In this document: positions 1 through 64,000 of the stretch, piece after piece
How positions within the stretch are numbered: position 1 is the first letter of the stretch
Layout: each line of letters begins with the position of its first letter
Assembly: GCA_029233925.1 (NCBI GenBank)
Contig: JARGOX010000008.1
Span: forward strand, 1 to 64,000
DNA: 64,000 nucleotides
Direction: 5' to 3'
Source of the DNA: Rhizobiaceae bacterium
Lineage (GTDB): Bacteria; Pseudomonadota; Alphaproteobacteria; Rhizobiales; Rhizobiaceae
Translations under genes and position numbers: made by a program
Notes under the pieces: model-generated
The model's database searches: none
The model's input: only the letters and a program-made list of their open reading frames with translations
What the model was told of the DNA's origin: nothing

Positions 1-360
1 AGATCACCGTCACCAAAACGGCAAACTGTCAGATCAAGTGTCAACTTCTACACGTAAATGCAATGTCAGGCAGAACAACCCACACCCATCGCTCAGGTGC
101 CCTTCTCCTGCAATTCCTCAAACCTGGTTTTGATTGGAGAAAGAAGCTGCATGTCTGGTTCATCCTTCGAAGCTTCACAGGTCTCAGTGTAATGTTTGAA
201 GAGCGACCCCATAAGGCAAAGTAAGGGGCGTGGGATTCTAACGATTTTCCACCAGCAGATGACCCGCAAAGAGGACCAGCCACTACAAACCCGGGGTTCA
301 GTGCGAACAGCAATCGCTTGTTGAAGCGGCACTTGCTTTTCAGAATCAGAATTTCCGGGC
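1..360. other. leading stretch with no supported gene
   Basis: No open frame here has a convincing start, ribosome binding site or recognisable protein family. The minus-strand frames between about 41 and 332 are short, overlap one another and resemble nothing known to me. The stretch may be the remnant or distal flank of a gene lying outside the window. Confidence 0.4.
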
Positions 361-406
361 TTGACGTTTTAGGTCGAGCGTCCTAAAAAATAGGACAAAT
401 GACCTA
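361..406 (+). promoter_or_regulatory. promoter with double palindromic operator (TetR/NemR-like)
   Basis: Two 16-bp imperfect palindromes, TAGGTCGAGCGTCCTA (370-385) and TAGGACAAATGACCTA (391-406), are separated by five A's. Each has a 6-4-6 layout, and together they form a larger inverted repeat. A possible promoter overlaps them: TTGACG at 361-366, a 17-bp spacer, and TAAAAA at 384-389. The layout resembles, from memory, the TAGACC-N4-GGTCTA box of NemR-type TetR repressors. The TetR gene at 625 is the obvious candidate to bind here. The palindromes are seen; the binder is inferred. Confidence 0.6.
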
Positions 407-463
407 ATATTTGAAATGGAATAGTGGCATTCGGTCTTGCTGTCTGCATATTCTCGAGGCGTC

Positions 464-604
464 ATGACCAGACCATCGAAGCAGGGCGATTGCCGCAAGA
501 ATCCTTCGCTCGATGGTGTTGATGCAAGCGTTTTTTGTGGTGGTGAAGCAACGGCATACGCGGTTTATCCAGCGGCTGGCAAAACGTCAGAATCTGCTGC
601 CTGA
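464..604 (+). CDS. possible 46-aa leader peptide upstream of the TetR gene
   Basis: A short frame begins with ATG at 464 behind a GAGG-containing stretch and ends with TGA at 602-604, 20 bp before the TetR start. It encodes about 46 residues with two cysteines (in DCRKN and VFCGG) and no membrane segment. It lies between the candidate operator/promoter at 361-406 and the regulator, so it would be the first cistron of that transcript. No family is recognised. It could be a real small protein, a translated leader, or a chance frame; coding status rests only on position and ribosome binding site. Confidence 0.3.
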   Translation: MTRPSKQGDCRKNPSLDGVDASVFCGGEATAYAVYPAAGKTSESAA

Positions 605-624
605 ATCGAGAGGGAAACGACACC

Positions 625-1221
625 ATGGCCGCATCGGCAACAAGAGAGAAAATCATCGTAGCCGCTGACCGGCTTTTCTATGAGCGTGGTTTTGATATGA
701 CATCGTTTGCCGATGTGGCCGAGGTCGTCGGCATATCGCGGGGCAACTTTTACTACCATTTCAAATCCAAGGACGAGATCTTGAACGCAGTGATGGAGAG
801 TCGGCTGAAAGACCGTCACCAGATGCTTGAGGGGTGGATCAAAGAGGGTCAGCCTGCCAAACAATGTGTCGCGAACTTTATCCATATCCTGTTGACGAAC
901 AGAAAGAAAATACGCGCCTACGGATGCCCGGTCGGAACGCTTTTTACAGAGCTCTCCAAGCTCGGCCATCCCGGTGAAGAAAGCGCCAGACATCTCTTCG
1001 ACCTGTTTCGCAATTGGTTGCGTCAAAGGTTCATGGAGATGGGCCAGACCAAAGATGCCGACAGGCTAGCAATGCATATTCTGGCACGCAGTCAAGGCGT
1101 CGCAACATTGGCAAACGCCTATCCCGACGAACAGTTTCTGGAGGCCGAGGTTGACCAGATGCTCGCCTGGCTGGACGCCGTTTCGGATGCTGACATCAAA
1201 CCAACCCAGAGGAGTTCTTGA
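625..1221 (+). CDS. TetR/AcrR family transcriptional regulator
   Basis: A 198-aa one-component repressor. The N-terminal 50 residues hold the TetR helix-turn-helix (ATREKIIVAADRLFYERGF, then SFADVAEVVGISRGNFYYHF, residues about 5-46). The C-terminal ligand domain is of the type found in YcdC/NemR-like regulators and contains a cysteine in AYGCPVG near residue 97. The ribosome binding site GAGAGGG precedes ATG 625. The stop overlaps the ATG of the YciI-like gene (TGATG), so the two are co-translated. The double palindrome at 370-406 is the probable operator and suggests autoregulation. The ligand is unknown; an electrophile or reactive species would fit the family resemblance but is only inferred. 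Confidence 0.9.
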   Translation: MAASATREKIIVAADRLFYERGFDMTSFADVAEVVGISRGNFYYHFKSKDEILNAVMESRLKDRHQMLEGWIKEGQPAKQCVANFIHILLTNRKKIRAYGCPVGTLFTELSKLGHPGEESARHLFDLFRNWLRQRFMEMGQTKDADRLAMHILARSQGVATLANAYPDEQFLEAEVDQMLAWLDAVSDADIKPTQRSS

Positions 1222-1529
1222 TGTATATCATCACACTGACACTGACTGAACTTAAGACCAAAGCAAGAGAATTTATGGAAGCCCACAACAGATGGATCAC
1301 GGCGGGGTTGGAAGACGGGCTCTTCCTTGTGGTCGGTGGCCTGAAGCCACAGGGTGGCGGTGTCATCCTTGCCCGCAATGTCGATCGCAAGACGATTGAA
1401 AGGTGGGTGGCGGAAGATCCCTTCGTGCAGGAGGGGATCGTAACGCCGCGTATTCAGAACGTCTCCGTTGCGCGAACTGATCAAAGGTTTGAATTCCTGC
1501 TGGACCATTCAGGCGCGCCTGGCGCCTAA
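1221..1529 (+). CDS. YciI family protein
   Basis: A 102-aa protein with the YciI-type ferredoxin-like fold. The typical signature is the closing segment VDRKTIERWVAEDPFVQEGI (about residues 59-78), followed by a final strand. YciI proteins are small dimeric enzymes or binding proteins of mostly unknown reaction, often with a His-Asp pair. ATG 1221 overlaps the TGA of the TetR gene and has AGAGGA upstream; an alternative TTG three bases earlier is less likely. Tight coupling to the TetR gene suggests this is the regulated effector, possibly a detoxifying enzyme. The reaction cannot be named from sequence. Confidence 0.8.
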   Translation: MYIITLTLTELKTKAREFMEAHNRWITAGLEDGLFLVVGGLKPQGGGVILARNVDRKTIERWVAEDPFVQEGIVTPRIQNVSVARTDQRFEFLLDHSGAPGA

Positions 1530-1632
1530 GCAACCGAGGGATTTGCCATTGCGGCAATGACGATGTGTATGTGGCGGATTACCATTCAGTTGCGGTCAGA
1601 TAGGACAGGCCGCCCGCCATCGCCAAAGAATG

Positions 1633-1941
1633 TCAGAACCTGTCTGCCCGCAACACGAGGGCGTCAGAGATCGACACAATACCTATGTGTCGTTCGACCA
1701 CGGCAAAGGCGGCTTCCAGAAGCGCATCCAGCCTTTCCGGCTTGATCAGGCAAATCACCATGACCATTCCCGCCCTGCCGACCTGGCCTTCGCGCGTCCA
1801 GGGCCCTGAGCGGCCTGATCCGCCGCGTACCGGCACCACGGTATAGCCTGTCACGCCGGCTTTGGTGAGCGCATCTGTCAGCCGCCCCTCCAGCGGTTTT
1901 TCAATCACGATCTCGATGCGTTTTGCGGTATGCGTTTGCAT
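1633..1941 (-). CDS. PII-like protein SbtB-type, partner of the adjacent SbtA
   Basis: A 102-aa PII-superfamily protein. It starts with a beta strand (KRIEIVIEK) and has a T-loop-like region (VPVRGGSGRSGPW, about residues 37-49) and the ERHIGIVSISDALVL strand at the end. In cyanobacteria SbtB binds adenine nucleotides and controls SbtA. The C-terminal CGP-type redox loop of many cyanobacterial SbtBs is absent here, because the protein stops right after the last strand. The gene begins one base after the sbtA stop (TGACATG), so the two are translationally coupled. It is not GlnB or GlnK: it is shorter and lacks the uridylylated T-loop tyrosine context. Confidence 0.75.
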   Translation of the reverse strand: MQTHTAKRIEIVIEKPLEGRLTDALTKAGVTGYTVVPVRGGSGRSGPWTREGQVGRAGMVMVICLIKPERLDALLEAAFAVVERHIGIVSISDALVLRADRF

Positions 1942-1942
1942 G

Positions 1943-2920
1943 TCAGCCTCCGACCGTCAGCGTGGCCAGGGCCACATACAAGGGGATTCCGAGGGTAAGA
2001 TTGAAGGGGAATGTCACACCCAGGGACAGCGTCAGATATATCGCCGGGTTTGCCTCAGGCAATGCCACCCGCATCGCTGCAGGCACTGCAATATAGGATG
2101 CAGAAGCTGCCAGGACCATCAACAGCACCACACCGCCCGTAGACAGGCCGATGATCACGCCCATGGCCAGACCAATCGATGCGCCCGCCAGCGGCATGAG
2201 GATACCAAATGCCACGGCGCCCAGTCCCAGAACGTTTTTCGACTGGCGCAATCCGCGTCCGGCGACCAACCCCATGTCCAGCAGAAACAGGCACAACACG
2301 CCCTTGAAGGGCGATACAATGAACGAGGATATCTCGGCCAACCCTTTCTCGCCCGTCACCATTCCGATGACAAAGCTGCCGACAAGCAATACGATGGAGC
2401 CGTTGAGCAATATCTCCCGCATCAGTCCAGGTTCCATTGCGCGTCCCGTGCCATCGCGTGCGACCAGCCAGAGAGCGGAAAGGATGGCCGGTGCCTCCAT
2501 CGCGGCGGCGACGGCGACCATGTAGCCCTCTGCATCGATGGCCTTGCCTTCAAGAACAGACGTTGCGGCCACAAAGGTTACAATGCTGATTGACCCGTAG
2601 TGTGCAGCCACTGCAGCGGCATCCAGGCGGGAGAACCCGGTCATTATTCTCAGCATGGCGAAGGCAAGAAGCGGCAAACCGAATGAAAGAATAATCCCGG
2701 CGCCAACGGCCATCAACAATGTGGCGTCCAGGCCATGAGCCGCGACCGAAGCGCCGCCCTTGAAGCCGATCGCGAACAGCAGATAGATCGACATGCCCTT
2801 GGCCACGGCCTCGGGTATCGACAAATCGGATCGCGCCAGTGCTGCAGCCAGGCCCAGCGCAAATGACAGGATGATCGGCGAACCAAGATTGGCGCCCGCA
2901 AGCGCAAGAATTTCCGACAT
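1943..2920 (-). CDS. sodium-dependent bicarbonate transporter family permease (SbtA-like)
   Basis: A 325-aa inner-membrane protein with about ten hydrophobic helices in two similar halves, as in the SbtA/DUF897 family (Na+/HCO3- symport in cyanobacteria). Family-like segments include SPIILSFALGLAAALARSDL near the N-terminus, LLFAIGFKGG, and HYGSISIVTF in mid-protein. It is the first gene of a two-gene unit with the PII-like protein immediately downstream, the same pairing as cyanobacterial sbtA-sbtB. In a heterotroph the substrate could be bicarbonate for anaplerotic carboxylases, or another anion. Family assignment is strong; substrate is inferred. Confidence 0.85.
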   Translation of the reverse strand: MSEILALAGANLGSPIILSFALGLAAALARSDLSIPEAVAKGMSIYLLFAIGFKGGASVAAHGLDATLLMAVGAGIILSFGLPLLAFAMLRIMTGFSRLDAAAVAAHYGSISIVTFVAATSVLEGKAIDAEGYMVAVAAAMEAPAILSALWLVARDGTGRAMEPGLMREILLNGSIVLLVGSFVIGMVTGEKGLAEISSFIVSPFKGVLCLFLLDMGLVAGRGLRQSKNVLGLGAVAFGILMPLAGASIGLAMGVIIGLSTGGVVLLMVLAASASYIAVPAAMRVALPEANPAIYLTLSLGVTFPFNLTLGIPLYVALATLTVGG

Positions 2921-3267
2921 GATGGCTCTCGCTGTTCAGGTTTGGCCTAACACAGGACGCAGTCACTGCAAATGTAAAAACCGCTGATTGGCACTGCAGG
3001 TGGGGCATCGACTGACTGATTGCTGGAATTTGCAGCCATTGCCTGTATGGGTTCGCAGGATTATTCTTCAACAGGAGCATTTTCAGGGCTAGCGTGCATT
3101 TATTCTTCCAGTCGCCATAGGCAGGTGATGCAGGCAAGGTTGGCAATCCGTCCGGGTTTCCAAAATTCTCTTTTTGAAAAGCCGACACCTGGCATGCCTG
3201 TGGTGTCTGGTCGGAACAGATGGCAAATCGAAAACCTTTGTTTTCTTATTCACTTTGACCGCGAGGT
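2921..3267. other. intergenic region upstream of sbtA
   Basis: About 350 bp between the sbtA start and the end of the LuxR gene. It must carry the sbtA promoter on the minus strand. I see no strong inverted repeat, RNA gene or convincing small frame in it. Confidence 0.4.
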
Positions 3268-4269
3268 TCAGGCCCCGGGTTCGCTGGCGCTCAGCAATAT
3301 GCGAACCAGGGAAGTCTGGCTGCGCACACCGATTTTGTCGAACATGCGTTGTAGGTGGGTGCGGGCAGTGTTGGTGGTAATGTTCAATATTTTTGCCGTT
3401 TTGACGATGTCATGACCTTCCACAATCAAGGCCGCCACGCGCATTTGACCCTCCGAGAGACCATAGACAGACCGTGCCACGGAAAGGCGTTTTCTCTCGG
3501 TCTCCTGATCGTTGAATGATACAAGGATCATCTGGTCGCGATGCAATACCCAAATGATGTGACAATTGTCGTCGGCATCGTCTCCCAGCACCAACGGTAT
3601 GACGCCGAGGTTTCCCGCATTCGCAACGACGGATCTTCGAACATCCATGGGTGTTAGAGTGGCTGTCAATGCAAGCGTCTCGCGTAACAATCTGTCGTCT
3701 GAGCGGTTGAGCGCACGCAGAAATCCGCGACTTGTTGTCAGCGCCGGGTGATTGACGAGCCTGCTTTTCGCAGCATCGTTCATCCACAGAATGGCCGCCT
3801 TTTGATCGACGTGTATTGAAGGGCAATTGATGGTTTCCAGCATGGTATCGGCATGCCCGGCAAAAATGATCTTCCAGACATCCTGTTGTCTTTCAAATAC
3901 CCGGACCTGGTGGCTCAGCCCGACGGCCACGAAAATATCGTCGGTGGTTGGTCCATATTGATCAAAGCTGGCCCAGGCCATGTCTCCATTTATGCGAATC
4001 CGCATGTTTTCACGCCGGACCAGCGCTGCAACGGTGTAATTGGGCGTTGGATGGTCTCTCATGATACGCGCAATCATCGCAGATTCCGCGTCCCACCCTT
4101 GCCGATAAACGATCTGACCACCGGCTATCGTGGCCAGGCGACTGGCGTCTTCATCGTGAACCCAATATTTGGCCCAGCGGTCGAAATCCCGCTCATAGAA
4201 CGCAGCGCACTCACCCTCAATGGCCTGAATGATCCCCTGTTTTTCCCGTTCCGAACCGTTTCCCGTCAT
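3268..4269 (-). CDS. LuxR-type regulator with N-terminal SnoaL/NTF2-like domain
   Basis: A 333-aa protein in three parts. Residues about 5-130 look like a SnoaL/DUF4440-type cone (AIEGECAAFYERDFDRWAKY, then VFERQQDVWKIIFAGH). Residues about 135-260 resemble a PAS-like sensory region (ILWMNDAAKSRL). The C-terminal 65 residues are a LuxR helix-turn-helix (YGLSEGQMRVAALI, then TAKILNITTNTARTHLQRMF and DKIGVRSQTSLVRIL). ATG 4269 has GGTGGAG upstream and is preferred to the TTG at 4293. It is probably a one-component sensor-regulator. The ligand is unknown. Confidence 0.8.
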   Translation of the reverse strand: MTGNGSEREKQGIIQAIEGECAAFYERDFDRWAKYWVHDEDASRLATIAGGQIVYRQGWDAESAMIARIMRDHPTPNYTVAALVRRENMRIRINGDMAWASFDQYGPTTDDIFVAVGLSHQVRVFERQQDVWKIIFAGHADTMLETINCPSIHVDQKAAILWMNDAAKSRLVNHPALTTSRGFLRALNRSDDRLLRETLALTATLTPMDVRRSVVANAGNLGVIPLVLGDDADDNCHIIWVLHRDQMILVSFNDQETERKRLSVARSVYGLSEGQMRVAALIVEGHDIVKTAKILNITTNTARTHLQRMFDKIGVRSQTSLVRILLSASEPGA

Positions 4270-4327
4270 ACGCTGGTCTCCACCCCCCCCCAAAAACTGA
4301 TATCATAGCCAGATATCAGTTCGCGCT

Positions 4328-4537
4328 TCAACGCGGCTGCATTCCTGGGAAAACCCCGCCTGCTGAACGCAAGGGGGAAACAATGGTGCGAACACACACG
4401 CGCCACTCCCATGAAAAACCAAGGTCCAGCAATGCGTTCTGATTCCTGGAATAATATTCCTCTTCGACTTTCAGGTTGGCGTAGTCGGGTTGTTTGATTT
4501 GCAACCCATGGGCAACTGCGAGCAATGAATGGGTCAT
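4328..4537 (-). CDS. small hypothetical protein (69 aa)
   Basis: This short frame is supported mainly by a strong ribosome binding site, AGGAG six bases before ATG 4537. It encodes MTHSLLAVAHGLQIKQPDYA and continues through a Glu/Tyr-rich and then a Trp-containing segment (FSWEWRVCVRT). No family is recognised. It lies about 60 bp upstream of the LuxR-type gene on the same strand and could be its first cistron. Coding status is uncertain. Confidence 0.35.
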   Translation of the reverse strand: MTHSLLAVAHGLQIKQPDYANLKVEEEYYSRNQNALLDLGFSWEWRVCVRTIVSPLRSAGGVFPGMQPR

Positions 4538-4903
4538 GGAAAACTCCTGGTTTGGCGTTTCTTGAGACAACAGGCACCCCTGTCGATGGCTCAGACTAAT
4601 CCTCCACCCGTGCACGGTTTGTCATCCGATCAGATGACGGGCTGAAAAAATCTAAAAATTGTCTGGCAGTCGGATATCATAAGCACGTCTGGCCAGCGGC
4701 CGATCCGTCCTGCCAGCACCCATGTTGGCAGATCACAGGTCAGTGTTGGGCGAGGGGGCGCGCGTGACTGCATATCCGGAAAGTCTGCACCCCCGCCTTT
4801 CGCTGATTGTTCAGACACTGCAGTGCAGATTCCCCTCAGCGCGCGTTGGATGATTGGTGCAGCAATCTGGAGCGACAGACGATTGCTCTGCAGGGCTTTT
4901 GCC
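4538..4903. other. intergenic region without supported gene
   Basis: About 365 bp between the small minus-strand frame and the end of the ferric-reductase-like gene. Frames present are overlapping and unsupported. The promoter of the small gene/LuxR unit probably lies at the left side; no clear motif was found. Confidence 0.35.
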
Positions 4904-5521
4904 TCAGCGCTTTCGGGTTCTCCAGGCACCAAGGTCAGCGACCACCTTCACGGTCGCCGCAAGGACCAGCGCGCAAAGTGCCGCTTTCGACAGCGTTTCC
5001 ATCGTTCCCTCAATTAGCAGCGCATGGACAATGCTCCCCAGGACGATCACCGCAGCGAGGGCCGTATGGACGCGACGCCAGGCAAGCGGACGCAGCGGCA
5101 AACGCCGACGCAATGCAGCCAGAAGAGCTGTGGTGAAAAGGGCCCACATGGCGATGACGCCCCAGGCTGAGAAAGGCGTTGGCGATGCAAAGAGCAGAGC
5201 GTCGATAACGTCAGGCGGGCTGGTGATCCACAGACCTGCAACATGGATGATAACCATCCCGACCAGAAGGCTGCCGATCCAGCGATGGGCCCGCCGCCCG
5301 CGCTGAGCCGAAAGGCCGGGCAGGTGCCCACCTGCCAAAAGCGGTTGAACCAGCAGAAGCGAAAGTGCGATAATGCCTGCAAACCCGGCCGCTATATAGG
5401 CGGGATCACGCCATGCGAGCAGCGGGCTTGCCGCCGCAGCGGCGATCGGCACGGCAACGGCCGTCGCAAGCGCGGCCCAGAGAAGGGTTTGACGGGTCCG
5501 GGAGGGCCGTTTGAGATCCAC
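4904..5521 (-). CDS. ferric reductase-like transmembrane domain protein
   Basis: A 205-aa integral membrane protein with about six hydrophobic helices. It contains a haem-binding style histidine pattern: HRWIG, then VGMVIIHVAG, then WRRVHT and GSIVHALL. This fits the ferric reductase-like transmembrane domain shared with MsrQ-like and NADPH oxidase proteins. There is no FAD/NAD domain, so it would be a b-type cytochrome electron conduit. The start is GTG at 5521. It follows the dioxygenase-like gene by only five bases, so they form one unit, suggesting that membrane electron transfer serves the exported partner. That link is inferred. Confidence 0.75.
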   Translation of the reverse strand: MDLKRPSRTRQTLLWAALATAVAVPIAAAAASPLLAWRDPAYIAAGFAGIIALSLLLVQPLLAGGHLPGLSAQRGRRAHRWIGSLLVGMVIIHVAGLWITSPPDVIDALLFASPTPFSAWGVIAMWALFTTALLAALRRRLPLRPLAWRRVHTALAAVIVLGSIVHALLIEGTMETLSKAALCALVLAATVKVVADLGAWRTRKR

Positions 5522-5526
5522 CGCAG

Positions 5527-6009
5527 TCAGGCCGGCTGCAGCACGAAGTCCGCGTTGAGGCTGGTGTCGCTTGCACGTGCCATGACGGGACGCAGGAAGA
5601 CGGTTTCAAAATCATCATCGTCATAGGCCAGGTGCCCATGGGGTTGGCCGAAGGCGGGAACGATCTGCGGCATCTCCAGGCGAAACACCCCGTTGGCGTC
5701 CGTGAGGGTGGCGCCGTGGCTGTGCGGGTCGCGCTCGTGTCCCTCGGTCGTATGCGCCCAGATCTGGATGCGTTGACCGGCCAGCGGCGCGCCATCGCCG
5801 GCGCGGCGTACCGTGCCCGTCATCCAGAAACCACCGCCGCCGATCCGGTCGACGATTGGCGCTCCAGGGCGGTAATTGTTGCGCCCGCCTCGCATCGTGG
5901 GTGTTGCGGCAAGCCCCTGAGCGCGGGCGGGCAGGCCGGACATCCCGGTCGCCACGACAGCACCGGCAGCGGTGAGGAGGGCCCGGCGGGTGATGATGAA
6001 ATCTGTCAT
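5527..6009 (-). CDS. Tat-exported intradiol dioxygenase-like protein
   Basis: A 160-aa protein with a twin-arginine signal (FIITRRALLTAAGAVV; cleavage near residue 31). The mature part has the beta-sandwich of intradiol ring-cleavage dioxygenases: GTVRRAGDGAPLAGQRIQIW, then HGATLTDANGVFRLEMPQIV and GQPHGHLAY. The two histidines of HGH are present, but the tyrosine iron ligands expected in this family are not obvious; phenylalanine occupies the VPAFGQ position. ATG 6009 has GGGGAAA upstream and places the RR motif near the N-terminus. It is co-transcribed with the ferric-reductase-like gene. Function could be catalytic or merely binding. Confidence 0.7.
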   Translation of the reverse strand: MTDFIITRRALLTAAGAVVATGMSGLPARAQGLAATPTMRGGRNNYRPGAPIVDRIGGGGFWMTGTVRRAGDGAPLAGQRIQIWAHTTEGHERDPHSHGATLTDANGVFRLEMPQIVPAFGQPHGHLAYDDDDFETVFLRPVMARASDTSLNADFVLQPA

Positions 6010-6200
6010 TTGGCTTTCCCCAAATTGGCGAGTGGTTGTTCGCCGATACAACGGTCCGGGTCGTCAAACGGCGCGTCGACAAACAGCAAAATCTCGGCTC
6101 ATTGGTATTATAGCGCGTTCGCACACGATCACGAAGTAGGGTTGAGGCAGGGCATGATAAAGCCTGTTCACGGCTTCGTGATCGTGCGCAATCCTTCAGA

Positions 6201-6716
6201 TCATTCTTCCGCAGATTGCTCGTTGGTTCCTGGCATTGAACTTCTTCTTGACAGGGCAAACAGCGCGGTCGGGCTATCGTGGCCGCGCAATGTCACTTCA
6301 CAGGGATTTCCGACGGTAATTTCAGATGGCATTTGAATGGCCTGCAACAGGTCGGAGGATATGACCAGATCCTTTTCCAGGCGCTTGGCTTCGCCTTCGA
6401 GCCGTGCGGAGGTGTTCATCGTGTCTCCATAATAAACGATGGATCTCTTGGTATCGCCGCACGCGCTGACGATGACCGGCCCGCCATGCAGGCTTGCGCG
6501 GATCCGGGGCCTGACGCCAAACAGGTTTTCATAGGCCTCTGCATTGGCATCCAGGACGTCCTGAATCGCAAAGAAACAACGCACACAGCGGCCTTCCCGG
6601 GCGCTTGCCTCAAACGGCCACGTGATGATCGCTTCGTCGCCAATATAAGCGTGAATTTCGCCCCCGTTTTCGGTCGGTTCAAATATGTGCCGACAGTCTG
6701 ACGTCGGATGAACGTA
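6201..6716 (-). pseudogene. N-terminally truncated class III adenylate/guanylate cyclase
   Basis: This open frame has no usable start codon near its beginning and opens directly inside a cyclase catalytic domain. It reads GGEIHAYIGDEAIITWP (metal-binding Asp region), then RIRASLHGGPVIV and SIVYYGDTMNTSARLEG (catalytic Asn-Arg region), and ends about 45 residues after the domain. The first metal aspartate, the dimer helix and any membrane sensor are missing. Upstream, an in-frame stop at 6717-6719 is followed by a 13-bp tandem repeat. The simplest reading is a 3' relic of a membrane adenylate cyclase. Start at GTG 6584 is possible but would give an inactive fragment. Confidence 0.75.
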
Positions 6717-6728
6717 TCACACTTGATG

Positions 6729-6806
6729 TGTCGCCCAGAAATCTAGTCCAGAATTCTCGCCCGCAAATCTCGCCCGCAAATCTCGCCCGGAAATCTCGCA
6801 AAGAAA
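6729..6806. repeat. 13-bp tandem repeat, six degenerate units
   Basis: Six successive 13-bp units of the type TCTCGCCCGCAAA occupy this stretch. The two central units (6755-6767 and 6768-6780) are identical and the outer ones diverge. It lies just upstream of the truncated cyclase frame. Confidence 0.85.
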
Positions 6807-6972
6807 TGTGGGATGGCAATGACGCGCAGACCGTGCCGAACCCTTTGCCATAGCAGCGAAGGGCCGCTTGCTGTCCGGTTTTTCACATCCTCGTCAGTGC
6901 TTTTGGCCCGAAAGCACCATTTTCGGGCCGTTGCAACAGTGCGCTCAGGTGACACTCGCGGCCAATTTCCTA

Positions 6973-8001
6973 TTATTGTGAGAAAAAACTGTCGACGATC
7001 GCGATGATCACGTCCTGTTTGGCCGCGCGTTGCGCGCCACCATGCAGGCAGATGATCTCATCCCCCGGTTCTTCCCGCTTCAGAATCTCAAAGCCGCCTG
7101 GCTTGCACTGGCCCAGGAAATCGAAATGGGAGAGTGTTTCGGGCTCGATATAGGTCGCGATCTTTGGCGCAAGGGCCTTGATCAGGGCGCGGGACTCGGT
7201 GTCGAGTGTCAGGCCTGAATCCATCAGCGGCGCTCCAAAAACCAGCATCGGCGTGCTGACCTGCTTCAGACTGGATCTGGAAAAGCTCGGCGTTCCGCCA
7301 AGGTCAAACAACGCGAAGGCCTTGATCCGGGGATCGGAAAGATCGGCCTCCATTTGCGCGCGGTCTTCGGGCGTGCGCGCAACACCCCATTCGGCCAGAA
7401 GTTTGCAGGACAATTCATTTGGGACCTTGTCGCAGAAGCGCTTCAAACCTGCCGTATCATAGCGCGCGCCAGCCAGAGCCGCTGCGGTAAAACCACCCAG
7501 TGAATGACCTGCCATGAATATCCGGGCCGGATCGACCAACGCTGACAATTCGGGTGACGCCAATGCATGATCTATCACGCGGGAAATATCCTTTGGCCGT
7601 TCCCAGAGCTGACGGCGCGCGATTGGATCGCGCAAGAAAGTGGACGTGCCGGGATGATTGATTGCGGCGACAACATAGCCCCGTCTGGCCATCGCCGCCG
7701 CCAACCATGCCTGATTATAGGCATTGCCGAACAGGCCGTGGGACAGGACCACCAGCGGAAATGGCCCCTTTGTGGGTTGCGCATCCTTGACGACGGGCGT
7801 CGCCACCCAGACGGCACTGTCAAAATCATTTCGCATGGGGCCTTTGGCTTCGGTCGGAAACCATAAAAGGCCCGTCAGATCACGTTGGCCTGTTGGGGCA
7901 GGGATCGCCATCTCGCGCATGCCGGCCTGATAGGTCTGAGCGGACGCCGGTACGATACAGGCAGCAAGTGCTGCAGCAAAAATCAGCAAAAGAGGTTTCA
8001 T
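6973..8001 (-). CDS. secreted alpha/beta hydrolase (dienelactone hydrolase/PAF-AH-like)
   Basis: A 342-aa protein with a Sec signal peptide (MKPLLLIFAAALAACIVPAS, cleavage after AQ near residue 22). The mature part is an alpha/beta hydrolase: oxyanion segment PLVVLSHGLFGNAYN (about 82-96), nucleophile elbow GHSLGG (about 165-170), and a late histidine in ETLSHFDFLG. The family includes secreted esterases and lipases of the platelet-activating-factor acetylhydrolase/dienelactone hydrolase type. ATG 8001 has GGAG upstream. It is divergent from the membrane AraC-type regulator with a 139-bp shared spacer, so that regulator is the likely controller. The substrate is not predictable. Confidence 0.85.
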   Translation of the reverse strand: MKPLLLIFAAALAACIVPASAQTYQAGMREMAIPAPTGQRDLTGLLWFPTEAKGPMRNDFDSAVWVATPVVKDAQPTKGPFPLVVLSHGLFGNAYNQAWLAAAMARRGYVVAAINHPGTSTFLRDPIARRQLWERPKDISRVIDHALASPELSALVDPARIFMAGHSLGGFTAAALAGARYDTAGLKRFCDKVPNELSCKLLAEWGVARTPEDRAQMEADLSDPRIKAFALFDLGGTPSFSRSSLKQVSTPMLVFGAPLMDSGLTLDTESRALIKALAPKIATYIEPETLSHFDFLGQCKPGGFEILKREEPGDEIICLHGGAQRAAKQDVIIAIVDSFFSQ

Positions 8002-8115
8002 CGTTGTCTCCGTGGTTTGGTGTTGATGCCCTCACACTTGAGCGTCAAACCAAATTGAAACAACAGTTCCTGCTGGCTATATCTGTCCTTGATCCTGATG
8101 TAGGACAGGCCCAGG

Positions 8116-8140
8116 CAGAAAGAGGACAGAAAGAGGACAG
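8116..8140 (+). repeat. 11-bp direct duplication forming the ribosome binding site
   Basis: CAGAAAGAGGA occurs twice in tandem (8116-8126, 8127-8137), ending at the ATG of the AraC-type gene. Both copies carry a Shine-Dalgarno-like AGAGGA; the second is correctly spaced. Confidence 0.8.
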
Positions 8141-9199
8141 ATGGACGACCCGACGCTCGTCAAATTTCCATTGCCGCTGCTGACAGCGCTTCTGTTCTGC
8201 GTGATTGCCGTACTGCTGTGGCGTCTAAAATTGGGCGTCAGGCGGTCAACGGCAATATTCTCCGCTCTGGCCGCTTTCTGCGCAGTTGAAGCCCTTCTGG
8301 TCGCGCTGCGGTTCGGCTATGCAATCGAAATATTGACACCCGTGCAACGCTTGCTGCCCCTGTTGCTGGGTCCCCTGATGTATCTGGGGTTTGCCGCCCT
8401 GACCGTCGGCGCCCCGACATTGCGCAGGATGATGGCCTGTCATCTGGCAGCACCCATCATCGTCCTGGCCCTGTTTCGGCTTTTTCTCGAGAATTTGCGC
8501 CCGCTCGATTGGGTCATCAGCGCCAGCTATCTGTTCTATGGCACCGCCCTGTTGCTTCTCTGGCGAAAGGGTCCAGATGTGTTGACCTATGCCCGATTGG
8601 ACGTGACTCGCAGCCTGTCCAAATGGATGCTGCGCGGTGTCGGGCTTCTGGCATTTGCTCTGGTTCTGGACACCGCGATTGCCTTTGATTTTGCGCTGAA
8701 CCAGGGCGCCCATGCAGCGGCACTGATCTCCTATGGAACGGTCCCGCTGATCGCCCTCCTGCTGGCTGTTCTGGTCACATTGCCGTCAATCCTGTCCGAG
8801 CCTGGCCGCAAAGCTGCTGTGATTTCCAAAGCGGACGAAACGGATAGCGAGACACTCGGCCGACTGAACGATCTCATGCGCAATGATCAGCTCTTTCTGG
8901 ACCCCAATCTTACCGTTCAACGCCTCGCCAGGCGCCTTCATCTGCCTGCCCGTAATATCTCCGCCGCAGTCAATCGGGCAAAGGGCATGAATGTGTCGCA
9001 ATACGTCAACACCTTTCGGCTTGCCTATGCGGCAGACCTCCTTGTGGATGAACATGACAGCGTGGCAAACATTGCGCAGAGATCCGGATTCCTGTCGCGG
9101 TCAAATTTTTATCGAGAGTTCCAGCGCGTCTATGATCAGTCGCCGACAGAATACAGGAGCAACGGATCGCCTGCCAATGGCCAGCCAGCATCGCGATGA
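8141..9199 (+). CDS. membrane-anchored AraC family transcriptional regulator
   Basis: A 352-aa protein. The first 220 residues form about seven hydrophobic helices, and the C-terminal 110 residues are an AraC DNA-binding domain (LTVQRLARRLHLPARNISAA, then SVANIAQRSGFLSRSNFYRE and SPTEYR). This 7TM-AraC architecture is thought to sense a membrane or periplasmic signal. AGAGGACAG precedes ATG 8141. It is divergent from the secreted hydrolase gene, the natural regulatory target. It ends 26 bp from the convergent acyl-CoA synthetase gene. Confidence 0.88.
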   Translation: MDDPTLVKFPLPLLTALLFCVIAVLLWRLKLGVRRSTAIFSALAAFCAVEALLVALRFGYAIEILTPVQRLLPLLLGPLMYLGFAALTVGAPTLRRMMACHLAAPIIVLALFRLFLENLRPLDWVISASYLFYGTALLLLWRKGPDVLTYARLDVTRSLSKWMLRGVGLLAFALVLDTAIAFDFALNQGAHAAALISYGTVPLIALLLAVLVTLPSILSEPGRKAAVISKADETDSETLGRLNDLMRNDQLFLDPNLTVQRLARRLHLPARNISAAVNRAKGMNVSQYVNTFRLAYAADLLVDEHDSVANIAQRSGFLSRSNFYREFQRVYDQSPTEYRSNGSPANGQPASR

Positions 9200-9225
9200 A
9201 ACTGCGATAGGCTGCCCGCCGGGGC

Positions 9226-11082
9226 CTATTGCACTTTGGCTTCGAACAGATAGGCGGCCAGCGCCTTCTCGACAGCAGCAGCAGATGATTGATCGTCCGC
9301 GGCAAGCGTCACCGTTACCCGCATGCCCCGCGCGCCGCCGTCCGCAACGTCGACTACAGCCTTTGGCAGCCCCAAAACATTGTGAACGAGGTCGGTCACA
9401 TGCAACCTGGCCGCTTCGCAACGCAGGCTTGGCTTGTAGATTTTGCCAACAGAGGTCAAAGGCACGGTGTCGATGATGTGGATCTGTTTCGGCCATGCCG
9501 GGCGCTCATTGATCGACGCCTGCGCATGCGCGTGCAATGCTTCTTCGCTAACCGAAGAACCCTTGTGCAACTCCACGAAGCATAGGGGCAATTCGCCCGC
9601 ATAGGCGTCGGGCATGCCGACTGCAGCGGCAAGCGCGACCGCCGAGTGTGTGCTCATGGCGTTTTCGATCATGGCAGGATCAATATTGTGGCCGCTTCTG
9701 ATGATCAGGTCCTTTGAGCGTCCGGCGATGTAAACGCGTCCTTCCAGGTCCTTGTATCCAAGATCGCCGGAATTCAGCCAACCGTCTTCGAAGACACCTT
9801 TGTTGTGTCTGGGGTCGCGGTATCCGGGTGAAACATGTGGACCGCGTATCATCAGAACGCCGATCTCCTTCGGCTCGCAAACCTCTCCCGGACGCCCGTC
9901 AGCGTTCAGGCGCAACACCGCGACTTCGGTGTAGGGCAGGGGCCAGCCAACCGATCCAGTGGCGCCTGAGCCGCACAGCGGATCAATGCTGACCAGGCCT
10001 GAGGATTCGGTCATGCCGAGAATTTCATGGAGCGTCCGCCCGGTCACGTCCTTGAAACGGACGCCAACTGCGGGTGGCAGCAACGCCGCACCGGTGAGGC
10101 CCGCCCGCAAACAACTTATGTCATTGTCTTCCACCGGTACCTGCAGCACAGCGCCAATCGCGGTCGGCACGCCGCCGACCAATGTTGCCTTGTATTGTGC
10201 AACCAGGCGCCAAAAACCCTGCACAATTGCCGGATTGCGCAGGCCTGCAGGCGACATGACCACCAGTTCCACCCCGGCCATGAAGGCGCTCAGTCCCGCG
10301 ACGATCGTACCGGCCACATGAAACAGCGGCAGCGTTGCTGTCACTACATCGTCACTCGTGTAACCGCACATGACGGCTCCCCCAAAGCCGGCGACCAGCT
10401 GGCTGCGATGCGTATGCGCAACGAGTTTGGGTACGCCGGTTGTGCCCCCCGTATGGAAATAGGCCGCAACATCATCTCCGCTGCGCGCTTCGCCAAAGAC
10501 AAGATGATCATGCGGCTGTGCCATCAAGGCGGTATTGAAATCGACCACGCCTTCTTCGCGTGGCGTTCCGGGGGGAGATACACGCACAAGAATCAGACCG
10601 GGAACCTGATCGCGCAATCGCAGCGCCTTTTCCCAGATGTCGAGTTGAGGATGCGGACCAAGGGCGACAAGGATTTTCACATCCGATGCCTTGAGCAATT
10701 CTGCAATGGCGTCGGCCTGCAAGAGAAAATTGATCGGCACGGCATAACCGACCGTCTCCGCCCCCCACAGGGTCACATGGGTCTCCACCAGGGATGGGAG
10801 CATATAGGCCACACCCGGTACCGGGCCTCCCAGTTCCGAGAACATGTTGGCGGCCCCCCGGATCATGCCCAGCAACTGGCTGTAATCCACCCGTCGGGGC
10901 TGTTCGTCAGGCGCGCCAGTCATCAGCATGGAAATGGCCGTCGCATTGGGATGCCGCGTCGCGCTGGCGGTGAACACATCCAGAATACTGCGCTCCGGCA
11001 GCCTCTGTTCAAGTGTCATTTCCGCCTCGAAACGCGCGATATCTTCGCGCGTCTGGATACGTTCATCACCCAAATGTGCCAT
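9226..11082 (-). CDS. acyl-CoA synthetase (AMP-dependent synthetase/ligase)
   Basis: A 618-aa adenylate-forming enzyme that activates a carboxylic acid to its CoA thioester. Core motifs are all visible: the P-loop-like YFHTGGTTGVPKLVAHTH (about 214-231), GMTES (about 354-358), NSGDLG, GRSKDLIIRSG (hinge), and the catalytic lysine in SVGKIYK near the C-terminus. About 85 residues follow that lysine, a longer tail than usual. ATG 11082 has GGGAG upstream; the TTG three bases before it is less likely. The carboxylate substrate is unknown. The gene stands alone, divergent from ugpB. Confidence 0.88.
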   Translation of the reverse strand: MAHLGDERIQTREDIARFEAEMTLEQRLPERSILDVFTASATRHPNATAISMLMTGAPDEQPRRVDYSQLLGMIRGAANMFSELGGPVPGVAYMLPSLVETHVTLWGAETVGYAVPINFLLQADAIAELLKASDVKILVALGPHPQLDIWEKALRLRDQVPGLILVRVSPPGTPREEGVVDFNTALMAQPHDHLVFGEARSGDDVAAYFHTGGTTGVPKLVAHTHRSQLVAGFGGAVMCGYTSDDVVTATLPLFHVAGTIVAGLSAFMAGVELVVMSPAGLRNPAIVQGFWRLVAQYKATLVGGVPTAIGAVLQVPVEDNDISCLRAGLTGAALLPPAVGVRFKDVTGRTLHEILGMTESSGLVSIDPLCGSGATGSVGWPLPYTEVAVLRLNADGRPGEVCEPKEIGVLMIRGPHVSPGYRDPRHNKGVFEDGWLNSGDLGYKDLEGRVYIAGRSKDLIIRSGHNIDPAMIENAMSTHSAVALAAAVGMPDAYAGELPLCFVELHKGSSVSEEALHAHAQASINERPAWPKQIHIIDTVPLTSVGKIYKPSLRCEAARLHVTDLVHNVLGLPKAVVDVADGGARGMRVTVTLAADDQSSAAAVEKALAAYLFEAKVQ

Positions 11083-11154
11083 CAAGGCTTCTCCCGTTCA
11101 AAACCGGCTTGAGGACGTTGCGGCCACCTTTGCCTAACCGGCCCTGCAAGGCAA

Positions 11155-11214
11155 TCCCAATAAGATTTGCCCCAATAAGTTGTTCCCCAGTAGTTGCTGC
11201 CCCAATAAGTTCTG
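11155..11214. repeat. 15-bp tandem repeat, four units
   Basis: Four 15-bp units related to CCCCAATAAGTTGTT lie head to tail (11155-11169, 11170-11184, 11185-11199, 11200-11214). They share CCCCARTARGTT with substitutions. The array lies upstream of the acyl-CoA synthetase start. Confidence 0.85.
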
Positions 11215-11292
11215 GCTGTCGTTCAGCGCGACAAACCAAAGCAGTTGGCCCGCATGCAGCCAAAACATATCGGCGACGTTCACTTTTAGTTC

Positions 11293-11382
11293 GTTTTCAA
11301 CAGTTGTATTCACAAAACTGTTTTCAATTGCATGATAGGCCCTGTGAGGTTACGTTTTGTTTTCGGGTTACGTTCGTTTTCA
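11293..11382 (+). promoter_or_regulatory. candidate ugp control region
   Basis: Upstream of ugpB, AACAGTT (11299-11305) and AACTGTT (11316-11322) form an inverted repeat with a 10-bp gap. GTTTTC recurs near 11293, 11320, 11360 and 11376. GGTTACGTT is directly repeated 18 bp apart (11348 and 11366). I could not find a convincing PhoB box, although ugp operons are often phosphate controlled. Confidence 0.35.
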
Positions 11383-11411
11383 CGCGTTTCCCCCTGAAGG
11401 AGGAAGTTCAC

Positions 11412-12722
11412 ATGAAAAAATATATCGCCGCCGGCCTCGTTGCCGCACTAATGTCAAGCGTTGCGCCTGCCAGCGCCGCCACGCAGATTGATTTCTGGCA
11501 TGCCTTCACCGGCCGTCTTGGAGAGCTTCTTGATGAGCAGGTCTCCAAGTTCAACGCCTCCCAGTCTGATTACACTGTGGTCGCCACCAACAAGGGCAAC
11601 TACTCCGAAACGCTGAATGCCGGTATTGCCGCATTCCGCGCCGGTGAGCAGCCCGACGTTCTCCAGGTTTTCGAAGTCGGCACTGCCACAATGATGGCCG
11701 CCGAGGGGGCGATCAAGCCGGTCTACGAAGTCATGGCGGATTCAGGCCTGCCCTTCGATCAGTCTGTCTATCTTGCCGCGGTTGCCGGGTATTACACCAC
11801 CACCGACGGCCAGATGCTGTCGCTGCCCTACAACTCATCGACCCCGGTCCTCTATGTCAACAAGGACGCGCTCAAGGCCGCCGGTCTTGATCCGGAAATG
11901 GATCTGTCGACCTGGGACATGGTCGGAACGGCTCTCGATGCGCTGAAGGAATCAGGTTCCAAATGCCCGCTGACCACTGCATGGCAGAGCTGGGTGCATC
12001 TGGAAAACCTCTCCGCCTATCACAATGTTCCCTTTGCCACGAAAGAGAACGGTTTTGGCGGACTTGATACCGAACTGAGCTTCAATGGCGACGTTCAGGT
12101 CAAGCACATCGATACGCTTGGTCAGTGGGCCAAGGACGGCAAATTCATCTATTCGGGCCGTCGCAATGAAGGCGGCGCGCCATTCCGCGCTGGTGAATGT
12201 GCGCTGTTTACCGAATCCTCGGCTGGTTATGCCGGCGTGAAGAAGGAAGCCACCTTCGATTTCGCCATCCGGCCATTGCCTTATTGGAGCGATGTTGAAG
12301 GCGCGCCGCAAAACACCATCATCGGTGGCGCATCCCTGTGGGTCCTGGAGGGACAGACAGCGGAAGAATACAAGGGCGTCGCGGCGTTCTTCAACTTCCT
12401 CTCGAGCTCCGATATCCAGGCCAAATGGCATCAGGACACCGGTTACCTGCCGATCACCATGGCGGCCTATGAAGCAACCAAGGCCTCCGGTTTCTACGGT
12501 GAAAACCCCGGCACGGACATCTCCATCATCCAGATGACCGGCAAGGCGCCAACCGCCAATTCCAAGGGATTGCGTCTTGGCAACTTTGACCAGATCCGTG
12601 GCATCATCGATGAAGAACTCGAAGGTGTGTGGAATGGAGCGAAATCCGCCAAAGATGCGCTGGATTCAGCCGTCTCGCGCGGTGACGAACTGCTTCGTCG
12701 TTTTGAGCAGGCAAACCGCTAA
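11412..12722 (+). CDS. sn-glycerol-3-phosphate ABC transporter substrate-binding protein UgpB
   Basis: A 436-aa periplasmic binding protein of the extracellular solute-binding family 1. It has a signal peptide (MKKYIAAGLVAALMSSVAPA, cleavage after SAA). The mature start TQIDFWHAFTGRLGELL and the segments SLPYNSSTPVLYVNKDAL and GGASLWVLEG are typical of UgpB. The ribosome binding site AAGGAGG precedes ATG 11412. It is the first gene of ugpBAEC, and a stable hairpin after it probably sets its higher expression. It captures glycerol-3-phosphate or glycerophosphodiesters for the UgpAE permease. Confidence 0.93.
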   Translation: MKKYIAAGLVAALMSSVAPASAATQIDFWHAFTGRLGELLDEQVSKFNASQSDYTVVATNKGNYSETLNAGIAAFRAGEQPDVLQVFEVGTATMMAAEGAIKPVYEVMADSGLPFDQSVYLAAVAGYYTTTDGQMLSLPYNSSTPVLYVNKDALKAAGLDPEMDLSTWDMVGTALDALKESGSKCPLTTAWQSWVHLENLSAYHNVPFATKENGFGGLDTELSFNGDVQVKHIDTLGQWAKDGKFIYSGRRNEGGAPFRAGECALFTESSAGYAGVKKEATFDFAIRPLPYWSDVEGAPQNTIIGGASLWVLEGQTAEEYKGVAAFFNFLSSSDIQAKWHQDTGYLPITMAAYEATKASGFYGENPGTDISIIQMTGKAPTANSKGLRLGNFDQIRGIIDEELEGVWNGAKSAKDALDSAVSRGDELLRRFEQANR

Positions 12723-12733
12723 AAGCCTTGTTT

Positions 12734-12759
12734 CGGCGGAGCAGTCACATGCTCCGCCG
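12734..12759 (+). terminator. intra-operon stem-loop between ugpB and ugpA
   Basis: A perfect 10-bp stem (CGGCGGAGCA and TGCTCCGCCG) with a 6-base loop and no T-tract. It is probably a 3'-stabiliser or partial attenuator that keeps binding-protein mRNA in excess over permease mRNA, rather than a full terminator. Confidence 0.7.
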
Positions 12760-12784
12760 ATCTTTACTTGCCGTTTGGTGATCC

Positions 12785-13666
12785 ATGGAAAAACGCGTCG
12801 TCTTTAACAACCGCTGGCTGCCCTATCTGCTGGTCGCGCCGCAGTTGCTTGTCACATTCGTGTTTTTCTTCTGGCCGGCAGGCCAGGCGATCTATCAGTC
12901 CGCCTTCATCCCGGATCCGTTCGGTCTCAAGACCCAGTTCGTCGGGCTGGGCAATTTCGAATATCTCTTCGGCAACCGTTATTATCTGGAATCTTTTTCC
13001 ACCACGGCAATCTTCTCCGTGCTGGTGACCGTATCCTCCATGTCGTTTGCCCTGTGGCTTGCGGTGCTGGCCGATCGTGTCATCAAGGGATCGAGCGCTT
13101 ACAGAACCTTGCTGATCTGGCCCTATGCGGTGGCGCCCGCCATTGCCGGGGTTCTGTGGCTTTTCATGTTCAATCCGTTCACCGGCATCATCGCCTGGAT
13201 GTTGTTTCAGGTTGGCTACGTGTGGAACCACAATCTCGACGGTGGCCAGGCCATGGCGCTGGTCGTGGCGGCATCGGCCTGGAAACAGATCAGCTACAAT
13301 TTCCTGTTTTTTCTCGCCGGTCTGCAGGCGATCCCGAAAAGCGTCATCGAGGCCGCGGCGATCGACGGCGCCAGCTTCTGGCGCCGGTTCTGGACAATCA
13401 TCTTTCCGCTGCTGTCGCCGACGACGTTTTTCCTGCTTGTGGTCAATGTCATCTATGCCTTCTTTGATACGTTCGGCGTTATTCACACCATCACGCAAGG
13501 CGGGCCGCAGCAATCGACGACGATTCTCGTCTACAAGGTTTTTGCCGATGGTTTTGTCGGTCAGGATCTTGGATCCTCGGCGGCGCAATCGGTCGTGCTA
13601 CTGGTGCTGGTCGGCATACTGACCGTGGTCCAGTTCCGCTTCATTGAACGACGGGTGCATTACTGA
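12785..13666 (+). CDS. sn-glycerol-3-phosphate ABC transporter permease UgpA
   Basis: A 293-aa inner-membrane permease with six hydrophobic helices. The cytoplasmic EAA loop reads [20 protein letters not shown] (about residues 197-216), the contact site for the ATPase. ATG 12785 lies 62 bp after ugpB, and the stop overlaps the ugpE start (TGATG), indicating translational coupling. It pairs with UgpE to form the channel. Confidence 0.93.
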
Positions 13667-14511
13667 TGAGCGGCATGGTCGAAAAACGGGGATATGGAAC
13701 CTGGCTGACCCACGCCGCCCTGATTGTCGGCATTGCCATCATTTGTTTCCCCATCTGGATTGCCTTTGTCGCCTCGACAGTGACCCAGGAAGAGTTGATC
13801 CGGCCACCCATGCCCTTGCTGCCGGGACCGCATTTTTTCGACAATTATCTGGAGGCCTTGCTGACCGGTGGCGTGGCGCCGGTGTGGCAGATGCTGCTCA
13901 ACTCGCTGGTCATGGCGCTCGGCATCACCATCGGCAAGATCATTATTTCCTTGTTGTCGGCCTATGCCATCGTCTATTTCAAATTCCGTTTTCGGATGTT
14001 GTTTTTCTGGCTGATCTTCATGACGCTGATGCTGCCGGTCGAGGTCCGCATCGTGCCCACCTATGAAGTGGTGGCGAGCCTCGGCCTGCTCAACAGCTAC
14101 ACCGGGCTGATCCTGCCGCTGATTGCATCGGCAACGGCGACATTCCTGTTCCGGCAATTGTTCATGACCATTCCCGATGAGTTGACTGAAGCTGCCCGCG
14201 TCGATGGCGCCGGGCCTGTCCGCTTCTTCATCGACATCCTGCTGCCGATGTCGCGCACCAACATTGCGGCACTCTTCGTCATCCTGTTCATCTATGGCTG
14301 GAACCAGTATCTCTGGCCATTGCTGATCACCACCGATCCGTCCATGAACACGGTGATCATGGGCATCAAGCAGATGCTGCCCACCGGCGATCAGACCGTC
14401 GAATGGCCGGTGATCATGGCGACGGCCATGTTGGCGATGCTGCCGCCGGTTCTGGTGGTGGTCGGCATGCAGAAACTCTTCGTCAAAGGTCTGGTCGAAA
14501 GCGAGAAATGA
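13666..14511 (+). CDS. sn-glycerol-3-phosphate ABC transporter permease UgpE
   Basis: A 281-aa inner-membrane permease of the binding-protein-dependent transport family with six helices. The EAA loop is EAARVDGAGPVRFFIDILLP (about residues 183-202). Its N-terminus and the conserved YGWNQYLWPLLIT segment near the C-terminus are characteristic of UgpE. The start overlaps the ugpA stop, and it ends 6 bp before ugpC. Confidence 0.93.
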   Translation: MSGMVEKRGYGTWLTHAALIVGIAIICFPIWIAFVASTVTQEELIRPPMPLLPGPHFFDNYLEALLTGGVAPVWQMLLNSLVMALGITIGKIIISLLSAYAIVYFKFRFRMLFFWLIFMTLMLPVEVRIVPTYEVVASLGLLNSYTGLILPLIASATATFLFRQLFMTIPDELTEAARVDGAGPVRFFIDILLPMSRTNIAALFVILFIYGWNQYLWPLLITTDPSMNTVIMGIKQMLPTGDQTVEWPVIMATAMLAMLPPVLVVVGMQKLFVKGLVESEK

Positions 14512-14517
14512 GTTCCC

Positions 14518-15540
14518 ATGGCTGAAATCAGACTTGAAGCGATCAAAAAGAACTACGGCCGCACCGAGGTCATTCACGGCATAGACGCTGAGATCAGCGA
14601 TGGCGAATTCATCGTCATTGTCGGGCCGTCAGGCTGTGGCAAGTCAACGCTCCTGCGCATGGTTGCGGGCCTGGAGACGATCACCTCGGGCGACATTCAC
14701 ATTGGCGACCGCATTGTCAACGATCTGGAGCCGCGCGAGCGCGACATCGCCATGGTGTTTCAGAACTACGCGCTTTATCCGCACATGAGCGTCTTTGACA
14801 ATATGGCCTATGGGCTGAAAATCGCCAAGGTCCCAAAGGCCGAGATCGATTCCCGGGTCCAGGAAGCGGCGCGCATGCTTGAACTGGAACCCTATCTTGA
14901 TCGCAAGCCACGGCAATTGTCCGGCGGCCAGCGCCAGCGCGTTGCCATGGGCCGCGCCATCGTGCGCAAACCGGCTGTCTTTCTGTTTGATGAGCCGCTC
15001 TCCAATCTCGACGCCAAGCTGCGGGTGCAGATGCGCCTGGAGATCAAGGCGCTGCAACGCAAGCTCGGCGTTACTGCCATGTATGTGACCCATGATCAGG
15101 TGGAGGCCATGACCCTGGCTGACCGGATGATTGTCATGAACGCCGGCGTGGCCGAGCAGGTGGGTGCGCCGCTGGACGTCTATGCCAATCCGGCAAGCCT
15201 GTTTGTCGCAGGCTTCATCGGTTCGCCGCCGATGAATGTTCTCAGTCATGAAATCCGGCCGGGCCGGGAAAAACTCGATCCCGGCGCAGTCATCGGCATC
15301 AGGCCCGAACACATCGATCTGGTGGCGCCCGGCGCGGGCCTGATTGATTTCGATGTCGCCTTCTGCGAACCGCTGGGTGCGGAAACGCTGGTGCACGGTG
15401 TCACTGCCGCAGGCGACAAGCTGGTAGTGCGCATTGACGGCGCGGTCACATTGCCCGCTGATGGCGTGCCCATGGGGCTGGCCATCGATCCGGCCCACAT
15501 TCTCGCATTTGACGCATCAGGCCGCCGCAGCGAAGTCTGA
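14518..15540 (+). CDS. sn-glycerol-3-phosphate ABC transporter ATP-binding protein UgpC
   Basis: A 340-aa ATPase of the MalK/UgpC type. It contains Walker [10 protein letters not shown] (about 37-45), Q-loop [10 protein letters not shown], signature LSGGQRQRV (about 134-142), Walker B VFLFDEP and switch THDQ. A C-terminal TOBE-type regulatory domain follows ([11 protein letters not shown]). It is the last gene of the ugpBAEC operon. UgpC drives import and in some bacteria is inhibited by internal phosphate. No glycerophosphodiesterase gene (ugpQ) follows here. Confidence 0.93.
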
Positions 15541-15573
15541 GGCGAACGGCTTTGGCGCTGAGAGGCGCTTTGG

Positions 15574-16182
15574 CTACTGCCCGTTGACCAGGCCGAGGAT
15601 CAGCCGCCGGACATTGCCCCCGGCGCCCATCTCCGCCTCTTCGAAGGCGCGAGTGCGGGCCTTGTAGCGGGCGAAGGCGGCCTTGAGGGGCGCCTGTATA
15701 CCGTTGCGTATCTTTTTGCAGTTCGGGTCATTTGGCTGCCGGAAGCCGACGGTTGTATCAAAGATGTCCTGCGCCATGGCGGTGATATATTCGCCATGCA
15801 CGGCTTCGTGGGCGCGGATGCCGGCAATGAAGGTGCGCCAGCGGGCGGCGACGTGCGGAGCCAGATTTTCCGCCGGTTTCGGAAACGTATAGGTGATGGT
15901 CAGGAATGGCCGCGCGGCAGCCAGCACGCAGTCCGTGCCGTCGCGTCTGTAGTCGCGGCCCCATTTCAGGTCAAAATCGGTTTGCGCGATGGCGCTCGCC
16001 GCGCCGCTGCGAATGCGCGGCCCGTTTGCGCCGATCGACTGGTAGAGCGCCGCGCCGGTCGTTCCCGAAATCGCGTAGGTCTTTTCGCCCTTTTTGGCGC
16101 GGATGTCGGCATGGGCAGCCGGGGTAAGGGGCGGCAGGGCGAGGAGGAGCAGGGCGGCGGCGGTTTGGAGGATGTGTTTCAT
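15574..16182 (-). CDS. DUF922 domain secreted protein, putative Zn protease
   Basis: A 202-aa exported protein with a signal peptide (MKHILQTAAALLLLALPPLT, cleavage after HA). The DUF922 domain includes the conserved segment RAHEAVHGEYITAMA, an HExxH-like metal-binding motif (HEAVH) that suggests a zinc-dependent peptidase. The long open frame continues upstream to 16674 into an IS110 relic; ATG 16182 is chosen because the signal peptide starts there. It is convergent with ugpC. The substrate is unknown. Confidence 0.8.
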   Translation of the reverse strand: MKHILQTAAALLLLALPPLTPAAHADIRAKKGEKTYAISGTTGAALYQSIGANGPRIRSGAASAIAQTDFDLKWGRDYRRDGTDCVLAAARPFLTITYTFPKPAENLAPHVAARWRTFIAGIRAHEAVHGEYITAMAQDIFDTTVGFRQPNDPNCKKIRNGIQAPLKAAFARYKARTRAFEEAEMGAGGNVRRLILGLVNGQ

Positions 16183-16317
16183 TGAGTTGTGGTGGTTCTT
16201 TCCGCCCTGGTTTGCCGGATATCTTCGGGCGGCGCGAGCAGTCGTCAGAAGGATATTCATACCAGCCAACGCCGATCTTGCCGCGCTTGATAGACTGCGG
16301 TTCCGTCGCGACCTGGA

Positions 16318-16584
16318 GGGTCTCTTGGTCTTGACGAAGGATTTGACATATTGCGGCGGGATCAACCGCACCTTCTGGCCGAGCTCCTGCAATGAACCTG
16401 CCCAATGATGCGCCCCCGAACAAGCCGCCATGGCAACCAGGCAGGGCGGCGCCGTTGTGAAAAATTCGACCATCTGTGCCCGGCTCAATTTCTTGCGTAA
16501 GACTGGCTGGCCATCCCGATCAGCACAATGAACCTGAAAAACCGAATTTGCCAATCTCAACCCGATTGTTGTAACATTGGCCAT
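16318..16584 (-). pseudogene. IS110-family transposase, 5' fragment
   Basis: About 89 residues from ATG 16584 match the start of IS110/IS1111-type DEDD transposases: TTIGLRLANSVFQVHCADRD, then LVAMAACSGAHHWAGSLQEL and RLIPPQYVKSFVKTKR. The catalytic domain is interrupted right after this point and the rest of the transposase is missing. The usual first aspartate of GxDVAK is replaced (GLRLANS), so the piece is dead. It runs by chance into the DUF922 frame. Confidence 0.8.
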
Positions 16585-16990
16585 GGACGTCTCCTCTACT
16601 GATTTGCCTTGACAAAACCCAATATGGCTCATTTTGAAGTCGTTTGGGGCGTCCATAACAACGACCGTAATCAAAGCACTTTAAACGCGCCATCTCTTCC
16701 GCCGAGGCATGGGTGTACAACGAAAACACCCGCCTTCTCACCCCGAAAAACACAAGAGCCCGATGTCACGCCATTCGTTTCGATTCAGACTCGCAGCAGC
16801 TTCGAGCCGGGCGCTTCGAAGCGCCAAGGGGAAAGTTTGTGAACTCACCGTCGGCGCGGGAGGTTTTGGTTGACTACATGCTGCTTCTTTCACAATATGA
16901 TACCTGAGGTAGAATGCTCCTTCTATTTTTTTTCAAAGCGTTTCCAGCACTGATTGCATTCTGAACCAGCATCAAAAAGGCGCAGTTAAC
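16585..16990. other. intergenic region: IS110 flank and autotransporter promoter region
   Basis: The left part is probably the non-coding end of the IS110 relic. The right part, AT-richer with a run of eight T's near 16927-16935, precedes the autotransporter gene and should hold its promoter. No gene is supported. Confidence 0.4.
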
Positions 16991-18967
16991 ATGTCGAAAC
17001 CGTCGCGGTACAAAGCGCTTTGCCTGTTTGCTTTGCTCGTTTCTTCGGTGGCCGGGGGCGTTGCCCTGGCTGACGAGTTCACGGTCAATGCGCCGACTGT
17101 CCTCCAGAACGGCGGAAACACGATCGACGGCGACGACACGCTGACAATCACCGGGCTCGGCGCGATTGCGACCAGCGCGGACTTCGAGCATGCCGTCGAT
17201 TCGAATGGCGCCGCCAACACGATTGTCATCAACAACGGCGATCTCACGACGGAAGGCGCCGGCGCGGTCGGGATCTATGGCTCCGATTCCACCAATATGT
17301 GGGTGACCAACGACGGCGCCATCTCGACCACGGGAATCGACGGCAGCTACGGAATATACGTCAAGGCGCATTCCGACAACTCCACGATTATCAACAACGG
17401 CACGGTTTCCGTCCTGAGTGATTCAAGTGGCGGCATTTCCATCGAGGAATCCGGCGGCAGCGCGATCGAGAACAACGGGACGGTCACTATCACGGGAACG
17501 TGGAATTACGGCCTGTCCAGCAATTACGCCGACAACAGCACGATCACCAATGCGGGTTTGGTCGTCGCGAACGGCCAATACGTGGTGGGCATCGAAATGG
17601 GCGATTCGTCCGGCTCGACGATCACCAACAGCGGCGTGGTCCATGTCGGCGGAGACTACGCCTTTGGCATCGAGATCTGGAATTCAACCGACACCTCTGT
17701 GACCAACACCGGGACGATCAGAACCACCGGGATCTATGCTGACGGCATCTACGGCGGCGATTCGACCGGCACCATCCTGACCAACAGCGGATCGATCATC
17801 GCCGAGCAGGCTTATGCTCTTGTGCTGGATGACGGCGATACGGTGCTGAACCTTTCGACGGCGGGCTATATCGGCGGTGGTATCCGGTTCGCGCAAACCG
17901 CGACTGTCAACCTTGCCGTCGCTGCATCGAATTCCGTACTGTGGGACCTGAGCGATGGCGCGATGGTGGGCGGCGACCCGGCCCTGATCTCCGGCGACGC
18001 GCCGTGGTTCTACAATGCCGCGACGAAGCAATTCGCCACCTATGATCCTTCCGTCCTGGCTGGCGCCTTTGACGAACTTGGCGATATGACTGTGCTGCTG
18101 TCGGAGGTCCAACGGGCCAAACGCGGTGGCGGCGTCTGGGGCGCGGGCTTCGGCGGCATGGCCCGCCACGACGGCGACGGCATGGTGACGCTGGACCGCG
18201 ACGTGCGGCAATTCGGCGTCGCGTTCGGCTACGCCGGCGAGGCGGGCGCGGGAACGCGCTGGGGCGTTATGGGCGGCTTCCTGCACAGCGAACTCGCGGT
18301 CGACTCTCGATGGGCGTCCTCCTACGCCGTTGATGGCAATGGCGGGTTCGTCGGGGTCACCGGAGCGCACGACATCGGCGCGATCACCGTCGACGCGGGC
18401 GTCACCGGCGGCCGGATCGGCCGCGACGCCAGCCGCTTCGTCAACGACAACACGGCGCTTACCGGCGGGCTGACGCTGGGCGAAAGCCTCGCCCGGTCCT
18501 CCTATGGAAGCTGGTTCGTCGCCCCCGAACTGGGGGTCAGCGCGACGCTTGGCTCGTCCGAGGGCTGGTCGCTGACGCCGGGCGCGCGGCTGCGCTATGC
18601 CGGCCAGTGGACGGAAGGCTTCACCGAAACCGGCTCGGCCGCCAACGCCACGGTGGATGCGCTGGCGCTGGGCCTGTTCGACGCAAGCGTGCAAGTGGCG
18701 CTGGCCCGCCGCTTCGGCTTCGGTTCGCTCTCGACCCGGCTCGGCTACCGCAGCCGACAGTCGGTTGGCGACGCGGCGACGGTGACGCTTGTCGGCGAGA
18801 CCAATACGGTCGGGCTGGGCGACGTCAACAGCGAATCTGCCTATGCGGGACTGGGCCTTGATGTCCAGGTCACCCCCGGCATGCGGCTAAATCTCGATGT
18901 CAGCGGTCATTATGGCAGCACGACCACAGGCGGCCAGGCCTCCGCAAGGATCGCGGGGGCGTTCTAG
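16991..18967 (+). CDS. autotransporter outer-membrane beta-barrel protein
   Basis: A 658-aa type V secretion protein. A signal peptide spans about residues 1-27 (FALLVSSVAGGVALA, then DEF). The passenger (about 30-330) is a Ser/Thr/Asn/Gly-rich repeat region predicted to form a beta helix, with recurring words such as STIINNGTV, SAIENNGTVTI, STITNAG and STITNSG about 20-25 residues apart. The C-terminal 280 residues form an autotransporter barrel starting near GGGVWGAGFGGMARHDGDG and ending in the terminal phenylalanine of AGAF. It may act in adhesion or surface display. The gene lies at the edge of a mobile-element region and may be acquired. Confidence 0.85.
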   Translation: MSKPSRYKALCLFALLVSSVAGGVALADEFTVNAPTVLQNGGNTIDGDDTLTITGLGAIATSADFEHAVDSNGAANTIVINNGDLTTEGAGAVGIYGSDSTNMWVTNDGAISTTGIDGSYGIYVKAHSDNSTIINNGTVSVLSDSSGGISIEESGGSAIENNGTVTITGTWNYGLSSNYADNSTITNAGLVVANGQYVVGIEMGDSSGSTITNSGVVHVGGDYAFGIEIWNSTDTSVTNTGTIRTTGIYADGIYGGDSTGTILTNSGSIIAEQAYALVLDDGDTVLNLSTAGYIGGGIRFAQTATVNLAVAASNSVLWDLSDGAMVGGDPALISGDAPWFYNAATKQFATYDPSVLAGAFDELGDMTVLLSEVQRAKRGGGVWGAGFGGMARHDGDGMVTLDRDVRQFGVAFGYAGEAGAGTRWGVMGGFLHSELAVDSRWASSYAVDGNGGFVGVTGAHDIGAITVDAGVTGGRIGRDASRFVNDNTALTGGLTLGESLARSSYGSWFVAPELGVSATLGSSEGWSLTPGARLRYAGQWTEGFTETGSAANATVDALALGLFDASVQVALARRFGFGSLSTRLGYRSRQSVGDAATVTLVGETNTVGLGDVNSESAYAGLGLDVQVTPGMRLNLDVSGHYGSTTTGGQASARIAGAF

Positions 18968-19010
18968 GCGCGCAGGCTTAGGGACTGCAAGCCCGGCGTC
19001 CGGATAACGT

Positions 19011-19203
19011 ATTGCGGTGATGCCGCTATCGATCCCATTGGCGTTCCCGGACTGCCGCATCTTGTCACCCAGCGGGGCAACCAGCGCGGGCAGGTGTTTT
19101 TTGAAAAGTCCGACTATGCGCTCTATCTGGAGATGCTGGCAGAGAGCGCAGCGCGCGCCCGAAGTGAAATATGGGCCTGGTGCCTGATGTCGAAGCATGT
19201 CCC
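19011..19203 (+). pseudogene. RAYT element fragment (copy A), 5' part only
   Basis: The stretch contains a remnant of the element's left end (ATTGCGGTGA, 19011-19020). It then encodes VPGLPHLVTQRGN, RGQVFFEKSDYALYLEMLAE and EIWAWCLMSKHV, matching the first 60 residues of the intact copy at 19254. The frame is cut exactly where the left end of the intact element begins, as though that element inserted into or recombined with this older copy. Confidence 0.8.
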
Positions 19204-19204
19204 T

Positions 19205-19233
19205 AATTGCGGTGACAGTTTACTGAATCCCTT
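19205..19233. repeat. left terminal inverted repeat of RAYT copy B
   Basis: Begins AATTGCGGTGACAG and continues TTTACTGAATCCCTT. It pairs with 19912-19940 except at two positions. Confidence 0.85.
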
Positions 19234-19253
19234 AATTCGACCATAATTGTCTC

Positions 19254-19925
19254 ATGGCTCGTATCGCTCGTCTTGTCATTCCCGGACTGCCGCATCATGT
19301 CACCCAGCGGGGCAACAGGCGCGGGCAGGTGTTTTTCGAGGAAGCCGACTACGCGCTCTATCTGGATATGCTGGCCGAGAGTGCTGCGCGCGCCCGGTGC
19401 GAGGTTTGGGCCTATTGCCTGATGCCAAACCATGTTCATATTATTCTGGTGCCGTCCGAGGCCGATGGCCTGCGGCGGACCTTTGCCGATCTGCATCGCC
19501 GCTATACCGGCTATGTCAATGCGCGAGCACGAACCACAGGGCATCTGTGGCAGGGGCGTTATGGATCCGTAGTGATGGATGAAACGCATCTGTTCCACGC
19601 TATCCGCTATGTCACGCTCAATCCCGTGCGGGCAGGACTGGTCAAACGCGCAGAGGAATGGCCGTGGTCGAGCGCCCGCGCTCACCTGGCAGGTCATGAC
19701 AATGGCGTTGTAAAGGTGGCGCCCGTGCTGGAACGTGTCGGTGATTTACAGCAGTTCCTGGGTGAACCGACCGATGAGGATGCTGCCTATGCGTCCTTGA
19801 GGCGGGCCGAAACAATCGGCCGACCTGTCGGCGACACGGAGTGGCTAAAGATGCTGGAGAAGCAGACGGGCCGTGTTCTCCTGCCGCAAAAGAGGGGCAG
19901 GAAGCCAAATAAAGGGATTGAGTAA
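19254..19925 (+). CDS. REP-associated tyrosine transposase (RAYT, Y1_Tnp superfamily)
   Basis: A 223-aa single-strand transposase of the IS200/IS605-related RAYT family. Visible features are the N-terminal GLPHHVTQRGNRRGQVFF, the HUH metal motif in MPNHVHIILVPSE (H60, H62) and the segment HAIRYVTLNPVRAGLVKRA, which holds the probable nucleophile Y119. A basic C-terminal tail ends QKRGRKPNKGIE. RAYTs cleave and join single-stranded palindromic DNA. This copy is intact, whereas the sister copy at 21882 carries H62P and a stop. ATG 19254 follows the left repeat by about 20 bp. Confidence 0.9.
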   Translation: MARIARLVIPGLPHHVTQRGNRRGQVFFEEADYALYLDMLAESAARARCEVWAYCLMPNHVHIILVPSEADGLRRTFADLHRRYTGYVNARARTTGHLWQGRYGSVVMDETHLFHAIRYVTLNPVRAGLVKRAEEWPWSSARAHLAGHDNGVVKVAPVLERVGDLQQFLGEPTDEDAAYASLRRAETIGRPVGDTEWLKMLEKQTGRVLLPQKRGRKPNKGIE

Positions 19926-19940
19926 ACTGTCACCGTAATT
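19912..19940. repeat. right terminal inverted repeat of RAYT copy B
   Basis: Reverse complement of the left end with two mismatches. It overlaps the last codons and stop of the transposase gene. Confidence 0.85.
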
Positions 19941-20116
19941 GTACTTTCTCTTCCTAATCTCCTCGCATTGTAACAATGTTGCCCTGTTGCGTATTCGGCT
20001 CATCTCACTTTCCGTAACTGTCATGACCCGTCGCATATTTGATTCACGTAACTAGTTATTTCCAGCTTAGCTACGTGTGTGTAGCCAGCGGAGCCATGAT
20101 TTGTCCGGCTTAGCCA

Positions 20117-21337
20117 TCAGCTGCTGCACCGCACCTCCACGCGTCGGTTTAGGGAACGCCCTGCTTCATCTGCATTGCTGGCGATAGGTTCGTCTTCGCC
20201 GTGACCGCTGGCCGAAAGGGCAGAGGCGTTCAATCCGCGTTGCACTAAGGCGGCAACGACCGCGCTTGCTCGGCGTTGAGACAGATCCCGATTGTAGTCC
20301 GCCGACCCTTCACTGGAGGAGTGACCGATGATTTCGATCATGGCGGAGCGGTCCTCGCCAAGTCCCGCAAACAGTGTATTAAGGATCGGTGTCGATTCCG
20401 GGCGAATGACATCTGAATCGAAGCCGAACCCTATTCCGTGCAGGATGGAGCCGCAGCCAAGCTTGGGCGGCTCGGGTGTCAAACATACTGGTTCGGCCGA
20501 GGTGGCATCACCATCATAGGGCTTGAACGGGGCTCCATTCGTTGACCGCAACCCCCTCAGTGCGCCGTCAGCGCCAGCAATAAGAATGAATTGCGAGGGA
20601 ATGCCTGCGGCATCCTCGCCAAGTGCGCGAAGCACATTGCCCTCGACCGTGCCAGACAGCATGCTCTTACGATCATAGCAGCCAATGACCGACGGTCCTT
20701 CCTGTGCGAGCTCCATGTTGACGCCGCGCCCCTTCCAAACGCCTTCAAAACCCGTTGAAAGGCCGGATGTGCGTTGCTCTCCGTTTCCGATAAGTTCCGA
20801 GAATTCAAGGAATGTCTTTTCCTTTTGAACGTCCACGCCACCGCTGAGCCGAATTTTGACAAAGAGCACCTCTGGCTGGTCCGCTGTCAAGGTCAACTCC
20901 GTTATGTGACCTTTTTCTGTGTGTGCTGACAGCTCGGTCCGTGCCAACAGTACAAATGGCCCATCGACCGAGTTGGCAGCACCCGAGACCTCAATGAATT
21001 TCGCGAAGGTCTGAAATGGGCTTGGTGTTTCCCGAATATCAGGAACGGCAAACCGATCAAATCTGGTGAGCGCAGGAAGCGAGTAGACGATCTCAATGGC
21101 GTCGCCTTCGGTTGCTGGTTTTGGTGTCAGCCCGAAGAGGCCCGGATTCCCGTCGATCATTGAAATGGCCTGCTCTGCCCCTGTCCGCAAATCGCTCGGT
21201 CCGGTCTGGACGGATTGCGGCAAGACGCCAGCGGCGAAGGTCAGCAGATCAGGTGAGGTCACATTTTCCTGTGCCCAAGCATTTTGGCAGGACAGTGCCA
21301 CAACACAAGCTGCGGCAAGCAATAATGATTTTTGCAT
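20117..21337 (-). CDS. OmpA family protein (exported, C-terminal peptidoglycan-binding domain)
   Basis: A 406-aa exported protein with a signal peptide (MQKSLLLAAACVVALSCQNA, cleavage after WAQ). Residues about 25-290 are beta-rich and unfamiliar. The C-terminal 110 residues are an OmpA/MotB domain: FGFDSDVIRPESTPILNTL, then IEIIGHSSSEGSADYNRDLS, QRRASAVVAAL and SLNRRVEVRC, including the Asp/Arg that bind meso-diaminopimelate. AAGGAG precedes ATG 21337. It probably anchors an envelope component to peptidoglycan. It lies between two RAYT elements, so it may be accessory DNA. Confidence 0.85.
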   Translation of the reverse strand: MQKSLLLAAACVVALSCQNAWAQENVTSPDLLTFAAGVLPQSVQTGPSDLRTGAEQAISMIDGNPGLFGLTPKPATEGDAIEIVYSLPALTRFDRFAVPDIRETPSPFQTFAKFIEVSGAANSVDGPFVLLARTELSAHTEKGHITELTLTADQPEVLFVKIRLSGGVDVQKEKTFLEFSELIGNGEQRTSGLSTGFEGVWKGRGVNMELAQEGPSVIGCYDRKSMLSGTVEGNVLRALGEDAAGIPSQFILIAGADGALRGLRSTNGAPFKPYDGDATSAEPVCLTPEPPKLGCGSILHGIGFGFDSDVIRPESTPILNTLFAGLGEDRSAMIEIIGHSSSEGSADYNRDLSQRRASAVVAALVQRGLNASALSASGHGEDEPIASNADEAGRSLNRRVEVRCSS

Positions 21338-21834
21338 CTAGAACTCCTTGATCTCGCATGTAGTAACCTCAATCTTACTGGTCGAAACCGACAAAATCAT
21401 CAAAAAAGTTGCGCGTACCCACCGGCGGTATTGGTCGATATCCGCGGAAAACTAAATACCAACTACCGGAAAGCGATGCCAATGAACGGTAGATTTTGCC
21501 CAACCGTTGTTTTGCCTTCTGTCCGAAGACAAACCCAGCAAGATGCACAAATGGATACTTCTGTGAAGCTGCACTGCGGCGGCGGATCACTTGGCCAAGG
21601 TCTGCCTGGGGCCGAAAGTAGCGACGGACAGGGGATTCAGTTTCTCTCGTGTTGCTGATCGGCTGCTGGGGCGAGTTCTGGCGTGATGATCCAATCTCAA
21701 CGGGACTGGGAAGAGGATTATCTGCGGATCGAGAGGGCAATGTGGAATCGGGGCTGTTATCTTGCGAGAGCCACGCAATAGCAACCAATCCAAATACCCA
21801 TGCCGGATGGGGCGCTCAAGTTCGTGGCACGAGT
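21338..21834. other. region upstream of the OmpA-like gene; possible decayed gene
   Basis: A minus-strand frame (21375-21788) could encode a protein with one membrane-like stretch (FGLVAIAWL), a Pro/Ser-rich linker and a basic tail. It ends 37 bp before the OmpA-like start, as an operon partner would. Its upstream side is cut by RAYT copy C at 21835. No family is recognised and it lacks a good start, so it is either a gene remnant or chance. Confidence 0.25.
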
Positions 21835-22568
21835 ATTCGGTGACAGTTTACTAAATTCCTAATTTAGACCGTAATTGTCTCATGGCTCGTATCGCTCGCC
21901 TTGTCGTTCCCGGTCTCCCGCATCATGTCACCCGGCGGGGCAACAGGCGCGGGCAGGTGTTTTTTGAAGATTCCGACTATGCGCTCTATCTGGATATGCT
22001 GACGGAGAGTGCAGCGCGCGCCCGATGCGCGATCTGGGCCTGGTGCCTGATGCCAAACCATGTCCCTATCATTCTGGTTCCGTCCGAGGCAGATGGCCTG
22101 CGCCGGACCTTTGCCGATCTGCATCGCCGTTATAGGGGCTAAATCAATGCCAGGGCGCGGACCACGGGACATCTGTGGCAGGGGCGCTATGGATCCGTAG
22201 TGATGGATGAACCGCATCTGTTCCACGCCATCCGCTATGTCACGCTCAATCCCGTGCGGGCAGGACTGGTCAAACGCGCAGAGGAATGGGCATGGTCGAG
22301 TGCCCATGCTCACCTGGCAGGTCATGACAATGGCGTTGTAAAGGTGGCGCCCGTGCTGGAGCGTGTCGGTGATTTTTCCCAGTTCTTGGGTGAACCCTTT
22401 GATGAAGATGCCGCCTATGCGCCGTTGCGGCGGGCCGAAACAATCGGTCGGCCTGTCGGCGATACGGATTGGCTGAAGATGCTGGAGAGGCAGACAGGAC
22501 GGGTTCTCATGCCGCAAAAGAGGGGCAGGAAGCCGAATAAAGGGATTGAGTAAACTGTCACCGTAATT
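21835..22568 (+). mobile_element. RAYT element (copy C), inactivated
   Basis: A second full-length element sharing most bases with copy B. The left end is ATTCGGTGACAGTTTACT (from 21835), and the right end at 22540-22568 is identical to that of copy B. Its transposase is broken (see the pseudogene entry). Confidence 0.8.
21882..22553 (+). pseudogene. RAYT transposase with in-frame stop and mutated HUH motif (copy C)
   Basis: The frame matches the intact copy throughout but has TAA at 22140-22142, where copy B has TAT (Y87 in GYVNAR). It then continues in the same frame to the normal end. The metal motif is MPNHVPIILVPSE, so the second histidine (H62) is proline. Either change alone should abolish activity. 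The last part (VTLNPVRAGLVKRAEEW to NKGIE) is almost unchanged, so inactivation is recent. Confidence 0.88.
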
Positions 22569-22671
22569 GGATTGGCTGAAGATGCTGGAGAAGCAAACGG
22601 GCCGGGTTCTCATGGCGCAAAAGAGGGGCAGGAAGCTGAATAAAGGGATTAGCTGAACCGTCACCGTGATT
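22569..22671 (+). pseudogene. RAYT 3'-end fragment (copy D)
   Basis: Immediately after the right end of copy C there is a second copy of the last roughly 100 bp of the element, from GGATTGGCTGAAGATGCTGG to a degenerate right end (22643-22671, AGCTGAACCGTCACCGTGATT). It appears to be a tandem end duplication left by recombination or abortive transposition. Confidence 0.8.
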
Positions 22672-22697
22672 CTCGTCGCCGTAATTCGTAATCGAAG

Positions 22698-23306
22698 TTA
22701 TTTGTTCGAGTGCAGGTCAAAATTCTCCCGCTCATAAATTGTATTAAACTGATGGAAAAATAGGAACTCGGCAAAGTATTCAGCTGCGCTGTGCGCGGGG
22801 ATACCGCGATATTTGCTGATATGGATTTGAAATTTTCTCTTTAAATTATCTATCTCTGATGACTTCCAATTTTGTTTCCCAGACACCGGTACATGAGTAA
22901 TGACTACAGAATGACTGAAAGATGACGAAGTTATAGTTTTTGTAAAAAACTTAATGCTGATTTTGGGAACAAATGGACGACTGGCTGCAACTTCATCAGG
23001 GAACATGTAAAAATCAAAACGGTCGCCGACATCTTCACTTTTCGCAATCGCAAAAATCTGAGAATAGTCTTCGGCGAACTCGCGAGGGTGAACAGCATCG
23101 TCGAATTTCTGATAATAGTAATATTTCGCGCTTTGGTAAGCAATTTTATGAAGTATTTCAGTGCGATATTGGCTTTGCTTTTTTGCAACAGTTTTTCGAC
23201 TTATACCTCGAATACTTGCACTCGATCTTGCGCAACGTTCCCTTAGGTAGTCACGCCGAATTTCCTTTTGCTGTTGCTCGGTTAATCTCGATTTTCGGTA
23301 CTTCAT
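22698..23306 (-). CDS. hypothetical protein, AT-rich orphan (202 aa)
   Basis: A 202-aa frame starting at ATG 23306 (MKYRKSRLTEQQQKEIRRDY). The N-terminal third is basic and helix-rich, reminiscent of a DNA-binding or resolvase-type helix-turn-helix (RLTEQQQKEIRRDYLRER). The rest is rich in Phe, Tyr, Lys and Ser (DFYMFPDEVAASRPFVPKIS). No family is recognised. Base composition is clearly AT-richer than in the flanking genes, suggesting horizontal acquisition. No strong ribosome binding site is visible, which lowers confidence. Confidence 0.5.
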   Translation of the reverse strand: MKYRKSRLTEQQQKEIRRDYLRERCARSSASIRGISRKTVAKKQSQYRTEILHKIAYQSAKYYYYQKFDDAVHPREFAEDYSQIFAIAKSEDVGDRFDFYMFPDEVAASRPFVPKISIKFFTKTITSSSFSHSVVITHVPVSGKQNWKSSEIDNLKRKFQIHISKYRGIPAHSAAEYFAEFLFFHQFNTIYERENFDLHSNK

Positions 23307-23522
23307 GGCGATTAGATAATGCAAAAAATATCTTAAGTATGCCAGTCAGATTTTGGTTTGAAAAAACTGAAAAAAGTCAACCATCTGATATTAAACAATA
23401 ATTTCTATAATCGCATCCCGCAGCTTGTGGATAACCTGTGCATTGAGCCAGATGGCTATAAAAAATCGGCAGGAGCTGGAAGATACTTGTTCTTGCGGAC
23501 TCAACCGCCAGAAGGACATTAG

Positions 23523-23717
23523 ATGAAACAACAACCAAAAATATTATACCCTGCTGAGGCTACGGAATCTTCCAAGCTCTCGAAATCGTACCTGAGCAAA
23601 CTCTGTTGTTTATGTGCTGCAAGTCCGTTGTTGAAAACTGATCAGCAACTCGATTATTGCAATGAACAATTATGCACGTTGCTCTTGCCACTTGAAAGCA
23701 AAGTTGAGAGCGAATGA
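23523..23717 (+). CDS. small cysteine-containing hypothetical protein (64 aa)
   Basis: A short frame behind a good ribosome binding site (AGAAGGA before ATG 23523). It encodes a 64-aa protein with four cysteines (KLCCLCAAS and YCNEQLC), suggesting metal binding or disulfides. No family is recognised. It lies in the AT-rich accessory stretch and is followed by a 7-bp stem-loop at 23743-23773. Confidence 0.4.
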   Translation: MKQQPKILYPAEATESSKLSKSYLSKLCCLCAASPLLKTDQQLDYCNEQLCTLLLPLESKVESE

Positions 23718-23742
23718 CTACCACCAGAGAAAGCACAAAAAT

Positions 23743-23773
23743 GCCTCGGTCACTGTTGGCGCAGCGCCGAGGC
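23743..23773 (+). terminator. stem-loop after the small cysteine-rich frame
   Basis: GCCTCGG and CCGAGGC form a perfect 7-bp stem with a 17-base loop. No T-run follows, so it is a weak terminator candidate. Confidence 0.3.
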
Positions 23774-24012
23774 TTATCTGAAAACCGACCCAATTAGACA
23801 TTAGGAGATCACCAGAATGATCATATTACCGCCTTGCGCATTCACGCGCAATTCATTTCCGCCGTCCTTCTTTGACTGGGTAGAGCTCGAATACACTGTT
23901 TTTTTGCCTCTTCAGCTAGTAACAAATCGGCTGGAGAAGCTAATAGAGCGACCTCTGATTGCACCCAATACATGCCCCGTTGCAAATGGGATCACCTGTG
24001 TGGGGGAACACC

Positions 24013-24288
24013 ATGACCAGTAAGTATTTCTTCACTAAAGACAATAGCACCACAACAATCGCGCTAAGCGGGCGAAATGCATGGGCCTTGTCCCAATTGA
24101 TTAAGGCAGGCAAAACCGGATGCACACCCATATCTCGCCCAGCGCCGCGGTGGAGTGCGTACGTTCACAATCTACGTTCTGTAGGCTTTTGTATTGAAAC
24201 CATACACGAGCCACATGCAGGCCCGTTTCCTGGCACACATGCCCGGTATGTGTTGCGTTCCAATGTTAGGGCAAAGTTGAACGTCTAA
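24013..24288 (+). CDS. winged-helix domain protein (HTH_39-like)
   Basis: A 91-aa protein of a small winged-helix family common in accessory and phage-related DNA of Hyphomicrobiales. The diagnostic core is ALSQLIKAGKTGCTPISRPA, then PRWSAYVHNLRSVGFCIETI and GPFPGTHARYVLRS. It probably binds DNA as a small regulator. ATG 24013 is preceded by GGGGGAA. A longer frame from 23959 exists but lacks a ribosome binding site. It stands alone among RAYT relics. Confidence 0.65.
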   Translation: MTSKYFFTKDNSTTTIALSGRNAWALSQLIKAGKTGCTPISRPAPRWSAYVHNLRSVGFCIETIHEPHAGPFPGTHARYVLRSNVRAKLNV

Positions 24289-24371
24289 TAGCAGTTGGGG
24301 GAGCCAGCGACGTTGGCTTCTCCAATCTGGAACGCAGGATAGAATTGCGCAGCAACAGCTTACTCGAACCA

Positions 24372-24480
24372 CGGTGACGGCTTACTATTCTAAATCTCTA
24401 AATCAATATAATTATCTCATAGTTTGTATCGCCCGCATTGTAGTTCTTGGGCTGCCGCATAAAGTCAGCCAGCGTGCCGG
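24372..24480 (+). pseudogene. RAYT 5'-end relic (copy E)
   Basis: A degenerate left end, CGGTGACGGCTTACT (from 24372), is followed by a diverged copy of the first codons of the transposase (TTTGTATCGCCCGCATTGTA, then GGGCTGCCGCATAAAGTCAG). It ends abruptly before the RhaD-type gene. It is the most diverged of the copies and marks the right border of the accessory region. Confidence 0.7.
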
Positions 24481-24500
24481 AGCCCACTCCCCCCACTCTC

Positions 24501-26558
24501 CTACCGAAGCGCAGCCTCAATATTCCCGCCATCCACTGTCAGCACGCCCGCCGTTGTGCGTTCCGCCATCACCAGGCTGAGGAAGGCGCTGGCGACGTGG
24601 TCTGCTGTGACTTCCTGTTTGAGCAGGTTGCCGGACATGTAGTCGCTCTCGCTGATGCCGCGGGCCTTGGAGCGGCTGGCGATCATGTCGTTGCTGAGCA
24701 GGCCGGAGCGGATGCGGTCGGCGTTGACGGCGCTGGAGCGCACGCCGATCTTGCCGTATTCAAGCGCATATTGCCGCGACAGGAACAGGGTTGCCGCCTT
24801 CGGCAGGCCGTAGGCGCCGAAATTCGCGCCGGGGTTGATCGCCTGTTTCGAGGTGTTGAACAGCAGGACCCCACCGGTCTGTTGTAGCTTGAACAGCCGC
24901 ACGGCATTTTGCGCGACGCTCTGGTGGGCAAAGAAATTCAGCTCGAAACTCTTGCGCAAAAGCGCATCGTCCAGCGTGCCGATTTCGCCCTGCCAGGCAG
25001 CACCCGCATTGGAGATGACGATATCGACCCCGCCAAATGCCTCTGCGGCCGCGTCGAAGGCGGCGCGCACGCTGGCCGGATCGGTGACGTCACAGGAAAC
25101 GCCCAGCGAACCATTGCCGATGGATTTGGCGACGGCTGCGGCTGCCGCTTCATCCAGATCAGCCACCACGACATGGGCGCCGGTTTCGGCCAGCAGCCTG
25201 GCGGTAGCCGCGCCGATGGCGCCGGCGCCGCCGGTGACCACCGCCACCTGTCCGGTCAGCGGCAGGATCTTGCGGCTTTTCAGCTTGGCCTGTTCGAGGG
25301 ACCAATATTCCAGCTTGAACAATTCTTCTGCCGACAGCGGATGGAAACGTCCGATGCTTTCGGCCTCGGTGACGGTTTTCATCCAGACTTCGGCAACATC
25401 GCCGGAAATGCTCGCCGTCTTGGCGGTGCGGCCAAAGCCGAAGACGCCAAGACCGGGCACGATGGCCATGCGGGGCATGGGATCGAGCATGGTACGTTCG
25501 ATATCGTCGGCGGCGTTGCAGCGCTCGAAATAGGCCTGGTATTTTTCCATATAGGCGTGGATGGCGGCGCGCGCCGCCTCGGCCCATGCGTCAATGCCGT
25601 CCGCCGGGCAGGGCGGCAGGATCACCGGCCAGTTCTTGACGTGCAGGGTCAGGTCCGGGGTGGTGACGCCGCGCAGGCCATAATCTTCCAGGTCCACGCC
25701 ATTGATGAAGTTCAGGACATTGTCGGATGTGCGGAAATCGCTGACGTAGCGGTTGAAATGGCCTTCACCCAGGGCCTCGGCAATGGCGCCGCGCAGGATG
25801 GGCGCCAGATCGCGGGCGCTGGCCGGATTGGCCGGCAGGTCCGTGCGTTGCGCGAATGTGTTGACGCCATTTGCGGCAATGTGGTTTTCCGCTTCGGTGA
25901 CAGCATTGATCATCCGCTCATAGGCTTCGCGCGCGCTGGCGCCGAAGGTGAAGATGCCGTGTTTGTCGAGGATCAGACCCTCGACGGAAGGATCGCGGTC
26001 ATAGACTTCGCCGGCCACTTTCGCCAGTTCGAAGCCCGGCGGGATATAGGGCACAAAGCCCATGCGGGTGCCGTAAACCTGTTTGATCAGCGCCTCGGAA
26101 TTTTCCTGATCGACCAGAGCAAGGACGGCTGTCGAATGGGTGTGATCGACGAACTTATGCGGCAGGAAGGCATGCAGCAATGTCTCGACCGACGGGTTGG
26201 GGGAGGCGGGATCCATCAGATTGGAGCGCTGCAGCGCCACCATGTCCTCGTCGCTGAGAGCATCGAGGTTGCGTGCCTTGAGCAGGGTCTCGAGCTTGAC
26301 GGCGGGCAGACCCTGCGGTTCGATGACCGACATGTCCCAGCCGCTGCCCTTGACGCACAGAACATCCCATTCTTCGCCGAGAATATCCTTGCTGCGGGTT
26401 TTGACGGAGGTATTGCCGCCGCCATGCAGGACCAATTGCGGATCACCGCCCAGAAGGCGGGTTGTATAGACACGCAGCGCCAGATCTTCGGAAATATTGT
26501 TCTTGCCATAGCGCGCGACGGTCGCTGCGGCTTCGGTGTCATTCCAGAGATTTTTCAT
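24501..26558 (-). CDS. bifunctional class II aldolase / short-chain dehydrogenase (RhaD family)
   Basis: A 685-aa fusion. Residues 1-430 are a class II (zinc) ketose-1-phosphate aldolase with HGGGNTSVK (45-53), E125, metal ligands H139 and H141 (VDHTHSTAVLAL) and H200 (LDKHGIFTFG). Residues 435-685 are a short-chain dehydrogenase with TGGAGAIG (442-449) and catalytic S570, Y583 and K587 (AYGLPKAA). Family members cleave rhamnulose-1-phosphate to DHAP and lactaldehyde and oxidise the aldehyde. Here no rhamnose isomerase or kinase is present; the neighbours are MtnK and MtnA, so 5-methylthioribulose- or 5-deoxyribulose-1-phosphate is a likelier substrate. That reassignment is inferred. ATG 26558 has GAGG upstream. 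Confidence 0.88.
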   Translation of the reverse strand: MKNLWNDTEAAATVARYGKNNISEDLALRVYTTRLLGGDPQLVLHGGGNTSVKTRSKDILGEEWDVLCVKGSGWDMSVIEPQGLPAVKLETLLKARNLDALSDEDMVALQRSNLMDPASPNPSVETLLHAFLPHKFVDHTHSTAVLALVDQENSEALIKQVYGTRMGFVPYIPPGFELAKVAGEVYDRDPSVEGLILDKHGIFTFGASAREAYERMINAVTEAENHIAANGVNTFAQRTDLPANPASARDLAPILRGAIAEALGEGHFNRYVSDFRTSDNVLNFINGVDLEDYGLRGVTTPDLTLHVKNWPVILPPCPADGIDAWAEAARAAIHAYMEKYQAYFERCNAADDIERTMLDPMPRMAIVPGLGVFGFGRTAKTASISGDVAEVWMKTVTEAESIGRFHPLSAEELFKLEYWSLEQAKLKSRKILPLTGQVAVVTGGAGAIGAATARLLAETGAHVVVADLDEAAAAAVAKSIGNGSLGVSCDVTDPASVRAAFDAAAEAFGGVDIVISNAGAAWQGEIGTLDDALLRKSFELNFFAHQSVAQNAVRLFKLQQTGGVLLFNTSKQAINPGANFGAYGLPKAATLFLSRQYALEYGKIGVRSSAVNADRIRSGLLSNDMIASRSKARGISESDYMSGNLLKQEVTADHVASAFLSLVMAERTTAGVLTVDGGNIEAALR

Positions 26559-26662
26559 TGCATGCCTCATATGATGGATAGTGGCCGCCTGTCGGCCCGC
26601 GGACAGATTGTTTTTAGTGGAAGTCTTGTTTTCTGACAATAGTCATATTTATCTGACAAAGG

Positions 26663-27106
26663 TCAAAAAATCACGCCCTTGCGCAGGATGAAGCAGCCAA
26701 AGGGGCGTTTCTCGCTGGTGGCCACCACCGCGAAGGCGCGCGCGGCCTGCTGGTAGAACATCTGGCGTTCCAGCGAGCCGACGTTGGCGCCATCCGGCAT
26801 GGCCGCCCGGATGATGTCAAAGGTCTCGTGATGCACGGCGCCCATCTCCTGCGGCGCACCATCGATTTCCATGCGCAGGGCGCAGGTCTCGGTGAAATGG
26901 TCGAGCGGCATGAGTTCGGTGATGATCTGTGCGGCCTGCGGCGATGAGAAGCCGGGCAAGCGGATCGGTTCCTGCATATTTGTTGTTTCCGCAATGGAGG
27001 CGGCAGGGAAATTGGCGTCGACAATCACCAATTCATCGCCATGGCCCATGGAAAGCAGGCAATGGATGAGATCTGGCGTGACCAGTGGATTAATACCTTT
27101 AAGCAT
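26663..27106 (-). CDS. RbsD/FucU family sugar mutarotase
   Basis: A 147-aa protein of the FucU/RbsD fold, which interconverts alpha and beta anomers of free sugars. The signature SMGHGDELVIVDANFP (about residues 19-34) contains the catalytic histidine and aspartate. Other family segments are MEIDGAPQEMGAVHHETFDI and FYQQAARAFAVVATSEKRPF. ATG 27106 is chosen over an earlier start because the protein then begins MLKGINPLVTPDLIH as in the family. It lies upstream of the aldolase gene in the same direction, and would prepare the imported sugar for an anomer-specific kinase. Confidence 0.9.
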   Translation of the reverse strand: MLKGINPLVTPDLIHCLLSMGHGDELVIVDANFPAASIAETTNMQEPIRLPGFSSPQAAQIITELMPLDHFTETCALRMEIDGAPQEMGAVHHETFDIIRAAMPDGANVGSLERQMFYQQAARAFAVVATSEKRPFGCFILRKGVIF

Positions 27107-27251
27107 GGAATGTGCCTTTGCTGTTCGTTGCGTCATTTGACTCTGTGCAACATCGTGGGGTTACTTTACATCTGCACTGCAGTTGGTTCCAGATACAATG
27201 GGCCAGCTGCAACGGGCAAGACAAAGAGCCGGGTAGCGGGAGAGGCAGACT
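27107..27251. promoter_or_regulatory. divergent promoter region fucU-like / SorC regulator
   Basis: This 145-bp spacer controls the aldolase operon (minus) and the regulator (plus). It contains TGTGCAA at 27144-27150 and an 11-bp palindrome, CTGCACTGCAG, at 27172-27182. TTGCACA, the reverse complement of the first word, also occurs in the mtnK/ABC spacer at 30720-30726, making it a candidate SorC half-site. Confidence 0.4.
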
Positions 27252-28223
27252 TTGGGTCAGGACAAAAAGAAGGCGCGGCGTCGCTACAGGCCGGATGAAC
27301 CGGTGGAAGACACGCTGCTGCGCGCCGCATGGCTCTATTATTACGAAAACCGCAACCAGAATGAAATCGCCGAGGAATTCGGCGTGTCCCGCGCCACGGT
27401 GGTCAATTACCTGCAGCAGGCCCGCGAGCGCGGTCTTGTCGAGATCCGCCTTGATTCCGCTGCCTTCAACCGCCAGCGCATTTCCGTTGAACTGTGCCGC
27501 AAATACGGCCTGCAGGAATCCGTCGTCATTCCGGGAACGGAAATTTCGCTGACCGGCGTTGCCGTCGGCGCGGCGCGGCGTTTGCCCGATCTGCTGGCGC
27601 CTGGCGACATTCTGGGTGTCGCCTGGGGCATGACAATCTTCAAACTGTCGGAAAGCCTGACGCCGCGCATCATCGACAATATGACCGTCGTGCAGATGGT
27701 TGGCTCGATGGCCAGTCCCTACGTCTTTGCGGCGGAAAGCTGCTCGACCAATATTGCCCACAAGCTGGGCGCCCGGGTCGCCAATTTTTATGCGCCGGCG
27801 CTGCTGTCGTCGACGCAGGCCGCGCATTTGTTGAAGCAGGAGCCGATCATCCGCTCGCAATTTGACTTGCTGGGCAGGATCAACAAGGCGCTGTTTGCCG
27901 TCGGGTCCTGCGAAGACAATAGCCATGTGGTCGAAAGCGGCATCGCTTCGCTTGCCGATCTGGAGGATTACAAGGCGCGCGGTGCGGTCGGCGTCATATG
28001 CGGGCGATTTATCGATGCCCGGGGCGAGCATATCGTCGGCCCGCTGGATGACCGGATGATCGGCATCACCCCGGATGCCCTGCGGGGCCTGTCGGTCGGC
28101 ATGCTGGTGTCCAACGGGTTTGACAAGGTTGCCGGCATGCATGCGGCCATGCTGGGCGGCTATGTCACCCACCTTGTCACCGATGCGCCGACGGCCCAGG
28201 CATTGCTCAATTTCGATCCCTGA
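27252..28223 (+). CDS. SorC family sugar-binding transcriptional regulator
   Basis: A 323-aa regulator. The N-terminal helix-turn-helix is YYYENRNQNEIAEEFGVSRA with TVVNYLQQARERGLVEIRL (about residues 31-67). The rest is a SorC/DeoR-type effector domain resembling phosphosugar isomerases (GDILGVAWGMTI, VQMVGSM, KALFAVGSCED). Such proteins usually respond to a phosphorylated sugar intermediate. TTG 27252 has GGGAGAGG upstream, and no better ATG lies near. It sits between the aldolase/mutarotase operon and the mtnA-mtnK operon and probably controls both, plus the ABC importer. Confidence 0.9.
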   Translation: MGQDKKKARRRYRPDEPVEDTLLRAAWLYYYENRNQNEIAEEFGVSRATVVNYLQQARERGLVEIRLDSAAFNRQRISVELCRKYGLQESVVIPGTEISLTGVAVGAARRLPDLLAPGDILGVAWGMTIFKLSESLTPRIIDNMTVVQMVGSMASPYVFAAESCSTNIAHKLGARVANFYAPALLSSTQAAHLLKQEPIIRSQFDLLGRINKALFAVGSCEDNSHVVESGIASLADLEDYKARGAVGVICGRFIDARGEHIVGPLDDRMIGITPDALRGLSVGMLVSNGFDKVAGMHAAMLGGYVTHLVTDAPTAQALLNFDP

Positions 28224-28255
28224 AAACATGATAAATCCGGGGCCGGCTGATCTTG

Positions 28256-28285
28256 ATCAGGCAGCCCTGAATCAGACGGCCCTGA
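28256..28285. repeat. 15-bp direct repeat at the mtnA 3' end
   Basis: ATCAGGCAGCCCTGA (28256-28270) and ATCAGACGGCCCTGA (28271-28285) lie in tandem across the mtnA stop codon. Confidence 0.7.
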
Positions 28286-29393
28286 CTTTATTCTGGCCCT
28301 TGGCCATTTCGGGGAACAATTTGGCCAGACCCGCCTGGCTTGCGCTGCAAACGCCGCGTTCCGTGATCAGTCCGGTCACCAGCCTGGATGGTGTGACATC
28401 AAAGGCAAAATTGGCGACCGGCGTTGTCTCGGGGCAGATGAGCACCTTGGTTTCAACGCCGTTCGCATCTTTTCCGGCCATCCAGGAAACCTCGCGGCCG
28501 TCGCGTTCCTCGATCGGAATTTCACGCACACCGTCATTGATCGTCCAGTCAACGGTCGAGGAGGGCAGCGCCACATAAAACGGCACGCCGTTGTCGCGTG
28601 CCGCCAGGGCTTTCAGATAGGTGCCGATCTTGTTGCAGACATCGCCGCTGGCGGTGGTCCTGTCGGTGCCGACAATGCACATATCCACTTTGCCATGCTG
28701 CATCAGGTGGCCGCCGGCATTGTCGACGATCAATGTGTGATCGACGCCATGACGTCCAAGCTCCCAGGAGGTCAGCGAGGCACCCTGGTTGCGCGGTCGT
28801 GTTTCATCCACCCACACATGCACCTCTATTCCCAGATCATGGGCCTGATAGATTGGTGAGGTGGCGGTGCCCCAATCGACAGTCGCCAGCCAGCCGGCGT
28901 TGCAATGGGTCAATATATTGACTGCTTCACCCGGTTCCTTGCGCGCCGCTATGGCCTTGATGAGTTCGAGCCCGTGGCTGCCGATGGCGTGGTTGACGGC
29001 GACATCGGCGTCACACAGCGTGGCCGCCAGCGCCCAGGCCGCATCGGCCCTTTGTTCGCTCGGCAGGGGCTGCAATAGACGCACCGTTTCATCCAGCGCC
29101 CATTTCAGGTTGATGGCTGTCGGGCGTGTGGCGTGCAGAACCGCATAGGCCTTCATCAGGCTCTCGTCGCTGGCATCCTGCCGCATGGCAATGGCCATAC
29201 CGTAGGCGGCGGTGGCGCCGATCAGCGGTGCACCGCGCACCCACATGTCGGCAATGGCCGTTGCCGCGTCGTCCAGGCTTTTCAGCTGGCGGGTGACAAA
29301 ACTGTGCGGCAAGCGGGTCTGGTCGATGATGCCGACGGTGCGTCCATCGGCCTCCGCCCAGATGGAACGGTAGGGTTTGCCATCGATCTTCAT
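28272..29393 (-). CDS. S-methyl-5-thioribose-1-phosphate isomerase MtnA
   Basis: A 373-aa aldose-ketose isomerase of the eIF2B-related family. It converts 5-methylthioribose-1-phosphate to 5-methylthioribulose-1-phosphate, and in some bacteria also handles 5-deoxyribose-1-phosphate. Catalytic residues are visible: C164 in [12 protein letters not shown] and D244 in [12 protein letters not shown]. The region [15 protein letters not shown] is also typical. ATG 29393 overlaps the mtnK stop (ATGA), so the genes are coupled. No mtnB, mtnC or mtnD follows, which argues against ordinary methionine salvage at this locus. Confidence 0.93.
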
Positions 29394-30679
29394 AGGGTTA
29401 CTCCCCGGTTCTTGATGGACCGAGCCAGATCGCAGAGCTGGCCGATGGATGAAAACTGGTGGCGAGAGACCAGCAATTCGCGGCCCATGGCAAGGGCATT
29501 GGCCTCGCATCTTGCGCGCTGGTCCGGATCCTCGATGGACTCCATGTCCTCGACATGGGCAAGGCCCACCAGACGGCGGATCATCTTGGTTCCGGCAAAG
29601 CCCACCGTGTCGACAAACAGGCTCCGCAAGGTCCGGGTCAGGGCCTGCTCGGACCCCATGGCATCGTCCTGGTCTTCAAACAGGCTGCGCGGAAACAAGA
29701 TGCCCGTGCGTTCGCTATGCCACAATTCGCGGAACCGGGCTTCAAAGGTGGCCCAGGTGTCAATGGCGGTTTGCAGCAGCCATTTCTGATAGGCGTCGCG
29801 GTCACCGGCCTGCTGGGCGTGGCCGGCTTGCGAGAAATAGGCAAGGAAGTAATTGGCAAACAGCGCGCCCGTGTCAAACCCCATGGGTCCGTAGAAGGAA
29901 AACTCCGGGTCGATCACCCGTGTATCGGCCTGGTTGACCATCACCGAACCGCTGTGAAAATCCGCATGCAGCAGCGATTGGGTGCAGGTGGTGAAGCGCT
30001 CCTTCATTACCTGCACGGCCACTTTGACATCGCGGTCCTGGCGCAATGTCTGAACCAGACGATCCAGCTGCGGGCTCGTCCACTGGTTCAGTTCCGCTTC
30101 CTGATAGGGCTCTGTAAAGACCAGGCTTTCGGTGATGTCACACAGCGCGACATTGTCTGAATAAAGCGCTACATCGGCTTTCTTGCGCGCGGTATCCATA
30201 TGCAGGTCGGAGGTGCGGAACAATGTTTCGGCCAGGAACAGGCCCAGATCATTGGCCAATCTGGGATAGGCAATGCCTTGAATGAAGCCTTTGCGCAGTA
30301 TGATATGGTCTGACAGATATTCCATTGCGATCAACGCATTGGCTTCGTCATAGGCATAGATCTCAGGCACCCGGGCGCCATCTGAACTGGCAGCGGCCTG
30401 GCGCGTCAGCGTGTGATATTCGAAATAGGACCTTTTCAGCGGCAACGGCCAGGATTCGCCGATCAGCCGGACGTAGGGCAATGCCTGTTTGATGATCAGC
30501 GAACCGGCAGGGCCCTCGACGATGAAGACGAGGTTCAGATTGCCATCACCGACTTCCACTGTCTTGAGTTGGTCCGGCGCGCCGCCAACCCTTGCAGCAA
30601 GCAAGGCATCGCTGGCAATATAGTTCTTGATGGTCTCAACCGTAAATGCTTCGTAACCCTCTGGCGTTTCTATGGCCAT
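29390..30679 (-). CDS. S-methyl-5-thioribose kinase MtnK
   Basis: A 429-aa kinase that phosphorylates the anomeric hydroxyl of 5-methylthioribose. Family segments are [20 protein letters not shown] (nucleotide-binding loop), the catalytic [11 protein letters not shown] and metal-binding [18 protein letters not shown]. The start ATG 30679 has GGGAGAGG upstream. It is the first gene of mtnK-mtnA and divergent from the sugar ABC importer. A strong promoter candidate (TTGACA, 17-bp spacer, TTTATG) reads toward it from 30802 to 30774. Confidence 0.94.
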
Positions 30680-30719
30680 TGCCTCTCCCGATCCCTTTAT
30701 CCGCTTTTCTGTCTACCCA

Positions 30720-30813
30720 TTGCACAATCATAAAGGGCTTGTGCGCAGCGCGGAAATCATATTTTGTTCCATCCATAAAAACATCAATTTGAATTATGTC
30801 AAGATATATTGAC
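30720..30813. promoter_or_regulatory. divergent promoter/operator region mtnK / sugar ABC importer
   Basis: On the minus strand TTGACA (30802-30797) and TTTATG (30779-30774) are 17 bp apart and would drive mtnKA. GTCAA-N6-TTGAC is a perfect inverted repeat at 30798-30813 overlapping that -35 box. TTGCACA (30720-30726) faces TGTGCGC (30740-30746) as a second inverted repeat just downstream of the expected mtnK start point. Either could be the operator of the SorC regulator. Confidence 0.5.
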
Positions 30814-30855
30814 TTTTGCCAGTTTGGCTGTAACGTCGGCCTCTGGGAGTGAAAA

Positions 30856-32457
30856 ATGAGTGCATCACCATTGCATCAGACTGCCGCCCACCCAGTGTTG
30901 CAGCCCAAAGGGGGGTTGCAACCCCAGGGGGTGTTGAAACTCGAGGGGGTGGAGAAATCCTTCGGCGCCAACAAGGTGCTGCAGGGTGTCGACCTGTCGA
31001 TATCCGCCGGCGAGATCGTGGTTCTGATGGGGGCCAATGGTGCGGGAAAATCCACCCTGGTCAAAATCATCGCCGGTGTGCATGATGCCGATACCGGCAG
31101 CATCGCGCTTGACGGCGTCGCCTTCAATCCCTCCTCACCGGCAGAAGCAATCCGCTCCGGTGTCTGTATCGTCCATCAGTCGATCAATGATGGTGTCGCG
31201 CCCGATCTCAGTGTCGCCCAGAACCTTTTGCTCGACCGTTTGTGCAACGGCGAAACCGGATTTTTCTTCACCCCCGGCAAAGCACGCAAAGAGGCGCAGA
31301 CCATTGCGGCGACGCTTGAACTGGATCTTGATCTCGACCGGCCGGTGCGTGAACTCAATCTTGCCGACCGCCAACTGGTATCCATATCGCGGGCCCTGGC
31401 GCAAAACCCCAAATTGCTGATCCTCGACGAGCCGACATCCTCCCTGTCGCAGCGCGAGGCCGAACGCCTCTTCACCATCGTCGAAGGTCTGCGGGCAAGC
31501 GGCGTGGCCATTCTGTATATCTCCCACCGCATGTCGGATATCCGCCGCCTGGCAGACCGGATCATTGCCCTGCGGGACGGCAGGATAACCGGCACATTCG
31601 AAAAGCCGCTGAACTATGAGGCCGCTGTCAACGCCATGCTGGGCCACGGCCTTCTGGCCACCCGCAATCAGGCAGGCGAACGGGGCGAGCATCTGTTCGA
31701 GGCACGCGATATTGTCTTGAAAAACGGCAGCGCACCCTTCTCCTTTGCGCTGGCGCGCGGTGAAATTGTCGCTCTGACCGGATTGGTCGGAACAGGAAAA
31801 AGCGAACTGGCCGAATGCATGTTCGGTGTCAGAAAGCCTCTGGCTGGCGCATTCGAACTGCTCGGCCAAACCTATGATCCGGCAAACCCCGGCGAGGCCA
31901 TTACGCAGGGCGTGTTCATGACGGCAAAGGACCGGGCCAATTCCTCCATCATCCCTGGCTTCAATATTTCCGGCAATCTCTCCTTGCCCTTCCTGACCAG
32001 TTTTTCGACCGCCGGAACGCTCAACCGGCTACGCGAGAACCAGTCGGCGCGCACCATGATCGACCAGTTGGATGTTGTCTGCCAGTCCGAACAGGATATG
32101 CTTTCCGCCCTTTCGGGAGGCAATCAGCAAAAGGTCGTCATCGCCCGCTGGCTGTCCCAGCCCAGCCGGGTGCTGGTGCTCGACGAGCCTTTCCAGGGCG
32201 TTGATATCAGGGCGCGCGGCGATATCGGTCGCAAATTGCGCGAGACGGCGCAGGAGCGCGCCACACTCATTCTCACCGCCGAGCTTGACGAGGCTCTGGA
32301 GGTGGCAGACCGTATTCTGGTCATGAGCAATCACACGATCGTCGGCGAACATCGCACAGCCGATCTGGACATGGACGCACTTCTGGCGCAGATATCCGGC
32401 GCATCCGTCATCGCACAACAGGCAGCATCCATCAGTGATGCCGCACACGGGAATTGA
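30856..32457 (+). CDS. sugar ABC transporter ATP-binding protein (double NBD, CUT2 type)
   Basis: A 533-aa ATPase with two fused nucleotide-binding domains as in RbsA/XylG. The first has Walker A GANGAGKST (about 59-67), signature-like LNLADRQLVSISRAL and Walker B LLILDEPTSSL. The second has a degenerate Walker A (GLVGTGKSE), SALSGGNQQKV and VLVLDEPFQG. Residues 15-32 are an in-frame 18-bp triplication (LQPKGG, LQPQGV, LKLEGV). ATG 30856 follows GGGAG. It energises the permease and binding protein encoded just downstream. Proposed cargo is 5-methylthioribose or a 5-deoxypentose, inferred from the divergent mtnKA genes. Confidence 0.9.
   Translation: MSASPLHQTAAHPVLQPKGGLQPQGVLKLEGVEKSFGANKVLQGVDLSISAGEIVVLMGANGAGKSTLVKIIAGVHDADTGSIALDGVAFNPSSPAEAIRSGVCIVHQSINDGVAPDLSVAQNLLLDRLCNGETGFFFTPGKARKEAQTIAATLELDLDLDRPVRELNLADRQLVSISRALAQNPKLLILDEPTSSLSQREAERLFTIVEGLRASGVAILYISHRMSDIRRLADRIIALRDGRITGTFEKPLNYEAAVNAMLGHGLLATRNQAGERGEHLFEARDIVLKNGSAPFSFALARGEIVALTGLVGTGKSELAECMFGVRKPLAGAFELLGQTYDPANPGEAITQGVFMTAKDRANSSIIPGFNISGNLSLPFLTSFSTAGTLNRLRENQSARTMIDQLDVVCQSEQDMLSALSGGNQQKVVIARWLSQPSRVLVLDEPFQGVDIRARGDIGRKLRETAQERATLILTAELDEALEVADRILVMSNHTIVGEHRTADLDMDALLAQISGASVIAQQAASISDAAHGN
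30898..30951 (+). repeat. 18-bp tandem repeat coding near the ABC ATPase N-terminus
   Basis: Three 18-bp units encode LQPKGG, LQPQGV and LKLEGV just before the ATPase domain begins (VEKSFGANKVL). Confidence 0.8.
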
Positions 32458-32460
32458 ACA

Positions 32461-33468
32461 ATGGCAAACACTGCAAAGGCACAAACACGCTTCAGGGATC
32501 TGGCCATTCGCTATGGCTTCCTGGTGTTGCTGCTGGTCATTGTCATCTTCTTCACGGTGATGGAACCGGCATTCATGTCGCTGCGCTCCATGGTGTTCAT
32601 CTTTCAGTCCGTTTCGATCACCGCTGTGCTTGCCCTCGGCGTGACCGCAACGCTTGTGGTGGACGGGTTCGACCTTTCCATCGGTTCCGTGGCGGCGTCA
32701 TCGATGATGGCTGCGTCCTACGCGATGGTTGTCTGGGGTCTGGGCTCGGTCGAGGCGGTGGCCCTGTGCCTGCTGCTGGGTCTGGGTGTCGGTCTGTTCA
32801 ACGGCCTGCTGGTGGTGGTGGCGCGCGTTCCGGACCTGCTGGCGACGCTCGGCACCATGTTCCTGCTGCTTGGCCTGCAGCTCATTCCAACCGCCGGTCG
32901 CTCCATTGCCAAGGGCATGATGATGCCCGACGGCTCGACATCAACCGGTGAATTTGACAAGTCCTTCCTGTTTTTGGGCAGGCACCGGCTGTGGGACATT
33001 GTGCCGGTCTCCGTCATCATCATGCTGGTGCTGGCGCTGGTCATCTGGTTCTTTCTCGAATTCACCCGCTGGGGCAGGGTCATGTATGCGATCGGCAGCA
33101 ATGAACTGGCCAGCCGCCTGGCCGGTGCGCCGGTCAGCCGCTACAAGATTGCCGCCTATATGATCTCCGGCGTCTCCGCATCGATCGGCGGCATTCTGCT
33201 TGCCGCACGGGTCGGCAGGGGCGATGTCAGTTCGGGCAACAACCTGCTTCTGGATGCGGTGGCCGCCGCCCTGATCGGCTTTGCCGTTCTGGGTGTTGCC
33301 AAGCCGAATGCCTTCGGAACGCTGGTTGGTGCGCTGTTTGTCGGTGTTCTTCTGCAGGGACTGACCATGATGAACGCGCCCTATTATGCGCAGGATTTCG
33401 TCAAGGGCAGCGTGCTGGTCGTGGCCCTCGTATTCACTTTCAGCCTCACAAGGGCTGCTCGTCGCTGA
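32461..33468 (+). CDS. sugar ABC transporter permease (CUT2/RbsC type)
   Basis: A 335-aa inner-membrane protein with eight to ten hydrophobic helices of the RbsC family. It has typical segments ALGVTATLVVDGFDLSIGSV (about 60-79) and YAIGSNELASRLAGAPVSRY. The start ATG 32461 is 3 bp after the ATPase stop, so the genes are in one operon. It probably homodimerises to form the channel. As the importer's neighbours are mtnK and mtnA, the transported sugar is likely a 5-modified ribose. Confidence 0.92.
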   Translation: MANTAKAQTRFRDLAIRYGFLVLLLVIVIFFTVMEPAFMSLRSMVFIFQSVSITAVLALGVTATLVVDGFDLSIGSVAASSMMAASYAMVVWGLGSVEAVALCLLLGLGVGLFNGLLVVVARVPDLLATLGTMFLLLGLQLIPTAGRSIAKGMMMPDGSTSTGEFDKSFLFLGRHRLWDIVPVSVIIMLVLALVIWFFLEFTRWGRVMYAIGSNELASRLAGAPVSRYKIAAYMISGVSASIGGILLAARVGRGDVSSGNNLLLDAVAAALIGFAVLGVAKPNAFGTLVGALFVGVLLQGLTMMNAPYYAQDFVKGSVLVVALVFTFSLTRAARR

Positions 33469-33540
33469 CGCGGTTTTCGCGTCGGATTTTGCCTGCCGGA
33501 AGCCTCATGCTCCGGTTCACTCACAGTGGGAGGATACAAA

Positions 33541-34596
33541 ATGCTAAACAGGATAACCCGGCGTATGATCGTCAAACTGGGACTTGCCGCCATGGCGACG
33601 ACCGGACTTGGTTTTGCCGCCCAGGCGGCAGACATGCCCAAACCATTCGACAAGCCCGGTGACGTCAAGATCGCGCTGGTGCGCTATCTTTCAACCGGTG
33701 ACTTCTTTCAGGCCTATCTGTCCGGTGTCGAACGTCAGTCCGCTGCGCTTGGCGTGGACCTGCGCATCTTCGATTCACGCCAGGATGCAGCCCTGCAGGC
33801 CGACATGGTCGATCAGGCCATTGCTCTGGGTGTGGACGGCATCGTTGTTCAGCATGGCCTGACGGAAGCCATGTCCGAGGCCGTGCAACGCGCCGTCGAT
33901 GCCGGCATCAAGGTGGTGGCTTTCGATGTGAATGTCGGAAACCCGGCCGTGCCGCAGATCGAGCAGAGCGACCAGCTTCTGGCGCAGCTCGCCCTCGAAC
34001 AGGCGATTAAGGACAATGGTGAAAGCTTCACCGCCGGTTACGTCTATGTGGCCGGTATCGCACCTCTGGATCGCCGCGATGAAAAATGGCGGGAATTCAA
34101 GGAAAAATATCCCGGCATCAATGAAGTGGCCCAGTTCGGGACGCTCGACAATCCGATCGCAAACTCGGTCGCCAACCAGGCCTCTGCCGTGTTGCGCGCC
34201 AATCCGACCATCAATGTGATGTTCGCTCCCTATGACGAATTTGCCAAGGGTGTGAAGATTGCCGTTGATGAGGCGGGTCTCAACAATGACGTCAAGATCT
34301 ACAGCGCCGACGTCTCTTCGTCCGATATTCAGGCGATGCGTGAAGGCGACAGCGCCTGGGTTGCCACGGCTGCCACCAATCCGGCGGTTGTCGGCGAGGT
34401 ATCCGTGCGTGCTCTTGCCATGTTGCTGGCAGGTGAAGATCCAGGCCACAATGTCATCGTGCCGCCAACCTTGATCACGCGTGACATGCTGATGGAACTC
34501 GACATCGAAAACATGGAACAGCTTTCGGCCAAACTGCCGCAGTTCGCCCATGCCGATGTTGCCGTTGCCGACTGGATGCCATTGCCGAGCCGCTGA
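33541..34596 (+). CDS. sugar ABC transporter substrate-binding protein (RbsB-like)
   Basis: A 351-aa periplasmic binding protein (Peripla_BP_4 type). The N-terminus MLNRITRRMIVKLGLAAMAT, cut after QAA near residue 30, is a signal peptide with paired arginines. Mature motifs include KIALVRYLSTGDFFQAYLSG, ALGVDGIVVQHG and VMFAPYDEFAKGVKIAVDEA. GGGAGG precedes ATG 33541. It is the third gene of the importer operon, closed by a terminator at 34659. Ligand identity is the key test of the pathway proposed for this cluster. Confidence 0.92.
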   Translation: MLNRITRRMIVKLGLAAMATTGLGFAAQAADMPKPFDKPGDVKIALVRYLSTGDFFQAYLSGVERQSAALGVDLRIFDSRQDAALQADMVDQAIALGVDGIVVQHGLTEAMSEAVQRAVDAGIKVVAFDVNVGNPAVPQIEQSDQLLAQLALEQAIKDNGESFTAGYVYVAGIAPLDRRDEKWREFKEKYPGINEVAQFGTLDNPIANSVANQASAVLRANPTINVMFAPYDEFAKGVKIAVDEAGLNNDVKIYSADVSSSDIQAMREGDSAWVATAATNPAVVGEVSVRALAMLLAGEDPGHNVIVPPTLITRDMLMELDIENMEQLSAKLPQFAHADVAVADWMPLPSR

Positions 34597-34658
34597 GTTC
34601 GGCTTGAACACCACACTGCAGATCATTTCACAGATGTCTGGTCTGCAGTTGAGAGAAG

Positions 34659-34686
34659 AGGGTGGCGCTGGCGTCACCCTTTTTTT
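34659..34686 (+). terminator. intrinsic terminator after the sugar importer operon
   Basis: AGGGTGGCGC pairs with GCGTCACCCT (one G-T pair) and is followed by seven T's. Confidence 0.85.
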
Positions 34687-34742
34687 GTTTCCGTTCTATG
34701 CTATGGGACATTAAAGCCCGATGGAATACGAGAGCCTGCCTG

Positions 34743-35603
34743 ATGAAATTGCCGTTTGCTTGCCGCATTTTTCTGATCATCTGTCTTAGCCTCGGCGTGA
34801 GCGCGGCCCGGCCCGTCATGGCGCAACAGGCTTCTGCGGCAATTCCCAATTACTGGGACCCGCGCGAGCGGATTATCGTTCCGGATCTGTCGCCGCGCAC
34901 CCGCATACGCTTTTTGACCACGCATGATTTTCCACCCTTCAACTTCATTGACCAGCACAGCCGGGTATCGGGTTTTCACGTCGATCTGGCGCGGGAAATC
35001 TGTGATGAACTGGGCGTGGCGGCAAAATGCCAGGTCCAGATTCTGCCATGGGATGAACTGTCGGCGGCCATGCAGACCGGGCAGGGCGAAGCCATCATCG
35101 CCGGCCTTGGCATGAGCGAGACAAGCCGCAAGGATTATCTCTTCACACGGCCGTTTCTAAAATTTCCGGCGCGGTTTGTCCGGATGAAAACCACTGCGAT
35201 TGAGGGAGAAGATGCAACGGCCCTGGCCGACAAGAAGGTCGGTGTTCTTGCCAATTCGACCCACGCGGCAATGTTGCGCGCCTATTTCCCGGACATTCAA
35301 TCGGTCACATTTGACCGACCCGACTGGCTCTATGACGCAATGAAGTCCGGCGACGTCGATGCCATTTTCGGCGATGGCGTACAATTGTCTTTCTGGCTGA
35401 CGAGCAAGGGGGCGAAAGACTGCTGTGCCTATTTCGATGGTCCCTATTTCGCCCCGTCATTCCTCGGCGAAGGCCTGTCGATCGCGGTGCGGCGCGACAG
35501 TCCTGATCTGGTCGAGGCCTTTGATCATGCGCTGCTGGAAATCAGCAAGGACGGCCGCATGCGCGAATTGTACTTCCGCTATTTTCCCAATGGATTGTAC
35601 TGA
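34743..35603 (+). CDS. family 3 extracellular solute-binding protein (amino-acid type)
   Basis: A 286-aa exported protein with a signal peptide (MKLPFACRIFLIICLSLGVS, cleavage after MAQQ). The SBP_bac_3 fold is shown by IRFLTTHDFPPFNFIDQHSR, then SGFHVDLAREICDELGV, IIAGLGMSETSRKDYLFTRP and a DAIFGDGVQLSFWL region. No permease or ATPase gene is adjacent, so it is an orphan binding protein, or a sensory or enzymatic variant. ATG 34743 is preferred because it yields a proper signal peptide; a longer frame starts at 34662 inside the terminator region. Confidence 0.82.
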   Translation: MKLPFACRIFLIICLSLGVSAARPVMAQQASAAIPNYWDPRERIIVPDLSPRTRIRFLTTHDFPPFNFIDQHSRVSGFHVDLAREICDELGVAAKCQVQILPWDELSAAMQTGQGEAIIAGLGMSETSRKDYLFTRPFLKFPARFVRMKTTAIEGEDATALADKKVGVLANSTHAAMLRAYFPDIQSVTFDRPDWLYDAMKSGDVDAIFGDGVQLSFWLTSKGAKDCCAYFDGPYFAPSFLGEGLSIAVRRDSPDLVEAFDHALLEISKDGRMRELYFRYFPNGLY

Positions 35604-35610
35604 GCGGATT

Positions 35611-36420
35611 TTACCGGCGAAAGGGCAACATCAGGGCCCATGCCAGGCGTGAAGGCGCCTTGTCACGATATTCCTTCAGGCCGATCTCCATGCCCTCATG
35701 ACCAAGTCTTGGCTGCGCCCAATAGGTCTTGAACAGCCGGTCCCAGAAGGGAAAATTGAAACCGTAATTGGTATCGGTTTCCCTGTGGTCGCTGGAATGG
35801 TGGACCCGGTGCATATCAGGCGTCACCAGCACCAGCCGCAGCACCCGGTCAAGCCCCAGTGGCAGGCGGGCATTGGAATGGTTGAACATGGCGGTGCCAT
35901 TGAGCACGATCTCGAAAATAAGAACAGCCACGGCCGGTGGGCCCAGACACACAATGATCAGCGCTTTCCAGAGCATGGAAAGGACGATTTCAAGCGGGTG
36001 AAAGCGCAGCGCTGTGGTCACGTCAAAACCCGTGTCGCAATGGTGCATGCGGTGAATGCGCCACAACAGGGGTATCTTGTGGCTGGCGACATGTTCCAGC
36101 CAGACGGAGAAATCCAGAATGACAAAAGCAATGATTCCGGCAATCCAGACCGGAACGTCAAGATAGGCGAACAATCCATAGCCCTGCTCGCTGGCCCATA
36201 GGGCCGTGCCGACGGCTGCCAGGGGAAAGATCACCCGAAGGGCGATGGATGAAATCACCACCATCGACAAATTGGTGAACCATCGGCGCGCCTTCAGGGC
36301 GCCGATGACTTCGTCGCGCTGCAGGCGTGGCCCCAGAAGTTCGAACAGGGCCATCGACAGAAAAATGACAGCGAAGGCCAGCAACCGCACCAGGGGTTCA
36401 GACAGGCCAAACAGCTCCAT
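35611..36420 (-). CDS. sterol desaturase / fatty acid hydroxylase family protein
   Basis: A 269-aa membrane protein with four to five hydrophobic helices and the histidine clusters of the di-iron fatty acid hydroxylase superfamily: HVASHK, HRMHH, NHSN and HRVHHSSDHRETD. Members hydroxylate or desaturate lipids at the inner membrane. The start ATG 36420 is the plausible first Met of a helix. It is convergent with the preceding binding-protein gene (8 bp between stops). The lipid substrate is unknown. Confidence 0.88.
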   Translation of the reverse strand: MELFGLSEPLVRLLAFAVIFLSMALFELLGPRLQRDEVIGALKARRWFTNLSMVVISSIALRVIFPLAAVGTALWASEQGYGLFAYLDVPVWIAGIIAFVILDFSVWLEHVASHKIPLLWRIHRMHHCDTGFDVTTALRFHPLEIVLSMLWKALIIVCLGPPAVAVLIFEIVLNGTAMFNHSNARLPLGLDRVLRLVLVTPDMHRVHHSSDHRETDTNYGFNFPFWDRLFKTYWAQPRLGHEGMEIGLKEYRDKAPSRLAWALMLPFRR

Positions 36421-36442
36421 TCATGATCTCCGGTTGATAAGT

Positions 36443-36856
36443 CTAGTGGGTGCGATAGCGCGCCATGGCGCCACGTTCGATGGCTGCGCATGTCAATTTG
36501 TCGAGGCCCAACCTGTCACGCAGCAGTTGCAGCAGTCGAAGCTCTTCCTGCTCCACATGCAGATCGGCAGCGGCAATCTCCACGGCCAGCGCGTAAGCCG
36601 TATCGTAGAGATTATGCGGCAATGCGTCATGCACAATCAGAAGGACGGTATCAAGACCATCCTGTTCGCTCAAAATGGCCCCGCAATCCTTCGATACCCG
36701 CAGCAGTCTTTCCTCATTGAAGTCGTTGAAAATAGGCACGGTACGCGTGATATTTCCGATCTGCCCCAATTCGGCATCGGTCATGCTTCTGTCAACGGCG
36801 GACATTGTAACCATGATATAAATGAGTGCGTCCTGAATTGTGATCGGAGATGACAT
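36443..36856 (-). CDS. TerB-family (tellurite resistance-like) protein
   Basis: A 137-aa all-helical cytoplasmic protein. The internal duplication typical of TerB-like domains is visible: AVDRSMTDAELGQIGNI (about 19-35) and AAADLHVEQEELRLLQLLRD (about 92-111), each with a D-x-x-x-x-x-E metal-binding pattern. The role in housekeeping contexts is unknown; tellurite resistance itself is not implied. ATG 36856 is chosen because the family begins near ITIQDALIYIMV. Confidence 0.75.
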   Translation of the reverse strand: MSSPITIQDALIYIMVTMSAVDRSMTDAELGQIGNITRTVPIFNDFNEERLLRVSKDCGAILSEQDGLDTVLLIVHDALPHNLYDTAYALAVEIAAADLHVEQEELRLLQLLRDRLGLDKLTCAAIERGAMARYRTH

Positions 36857-37159
36857 GCAAGGTCCTTCTGCATCTGCTTGCGAATATGATTGCACCTAAA
36901 CTAGGAACCGGCGGGAGCGAGCGCAAGGCCGTTGTTTCGCATGGCTGTGACAAAACCAAGGCAGGCCGACGATATATGCGCTGCAACATTGACCTTGAAC
37001 CGCCTTCGGCATAGGTTCCGCGCGCCGCTGAGGGTGTAAATTTCTGCGGCAAAACCGACCAACCATGTTAAATGGCCCGATGATGATCGCCGGGTAAAAG
37101 AGTTCCAGCCAATCTGGCTGAGCAGTCCATTGCCGACTGTGCACAATCGTGAAAGTGAA
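36857..37159. other. divergent intergenic region TerB-like / lysS
   Basis: About 300 bp holding promoters in both directions. Several overlapping minus-strand frames reach into it, but none has a start signal or family match. No RNA gene was recognised. Confidence 0.4.
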
Positions 37160-38827
37160 ATGATGCGTACGAACCGTCCGACCGAGCTCGATCTTGATGA
37201 AGATATGATGGCGGCAGCGGCGCAGGCGAAAGCCTGGCCGTTCGAAGAGGCACGCAAAATCATCAAACGCTATGAAAATAGCGGCTTTCCCGATGTTGTG
37301 CTGTTCGAAACCGGATACGGCCCCTCCGGGCTCCCGCATATCGGCACATTCGGCGAGGTTGCGCGCACCTCCATGGTGCGCCATGCTTTCCGCGTCCTGA
37401 CCGGCGACAGCGTCAAGACAAAGATCCTGTGCTTTTCCGATGATATGGACGGATTGCGCAAGGTGCCGACCAATCTGCCGAACCAGGAAATGCTGCAGGA
37501 GCATCTGGGCAAGCCGCTCAGCCGTATTCCTGACCCCTTTTCCAATGAATATCCCTCCTTTGGCGCTGCCAACAATGCCCGTCTGAGGGTCTTCCTTGAT
37601 CGCTTCGGCTTTGATTACGAGTTCGCCTCGGCAACCGATTATTATACGCAAGGGCGCTTCGACGAAGCCCTGTTGCGCATGCTGGCTGTCTATGACGATG
37701 TGATGAAGATCATTCTTCCCACCCTTGGCGAGGAGCGTCGCCAGACCTATTCGCCCTTCCTGCCTGTGTGCAAGCGCACCGGCAAGGTTCTGCAGGTGCC
37801 GATGATTGCCCGTGATGCAGAGGCCGGCACCATCACCTACCTTGATCCGGAAACCGGTGAAGCGGTGGAAACCGGCGTGACGGGCGGCCAGGTCAAGTGC
37901 CAGTGGAAGGCCGATTGGGCGCTGCGCTGGTTTGCCCTTGGCGTCGACTACGAAATGGCCGGCAAGGACCTGATTGACAGTGTCACCCTGTCTTCAAAGG
38001 TCTGCCGGGCGCTTGGCGGGCGTGCACCGGAAGGTTTCAATTACGAGCTGTTTCTTGATGAAAACGGCCAGAAGATTTCAAAGTCGAAAGGCAACGGCCT
38101 GACGATCAACGATTGGCTGGCCTATGCATCGGAGGAAAGCCTCAGCCTCTACATGTTCCAGAAGCCCAAGACGGCCAAGAAGCTGTATTTCGATGTGATT
38201 CCCAAGGCTGTCGATGAATATTATACATTCCTGTCGGCCTATCAGCGCCAGGACTGGAAAAACCGTTTGGGCAACCCGGTCTGGCACATGCATGACGGCA
38301 ATCCGCCCAATATTGAAAATCCGGTGCCTTTCGCCATGCTGCTCAATCTTGTCAGCGCCTCCAATGCCGAAAACAGCGATGTTCTGTGGGGGTATATTTC
38401 CCGCTACGCGCCCGGTGTGACGCAGCAGACGCATCCCGAGCTGGATGAACTGGTTGGCTATGCAATTCGTTACTTCAATGATTTCGTCAAACCCAACAAG
38501 GTTTTCCGTGCGGCTGATCCGGTCGAACGCGAGGCGCTTGCAGCCTTTGACCAGAAACTTGCCGAACTGCCTGATGATGCCGATGGTTCGATGATTCAGG
38601 ACGCACTGCTGGACGTGGCCCGGGAAATCGAGCGCTATCAGGATCTGAAAAAGACCAGCCCGCAAGGCGGTCCGGGCGTTTCGGTTGCCGTTTTCCAGAT
38701 GCTTTATCAGGTGCTTTTGGGCCAGGAGCGCGGTCCGCGTTTTGGCTCCTTCGTTGCGCTCTACGGCATCAGGGAGACCCGTGCGCTCATTGCGAAGGCT
38801 CTGGCGGATCAACTGACACGGGATTGA
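37160..38827 (+). CDS. lysine--tRNA ligase, class I
   Basis: A 555-aa class I lysyl-tRNA synthetase, the archaeal-type enzyme also used by many alphaproteobacteria. It charges tRNA-Lys with lysine. The HIGH-type motif is in [20 protein letters not shown], and the KMSKS-type motif reads KISKSKGNG (about residues 308-316). ATG 37160, followed by a second ATG, has GAAAG upstream. Its 3' end overlaps the convergent SNase-like gene by 41 bp. Confidence 0.93.
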
Positions 38828-39557
38828 GGCTGACGGACAGTTCTGCCTGGCTGTCAGGCAGATCAGGCCTGGGACCGCGCGGGTCGTCGCCATAGAGGCC
38901 CTTGCCGGCCTCACGTGCGGCCTGCGCGACTTCAGCATAGGCGCTGCCTTCGATGGCGCGCGCCCAACCGCTGCCGGCAAGCCAGGCAGCGGGGTCCTCT
39001 TTGCCCACCTCACAGGAGGCCGTGATCACATCGCTCCATTTAGCCGCTGGCACAGTGCAATTCATTGAGCGTCCGCGCAGGAAGTTGCGAAAGGCCGTGC
39101 GTGCGATGATGCCGCAGGGCCAGGGTGAGCCGGAGGGGCTTTCACAGGTCTCGCCGGTCTCGACAACCTCAAGGCCTTCCAGCTGCAACACGGCCTTTCC
39201 ATAGGTCACCCGCCCGGCGGCAGTCACCACAGGGCGATGCAGCAAGGTTCTGCGCGGTCCCGTCTGTTTTGGCGGCTTCGGTGTCAACGCCTTGCGCGGT
39301 GGCAGGCGTTCCAGCGCCGCCGTATGTTTTGCAAAGGGTTGGGCAAACAGTTTGGGGGCAATGGGGCGCGGGGCGTTTATGACGGGTGCTGGCCCCTGTG
39401 CCGGCTGTGGTGCCGGCTCGGCTATCGGTGCCGCGACTTTTGCTTCCGCCTCTGAAGATCGAGGGCGGCTTTCAACGGGGATAGTGTCGTCAGGGACAAA
39501 TTGATAAAGGATCACGGCTGCAATCACCAGCGCGAGCAGGCTCAAAAGTGATCGGCG
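38787..39557 (-). CDS. exported thermonuclease (SNase)-like protein
   Basis: A 256-aa protein with an N-terminal membrane or signal segment ([20 protein letters not shown]), a Pro/Ala-rich linker (residues about 30-105) and a C-terminal SNase-like domain. The domain reads [40 protein letters not shown], and [10 protein letters not shown] with [13 protein letters not shown]. The catalytic Arg/Glu set of active nucleases is only partly recognisable, so activity is uncertain. ATG 39557 is chosen for the signal segment. Its last codons overlap the lysS 3' end on the other strand. Confidence 0.7.
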
Positions 39558-39673
39558 CATGTTCTGGTTTTCCCCCCTGTCGTTTCTGCGTTGAGCCACA
39601 ACAACCACAATACAATGGATTGTCTTTCAAATGGCGTTAAACGTCAAACAACATGCGCATCAGGAAGCCGGAC

Positions 39674-39702
39674 AATAAAAAGCCGCCAGCGAGGGCGGCT
39701 TT
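39674..39702 (-). terminator. intrinsic terminator downstream of the DUF1127 gene
   Basis: AAAGCCGCC-AGCGA-GGGCGGCTTT on the plus strand. Read on the minus strand the stem is followed by TTTTTATT. Confidence 0.8.
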
Positions 39703-39738
39703 GATGGCACAGAGACGATTTCCCGGATGGGAGCGGTC

Positions 39739-39888
39739 TCAGTTGGGGCGGCGATGGCCCAGAACAACTGCGTTGATGTCGCCACGGAAAATGCCGAGAT
39801 CGGAAAGTTCGCGGTCCGACATGCGGCTCAGTTCGTCACAGGCGCGGCGCTGGGCGGCGCGGCTTTTGAATAGGTTCATAATAGACAT
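39739..39888 (-). CDS. DUF1127 domain-containing small protein (YjiS-like)
   Basis: A 49-aa basic protein. The DUF1127 signature is RACDELSRMSDRELSDLGIF followed by RGDI. Small DUF1127 proteins in alphaproteobacteria affect RNA and phosphate or carbon metabolism, and some bind RNA. ATG 39888 (MSIMNLF) has AGAGAG upstream. It is monocistronic, with a strong terminator 40 bp downstream. Confidence 0.88.
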   Translation of the reverse strand: MSIMNLFKSRAAQRRACDELSRMSDRELSDLGIFRGDINAVVLGHRRPN

Positions 39889-40066
39889 GGTAGCTCTCTT
39901 CTTTTTCTTGAATACAGCGTTCTCCGCTGTTGTTTTCTTGTGAACCGTATATGGGAGCAAACCACCCAATAGAGCAGTGATAAAAACGCAAGGGTGCCCT
40001 GCATTTCCGCAATGGTCAGGGTTGCCGGAACCGCATGAGTCTATCTGTGAAAGAAAGCCGGATACT

Positions 40067-40732
40067 CTATTGACTGGCCCACACAATGCGGCCGATCCAC
40101 TCGACCTCGCTTCTCTTGAAGCTCCGGTCGGGATGGTCGGGATTGAGCGATGACAGCGCGATTATCTTCGCATCCATATGGCGAAGCACCTTCGCCATGA
40201 TCTCGCCCTCGCAGGTTATGACAACCACACGGTCGCCCTTTCTGACCGGGGATTCCGGGTCGACAATCAAGGTGTCGCCATTGCGATAAAGCGGCTGCAT
40301 GGATTCGCCCTGTACCTTCAGCGCATAGGCGTGCCGGGTTGTGGCCGCAGGCAATTCCACCATGTCCCAGCCATGGCCTGTCGGATAGCCGCCATCATCA
40401 AAATAGCCGCCGCTGCCGGCCTGGGCGAACCCCAGCAACGGAACCTGTTGTGAGGCCCGTTGTGAGGCCTGTGTGCCTTGCGTGTTTTCAATGCGCTCAA
40501 TGGGCGATCCGGCAAGGCCGGCAAAGTCCTGGAGCGAACATTGGGTGGCGTTCAGGACCCGGGAGAGGGACTCCGTGGACGGCCAGCGCAACCGGCCGTC
40601 TGCTCTCTGGCGCTTTGATCTGTTGAAGGAGGTCGGGTCGAGGCCTGCCAGACGGGCCAAGGCGGAGGCTGAAACCCCATTGTGTTCAGCCAGCGCGTCA
40701 ATGGCCGACCATATTTGCGCGTGCGATAACAA
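40067..40732 (-). CDS. LexA-like repressor / S24 family peptidase regulator
   Basis: A 221-aa protein with an N-terminal helix-turn-helix (SASALARLAGLDPTSFNRSK, about 21-40) and a C-terminal S24 autoprotease domain. The catalytic serine is in LKVQGESMQPLYRNGD (about S143) and the lysine probably in GEIMAKVLRH (about 180). Linker residues about 85-94 (TQASQRASQQ) derive from a 12-bp duplication. It resembles phage CI-type or stress-responsive repressors cleaved on DNA damage. No phage genes are adjacent, so it is probably a chromosomal regulator. Confidence 0.85.
   Translation of the reverse strand: MLSHAQIWSAIDALAEHNGVSASALARLAGLDPTSFNRSKRQRADGRLRWPSTESLSRVLNATQCSLQDFAGLAGSPIERIENTQGTQASQRASQQVPLLGFAQAGSGGYFDDGGYPTGHGWDMVELPAATTRHAYALKVQGESMQPLYRNGDTLIVDPESPVRKGDRVVVITCEGEIMAKVLRHMDAKIIALSSLNPDHPDRSFKRSEVEWIGRIVWASQ
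40444..40467 (-). repeat. 12-bp tandem repeat in the S24 regulator gene
   Basis: CCTGTTGTGAGG (40444-40455) and CCCGTTGTGAGG (40456-40467) encode repeated ASQ residues in the linker. Confidence 0.65.
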
Positions 40733-40799
40733 GGGCTGTCCTCAACGGAATGATTCCCGACCTTCTACAGCGGATCGTCGTCAAATTGAAGTCTTGGCG

Positions 40800-40850
40800 C
40801 CTGTTCCCCCGTCACCTGTTCCCCAGGCACCTGTCAGGGCCCTGTCAGGC
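40800..40850. repeat. degenerate 15/10-bp tandem repeats
   Basis: CCTGTTCCCCCGTCA and CCTGTTCCCCAGGCA (40800-40829) are followed by CCTGTCAGGGC and CCTGTCAGGC (40830-40850). The array abuts the 3' end of the HCCA-isomerase-like gene. Confidence 0.7.
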
Positions 40851-41459
40851 CTTATAGGGTTTGCGCCCGGTTTTCAGCGCATGTTCGAGCAGCTCGAGCC
40901 TGTCCTGACCCCAGAAGACCTCTCCGTTGAGCACATAGGCCGGAACACCAATTGCATCTGCGGCAATGGCCTCTTCGGAGTTTCTTTCTCTTGTGGCCAC
41001 AACATCCGGTGATGCAGCACGCGCCAGAATATCGGCGGCGTCAAAACCGCAATCCTTCAAAAGGCCGGCAATGACATTGCTGTCGGAAAGATCCCTGTCT
41101 TCAGCCCAAACACCTGCAAACACCTTTTGCATATAGGCCGCCGGATCCTTGCCCGCTTCGACAAGCGCGATGACCGCCTGATCGGCAAGACTGACGTCGA
41201 CCGGGAAATGTTTGGGGGCAAGGTTGATCGGCAATTCACGCAGTTCTGCAAAACGCTGCAATTCAAGCAATCTGTAGCGTTGTCGCACCGGTGGACGCTT
41301 TGCCGGCGGGACAGCGCCCGACACGGCCCACAGTGACATGAGGTTGACCGGCTTGTAGTTCAATTCCACGTCGTGCCGCGCGGCAAGTGCCAGCAACGCC
41401 TGATGTCCGAGATAGACAAATGGCGAGCCGCCAAAGAAATAATAATCAACGACAGCCAT
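40845..41459 (-). CDS. 2-hydroxychromene-2-carboxylate isomerase / DsbA-family oxidoreductase
   Basis: A 204-aa thioredoxin-fold protein of the kappa-GST-like HCCA isomerase group. The N-terminal VVDYYFFGGSPFVYLGHQAL has serine in place of the DsbA cysteine. The C-terminal IGVPAYVLNGEVFWGQDRLE is the cis-proline and GQDR signature of the family. These enzymes isomerise aromatic catabolic intermediates or act as glutathione transferases. ATG 41459 (MAVVDYYF) is chosen over the 41546 start, whose extra residues come from a 13-bp repeat. Confidence 0.85.
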   Translation of the reverse strand: MAVVDYYFFGGSPFVYLGHQALLALAARHDVELNYKPVNLMSLWAVSGAVPPAKRPPVRQRYRLLELQRFAELRELPINLAPKHFPVDVSLADQAVIALVEAGKDPAAYMQKVFAGVWAEDRDLSDSNVIAGLLKDCGFDAADILARAASPDVVATRERNSEEAIAADAIGVPAYVLNGEVFWGQDRLELLEHALKTGRKPYKA

Positions 41460-41467
41460 GTTCAATT

Positions 41468-41493
41468 CCCTGTTTTCGGCCCCTGTTTTCGGC
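41468..41493. repeat. 13-bp direct duplication upstream of the HCCA-isomerase-like gene
   Basis: CCCTGTTTTCGGC is present twice in tandem (41468-41480, 41481-41493), directly before the start codon region. Confidence 0.8.
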
Positions 41494-41543
41494 CCCTGCC
41501 TGATGCTCTGACACATTGCGGGCATCGGCAGACTTTTTTCCAG

Positions 41544-41575
41544 CAAAAAAAACGGACCTCGCGGCCCGTTTTATT
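41544..41575 (-). terminator. intrinsic terminator of the beta-oxidation operon
   Basis: On the minus strand AACGGGCC-GCGAG-GTCCGTT (one G-T pair) is followed by eight T's. It lies just after the stop of the FadB-like gene. Confidence 0.85.
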
Positions 41576-41588
41576 CTTGAGCTTTCGC

Positions 41589-43802
41589 TCAGGCTGCCTG
41601 GCCGATGTTTTCTCCGGCACCGAAGCGTCCGTAGAAAGTCTCGCCGTTCTTGGCCATGTCCCTGAGCAGCGGGGTCGGTTTGAAGTGGTCGCCGTGCTTG
41701 AGAGCCAAAGCATCGCACATGGTGACAAACTCCCTGGCGCCGATACCGTCGATATAGGACAGGGCACCGCCGGTATAGGGTGCAAAGCCGAAGCCGAGGA
41801 TCGAGCCGACATCGGCTTCCCGCGGATCGGTCACAATGCCTTCTTCCATGGTTCTGGCTGCTTCCAGAGCGATGGTGGCAAGAAAGCGTGTCTTGACTTC
41901 TTCGACGTCAATATCATCAGCATTCTGCTGCGGATAAAGATCCTTCAATCCCGGCCAGATGTGCTTTTTGGCGGGTTTATCCGGATAGTCATAGAAGCCC
42001 TTGCCATTCTTGCGTCCAAGCCGTCCGTGGTCGTCGACCATTGTGTCGATCAATTTGACATGGCGCGGATCCACGGCGCTTTCGCCCAGATCGGCAATGG
42101 TCGCACGATTGACCTTCTGGGAAAGATCGATGGCCACTTCGTCATTGAGCGCCAGCGGCCCGACCGGCATGCCGGCCATTTTGGCAATGTTTTCGATCAT
42201 CACCGGCGGGATGCCTTCGACGACCATGCTGTAGGCTTCGGTCATGTAGCGCATGACACAGCGATTGACGTAGAAGCCGCGTGTGTCATTGACGACAATC
42301 GGCGTCTTCTTGATGGCCTGCACATAGTCCAGGGCAACGGCAAGCGCCTTGTCTGCGGTCTTTTCACCCATGATGATTTCAACAAGCATCATCCGGTCAA
42401 CCGGAGAGAAGAAATGGATGCCGACAAAATCATCCGGTCGCTTGGAGTTTTCCGCAAGACCGGTAATGGGCAGGGTAGACGTGTTGGAAGCAAAAACCGC
42501 ACCCGGTTTCAACACCGCTTCGGTTGCTTCGGTGACGATCTTCTTGATGCCACGATCCTCAAAGACCGCTTCGATGACAAGCTCTGCGCCCTCCAGAGCG
42601 TTGTAATCAGAAGATGGCGTGATCAGCGCCAGAAGCTGGTCCGCCTGTTCCTGGCTCATCCGGCCCTTTTTCACGGCTGCAGTGACGAGGTCCAGCGAAT
42701 GCGCCTTGCCCTTGTCGGCTGCTTCCTGGTCCCGATCAATCAGAACCACCGGTATGCCGGCTTTCGCGGTGGAATAGGCAATGCCGGCACCCATGAAACC
42801 GGCGCCAATGACACCGACCTTGGTAAATTTGGTCTTTTCCACACCGGCCGGACGACGTGCGCCCTTGCCGAGTTCCTGCAAGGAAACAAACAGCGAGCGC
42901 ACCATCGCATAGGCTTCAGGTGTCTGCAGAATCTCGGTGAAATACCGCTGTTCGATACGCAGACCCGTATCGAAGGGCACCTGCAGGCCTTCAAACACAC
43001 ATTTCAGAATGGCGAAGGCCGCCGGATAATTGCCATAGCTCTGCTTGCGCAAGGTGGCTGAAACGGCTGGCCAAAGCTGTGCGCCCTGCGGGCTCCAGAC
43101 AGGGCCGCCCGGCAGTTTGAAGCCTTTGACATCCCACGGCTGAACCGGTTTCAATCCGTCACGTATCATCTGTTTGGCTGTTTCGATCAGCTTTTCAGGT
43201 GCCGCAATCTCGTGAATGAGGCCCATGGATTTGGCTTTTTTCGGGGTGAGATTCTGACCGGTGGTCATCATCATCAGGGCTTCCTGCTGACCGGTGAGCC
43301 GCGGAACACGCTGGGTGCCGCCGGCGCCTGGAAAGATGCCGACCTTGACTTCGGGCAGGGCCATCTTGACCGACCCGCTGTCGGCTGCAACACGGCCATG
43401 GCAGGCCAGCGACATTTCAAAGGCACCGCCCATGCATACGCCATTGATCGCTGAAACCCAGGGTTTGCCGCTGGTTTCAAGCTTGCGGAAAAGGCCCGAC
43501 ATGCGTCCCACCTGATCAAACAGGATACGGGCTGCGCCTTCGGGGTTATTGGCCTTTTCCTCATGGATGCGGGCAAACATTGCATTGAGCATGGTCAGGT
43601 CAGCGCCGCCGGAAAAGGTCGCTTTTCCGGACGTGATGACGGCGCCCTTGATGGCATCATCGGCCACCACGGCGTCAATGATCGTATCCAGTTCGACCAT
43701 CACCTCTTCGGTGAAGACATTCATCGACTTGTCGGGCATGTCCCAGGTGACGAGGGCGATACCGTCGGAGTCGGTTTCTACGGTGAAATTTTGATAGGTC
43801 AT
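41589..43802 (-). CDS. FadB-like 3-hydroxyacyl-CoA dehydrogenase / enoyl-CoA hydratase
   Basis: A 737-aa multifunctional beta-oxidation enzyme. Residues 1-300 are a crotonase domain (SGGADLTMLNAMF, then INGVCMGGAFEMSLACHGRV). Residues about 320-500 are the NAD-binding domain (VGVIGAGFMGAGIAYSTAKA), followed by 3-hydroxyacyl-CoA dehydrogenase C-terminal domains (FVGIHFFSPVDRMMLVEIIM). It hydrates enoyl-CoA and oxidises 3-hydroxyacyl-CoA in fatty acid degradation. ATG 43802 (MTYQNFTVE) is selected as the family start. It is the last gene of the operon, 16 bp after the thiolase. Confidence 0.92.
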   Translation of the reverse strand: MTYQNFTVETDSDGIALVTWDMPDKSMNVFTEEVMVELDTIIDAVVADDAIKGAVITSGKATFSGGADLTMLNAMFARIHEEKANNPEGAARILFDQVGRMSGLFRKLETSGKPWVSAINGVCMGGAFEMSLACHGRVAADSGSVKMALPEVKVGIFPGAGGTQRVPRLTGQQEALMMMTTGQNLTPKKAKSMGLIHEIAAPEKLIETAKQMIRDGLKPVQPWDVKGFKLPGGPVWSPQGAQLWPAVSATLRKQSYGNYPAAFAILKCVFEGLQVPFDTGLRIEQRYFTEILQTPEAYAMVRSLFVSLQELGKGARRPAGVEKTKFTKVGVIGAGFMGAGIAYSTAKAGIPVVLIDRDQEAADKGKAHSLDLVTAAVKKGRMSQEQADQLLALITPSSDYNALEGAELVIEAVFEDRGIKKIVTEATEAVLKPGAVFASNTSTLPITGLAENSKRPDDFVGIHFFSPVDRMMLVEIIMGEKTADKALAVALDYVQAIKKTPIVVNDTRGFYVNRCVMRYMTEAYSMVVEGIPPVMIENIAKMAGMPVGPLALNDEVAIDLSQKVNRATIADLGESAVDPRHVKLIDTMVDDHGRLGRKNGKGFYDYPDKPAKKHIWPGLKDLYPQQNADDIDVEEVKTRFLATIALEAARTMEEGIVTDPREADVGSILGFGFAPYTGGALSYIDGIGAREFVTMCDALALKHGDHFKPTPLLRDMAKNGETFYGRFGAGENIGQAA

Positions 43803-43818
43803 GTTTTTCTCCCTGGCC

Positions 43819-45027
43819 CTAGACGCGTTCGATGATGGTTGCAGTGCCCATGCCTGCACCGATGCACAGCGTGACCAGAGCAACGTTCAGATCGCGGCGC
43901 TCGAGTTCATCCAGCACGGTGCCAAGGATCATGGCGCCGGTGGCGCCAAGCGGGTGTCCCATGGCAATGGCGCCGCCATTGACGTTCATCTTGTCATGCG
44001 GAACGTCCAGCGCCTGCATGTAGCGCAGAACCACCGAAGCGAAAGCCTCATTCAGTTCGAACAGATCGATGTCATCTATGGTCATATTGGCGCGTTTGAG
44101 CAGCTTGCGCGTCACATCCACCGGACCGGTCAGCATCAATGCCGGATCGGAACCGATATTGGAAAAGGCGCGAATTTTCGCCCGTGGCTTGAGGTCCATG
44201 ACCTTGCCGCCTTCGGCCGAACCCAGAAGGATGGCCGCAGCACCATCGACGATACCTGACGAATTGCCGGCATGATGCACGTGGTTGATCGTTTCAATCT
44301 CCGGATGGGCCTGAATGCCCACGGCATTGAAACCGCCCATTTCTCCGATCATCCCGAAAGATGCGTTCAGCGAAGCAAGGCTCTGCATATTGGTTTCGGG
44401 ACGCATATGTTCATCGCGGTCGAGAATGGTCAGGCCGTTCTGATCATTGACGGCAATGACCGATTTCTTGAAATAGCCCTTTTCCCAGGAATTGGCTGCA
44501 CGCTTCTGGCTTTCCACCGCATAGGCATCCACGTCGTCGCGCGAGAAACCGTATTTCGTCGCGATCAGATCGGCGGAGACACCCTGTGGCATGAAATAGG
44601 AAGGCATGTTGACCGATGGATCCATGAACCAGGCGCCGCCCGACATGCCAAGACCAACGCGTGACATGGATTCCACACCGCCGGCGATGACGATATCGTC
44701 AGCGCCCTGGCTGATTTTGGCGGCGGCCATGTTGACCGCATCAAGGCCTGAAGCGCAGAAGCGGTTGATCTGGATACCAGGGGCCTGGGTCGCATAGCCG
44801 GCTTCAAATATCGACGCCCGGGCAATGTCACCACCGGCTTCCATCACCGGGTCGACGCAGCCGAAGACCACATCATCAACACCGGATGTGTCCAGTTCAT
44901 TGCGATCGCGAAGCGCTTCAAGAACCTTCGCCCCGAGGCGTACGGAAGGAACCTCATGCAGGCTACCGTCCTTCTTGCCGCGCCCGCGTGGGGTGCGCAC
45001 ATGGTCATATATAAAGGCATCAGCCAT
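43819..45027 (-). CDS. acetyl-CoA C-acyltransferase (thiolase, FadA-like)
   Basis: A 402-aa thiolase that cleaves 3-ketoacyl-CoA. The nucleophile cysteine is in [16 protein letters not shown] (about residue 87). The catalytic histidine is in [16 protein letters not shown] and the second cysteine in [16 protein letters not shown] precedes ATG 45027. It is the third gene of the operon, between an acyl-CoA dehydrogenase and the FadB-like protein. Together these cover all steps after acyl-CoA activation. Confidence 0.93.
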
Positions 45028-45055
45028 CGTTGTGTCTCCTTGTAACGTCAGGGGC

Positions 45056-46258
45056 CTAAAGGCTCCGTGCAATAACCAGTTTCATGATTTCGTTGGTGCC
45101 GCCATAGATGCGCTGGACACGCGCATCGCGGAACATGCGGGCGATCGGATATTCATTCATGTAGCCGTAGCCTCCGTGCAATTGCAGGCATTCATCCATC
45201 ACCTTGCACTGCAGGTCTGTCAGCAAGTATTTTGCCATGGACGCGGTCACGGTCGTCAACGCACCCTTGAGGTGTTGCTCGACGCAATGATTGACAAAGA
45301 TGCGGGCCATGGTGGCTTCGGATTTCAGTTCTGCCAGTTTGAACTGGGTGTTCTGGAAATCCAGAACGGTTTTTCCAAAGGCCTTGCGTTCGCGCACATA
45401 GTCGATGGTCAGGGCCAATGCGCGTTCAATCATGGCAATCGCCTGATTGGCGATCAACAGACGTTCCTGCGGCAGTTCCGTCATCAACTGGACAAATCCA
45501 AGGCCTTCTTCGGCGCCCAGCAGATTGGATGTCGGAATGCGCACATCGTTGAAAAACAGTTCCGATGTATCATTGGCCTTCAGGCCGATCTTGTCGAGGT
45601 TGCGACCGCGCTCAAAGCCCTCGACCTGTTCGGTTTCGACAACCATCAACGACGTGCCTTTTGCCCCGGCCGATGGGTCGGTCTTGGTCACGACAATGAT
45701 CAGATTGGCATTCTGGCCATTGGTGATGAATGTCTTGGAGCCGTTGATGACATAGTGATTGCCATCCTTGCGGGCACTGGTCTTGACGCCCTGCAGATCG
45801 GAGCCGGCACCCGGCTCGCTCATGGCGATGGCGCCGATCATCTCGCCGCTGGCGAGCTTTGGCAGCCATTTTTGTTTTTGCTCTTCAGAGCCATGGTTGA
45901 GGATATAGGGTGCGACAATGGCATTGTGCAAAGCGATGCCGAAACCGTCGACACCGATATGGCCGATCGCTTCGGCAATAATGGCCTCATGGGCGTAGGT
46001 GCCACCTGCGCCACCGTATTCTTCGGGAACGGATGCGCAAAGCAACCCGGCAGCGCCGGCCTTTTCCCAGGCTTCGCGGTCGACAATTTCCTGTTTCTCG
46101 TAGCGCTCGTAATGGGGCGCGATTTCGTTTTCCATGAAGCGGTTGGCCATGTCTTCCAGCATGGTCAGGTCATCGCTCATCCACTCCGGACGCGGCACAT
46201 CGAGTACCTGTGAGGCCAGTACCTGTGAGGCCAGTACTTGTGAGGGAGGGGTCGCCAT
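45056..46258 (-). CDS. acyl-CoA dehydrogenase
   Basis: A 400-aa FAD enzyme that introduces the alpha-beta double bond. It shows EEYGGAGGTYAHEAIIAEAI, then AIAMSEPGAGSDLQGVKTSA (FAD/substrate loop), KAFGKTVLDFQNTQFKLAEL and QLHGGYGYMNEYPIARMFRD at the C-terminus. The catalytic Glu would be in the GGTNEI-type region (YGGTNEIMKLV). Residues 6-20 are an ASQVL triplication from a 15-bp repeat, outside the normal family N-terminus. It is the second gene of the operon. Confidence 0.92.
   Translation of the reverse strand: MATPPSQVLASQVLASQVLDVPRPEWMSDDLTMLEDMANRFMENEIAPHYERYEKQEIVDREAWEKAGAAGLLCASVPEEYGGAGGTYAHEAIIAEAIGHIGVDGFGIALHNAIVAPYILNHGSEEQKQKWLPKLASGEMIGAIAMSEPGAGSDLQGVKTSARKDGNHYVINGSKTFITNGQNANLIIVVTKTDPSAGAKGTSLMVVETEQVEGFERGRNLDKIGLKANDTSELFFNDVRIPTSNLLGAEEGLGFVQLMTELPQERLLIANQAIAMIERALALTIDYVRERKAFGKTVLDFQNTQFKLAELKSEATMARIFVNHCVEQHLKGALTTVTASMAKYLLTDLQCKVMDECLQLHGGYGYMNEYPIARMFRDARVQRIYGGTNEIMKLVIARSL
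46203..46247 (-). repeat. 15-bp tandem repeat coding the acyl-CoA dehydrogenase N-terminus
   Basis: Three units, two of them identical (AGTACCTGTGAGGCC), encode SQVLA repeats directly after the start codon. Confidence 0.85.
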
Positions 46259-46323
46259 TTGCTGTTCTCCGCTGGAGGGCCCGATTGAGGCCCTCAGTTC
46301 ATCCTATGTATGTGGGAAGAGGA

Positions 46324-46342
46324 AGCCGGGCTGCAAGCCCGG
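46324..46342. repeat. palindromic stem-loop between the two acyl-CoA dehydrogenase genes
   Basis: GCCGGGCT-GCA-AGCCCGGC is a perfect 8-bp stem with a 3-base loop. The word GCAAGCCCGGC also occurs at the edge of the RAYT region (near 18987). It could be a mRNA-stabilising hairpin or a REP-like palindrome. Confidence 0.55.
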
Positions 46343-46348
46343 CAGTCC

Positions 46349-48145
46349 TTAAAAAGCAGCGGCTTCGAGTGCCATTGTGGAATCGGCGCCCACTTCGATG
46401 CGCTGACGGCGCAGAGCTGTTTCAGGCATCAGACGCTCCATGAAGAAACGAGCGGTAATCAGCTTGTTGTTGTAGTAGTCAGCGTCGTCGCCGGCAGCGG
46501 CATCAAGTTTGCTCTGGGCGATCTTCGCCATCTGCGCCCACATGTAACCAAGGGCCACGATCCCGAAGAGATGCATGTAGTCGGTGGAGCCGGCTCCTGC
46601 ATTGTCAGGATTTTTCATGCCGTTCTGCATGAACCACATGGTGGAAGCCTGCAGATCGTTCAGGCCTTTCTTGAGCTGCTTGGTAAAGGTCGACATTTTC
46701 TCGTCGTCGCGGTTGGCCTCACAGAAATCACCGACTTCCTTGAAATAGGCCATGACAGCCCTGCCGCCATTGGCGCCGAGTTTGCGGCCAACCAGATCAA
46801 GCGCCTGAATGCCATTGGCGCCTTCATAAAGCATGGCGATACGTGAATCGCGCACGTATTGGCTCATGCCCCATTCTTCTATATAGCCGTGCCCGCCGAA
46901 CATCTGCTGTGCCGCAACAGTATTGTCGAACCCCTTGTCTGTCAGCACGCCCTTGAGGATGGGTGTCATCAATCCCAGCACATCATCTGCGGCCTGACGA
47001 TCTTCTTCCGAGTCTGCACGATGCTTGAGATCCGATTGCAATGCCGTCCACAGGATCAGCGCGCGGCTGCCTTCATTGAAGGCACGGATGGTCATCAGGG
47101 TGCGGCGGACATCGGGATGCACGATGATCGGATCGGCTTTCTTCTCCGGTTCCTTGGGGCCGGTCAGCGCCCGACCCTGAATGCGTTCACGTGCATAGTC
47201 AGCGGCATTTTGAGCGGCGATTTCCGATTGGCACAGGCCCTGCAGACCAACGCCGAGCCGGGCCTCATTCATCATGACGAACATGGCTCTGAGGCCCTTG
47301 TTTTCCTCACCGATCAGGTAACCGGTGGCTTCGTCATAATTCATCACACAGGTCGCATTCCCATGGATGCCCATTTTTTCTTCAATGGAACCGCAGGAAA
47401 CGCCATTGGCCTCGCCAGTTGTTCCATTGTCATCGACCAGCAGCTTGGGAACAATGAAAAGCGAAATACCCTTGACGCCTTCAGGCGCGCCTTCAATGCG
47501 GGCGAGCACAAGATGCACGATATTGTCAGACATGTCGTGTTCGCCAGCCGAGATGAAAATCTTCTGCCCGGAAATCTTGTAGCTGCCGTCGTCCTGAGGT
47601 GCAGCCTTGGTGCGCAGCAGCCCCAGGTCCGTACCGCAATGGGGTTCCGTCAGGTTCATGGTGCCCGTCCAGGCGCCATCAATCATGTTTGGAAGCCACT
47701 TGGCCTTCTGTTCGTCGCTGCCATGCTCCGAGATCGCCGCAATGGCGCCCTGGGTCAGGCCTGGATACATCATCAGCGCCATATTGGCGGCGGACAGATA
47801 TTCTCCTATGGCCGTATGAAGAACCAGAGGAAGCCCCTGGCCACCATATTCCGGGCTGGCCGAAAGACCCATCCAGCCACCCTGACGGTATTGCTGATAG
47901 GCTTCCTTGAAACCCTTTGGCGTCGTCACAGTGCCATCGTCATGTCTGACGCAGCCTTCCTGATCGCCGCTCAGATTGAGCGGCAATAGAATTTCCTCGG
48001 CCATTTTGGCGCCTTCATTGAGAATGGCTTCAACCACATCAGGCGTTGCATCGGCAAAACCTGGAAGGTTGTTGTAGCGTTCATAACCAAGGACATCGTT
48101 GAGGATAAACAGCGTGTCTTGAACCGGGGCCTTGTAGCTGGGCAT
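46349..48145 (-). CDS. long acyl-CoA dehydrogenase with extra C-terminal domain
   Basis: A 598-aa member of the roughly 600-residue acyl-CoA dehydrogenase class. The N-terminal helical domain ([20 protein letters not shown]) and C-terminal extension are diagnostic. The core has [20 protein letters not shown], then [39 protein letters not shown] and [19 protein letters not shown], with the catalytic Glu region. This class includes aryl/branched acyl and methylthiopropanoyl-CoA (DmdC) dehydrogenases, so the substrate may not be a plain fatty acyl-CoA. It is first in the operon, behind a 22-bp palindrome at 48205. Confidence 0.9.
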
Positions 48146-48635
48146 GGGCGTTCTCTTGTCTGATCCATTGGAATTGGTAGGTGATTGACGTTTCATACAA
48201 TTAATTGACGTTTGCGTAAACGTCAAAATTTGTCGCAGTGAGAAATTGTGCTTACGAAATCCGCACCCTGACAGATGTATAGGTATCGGATTTCGCTGTT
48301 TGCAACGATCAAACGTTCATTTCGTTGCCATGGCTGATGCACACGTCAATGGTGCATTGCCTAAAAATATGCAGGTAAAAACCACCCCCAAATGGCGTCT
48401 TTTCAGCTTTAATCACGCTTATTATTAAGAATTTAACAAAAAATGGCATGGGTTAACGGGTTGTTTACCACGTTTCTGGAATGTGGTGTTGCGATGGCAG
48501 ACCCTGATTCTAAGGTTTTCGTTTCAGATGGAATGGTTTCGCGACCGGATAGTCTACACGCCTGGCGCGCAACGTTCCGGCCAATGCCAGAGATTAGGGA
48601 AAACATGCCCATTCTTTTTTATCGATGCGGATGAA
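48146..48635. other. divergent intergenic region between the beta-oxidation operon and the PodJ-like gene
   Basis: The left side carries the 22-bp palindrome and the promoter for the acyl-CoA dehydrogenase operon. The right side has AT-rich sequence with two TTAAC words 20 bp apart (48433, 48453), GTTTACCA and a GANTC site (48506), which may relate to cell-cycle control of the downstream gene. No extra gene is supported. Confidence 0.4.
48205..48226. promoter_or_regulatory. 22-bp palindromic operator upstream of the acyl-CoA dehydrogenase operon
   Basis: Arms TTGACGTTT and AAACGTCAA surround a GCGT centre, giving a nearly perfect palindrome. A further half-site, ATTGACGTTT, begins at 48184. 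From memory this resembles operators of LiuR-type MerR or related regulators of fatty acid and branched-chain acyl-CoA catabolism. The regulator gene is not in this window. Confidence 0.65.
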
Positions 48636-51600
48636 ATGATGAATAGATCGAGAAATCCGAATAACTGGTCCGACACGCGGCAGTCCTCTTCTGTGGATGC
48701 GCTCAACCAGTCGATTGCCGAGCTTGAGGCGCGGGTCCAGGGATTGAATGCCCGAAACCGGCGTCCTGCACCGCGCACGGAATTTTCGTCAGCCGAGCCT
48801 GACCGCGCCATGCGTCAGCGTTTGCTGGATCAGGAGCGCTTCAGCCAGCATCAACCACCGCAGATGCGCCAGGAAAGCAGACCCGATCCAAGATGGGACC
48901 CAAGACTGGACCCAAGGTTGGACCCCAGGGGAGATCCGAGATTAGACCCCAGAAGCGACCCCAGAGGCGGTCCAAGAGTTGATCAAAGACTGGAACAGAG
49001 ATATGCGCCGCAACGGCCTGTAGAATATGCGTCCAGAGCGCCCGCGCGTGAGCCCATCCCAAGCCCTGCGCCCCGCGCAGCGATGCGTGAGCCGATGCCG
49101 AACCCGTCAACGCGCGATACCAGCAACGCCATGCGGGAAATCGCAGACGCCGTTGCCTCGCTTCGCAACGATTTGCGCCGGGACGTGGGTGAAATAAAAA
49201 CCATGACCAGTTCGGCGGCCATGCCGTCCGATATCAAGGCGGACCTGGCAAGGATTGCCGAACAGATAAATTCCTTCGACAACAGCCGTTCGGACATCGC
49301 GGCAAACGGCATTCAAAATGAGCTGGAAGAATTGCGCACCATGGTCAACGAACTGGCGCGCGAAGATAGCATGCGCCGGCTTGAAACCAGATGGGATGGA
49401 TTTGAAGAGCGCATCTCTGATCTTGACTCAGCGTCGATCCGCGACGAATTGATCACGCTTTCCTACCGACTGGATGATATCAAATCATCGATTGGGTTGC
49501 TGCCTTCTGCATTGCCGCTGCATGCGCTCGAAGACAAGATCAAGATGCTCGTGACGGCCATTGACGCCATGTCCCGTCAGCCGAGCGCCGCCGATCCTGA
49601 ACTGACCCGTCAATTTGCCATACTGGATGACCGGCTGGATGAAATCAGTCGGGCCATCGTGGCCAACAGCGTGGCACAGCCATCAGGCATGGACACGGCC
49701 GCTGTCGCCCGGCTGGAAAACCGGCTTGATTCTCTTGTCGATCACATCGGGCAGCTTGGCCAATCAGACGCCGATGGCGAACTCTCCATGCGCATGGAGG
49801 CATTGGCCAGCCGTGTTGAGGATCTGGCCAACCAGGAAGCCTATGGTGCACTGATGGAGCGGCTTGATCTGCTCTCGCATTCGCTGGCCGAACAGGCCGC
49901 AACCTCTGATCCACGCGTGATATCCCAACTGGAAGATCTTTCCAGAAAGGTCGAGGGGCTTGATCTCGAGATGGCGAATGGCCCTCTTGGCGACCAGCTC
50001 AAGGATCTGGCGCACCGTATCGACAGTATAAACAGCGACCTGACGGCCACAAACGGCAATCAGGATATGTTGTATGTCCGCCTTGAAGATCTTGCCGACC
50101 GGGTTCAGGAAAGCACATCACGGCCAAGCGTAGTGGATTTCAGTCCCCTGGAAGCCCGTCTGGCTGACATAGCTGCGCGACTGGATGAATCCCAGGCGCC
50201 GCAATATGGCAATGATGAATCCATCCGCAGCCTGGAGGACCAGGTTGCCGGCCTTTCTCAACTGCTGAGCAATTCAGGCGGTTCATCCGCGCAATATGAC
50301 AATGTCACGGCAGAGTTGGAACCGCGCCTGGCGGCGATTGAGGGCCACTTGTCCAACAGCAAGGCGGACAGCCAGGATATCGTCATCGAGGCTGCGCGGC
50401 AGGCCGCGGAAGCCGCCATCGCTTCCTATCGGCAAAGTGGCGTACCGGCCGCTGATATGGCGACCATCGAGTCGCTGGTTGGCGACTTGCGATCACTTGA
50501 GAATCTCAGCCGTAAAAGCGAAGAGCGAAGCGCCCGTACCATTGACGCTGTTCACGATACCCTGCTGAAAATTGCCAGCCGGCTTGAAACGCTGGAAGCC
50601 ACGCCGCGGCGTTCAGAAAGACAAGACGTCGCGGATTACGCCCATGAAGAAGCACAATTTGGTGGCGCGCCCCATGCGGCCTCTGCTGTCTACACGCGGC
50701 GAGAGGAAGCCCATGCCGGTGACTATGGGGACGGGTTTGCACCTGATGTCCACCATGATCTGCCAAAGCGCGAGAATGCACCCTCCGGAGATTCGCTGCT
50801 GAAGGGGCTGAAAAAACGCATATCCGGCAAACGTGCCGACACGGCTGAAAGTCCGCGGCAGAACGGTCTGCAAAATGTGAATCCGTCGCCATCAATCGAT
50901 CCGGTCGCAGATATAGACCCGGAAACGGCTAATATCCCCATGGAGCCAGGATCAGGTTCACCTGATATCAAGCGCATAATGGCAAAGGTGCGTGAAGCGC
51001 AGCAAATGGCAGACCAGGATCGCCCGCAGCCTGCTGAACCGGAAAAATCCGATTTTATTGCCGCAGCACGTCGCGCAGCACGGGCCGCAGCAACTGAAGC
51101 TGGTGAAATCGAAAAACCTGTTGCCGACGAACAAAAAGCCTCCTCATCTCTGACGCAGTCGGTGGTCCGTCGCCGCAAGCCACTTCTCATGGCTGCCGGA
51201 GCTATTTTGCTAGCAGTCCTGTCCTATCCTCTGATTGCCGGTTTCCTCGCCAATGACGAGGAGCCCGTGCGAACAGTCTCGCTTGATGTGCCAGCCGTCA
51301 CCGTGCCTGCAACGCAACCGGTTACAGAGCCTCTGGCCGATGCAAATGACAACCTTCCGCAAGTGCGCATTGGAAGAAGTGAAGAAGCTGACGTCTCCGC
51401 CATAGCCGGCAACACGGATCCGGCGCCCCAGAAAATTATTTCCTCCGATGCCTCGGTGCAGCCAAATCAGGGCTTTCAGCCTGCCCAATCCGAAGCACCG
51501 ACGCAAACAGCATCCCTGGCACAAGACGGCGGCTCATCGGTTCAGGCCATTGAAATGCCTCCCGAATCTGCCGGTCCGGTTGAGCTGCGTGAAGCCGCTG

Positions 51601-52406
51601 CCAATGGAGACGGTCTTGCCCTCTTCGAGATTGGCGCACGTTATACCGACGGTCGTGGCGTTCCCACCGATCTGTCCGAGGCAGCCAAATGGTACAGATT
51701 GTCAGCGGATACGGGCTTTGCGCCTGCCCAGTACAGACTTGCCAATTTCTATGAAAAAGGCACCGGGGTTGATCGCGATATAGACCAGGCGCTGACCTGG
51801 TACCAGATGGCCGCTGAACAGGGCAATGCAAGCGCCATGCACAATCTGGCTGTGCTTTATGCGATGGGTCGTGATGGCGTTTCAGATTATGATTCAGCCG
51901 GAAACTGGTTCACCCGTGCAGCCGATCTGGGTGTCAAGGACAGCCAGTTCAATCTGGCCATACTTCATGCACGCGGCAACGGTGTCGCGCAGGATCTGGA
52001 AGATTCCTACAAATGGTTCGCAATTGCGGCGAAATCCGGAGACAAGGACGCCGCCAGAAAACGCGATGAAGTGGCCGCTGCCCTGCGACCGGAGCAGCTG
52101 CAGAGCGCCCGTGCAAAAGTGGAAAGCTGGAGCCCGGCGGTTCTGGTGGAATCGGCCAATTCAACACAAATACCAGCCGAATGGCGCGGTGTTGAAACCC
52201 GCACCGCTTCAGTCGACATGAAAAAGGCGATCAGAAATATTCAAGGCATCCTGACGAAAAACGGTTTTGATACCGGCGGCACGGATGGAATCATGGGCAA
52301 TCGCACAATCGCTGCGATCAAGGAGTTCCAGACGTCGGTTGGTCTTGAGCCGACCGGTGAAGTCAATGATGCTCTTGTGAAGGAACTTCTGGCACGCAAC
52401 AATTAG
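48636..52406 (+). CDS. PodJ-like polar protein: coiled coil, TM, Sel1 repeats, peptidoglycan-binding domain
   Basis: A 1256-aa bitopic protein. Residues about 79-118 are a DPR-rich repeat (WDPRLDPRLDPRGDPR). Residues about 140-700 are acidic coiled coil, then a linker. One membrane helix lies near 850-872 (LLMAAGAILLAVLSYPLIAG). The periplasmic part has four Sel1 repeats (about 981-1130, e.g. YTDGRGVPTDLSEAAKWYRL) and a C-terminal peptidoglycan-binding domain (GTDGIMGNRTIAAIKEFQ). Caulobacter PodJ has this same order and organises the cell pole. ATG 48636 (MMNRSRNPN) matches rhizobial relatives better than the upstream starts. Confidence 0.8.
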   Translation: MMNRSRNPNNWSDTRQSSSVDALNQSIAELEARVQGLNARNRRPAPRTEFSSAEPDRAMRQRLLDQERFSQHQPPQMRQESRPDPRWDPRLDPRLDPRGDPRLDPRSDPRGGPRVDQRLEQRYAPQRPVEYASRAPAREPIPSPAPRAAMREPMPNPSTRDTSNAMREIADAVASLRNDLRRDVGEIKTMTSSAAMPSDIKADLARIAEQINSFDNSRSDIAANGIQNELEELRTMVNELAREDSMRRLETRWDGFEERISDLDSASIRDELITLSYRLDDIKSSIGLLPSALPLHALEDKIKMLVTAIDAMSRQPSAADPELTRQFAILDDRLDEISRAIVANSVAQPSGMDTAAVARLENRLDSLVDHIGQLGQSDADGELSMRMEALASRVEDLANQEAYGALMERLDLLSHSLAEQAATSDPRVISQLEDLSRKVEGLDLEMANGPLGDQLKDLAHRIDSINSDLTATNGNQDMLYVRLEDLADRVQESTSRPSVVDFSPLEARLADIAARLDESQAPQYGNDESIRSLEDQVAGLSQLLSNSGGSSAQYDNVTAELEPRLAAIEGHLSNSKADSQDIVIEAARQAAEAAIASYRQSGVPAADMATIESLVGDLRSLENLSRKSEERSARTIDAVHDTLLKIASRLETLEATPRRSERQDVADYAHEEAQFGGAPHAASAVYTRREEAHAGDYGDGFAPDVHHDLPKRENAPSGDSLLKGLKKRISGKRADTAESPRQNGLQNVNPSPSIDPVADIDPETANIPMEPGSGSPDIKRIMAKVREAQQMADQDRPQPAEPEKSDFIAAARRAARAAATEAGEIEKPVADEQKASSSLTQSVVRRRKPLLMAAGAILLAVLSYPLIAGFLANDEEPVRTVSLDVPAVTVPATQPVTEPLADANDNLPQVRIGRSEEADVSAIAGNTDPAPQKIISSDASVQPNQGFQPAQSEAPTQTASLAQDGGSSVQAIEMPPESAGPVELREAAANGDGLALFEIGARYTDGRGVPTDLSEAAKWYRLSADTGFAPAQYRLANFYEKGTGVDRDIDQALTWYQMAAEQGNASAMHNLAVLYAMGRDGVSDYDSAGNWFTRAADLGVKDSQFNLAILHARGNGVAQDLEDSYKWFAIAAKSGDKDAARKRDEVAAALRPEQLQSARAKVESWSPAVLVESANSTQIPAEWRGVETRTASVDMKKAIRNIQGILTKNGFDTGGTDGIMGNRTIAAIKEFQTSVGLEPTGEVNDALVKELLARNN
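48870..48990 (+). repeat. DPR-coding tandem repeat in the PodJ-like gene
   Basis: Short repeats of the form GACCCNAGA encode about eight DPR units in the cytoplasmic N-terminus. Units are irregular (12-15 bp). Confidence 0.75.
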
Positions 52407-52641
52407 CGTTTCGGAGAGGATTTGATGCGATTTCCTATCGGACAATCAATCATTTTGTGCTCAAAGATGTTCTTGTTGCATTGGTATTTTAGCTGACCTG
52501 CGGAACAATCAGACCGGACCCGGTGTCTTGTGATTTGCCCTCGGTTGCGATGATTGACACAGGGAAACTTAAAGCGCATGACACAGGGGAATGTTGAAGA
52601 CATTCAGTCCGTAAAATTTCCGCAATCTTTCTCGGTCTGAC

Positions 52642-53568
52642 ATGAGCATCTATCTGCCCATAGCAGAAATTTCGGTGAATGCCTTTATCATTCTGGGCAT
52701 GGGTGCCGCCGTGGGATTCCTGTCGGGCATGTTCGGCGTTGGTGGCGGATTCCTTATCACGCCTTTGCTCATTTTCTACAACATACCGCCCGCTGTCGCT
52801 GTTGCGACCGGTGCAAACCAGGTGGTTGCTTCATCCTTTTCCGGGGCCTTGTCGCATTTTCGTCGCGGCACTGTGGATATCAAACTGGGCCTGATCCTGT
52901 TATCCGGGGGGCTGGTCGGTGCCTCCGTCGGCATCTACCTTTTCGTGCTGTTGCGCAGCCTTGGACAGCTGGACCTGATCATCTCGCTTTTCTATGTGAT
53001 CTTTTTGAGCGTTGTCGGCGGTTTGATGCTGATTGAATCCATCAATTCTCTCAGAAGGGCTGCAGCCAACAAACCCACGTCATTTCGCAAGCCCGGCCAG
53101 CACAATTGGGTGCACCGGCTGCCTTTCAAAATGCGCTTCAAGCGATCCAAGATCTATCTCAGCGCCATTCCCGTCGTCGGTCTGGGGTTTGGCATTGGCG
53201 TGCTGACCTCGATCATGGGTGTTGGCGGGGGCTTTATCATGGTGCCGGCGATGATCTATCTGCTGCGCATCCCCACCAATGTCGTGATCGGTACGTCGCT
53301 TTTCCAGATTATCTTCGTCACCGCCTTCACCACCATCGTCCAGGCAACCACAAACCAGTCGGTCGATATATTTCTGGGTGGCATGTTGATGGTTGCCGGC
53401 GTGGTTGGCGCGCAATACGGGGTGCGCGTCGGCCAGAAGCTGCGCGGCGACCAGCTCAGAGCGCTGCTGGCGCTGCTGGTTTTGGCAGTCGGTGTGCGGC
53501 TGGCGCTTGATCTGGCGCTGACGCCCGACGAATTCTATTCAGTCATCACGACGAAGGAGGGCTTTTGA
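52642..53568 (+). CDS. sulfite exporter TauE/SafE family protein
   Basis: A 308-aa inner-membrane protein with about eight helices and the internal duplication of the family. The first half has GFLSGMFGVGGGFLITPLLI with ATGANQVVASSFSGALSHF; the second half has GVLTSIMGVGGGFIMVPAMI with GTSLFQIIFVTAFTTIVQAT. TauE/SafE proteins export sulfite, sulfoacetate or other organosulfur anions. The stop overlaps the start of the TIGR02186 gene (TGATG), a conserved alphaproteobacterial pair. Confidence 0.9.
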   Translation: MSIYLPIAEISVNAFIILGMGAAVGFLSGMFGVGGGFLITPLLIFYNIPPAVAVATGANQVVASSFSGALSHFRRGTVDIKLGLILLSGGLVGASVGIYLFVLLRSLGQLDLIISLFYVIFLSVVGGLMLIESINSLRRAAANKPTSFRKPGQHNWVHRLPFKMRFKRSKIYLSAIPVVGLGFGIGVLTSIMGVGGGFIMVPAMIYLLRIPTNVVIGTSLFQIIFVTAFTTIVQATTNQSVDIFLGGMLMVAGVVGAQYGVRVGQKLRGDQLRALLALLVLAVGVRLALDLALTPDEFYSVITTKEGF

Positions 53569-54356
53569 TGCGATTGTCCTCCTCGGCGCCGGTGAAATGC
53601 TTGACGGCCTTCTTTGCGCTGCTGTGGAGCGGCAATCTTGAAGCTGCCGACGAGCAGCTGGATATCGGCATATCCACCAATGAGATTGCCATAACCTCGG
53701 ATTTTGCCGGTGCCGACCTGACTGTATTCGGCGCGCTGGACAATGCGGATCAGTTTTTGCTGCAGATTGGCCAATATGATGTGATCGTCGCACTTGAGGG
53801 GCCGGAGAGAAAAACAATCGTGCGCAAGAAGGATCGGTTCTTCGGAATCTGGATCAACCGCTATTCCATGGACTTCCAGCCCGCGCCGGCGTCCTATTCC
53901 ATATCCAGCACAGTTCCGATTGATCGTATTGCCAAACAGATTGATCTGAGTGGGCGCACAATTGGCATTGAACATATCCACCTTAATGCATCGGGCAGTA
54001 TCGGGGACGGCGCCCGGGTCGCGGAATTTCGCAATGCCCTGCTGCGGCTCAGGGTCGCCAGTGGCCTGTACCAGAGTGAACCCGTCGGCGTTGAATTTGT
54101 CAGCTCCAGCCTTTTTCGCGCCACACTCAGATTGCCTGCCAATATCCCGGTGGGACGACACAAGCTGCGCGCCTTCCTGTTCAAGAACAATGAATATGTG
54201 ATGGAACGTCAATTGTCGCTGCGGGTCGTCAAGACGGGGGCCGAGCAGTTCATCTTTGAACTCGCCCACAAACACGCTTTCCTCTATGGAGTCCTGGCCG
54301 TGGCCCTGGCCATGTTCACCGGCTGGCTGGCCAGTGTCATGTTCCGCCGAGACTAG
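53568..54356 (+). CDS. TIGR02186 family membrane protein (Alph_Pro_TM)
   Basis: A 262-aa protein with a signal peptide (residues about 1-26, ending LEAA), a periplasmic beta-rich domain (LDIGISTNEIAITSDFAGAD, then FGIWINRYSMDF) and one C-terminal membrane helix (LYGVLAVALAMFTGWLASVM). The family is restricted to alphaproteobacteria, has no known activity, and is typically encoded next to a TauE/SafE permease, as here. ATG 53568 overlaps the tauE stop and has AAGGAGG upstream. It is probably an accessory subunit of the exporter. Confidence 0.85.
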   Translation: MRLSSSAPVKCLTAFFALLWSGNLEAADEQLDIGISTNEIAITSDFAGADLTVFGALDNADQFLLQIGQYDVIVALEGPERKTIVRKKDRFFGIWINRYSMDFQPAPASYSISSTVPIDRIAKQIDLSGRTIGIEHIHLNASGSIGDGARVAEFRNALLRLRVASGLYQSEPVGVEFVSSSLFRATLRLPANIPVGRHKLRAFLFKNNEYVMERQLSLRVVKTGAEQFIFELAHKHAFLYGVLAVALAMFTGWLASVMFRRD

Positions 54357-54418
54357 AATAGATCAACCGCGGGCAATGTATATTTGAAGTTCGTTCAACG
54401 TCAGTTGCACAGAACTGC

Positions 54419-54482
54419 CAAATTCAGATTCAGGCAAATTCAGATTCAGGCAAAATCCTATTCAGGTAAAATCAGGTTCAGG
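54419..54482. repeat. 16-bp tandem repeat, four units
   Basis: Units CAAATTCAGATTCAGG (twice identical, 54419-54434 and 54435-54450), CAAAATCCTATTCAGG and TAAAATCAGGTTCAGG. The last unit overlaps the stop codon of pdeM. Confidence 0.9.
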
Positions 54483-55209
54483 CTGTCAGCCGGTTGAAGG
54501 CAACAGAATAGATTCTGTCCTGCCCGAGAAGATGCGCAACCAGCTGCTGCTGGTCGAACAGGCCTTTGAAAGCCGGGTGTCGAAGATTGAGGCCACCGGT
54601 GGTGACGCCGAAGGCAGGCATGATGAGACGTGTGCCATCCGTTGCGAAACAGGGGCGGCGGACACCCTTGCCGCGACGCACCACACGCGCGGAGGGGTGC
54701 AGGTGTCCTGCAACTTCTCCCGGTTCGTGCGAACCATTGCCCAGCGGTTCATGACGGAAACAGAGCCCGTCCAGGTAGAGTTCGCTGACACAGTCCCCCT
54801 CCAGGCCATGAGGGCGGTCGGGATCATGGTTGCCAATGATCCAGAACCAATTGCGGTTGGCAACAAGGGTGCTCAATTGATCCCGGCACTCCCGCGTTAA
54901 ACCGGCAGCGCCGTCGCGATCATGAAAGCTGTCGCCCAGGCTGATCACATTGACGGGTTGGTAGCGCTGCATGACCGCATTGAGCAGCTTCAACGTTTGG
55001 CTCGTGTCATAGGGAGGAAGCAGCAGGCCGCGCCGCGCAAAGGCGGCGCCCTTTTCCAGGTGCAGATCCGATACGATCAGGGTCTGCGAAGAAGGCAGAT
55101 AAAGGGCGCCAAGCGGATCGCAGACAGCCTGCGTGCCACACAGTTCAAACTCGGCCGTGCGGATCAACGCATCGGCAATCAACGCCTGACTGGCGCTTGC
55201 CCTGTTCAT
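54478..55209 (-). CDS. ligase-associated DNA damage response endonuclease PdeM
   Basis: A 243-aa calcineurin-like metallophosphoesterase. Metal-binding motifs are in order: SDLHLEKG (D and H), LGDSFHD, IGNHDPD and GHLHPSARV. PdeM is encoded with Lhr-type helicases in alphaproteobacterial clusters linked to an ATP-dependent DNA ligase, thought to act in DNA repair. ATG 55209 has GGGA upstream; an alternative ATG lies 21 bases earlier. It follows the helicase gene by 45 bp on the same strand. The ligase and exonuclease of the full cluster are not in this window. Confidence 0.88.
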   Translation of the reverse strand: MNRASASQALIADALIRTAEFELCGTQAVCDPLGALYLPSSQTLIVSDLHLEKGAAFARRGLLLPPYDTSQTLKLLNAVMQRYQPVNVISLGDSFHDRDGAAGLTRECRDQLSTLVANRNWFWIIGNHDPDRPHGLEGDCVSELYLDGLCFRHEPLGNGSHEPGEVAGHLHPSARVVRRGKGVRRPCFATDGTRLIMPAFGVTTGGLNLRHPAFKGLFDQQQLVAHLLGQDRIYSVAFNRLTA

Positions 55210-55254
55210 TGCAGGATCATTCCCTTGCATCTCATCGTTTGGCCCAATCCATCG

Positions 55255-57801
55255 CTACCCCATCGCCTGACTGACAATTTCATCGGCGGCTTCGGCCAGA
55301 ATATCGTCATGCGCCTCGCCGGAAACCGGCTCCCTGCCGATTTCAAGCATGACGGGCACGGCAAGCGGCGATATCTGGTCGAGGCGCTTCAAAATGATCC
55401 GGCCTTTGATTCGTGACAGCATATCGGCAAGTCTTCGAATATCCAGCAAACCATTGGCCGCATCGTCGCGTGTGGCCTGTAGCAGAATATGGTCGGGCTC
55501 ATGGCTGCGCAGCACGTCATAGATGAGATCGGCCGAAACGGTCACCTGCCGTCCGGTTTTTTCCTTGCCCGGATGCCGCCGCTCTATCAAACCGGCAATG
55601 ATGGCGCAATTGCGGAAAGTCCGCTTGAGCATCCAGGATTCCGCCAGCCATGCTTCCAGGTCATCACCCAGCATGTCTTCGTCGAAAAGCGCGGCCAGTG
55701 AGAGTTCGCCGCGCTGGATCATCAGCCCCATGTCGCGCAAACCCCATACCGCCAGGGCGTAATCCGTGGCGACAAAGCCCAGTGGGCGGGCCCGCGACCG
55801 CTCCAGCCTGCGGGTCAGCAACATGCCGAGCGTCTGATGGGCCAGCCGTCCTTCAAACGGATACATGATCATGTAAAACCGGTCTTCGTGGGGGAAGGTT
55901 TCTATCAGCAGATCGCCATGCGACGGCAGGACGGATTTCAGCTTCTGTATTTCCAGCCATTCGCGAACCTGGGTCGGCAAGACATGCCAGGTCTCCGGGT
56001 CCGCGAGCATGCTGCGCACCTGTTCGGCCAGATAGGTCGAGAGCGGAAATTTACCCCCCGCATAGGCGGGGATTTTCGGACTGGCACTGGCCGCCTTGGA
56101 CACGATGCATTCATTTTCGCGAATGCCTTCAAACCGCAGCACCTTTCCGGCAAACAGAAAGCTGTCTCCCGGCGCCAGCATTTCAACAAAGGATTCTTCG
56201 ACTTTGCCCAAGACAGCGCCGCCGCGCACATTGCTGCCTTTGCCGCTGTGGCGTGTCAGACGGACTCGCAATTCCGGCGCTTCAACAATGGTTCCGATAT
56301 TCAGGCGATACTGCTGGGCAATCTGTGGGTTGCTGACCCGCCACAAATTGTCTTTGGTCAGCCGGATACGTGCGTAACGATCATAGGTTCGCAACGCATA
56401 TCCACCCGTTGCAACGAAGGCCAGAACACGGTCGAACGTCTCGCGTTGCATCGCCGCATAGGGCGCAGCAGAACGTATTTCGGCATAAAGATCATCCGCC
56501 TGGAAAGATGCTGCGCAGGCCATGCCCAGAATATGTTGCGCCAGCACATCCAGGGTTCCCTCGCCAATCGGTGGTGTATCCTGGGCCCCTAGATAATTGG
56601 CATCCAGTGCGGCCTGGCATTCCAGAACTTCAAATCGGTTTGCAGGTACAAGGATAGCGAGGCTCGGCTCATCCATCCGGTGATTGGAACGACCGATGCG
56701 CTGTGCCAGACGGCTTGCACCCTTGGGAGCCCCCACGTGGACCACCAGATCGATATCGCCCCAGTCGATACCCAGATCCAAAGTTGACGTCGCGACCACG
56801 GCGCGCAGACGATTGTCAGCCATGGCCGCTTCCACCTTGCGACGCTGACTGGCGTCCAGAGAACCATGATGCAGGGCGATCGGCAGATTGTCGTCATTGA
56901 TCCGCCACAGCGCCTGAAACAGCATTTCGGCCTGGCTTCGTGTGTTGACGAAAAGCAGTGTGGTCCGGTGTTGCTTGATGGCTTCATAGACATCCGCCAT
57001 GGCATAGCGCGCAGAATGGCCGGACCAAGGCACCCGTTCTTGCGTTTCCAGAATGGTGATATGCGGTTTGGCCCCGCCCTCTATCACGATCCGCTCCGAC
57101 AGCACCGGGCGGGCAGCATCATGCTGCGGCATCAGCCACGCCTGCAAGGCCTCTGGGTCCGCAACCGTTGCAGAGAGCCCGATGGTCTGCAGCCTCGGGC
57201 AATGCTTGCGCAGCCGCGCCAGACCAAGTGAAAGCAGGTGCCCGCGCTTGGAGGTGACCAGAGAGTGGAGTTCATCTAGGATGACATATTTCAGGCCATC
57301 AAAAAGCAGGTCCGCCTCCCGGCTGGCGATCAGCAGAGCGATCTGCTCGGGCGTGGTCAGCAGGATATCCGGCGGATTGAGTTTCTGGCGCTGCCGCTTG
57401 GACTGCGGTGTGTCGCCGGTTCGCGTTTCAATGCGTACCGCCAGATCCATCTCGGCAACCGGGGTGGCCAGATTGCGTTCGATATCGACGGCAAGCGCCT
57501 TCAATGGCGAAATGTAGAGCGTGTGTATGCCCCGCCGTGCCGATGAAAGCGCCGCACCCGGGCGACGTTTTACCTCGTTCAGCGATATGTCGATCAGCGA
57601 AGGCAGGAAACCCGCCAGCGTCTTGCCCGCACCCGTCGGGGCGATCAGCAATGACGATCGACCTGACTGCGCCAGCCCCAGCAATTCAAGCTGATGCGGC
57701 CGGGGTTGCCATCCACGCTGCCTGAACCAGCTGGCAAACGGCTCTTGCAGGCGTGGTCCACGCTGGTTTGGTTCTGGCATGTTTTGAGAATCATCGCTCA
57801 C
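55255..57801 (-). CDS. ligase-associated DNA damage response DEXH box helicase (Lhr-like)
   Basis: An 848-aa superfamily 2 helicase. The N-terminal Q-like region is WFRQRGWQPRPHQLELL, Walker A is APTGAGKTLAGFLPSL (about 55-70), the DExH box is VILDELHSLVTSKRGH, and motif VI is RLAQRIGRSNHRMDEP. The C-terminal half holds the Lhr-specific winged-helix and DEAD-associated domains. It translocates on single-stranded DNA in repair. The adjacent pdeM confirms the ligase-associated subtype. Confidence 0.92.
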   Translation of the reverse strand: MSDDSQNMPEPNQRGPRLQEPFASWFRQRGWQPRPHQLELLGLAQSGRSSLLIAPTGAGKTLAGFLPSLIDISLNEVKRRPGAALSSARRGIHTLYISPLKALAVDIERNLATPVAEMDLAVRIETRTGDTPQSKRQRQKLNPPDILLTTPEQIALLIASREADLLFDGLKYVILDELHSLVTSKRGHLLSLGLARLRKHCPRLQTIGLSATVADPEALQAWLMPQHDAARPVLSERIVIEGGAKPHITILETQERVPWSGHSARYAMADVYEAIKQHRTTLLFVNTRSQAEMLFQALWRINDDNLPIALHHGSLDASQRRKVEAAMADNRLRAVVATSTLDLGIDWGDIDLVVHVGAPKGASRLAQRIGRSNHRMDEPSLAILVPANRFEVLECQAALDANYLGAQDTPPIGEGTLDVLAQHILGMACAASFQADDLYAEIRSAAPYAAMQRETFDRVLAFVATGGYALRTYDRYARIRLTKDNLWRVSNPQIAQQYRLNIGTIVEAPELRVRLTRHSGKGSNVRGGAVLGKVEESFVEMLAPGDSFLFAGKVLRFEGIRENECIVSKAASASPKIPAYAGGKFPLSTYLAEQVRSMLADPETWHVLPTQVREWLEIQKLKSVLPSHGDLLIETFPHEDRFYMIMYPFEGRLAHQTLGMLLTRRLERSRARPLGFVATDYALAVWGLRDMGLMIQRGELSLAALFDEDMLGDDLEAWLAESWMLKRTFRNCAIIAGLIERRHPGKEKTGRQVTVSADLIYDVLRSHEPDHILLQATRDDAANGLLDIRRLADMLSRIKGRIILKRLDQISPLAVPVMLEIGREPVSGEAHDDILAEAADEIVSQAMG

Positions 57802-57844
57802 ACCGCAAGGTTAAACGAAGTGCGGTGCGGGACAAATGACTTTG

Positions 57845-57883
57845 TTGAAACACCGGGTTGAAAAACAGGGTTGAAACACAGGC
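57845..57883. repeat. 13-bp tandem repeat, three units
   Basis: TTGAAACACCGGG, TTGAAAAACAGGG and TTGAAACACAGGC lie in tandem 44 bp upstream of the lhr start codon. Confidence 0.85.
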
Positions 57884-57977
57884 AGGCAAGGCCTTTTGAA
57901 AGACCATCACGCATCTGGTTGAACCTGAAGGCATTAGCGACTACCTATTGCGCAAGCACAATATGGAGTACCGCCGC

Positions 57978-58244
57978 ATGTCCGGCAAACTGACCCGTTT
58001 TTTGGGTGACACACCTGGTCGCACCATCGTCAAACTGATCGTGATTTCCTTCATTGTCGGCGCGGTGATGAACGCCTTCAACTGGTATCCGGTTGACGTT
58101 ATTTTTGCGGTTCGCGACTTTCTGGTCAATGTCTGGAACCTGGGCTTTGCAGCGCTGGGGCGTTTTGGCGACTACCTGCTTTTGGGCGCGGCCATTGTGA
58201 TTCCGGCATTCATTATTTTGCGTATCCTGAGCTATCGCAACTGA
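57978..58244 (+). CDS. small membrane protein (DUF6460-like)
   Basis: An 88-aa protein with two hydrophobic helices (VKLIVISFIVGAVMNAF and LLLGAAIVIPAFIILRIL) around a conserved-looking NWYPVDVIFAVRDFLVNVW segment. This matches a small rhizobial integral-membrane family of unknown function. ATG 57978 (MSGKLTRFLGD) has GGAG upstream. It precedes the MATE gene by 40 bp in the same direction and may be co-transcribed. Confidence 0.7.
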   Translation: MSGKLTRFLGDTPGRTIVKLIVISFIVGAVMNAFNWYPVDVIFAVRDFLVNVWNLGFAALGRFGDYLLLGAAIVIPAFIILRILSYRN

Positions 58245-58284
58245 AACCGATGGGCTGCCCGATGAAGCCGATCCGGCCTGCACC

Positions 58285-59634
58285 ATGATATCGACCGGCC
58301 TTGAACAAAGGCCGTTCACCGTCACGCACCGGATGGTTCTTTCGATCGCTGTGCCGATGACCTTTGCCTATCTCACGACGCCGCTTTTGGGTTTTGTGGA
58401 TATGGCCGTTATCGGCCAATTGGGCGTTCCGGCCCTGATTGGCGGTCTGTCCGTTGGCGCTATTATTCTGGATCTCGTTTTTACGACCTTCAATTTTTTG
58501 CGCGCCGCCACAACAGGGCTGGTGGCTCAGGCCTTTGGCCGGGGCGATGAAACAGAAGAGCAGGCGGTGTTCTGGCGCTCACTGATGATTGGCCTTGCCA
58601 GTGGCCTCGCCATTATCGTTCTTTCACCGCTTGTCCTGCGCCTTGGCCTGTGGGTGATGGCACCGGGAGAGAGTGTCCTGGAAGCTACGCAAATCTATTT
58701 CACCATCCGGATTTTGTCGGCTCCCGCCAGTCTTGCCAATTATGCTGTGCTTGGTTTTGTCCTGGGACGCGGTCAGGGTGTTGCAGGGCTTTTATTGCAG
58801 ACATTGATCAATGGCATCAATATAGGTCTGTCCATCTGGCTGGGACTCGTTCTCGGCTGGGGCATTGCGGGTGTCGCCTGGGCCACGGTGACGGGTGAAC
58901 TTGTCGGGATGATTATCGGTCTGTCCTATGTCTACAGCCGCTTCGACAGAGCGCGCCAGCCAAGCTGGAAGCGGGTGTTTGAAAAGTCTGCGGTCATGAA
59001 GCTGATGTCGCTCAATCGCGATATCATGATCCGGTCCTTCGCACTGCTGATCGCCTTCGCGCTGTTTGTGCGCCAGGGTGCGCAATTTGGGCCGGTGACG
59101 CTTGCCGCCAATGCCGTTTTGATGAATTTTTTCATGGTTGCAGGCTATTATCTCGACGGATTTGCCAATGCTGCAGAGCAATTGGCCGGCCGTGCCATTG
59201 GTGCAAACCATCGACCGGCCTTTGAGCGGGCAGTGCGCCTGAGCCTGTTCTGGGGCATAGGCCTTGCTGGGCTGACGACGCTGTTCTTTCTTATCTTTGG
59301 CAGTGCCGTCGTGGATTTTATTACAACGTCTGAAGACGTGCGCATGGCATCACGGCACTATCTTGTCTGGGCCGCGTTTACAGCCTTGGCTGGTGTTTTG
59401 GCCTTCGAAATGGACGGTGTTTTCATTGGCGCCACCTGGTCGCGCGACATGCGCAACATGATGCTGTTGTCGCTGGTGATTTATGTGCTGCTGATCCTGT
59501 TGCTTGTTCCCCTTTGGGGGAACCATGGCCTTTGGGTTGCATTGCTGGCCTTCCTTGGCCTGCGGGGTCTTACGCTTTACGCCCTTTTGCCAAGGCGCAC
59601 CGACCAATATTTTGGACCGGTCAGCCATCCATGA
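58285..59634 (+). CDS. MATE family efflux transporter (DinF-like)
   Basis: A 449-aa inner-membrane exporter with about twelve helices in two homologous halves. MATE features are MTFAYLTTPLLGFVDMAVIG, LRAATTGLVAQAFGRGDETE and YLDGFANAAEQLAGRAIGAN, the DinF subgroup pattern. It would export organic cations or drugs using an ion gradient. ATG 58285 lacks a strong ribosome binding site; coupling to the small upstream membrane gene is possible. It is convergent with pyrD (6 bp between stops). Confidence 0.9.
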   Translation: MISTGLEQRPFTVTHRMVLSIAVPMTFAYLTTPLLGFVDMAVIGQLGVPALIGGLSVGAIILDLVFTTFNFLRAATTGLVAQAFGRGDETEEQAVFWRSLMIGLASGLAIIVLSPLVLRLGLWVMAPGESVLEATQIYFTIRILSAPASLANYAVLGFVLGRGQGVAGLLLQTLINGINIGLSIWLGLVLGWGIAGVAWATVTGELVGMIIGLSYVYSRFDRARQPSWKRVFEKSAVMKLMSLNRDIMIRSFALLIAFALFVRQGAQFGPVTLAANAVLMNFFMVAGYYLDGFANAAEQLAGRAIGANHRPAFERAVRLSLFWGIGLAGLTTLFFLIFGSAVVDFITTSEDVRMASRHYLVWAAFTALAGVLAFEMDGVFIGATWSRDMRNMMLLSLVIYVLLILLLVPLWGNHGLWVALLAFLGLRGLTLYALLPRRTDQYFGPVSHP

Positions 59635-59640
59635 AACAGC

Positions 59641-60744
59641 CTACGCGGGGATCGGCTTTGCTGCCCATTCATCCAGTTTTCTGTCTCGCAATTGGCTGAT
59701 GCTGCTTGCACCCTGACGCGCCACAAGTGTGGAAAGCTCTTTCAAAATACATCGAACCAGACCGGGACCTTGATAGATGAATCCTGTATAAAGCTGAAGA
59801 ATATCTGCTCCTGCGCATATTTTTTCGAGCGCAGTTTCGGCGCAATCGATGCCGCCGACACCCACCAATGTCATATCGGGTCCCACCAGCTTGCGCATTT
59901 TTGCCAGAACAATTGTCGAGCGCTCGAACAATGGCTTGCCGGAAAGGCCACCGGCCTCGTTGCTGGCCGGTTCATCGCGCAATGAGCTGCGCGCCATTGT
60001 TGTGTTGGAGATGATCAGACCATCCATTGCGTGCCGATTGAGTTCCTCTGCAATCTCTTCAAGCTCGCCTATGGTCAGGTCAGGCGCTATCTTGAGGAAT
60101 ATCGGTTTGTGTTTCTTGCCCGCTTCGCGCTGCATTTTGCGCGCTGCCATGACAGCATCCAGCAATGGTCCCAGGCTGTCGCGCGATTGAAGGCCGCGCA
60201 GGCCAGGCGTGTTCGGAGAGGAGATATTGATCGTCAGATAATCGGCGTGGTCATAAAAAACATTCAGGCCCAAAGTGTAATCGGCAACGCGATCGGCCGA
60301 ATCCTTGTTGGCCCCGATGTTGATGCCAATCGGGCCGATCTGCGGGTTTTCAAATTTTTCCAACCGCGTCAGCAGGGCCTGATGGCCCTGATTGTTGAAG
60401 CCAAGGCGGTTTATGACGCCCTGATTGGCCGGAAGCCTGAAAATACGCGGTTTGGGATTGCCTGCCTGTGGTTTTGGCGTGACCGACCCTATCTCGGTAA
60501 AGCCGAATCCCAGACGCAGGATTTCACCGGGCACTTCGCCATTCTTGTCGTAGCCGGCAGCCAGTCCGATCGGATTTGGAAATGAAAGTCCTGCCGTTTG
60601 CACGGCCAGGTTCTTGTCATAGGCGGCGCGGCAGGAAGGCAACAGTCCTGATTTGAGTGCCAGAATGGACAGATGGTGCGCAGACTCGGGCTCCAGAGTG
60701 AAGAGCGCGCTTCTACCAAGCGTGCTGAATATGGTCATTTTCAA
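59641..60744 (-). CDS. quinone-dependent dihydroorotate dehydrogenase PyrD
   Basis: A 367-aa class 2 dihydroorotate dehydrogenase, a membrane-associated flavoprotein of pyrimidine synthesis. The N-terminal amphipathic region (STLGRSALFTLEPESAHHLS) is the quinone tunnel. AGLSFPNPIGLAAGYDKNGE, GFTEIGSVTPKPQAGNPKPR and the catalytic serine segment NISSPNTPGLRGLQ follow. The start overlaps the stop of the DUF952 gene (ATGA), a conserved alphaproteobacterial pair. Confidence 0.95.
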   Translation of the reverse strand: MKMTIFSTLGRSALFTLEPESAHHLSILALKSGLLPSCRAAYDKNLAVQTAGLSFPNPIGLAAGYDKNGEVPGEILRLGFGFTEIGSVTPKPQAGNPKPRIFRLPANQGVINRLGFNNQGHQALLTRLEKFENPQIGPIGINIGANKDSADRVADYTLGLNVFYDHADYLTINISSPNTPGLRGLQSRDSLGPLLDAVMAARKMQREAGKKHKPIFLKIAPDLTIGELEEIAEELNRHAMDGLIISNTTMARSSLRDEPASNEAGGLSGKPLFERSTIVLAKMRKLVGPDMTLVGVGGIDCAETALEKICAGADILQLYTGFIYQGPGLVRCILKELSTLVARQGASSISQLRDRKLDEWAAKPIPA

Positions 60745-61085
60745 ACCAGATCAGGCAGAATGTGCTTGTTGTTATCGTCGAGCATCAATGGTTTGGACCA
60801 GACAACGGCGCTGAGTGGCAGAGGACCGTAAAGATGCGGGAACAAGGCGCCACCGCGAGATTCCTCATAGAGCAGCGCGTTGCCAAGGCGTGCGCCATCC
60901 ACCGCAACCAGCACAAGGTCGGGCTGCCCGGCAAAATGCAACGCAGCTGTCTGTGCAACCTGATCACCCGTGGAAAAATGGATGTATCCATCCTTGACGT
61001 CGATGGGCGCGCCCTTGAAGACGCCGGTTTTTTCTGCCTGTCGCCAAAGGGGCTCTTCGGCTATTTTGTAGATGATGTGTGGCAT
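60741..61085 (-). CDS. DUF952 domain-containing protein
   Basis: A 114-aa protein. DUF952 hallmarks are IYKIAEEPLWRQAEKTGVFK, DGYIHFSTGDQVAQTAALHF and a C-terminal GGALFPHLYGPLPLSAVVW. The fold resembles ADP-ribosyltransferase-like domains; the activity is unknown. ATG 61085 has GGAAG upstream. It is translationally coupled to pyrD, hinting at a role near pyrimidine or nucleotide metabolism. Confidence 0.88.
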   Translation of the reverse strand: MPHIIYKIAEEPLWRQAEKTGVFKGAPIDVKDGYIHFSTGDQVAQTAALHFAGQPDLVLVAVDGARLGNALLYEESRGGALFPHLYGPLPLSAVVWSKPLMLDDNNKHILPDLV

Positions 61086-61231
61086 GATACTTCCAGTGCT
61101 AGATGTTAGGGCCTTTTCCATACACGATGGAATCAAAATGGCCGCAATGGAATCCGGCGGTAATCGCATTTTCGGCGTGATCGCCTGATATGAAATCATT
61201 TCGATTGTGAAAATCATCGGACAGGGTGCGT

Positions 61232-61651
61232 ATGAACCAGTTTATACAAATATTTGTTGGCGGAACAATCGGCCTTCTCCTCCTGTGTGGCGCCAGCCAG
61301 GCAGAGGCTCAGGAAAATCGCTTTGTGATGGAGTCGGTCGGCGAGGCTGCGGGGAGCGGATTTGTCCGCCTTGATACCCACACCGGCGAAATATCGATTT
61401 GCAAACTTTCGGACGGCCAGCTGATTTGCCGTATGGCGGCGGATGAACGGCGCGCGCTGGAAGATCAGATCGATTTGCTTGAAGAAAAGCTTGCCAGACT
61501 TGAAGGCCCTTTGAATGAGCGACCAGGCGCGCGCTACAAGAACTTGCCCTCCGACGATGAAATCGATCAGTCTTTCGGCGTTATGGAAAAGCTGATGCGG
61601 CGTTTTTTTGATCTCGTCGAAGATCTGGAAAACGAAACCGACAAAAAATAA
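61232..61651 (+). CDS. exported hypothetical protein with coiled coil
   Basis: A 139-aa protein with a signal peptide (FIQIFVGGTIGLLLLCGASQ, cleavage after AEAQ). A short beta-rich part with two cysteines (ISICKLSDGQLICRMA) is followed by a coiled coil (DERRALEDQIDLLEEKLARL) and an acidic C-terminal helix. Similar small exported proteins occur in other Hyphomicrobiales, but I know no function. ATG 61232 is preferred to the GTG at 61226; ACAGGG lies upstream. It is divergent from the DUF952-pyrD unit. Confidence 0.7.
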   Translation: MNQFIQIFVGGTIGLLLLCGASQAEAQENRFVMESVGEAAGSGFVRLDTHTGEISICKLSDGQLICRMAADERRALEDQIDLLEEKLARLEGPLNERPGARYKNLPSDDEIDQSFGVMEKLMRRFFDLVEDLENETDKK

Positions 61652-62094
61652 GCGCAATATTTTCGATGCTCTGAACTTTGGTCACACTGCTCTGATCGCT
61701 TTTGCTTGGTCAGAGCATTTTGTCGTGTTGCTGCCGGGTAGGCTGGACAGGGCTGCGCCTGCGGCGGATAGCCGACATCAAGCTATCGTTCCGGTTGGAG
61801 CGTCCGGGCAGCCTGCTATTTTCTGATCACATAGACCTTTCGAGAGGCCCTGATGAGGATTCAATGCGTGCACATAGTGGTCAAAAATTCTTCAACCGGG
61901 TAATACCGTTGTAATCAGTGGCAAATCAGGTTTAATTTGCAGGTGGGAACGAACAATCTTTTCGCAATGGAATGGTCTGTCGCATGAATGAATGCGTTGG
62001 GGATTGCGTTGGAATATTCTGAGCCACCAGATGCGCCGAAGGGCAAGGGAATGTTTTTCAGGCCTGTTAAGCCTCTGGGGAGGGGGCGAACAAA
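61652..62094. other. intergenic region before the response regulator gene
   Basis: The region begins with a terminator-like hairpin (61689-61720). The rest holds no supported frame; the promoter of the response regulator must lie in the right half. No RNA gene was recognised. Confidence 0.4.
61689..61720 (+). terminator. terminator candidate after the exported coiled-coil gene
   Basis: GCTCTGA and TCAGAGC form a perfect 7-bp stem with a 14-base loop, followed by ATTTTG. Confidence 0.45.
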
Positions 62095-62760
62095 TTGTCA
62101 AGAACAATCATTATTGCAGATGACCACCCGCTGTTTCGTGGCGCCATGCGGCAGGCTTTGGCCGGAATTGAAGATGGACTGAAGATCATCGAGGCTGGTG
62201 ATTTTGGTGCCGCTCGCAATGCAGCCGGTGATAATCCGGAGGCGGATTTGATGCTGCTGGACCTGACCATGCCTGGTGTCAGCGGTCTTTCGGGGCTGAT
62301 TTCCTTGCGTGCCGAATATGTCAGCCTTCCTGTCGTCATAGTCTCGGCATCCGATGACCAGACCACGATCAGACGTGCCATCGATCTTGGTGCCTCCGGG
62401 TTTTTGTCAAAATCTGCCAGTATCGATGAAATTCGTGATGGCATCAAAGCCGTCCTGGCTGGAGAAGTCTGGATGCCTCGCGGGTTTGAATTCGGCCCCG
62501 AACAGGATGCAGAGATTGCTGAATTGATCAGGCGCCTGCAAACACTGACGCCTCAACAAAGCCGGGTTCTTGGCATGCTTGCCGAGGGGCTCCTTAACAA
62601 GCAGATCGCCTATGAACTCAGTGTTTCCGAGGCCACAATCAAGGCGCATGTATCCGCTGTCCTGCAAAAACTGGCCGTGGACAGTCGTACCCAGGCTGTC
62701 ATTCAGCTGGCAAAAATCGGCGCAGAGATGCTGGATAGGGAAAACGGTTCACTCAGCTGA
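62095..62760 (+). CDS. response regulator, NarL/LuxR family
   Basis: A 221-aa two-component regulator. The receiver domain (IIIADDHPLFRGAM; phosphoacceptor Asp in LMLLDLTMPG near residue 58; Thr/Ser and Lys in VIVSASDD and SGFLSKSAS) is followed by a LuxR helix-turn-helix (LTPQQSRVLGMLAEGLLNKQ, then IAYELSVSEATIKAHVSAVL). The start is TTG 62095 with GGGAGGGGG upstream; no ATG gives a complete receiver. It faces the hybrid histidine kinase gene, with 15 bp between stops, and is its likely partner. Confidence 0.9.
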   Translation: MSRTIIIADDHPLFRGAMRQALAGIEDGLKIIEAGDFGAARNAAGDNPEADLMLLDLTMPGVSGLSGLISLRAEYVSLPVVIVSASDDQTTIRRAIDLGASGFLSKSASIDEIRDGIKAVLAGEVWMPRGFEFGPEQDAEIAELIRRLQTLTPQQSRVLGMLAEGLLNKQIAYELSVSEATIKAHVSAVLQKLAVDSRTQAVIQLAKIGAEMLDRENGSLS

Positions 62761-62775
62761 CCGTTTTCAGCAGCA

Positions 62776-64000
62776 TTATTCGGCGGCGGATTTTCGCGCA
62801 ATGGCGATCTGGTTGAGAAATGCCCTGAGGGCCGCTGGTTTCAAAGGTTTGTTGAAGATCGATATCGAATGCTCTTCTGCCTTGTTGCGCACATCAAGGC
62901 TCCGGTCCGCAGTGACCAGAACAGCTGGAATATTGTCGCGCCAGTGCTGACGAATTTTCAAAATGGCCTCGATGCCGTTGCCGTCGTCCAGATGATAATC
63001 TGCGATGATGGCATCTGGCGGGCGGGAGCTATTGGCAAGAAACGTCTCAAGACCATCAAGCGATCCGGCACAGAATACCGCACAGCTCCATCCGCCCAGA
63101 AGTATTCGAAGTCCGTCCAGGATTGTTGGTTCGTTGTCGATGCACAGGACGGACAGGCCGTCCAGTGTCAGCGACGCAGGAACGATCGGCTGATTGCCGC
63201 TTGTCAGTTGAACACGTTTGATATTGGTCTCGACGGGGATCTCGACCCTGAAATCCGTGCCTTTTCCCATTTTGGACGTGAGTATGACCGGGTGATCGAG
63301 AACGCGGGCGATCCGATCGACAATCGATAGGCCCAAACCCAGGCCTGAGGCGTTTCGGGCGCCATCATCAAGTCGGATAAATTCCCCGAATACCTTTTCA
63401 AAGCTGCTGTCGGGAATTCCGATTCCCGTGTCGACCACCTGAACCAGAACCATATCGCCCCTGTGGCGTACACCCACAAGGACGCGGCCTCTGGGTGTGT
63501 ATTTGATTGCATTCGAGACAAGGTTCTGTATCAGCCGGCGCAACAAATTTGGATCGCTGCGGACAAGAGCTGATGTTGGCATGACCCGCATTTGCAGTTT
63601 GTTTTCCGCAGCAATGGGAGCGAAATCCGTTTCGATGCGGCGCAGCACATCGTTGAGTGGGAAGCTGGAGATCTGCGGTTTCATGGTGCCTGTATCCAGC
63701 CGCGAGATGTCGAGCACAGCACCCAATATGGATTCCACCGATTCCAGTGAGGAATCGATATTGCGCACCAGGTCGCGATTATCGGATTCACCCAGCCGCT
63801 CAACCAGCGATGACGAGTAGAGGCGCGCAGCATTAAGCGGCTGAATGATGTCATGGCCGGCTGCGGCCAAAAAACGTGTCTTGCCGATATTGGCTTCTTC
63901 CGCTCGCGATTGCGCCTCGGCCAGTTCACCATTCACCCGAACCAGTTCAGCCGTGCGGGTGGCAACGCGTTGTTCAAGCGTCTCATTGGCCTGGGTCAGC
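62776..64000 (-). CDS. hybrid sensor histidine kinase / response regulator (partial, N-terminus outside window)
   Basis: At least 407 residues. A coiled-coil linker (ANETLEQRVATRTAELVRVN) leads to the dimerisation H-box TRFLAAAGHDIIQPLNAARL, where His is the phosphoacceptor. The ATPase domain follows (LIQNLVSNAIKYTPRGRVLV, then VDTGIGIP and GLGLGLSIVDRI), and a C-terminal receiver has its Asp in DAIIADYHLDDGNGIEAI. The frame stays open to the window end, so the sensory part is missing here. The H-box form HDIIQPLNAAR is typical of PAS-containing hybrid kinases in alphaproteobacteria. Confidence 0.9.
   Translation of the reverse strand, partial: LTQANETLEQRVATRTAELVRVNGELAEAQSRAEEANIGKTRFLAAAGHDIIQPLNAARLYSSSLVERLGESDNRDLVRNIDSSLESVESILGAVLDISRLDTGTMKPQISSFPLNDVLRRIETDFAPIAAENKLQMRVMPTSALVRSDPNLLRRLIQNLVSNAIKYTPRGRVLVGVRHRGDMVLVQVVDTGIGIPDSSFEKVFGEFIRLDDGARNASGLGLGLSIVDRIARVLDHPVILTSKMGKGTDFRVEIPVETNIKRVQLTSGNQPIVPASLTLDGLSVLCIDNEPTILDGLRILLGGWSCAVFCAGSLDGLETFLANSSRPPDAIIADYHLDDGNGIEAILKIRQHWRDNIPAVLVTADRSLDVRNKAEEHSISIFNKPLKPAALRAFLNQIAIARKSAAE

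Follow-up and report, generated by a model that had tools for sequence, protein, structure and literature searches.

Why would a kinase and an isomerase of the DHAP shunt lie beside a complete sugar importer and a fused aldolase in a Rhizobiaceae genome, and which sugar would such a cluster degrade? We addressed this question in a 64-kb window (the whole stretch of 64,000 nucleotides analyzed here) and in the assembly to which it belongs (99.38% complete, 43 contigs). The reading that we consider probable, based on sequence comparison, is a catabolic DHAP shunt for 5-methylthioribose/5-deoxyribose that is fed by a dedicated importer and whose fused enzyme probably oxidizes the released aldehyde. 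The cluster consists of the following features.

24501..26558, minus strand: fused class II aldolase and short-chain dehydrogenase, 685 aa (NF006192)
26663..27136, minus strand: RbsD/FucU-type mutarotase (PF05025, 109 bits; likely start 27106)
27252..28223, plus strand: SorC/DeoR-type regulator, MtnR (YjhU) homologue (PF04198, 183 bits)
28272..29393, minus strand: mtnA, (methylthio/deoxy)ribose-1-phosphate isomerase (TIGR00512, 407 bits, cut-off 279)
29390..30679, minus strand: mtnK, 5-methylthioribose/5-deoxyribose kinase (MTRK model TIGR01767, 488 bits, cut-off 275)
30798..30813, no strand: palindrome GTCAAGATATATTGAC, putative operator of the SorC/MtnR-like regulator (exact GTCAA-N5/6-TTGAC search)
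30856..32457, plus strand: CUT2 importer ATPase, two ABC domains (PF00005, two stretches)
32461..33468, plus strand: CUT2 importer permease (PF02653, 131 bits)
33541..34596, plus strand: periplasmic sugar-binding protein of predicted 5-methylthioribose type (4ry8 best match by sequence and fold)

Kinase, isomerase and importer

NCBIfam and Pfam profile scores bear out the gene calls of the first-pass annotation for MtnK, MtnA, the CUT2 importer, the mutarotase and the SorC regulator. The kinase and isomerase steps of the DHAP shunt are represented by MtnK, the sole match to its family in the whole assembly, and MtnA, which are 44% and 64% identical, respectively, to their counterparts in the E. 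coli DHAP shunt; the true mtnA start lies at about 29393, giving a 4-nt overlap with mtnK. The catalytic residues named earlier are all present: MtnA C164 and D244 (invariant in 127/127 relatives) and the MtnK motif HADFHSG (HGDLH[TSA]G in 130/133 relatives), with near-copies kept in both sets, as well as H139, H141 and H200 of the aldolase. The mutarotase scores below the cut-offs of both the L-fucose mutarotase and the D-ribose pyranase models of NCBIfam.

The importer is complete, comprising a two-ABC-domain ATPase (AraG/RbsA-like, below equivalog cut-offs), a BPD_transp_2 permease and a Peripla_BP_4 binding protein. The best match of the binding protein is PDB entry 4ry8 both by sequence (E 3.9e-67, 230 bits) and by fold (E 9.3e-33, 38% identity). 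This entry is titled ‘5-methylthioribose transporter solute binding protein’, the title being the source of the ligand assignment used here, and the match points to 5-methylthioribose as the predicted ligand of the locus protein. Across 398 genomes of the phylum, all 12 close binding proteins (>680 bits) are encoded within ~4 kb of mtnK. Members scoring 440–491 bits occur in six phylum genomes, 0/6 of which have an MtnK match, so the wider binding-protein family is not limited to methylthioribose.

The first-pass annotation had suggested looking for the same gene set in other genomes, and the set recurs: among 80 related loci fetched (67 longer than 15 kb and 13 shorter), mtnK, mtnA, the ATPase and the permease are found in 67/67 long loci with a related binding protein. 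A divergent RuBisCO-like protein and a split transketolase are also encoded beside the same genes in 32 of the 67 long loci; the assembly studied here has no match to a RuBisCO-like protein.

The aldolase-dehydrogenase fusion and its relatives

The gene previously read as a class II aldolase does encode an aldolase domain, but it is not a single-domain protein: it is a fusion of an aldolase with a short-chain dehydrogenase (SDR), scoring 1062 bits against NF006192 (cut-off 639), and its reading frame extends further 5' to a TTG at 26639. An AF2 model of the fusion has two domains (pLDDT 86); its Foldseek matches include SDRs and a class II aldolase domain (3m4r). The aldolase domain, a candidate for the cleavage step of the DHAP shunt, has intact zinc-binding histidines and glutamate; His139, His141 and His200 (685-aa numbering) occur in 116/116 aligned homologues, 108 of them different. 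By blastp, the fusion has no match to Ald2, the E. coli shunt aldolase, at E 1e-3.

A FastTree phylogeny of 116 fusions places the locus protein in a clade of 92 rows, 86 of which have mtnK in the locus; four of the remaining six come from genomes with MtnK elsewhere. The branch joining this mtn clade has 86% support. Rhamnose-type fusions, which are 32–35% identical to the locus protein where compared, form a separate clade (support 100) in which 13/14 loci encode a RhaI homologue. The SDR Ser/Tyr/Lys residues and an Asp after strand 2 are conserved in 92/92 mtn-clade rows, as is a Glu aligned with that of Ald2, which is replaced by Asp in 13/14 rhamnose-type rows. Since third-clade fusions have the same Glu (10/10 rows), this residue is no marker of mtn function.

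Within the family, the NF006192 cut-off is exceeded in 42/55 genomes with MtnK over cut-off and in 7/96 without it (Fisher p 1.2e-18, from counts made by hand and a test that takes genomes as independent and ignores relatedness). In two genomes (G019 and G121), the fusion lies ~34 and ~24 kb away from mtnK. Five importer loci without the fusion instead contain homologues of E. coli Ald2 (42–50% identical), located directly downstream of mtnA in L075, L076, L079 and L200 and beside the regulator in L081. The best NCBIfam model for all five is L-fuculose-phosphate aldolase, each below its cut-off (197–255 versus 264), and their scores against the MtnB model are 67–79 (cut-off 137). The two aldolases are not strictly exclusive, since one of the four family genomes behind L075, L076, L079 and L081 (G048) has a third-clade fusion elsewhere, and L219 contains an Ald2 homologue and a fusion 6.5 kb apart. 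Neither aldolase was found in 13/67 long loci.

The regulator and a conserved palindrome

The SorC/DeoR-type regulator, encoded beside the DHAP-shunt genes, shares 40% identity across 310 aa with YjhU (MtnR), the regulator of the E. coli DHAP shunt (PMC12632272). Between mtnK and the importer genes lies the only exact GTCAA-N5/6-TTGAC palindrome in the 64-kb window, and its right arm reads, by eye, as a -35-like TTGACT. The palindrome is present in 92/106 distinct mtnK/ATPase regions; in shuffled controls, the N5 and N6 forms each appear in 1/3180. A second spacing, N12, occurs in 39/65 regions of a distant-regulator group, so that N5/6 is a candidate geometry for the site. At the window's second promoter (fucU/sorC), the N6 palindrome is missing even when one mismatch is allowed and the N5 form has no exact copy; an operator common to both promoters was rejected on this basis. 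Nor does the E. coli shunt region contain an exact GTCAA-N5/6-TTGAC or, with up to one mismatch allowed, an N6 match. The MtnR recognition site in E. coli is stated to be unknown in a study that proposes a different candidate, CAAAT-N9-ATTTG (PMC12632272). We suggest GTCAA-N5/6-TTGAC as a candidate operator for MtnR-type regulators, at which the locus regulator may act.

Proposed pathway, alternatives and known systems

The gene families, linkage, Ald2 replacement, clade membership and palindrome conservation are computed directly, and from them we infer the following route. 5-Methylthioribose, and probably also 5-deoxyribose, would be captured outside the cell by the binding protein and imported by the CUT2 ABC transporter, with the mutarotase speeding anomer exchange. 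After phosphorylation at C1 by MtnK, the sugar would be isomerized by MtnA, yielding 5-methylthioribulose-1-P (or 5-deoxyribulose-1-P). Cleavage of this ketose-1-P by the fusion's aldolase domain would give DHAP and 2-methylthioacetaldehyde (or acetaldehyde). The aldehyde would most likely be oxidized by the dehydrogenase domain in an NAD+-dependent step, to (methylthio)acetate or acetate, in the way that RhaEW handles lactaldehyde. When the substrate is absent, the SorC/MtnR homologue may repress the divergent mtnK and importer promoters through GTCAA-N6-TTGAC.

More tentatively, the DHAP shunt could exist in a further version, represented by these loci: the fusion, from a clade distinct from the rhamnose RhaEW type, would cleave imported 5-methylthioribulose-1-P and at once oxidize the sulfur aldehyde to (methylthio)acetate, so that carbon is gained and no reactive aldehyde escapes. 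Control would lie with an MtnR-like repressor acting at a conserved GTCAA-N5/6-TTGAC operator. In the 32 long loci that encode them, the RuBisCO-like protein and transketolase would then provide a further branch for the same intermediate.

The 4ry8 match, the 67/67 linkage, the Ald2 replacement, the non-rhamnose aldolase clade and the lack of a match to the rhizobial RhaI model support the earlier core proposal of an importer coupled to a DHAP shunt. The sugar could also come from within the cell. The genome encodes a putative MTA/SAH nucleosidase (TIGR01705, 340 bits versus a cut-off of 152), so an internal source exists, and an inability of the cell to produce methylthioribose was rejected. 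In Bacillus thuringiensis, the pathway averts an inhibitory build-up of 5-deoxyribose (PMC12632272, PMC10986504). It is nevertheless unlikely that the enzymes mainly clear internal 5-deoxyribose/5-methylthioribose and that the importer merely recaptures leaked sugar, given that a complete CUT2 importer is linked in 67/67 long loci, that a repressor-type regulator and a conserved palindrome occur at the importer promoter, and that the E. coli homologue is regulated as a carbon-source pathway (PMC12632272). The first-pass annotation held that the shunt mainly recycles internal by-products, a view now out of date, as E. coli grows by the DHAP shunt on exogenous 5-deoxyribose and 5'-deoxynucleosides (PMC10986504, PMC12632272). 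Salvage for sulfur rather than carbon, with the methylthio group of imported methylthioribose passing to methanethiol and methionine, has precedent in the DHAP shunts of Rhodospirillum rubrum and Rhodopseudomonas palustris (PMC10986504, PMC12632272). We regard it as similarly improbable here: the sulfur route passes through methylthioethanol, a reduction (PMC10986504), whereas the fused dehydrogenase resembles the NAD+-linked oxidizing partner of RhaEW (PMC3870299), and no methylthio-cleaving family is among the matches listed for the nine cluster-region proteins. Canonical or universal methionine salvage was rejected, as neither MtnB nor ARD (mtnD) reaches its cut-off in the whole assembly, in agreement with the earlier claim that both genes are missing. 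Besides the fusion, the two class II aldolase-domain proteins of the assembly score 29.5 and 24.5 bits against MtnB (TIGR03328, cut-off 137), and the best ARD match scores 21.6 bits (cut-off 27); the shunt would thus not proceed via MtnB–MtnD.

Rhamnose and fucose loci typically include a CUT2 importer and a mutarotase, and the fusion has the rhamnose-type fusions among its relatives. That the locus serves to break down L-rhamnose or another 6-deoxy sugar, with the mtn genes as bystanders, is nonetheless very improbable. The fusion scores 466 bits against the rhamnulose-aldolase model TIGR02632 (RhaD), below the cut-off of 568; no RhaI homologue is encoded in the 64-kb window; and the rhizobial rhamnose isomerase (RhaI, TIGR02629) has no match in the whole assembly, as claimed before for rhamnose isomerase. 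Rhamnose catabolism was rejected on these results and on the separate fusion clade, and mtnK/mtnA linkage and Ald2 replacement also argue against it. Uptake of an autoinducer-2-like or other furanose, suggested by distant, below-cut-off matches to LsrA (ATPase, 321 bits) and LsrR (regulator, 119 bits), is the least credible reading, as the binding protein scores 32 bits against LsrB versus 230 bits against 4ry8, and no Lsr kinase or thiolase is present among the nine cluster-region proteins scanned.

If the catabolic DHAP shunt with its dedicated importer is correct, rhizobia and their marine relatives would feed on environmental 5-methylthioribose, a by-product of SAM use. They would take it up through an importer dedicated to it, and their fused enzyme would keep the reactive aldehyde from being set free. 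A function would also be gained for a family named in NCBIfam only as ‘bifunctional aldolase/short-chain dehydrogenase’; in the open-licence literature, we found no description of the fusion as a DHAP-shunt enzyme. The earlier idea of uptake from outside is supported. Already in 2018, clusters of kinase, isomerase and aldolase genes were drawn that included sugar transporters and, in one case, a fucose-mutarotase homologue, and exogenous salvage was suggested (PMC6079011). Because these clusters and growth of E. coli on the exogenous sugar are known, the layout is a variant rather than a new idea.

Like the locus, the drdK-drdI-drdA clusters for 5-deoxyribose disposal combine a kinase, an isomerase and an aldolase, in some cases with transporters; the drd aldolase is fuculose-1-P-aldolase-like, and its description mentions no fused dehydrogenase (PMC6079011). 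RhaEW, a bifunctional L-rhamnulose-1-P aldolase/L-lactaldehyde dehydrogenase that oxidizes its aldehyde with NAD+, is said to be always encoded in rha loci (PMC3870299). RhaEW and the locus protein are both aldolase-dehydrogenase fusions, and the rhamnose-type relatives compared have the same zinc-binding histidines and SDR residues, but the locus fusion falls in a separate clade and is linked to mtnK rather than rhaI. The nearest match to the locus binding protein, TLET_1677 of Thermotoga lettingae (4ry8), comes from a distant phylum. The E. coli mtnK-mtnA-ald2-transporter shunt shares with the locus MtnK, MtnA, an MtnR-like regulator, a transporter and, by prediction, a class II aldolase step. 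In E. coli, Ald2 is a protein of its own (213 aa) and the sugar transporter belongs to the GRP family; at the locus, the aldolase is fused to a dehydrogenase, the transporter is a CUT2 ABC importer, a mutarotase gene is present and the putative operator differs. Within this known pathway type, the locus thus stands out by a different importer and by a fused enzyme that would both cleave and oxidize.

Gene content and the fused aldolase

The cluster at 24501-34596 joins genes for the three predicted DHAP shunt activities to those for a mutarotase, a regulator and a CUT2 importer.

Genes of the cluster
24501..26558, minus strand: aldolase-dehydrogenase fusion, leftmost cluster gene (685 aa, two domains; NF006192 over cut-off)
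Right of the fusion, minus strand: FucU/RbsD-type mutarotase
Between mutarotase and mtnA, plus strand: SorC regulator
Right of the SorC gene, minus strand: mtnA, overlapping mtnK by 4 nt
29390-30679, minus strand: mtnK, overlapping mtnA by 4 nt
Divergent from mtnK, plus strand: CUT2 ATPase, permease and binding protein (33541..34596), in that order

The first-pass annotation read this layout as an importer coupled to a DHAP shunt, and that functional reading is well supported. Its coordinates and residue assignments hold, but the aldolase it described as class II is a 685-aa fusion with a short-chain dehydrogenase (SDR). The fusion lies under the cut-off of the rhamnulose-aldolase model TIGR02632 and over that of NF006192, and structure comparison of its AF2 model (pLDDT 86, pTM 0.84) gives matches to 3m4r, a class II aldolase domain, and to numerous SDRs. 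Residues 238-244 of the window MtnK read HADFHSG, where 130 of 133 relatives have HGDLH[TSA]G. After the sugar-binding protein gene, an amino-acid-type periplasmic binding protein (PF00497) is encoded at 34662-35603 on the plus strand, as it also is in the related loci L129-L133 (57-92% identity).

The fusion as a probable shunt enzyme

Across 151 genomes of the family, MtnK exceeds its cut-off in 55, NF006192 in 49 and both in 42 (overlap counted by hand). NF006192 is over cut-off in 7 of the 96 genomes without MtnK, an association with a Fisher p of 1.2e-18 in a test that ignores phylogeny.

No single argument for the role of the fusion is stronger than the loci in which a homologue of Ald2, the aldolase already known to perform this step, takes its place. 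Five importer clusters (L075, L076, L079, L081 and L200) have no fusion; their aldolase shares 42-50% identity with E. coli Ald2, and its gene comes immediately downstream of mtnA in four of them and adjoins the regulator in L081. The best NCBIfam model for these homologues is L-fuculose-phosphate aldolase, whose cut-off of 264 bits none reaches (197-255), and their MtnB scores fall far below cut-off (67-79 versus 137 bits). Three of the four family genomes behind L075, L076, L079 and L081 have no NF006192 match over cut-off; the fourth, G048, has a third-clade fusion elsewhere. An Ald2 homologue also lies 6.5 kb from a fusion in L219. Family genomes (G085, G061, G139 and G038, G067, G074) also encode proteins related to the aldolase part alone (~430-aa match) or to the dehydrogenase part alone, as if the two domains also occurred separately.

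A FastTree phylogeny of 116 fusions, 108 of them different, places 92 in an mtn clade (uniting branch support 86), 14 in a separate rhamnose-type clade (support 100) and the other 10 in a third clade. For 86 of the 92 mtn-clade fusions, mtnK is in the fetched locus. For four of the remaining six (G019, G121, G068 and G066), MtnK exceeds its cut-off at another place in the genome, and in L212, one of the six, mtnA adjoins the fusion. In G019 and G121, the fusion lies together with a SorC gene 79% identical to that of the window, ~34 and 24 kb from mtnK. A RhaI homologue, assigned to its family in L233, accompanies 13 of the 14 rhamnose-type loci, the exception being the long-branch row L235; neither the window nor any of the 20 additional loci L210-L229 has one. 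Third-clade fusions (L211, L213-L218 and L223) mostly have no mtnK nearby, and the three loci examined carry CUT1-type transporter genes (L213, L216) or a CUT2-type ATPase (L215). L036 and L189, two identical rows of this clade, were taken from loci that contain mtnK.

The three zinc-binding histidines are kept in all 116 fusions. At the position of the Ald2 Glu, 92/92 mtn-clade and 10/10 third-clade rows have Glu, and 13 of the 14 rhamnose-type rows have Asp. In the dehydrogenase domain, the SDR Ser, Tyr and Lys are present in all 92 mtn-clade rows, together with an Asp after strand 2, a position at which Asp favours NAD in SDRs. The fusion's dehydrogenase would oxidise (methylthio)acetaldehyde, by analogy with RhaEW, from which the direction is taken: according to PMC3870299, RhaEW oxidises lactaldehyde with NAD+, and without NAD+ neither DHAP nor lactate was seen.

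The window genome (assembly 99.38% complete) encodes one MtnK and three class II aldolase-domain proteins including the fusion, of which the other two score 29.5 and 24.5 bits against the MtnB cut-off of 137. Searches of this genome found no rhizobial rhamnose isomerase, no RuBisCO-like protein and no ARD over cut-off (single match 21.6 bits). None of its seven PNP-family proteins reaches the cut-offs for MtnN (TIGR01704) or MTA phosphorylase (TIGR01694). One exceeds that of TIGR01705 as a putative MTA/SAH nucleosidase, so methylthioribose or deoxyribose may also arise inside the cell.

Predicted importer ligand and linkage to mtnK

Among solved structures, 4ry8 is the best match to the binding protein both by sequence (E 3.9e-67) and by fold to its AF2 model (pLDDT 88; E 9.3e-33, 38% identity). 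This entry, titled '5-methylthioribose transporter solute binding protein TLET_1677', presumably holds the ligand in the crystal. For the runner-up, 5ulb from Yersinia, the description goes no further than sugar ABC transporter.

The best 80 of 420 relatives in a contig scan belong mainly to Rhizobiaceae and further Hyphomicrobiales; others are from Rhodobacteraceae (including Marinosulfonomonas), and two are from Granulosicoccus. Rhizobium sp. Root482 (L137) and Mesorhizobium loti LU (L177) are two strains that carry this cluster. The 67 loci longer than 15 kb were counted, the other 13 being too short: all 67 contain mtnK, mtnA, the ATPase and the permease, 53 contain the fusion, one an Ald2 homologue and 13 neither aldolase, and seven contain the mutarotase. 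In 32 of the 67 (including L149 of Maritalea, L170, L172, L184 and L137) and also in L064 (9970-13041), a RuBisCO-like protein is encoded together with a split transketolase/DXS-like pair, adjoining mtnA or importer genes. The protein is very divergent: it scores 46-76 bits against PF00016 and 167-197 against its best NCBIfam model, the MtnW-type enolase, whose cut-off is 409. Of the 151 family genomes, 12 have low-scoring RuBisCO matches, which in 11 lie ~12 kb or less from mtnK. A further branch for 5-methylthioribulose-1-P through these proteins is possible.

Across 398 genomes of the phylum, MtnK is over cut-off in 37 and a binding protein relative at E 1e-40 or better is found in 25. Judged by eye from two tables, the 12 closest binding proteins (>680 bits) all lie ~4 kb or less from mtnK. 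MtnK has no match in six genomes whose relatives score 440-491 bits and is present in seven whose relatives score 160-175 bits. In three of these seven, G489, G424 and G445 (other Pseudomonadota), the distance is 2 kb or less, suggesting that MtnK-coupled import may extend beyond the present cluster type.

Regulation and relation to known shunts

The window SorC protein is 40% identical to YjhU/MtnR, which represses the shunt in E. coli (PMC12632272). In the gap separating mtnK from the importer ATPase, GTCAAGATATATTGAC (30798-30813) is the sole exact GTCAA-N5/6-TTGAC palindrome within the 64 kb. Such sites number 113 in 134 other mtnK loci, with 106 in the mtnK/ATPase gap (near-copies kept), and an N5 or N6 palindrome is present in 92 of 106 distinct mtnK/ATPase regions. 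By regulator, these fall in 17/23 regions with a regulator of the window type (42% identity or more), 60/65 with distant regulators only and 15/18 with none in the fetched locus. In the same order, the N6 form occurs in 13/23, 1/65 and 6/18, N5 in 4/23, 59/65 and 9/18, and N12 in 2/23, 39/65 and 3/18; dinucleotide-preserving shuffles gave 1/3180 for each. Under a slightly different grouping, exact N6 sites number 13/23 and 0/64 (shuffles 0/5300). The arms are constant and the spacer varies, with 23 spacers in the N5 group. Because palindrome spacing tracks regulator type, these patterns suggest, without proving, that the SorC regulator binds this putative site.

Through the DHAP shunt, E. coli can use externally supplied 5-deoxyribose and 5'-deoxynucleosides for growth (PMC10986504), its shunt operon includes a putative transporter (PMC12632272), and kinase-isomerase-aldolase clusters with sugar transporters, one with a fucose-mutarotase homologue, already appear in PMC6079011 together with the idea of exogenous salvage. 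No description of the fusion as a DHAP-shunt enzyme was found among the openly licensed papers searched. The cluster is a predicted variant of a known pathway, and its new elements are the fused enzyme, the constant association with a CUT2 importer of the methylthioribose type, and a palindrome conserved among related loci.
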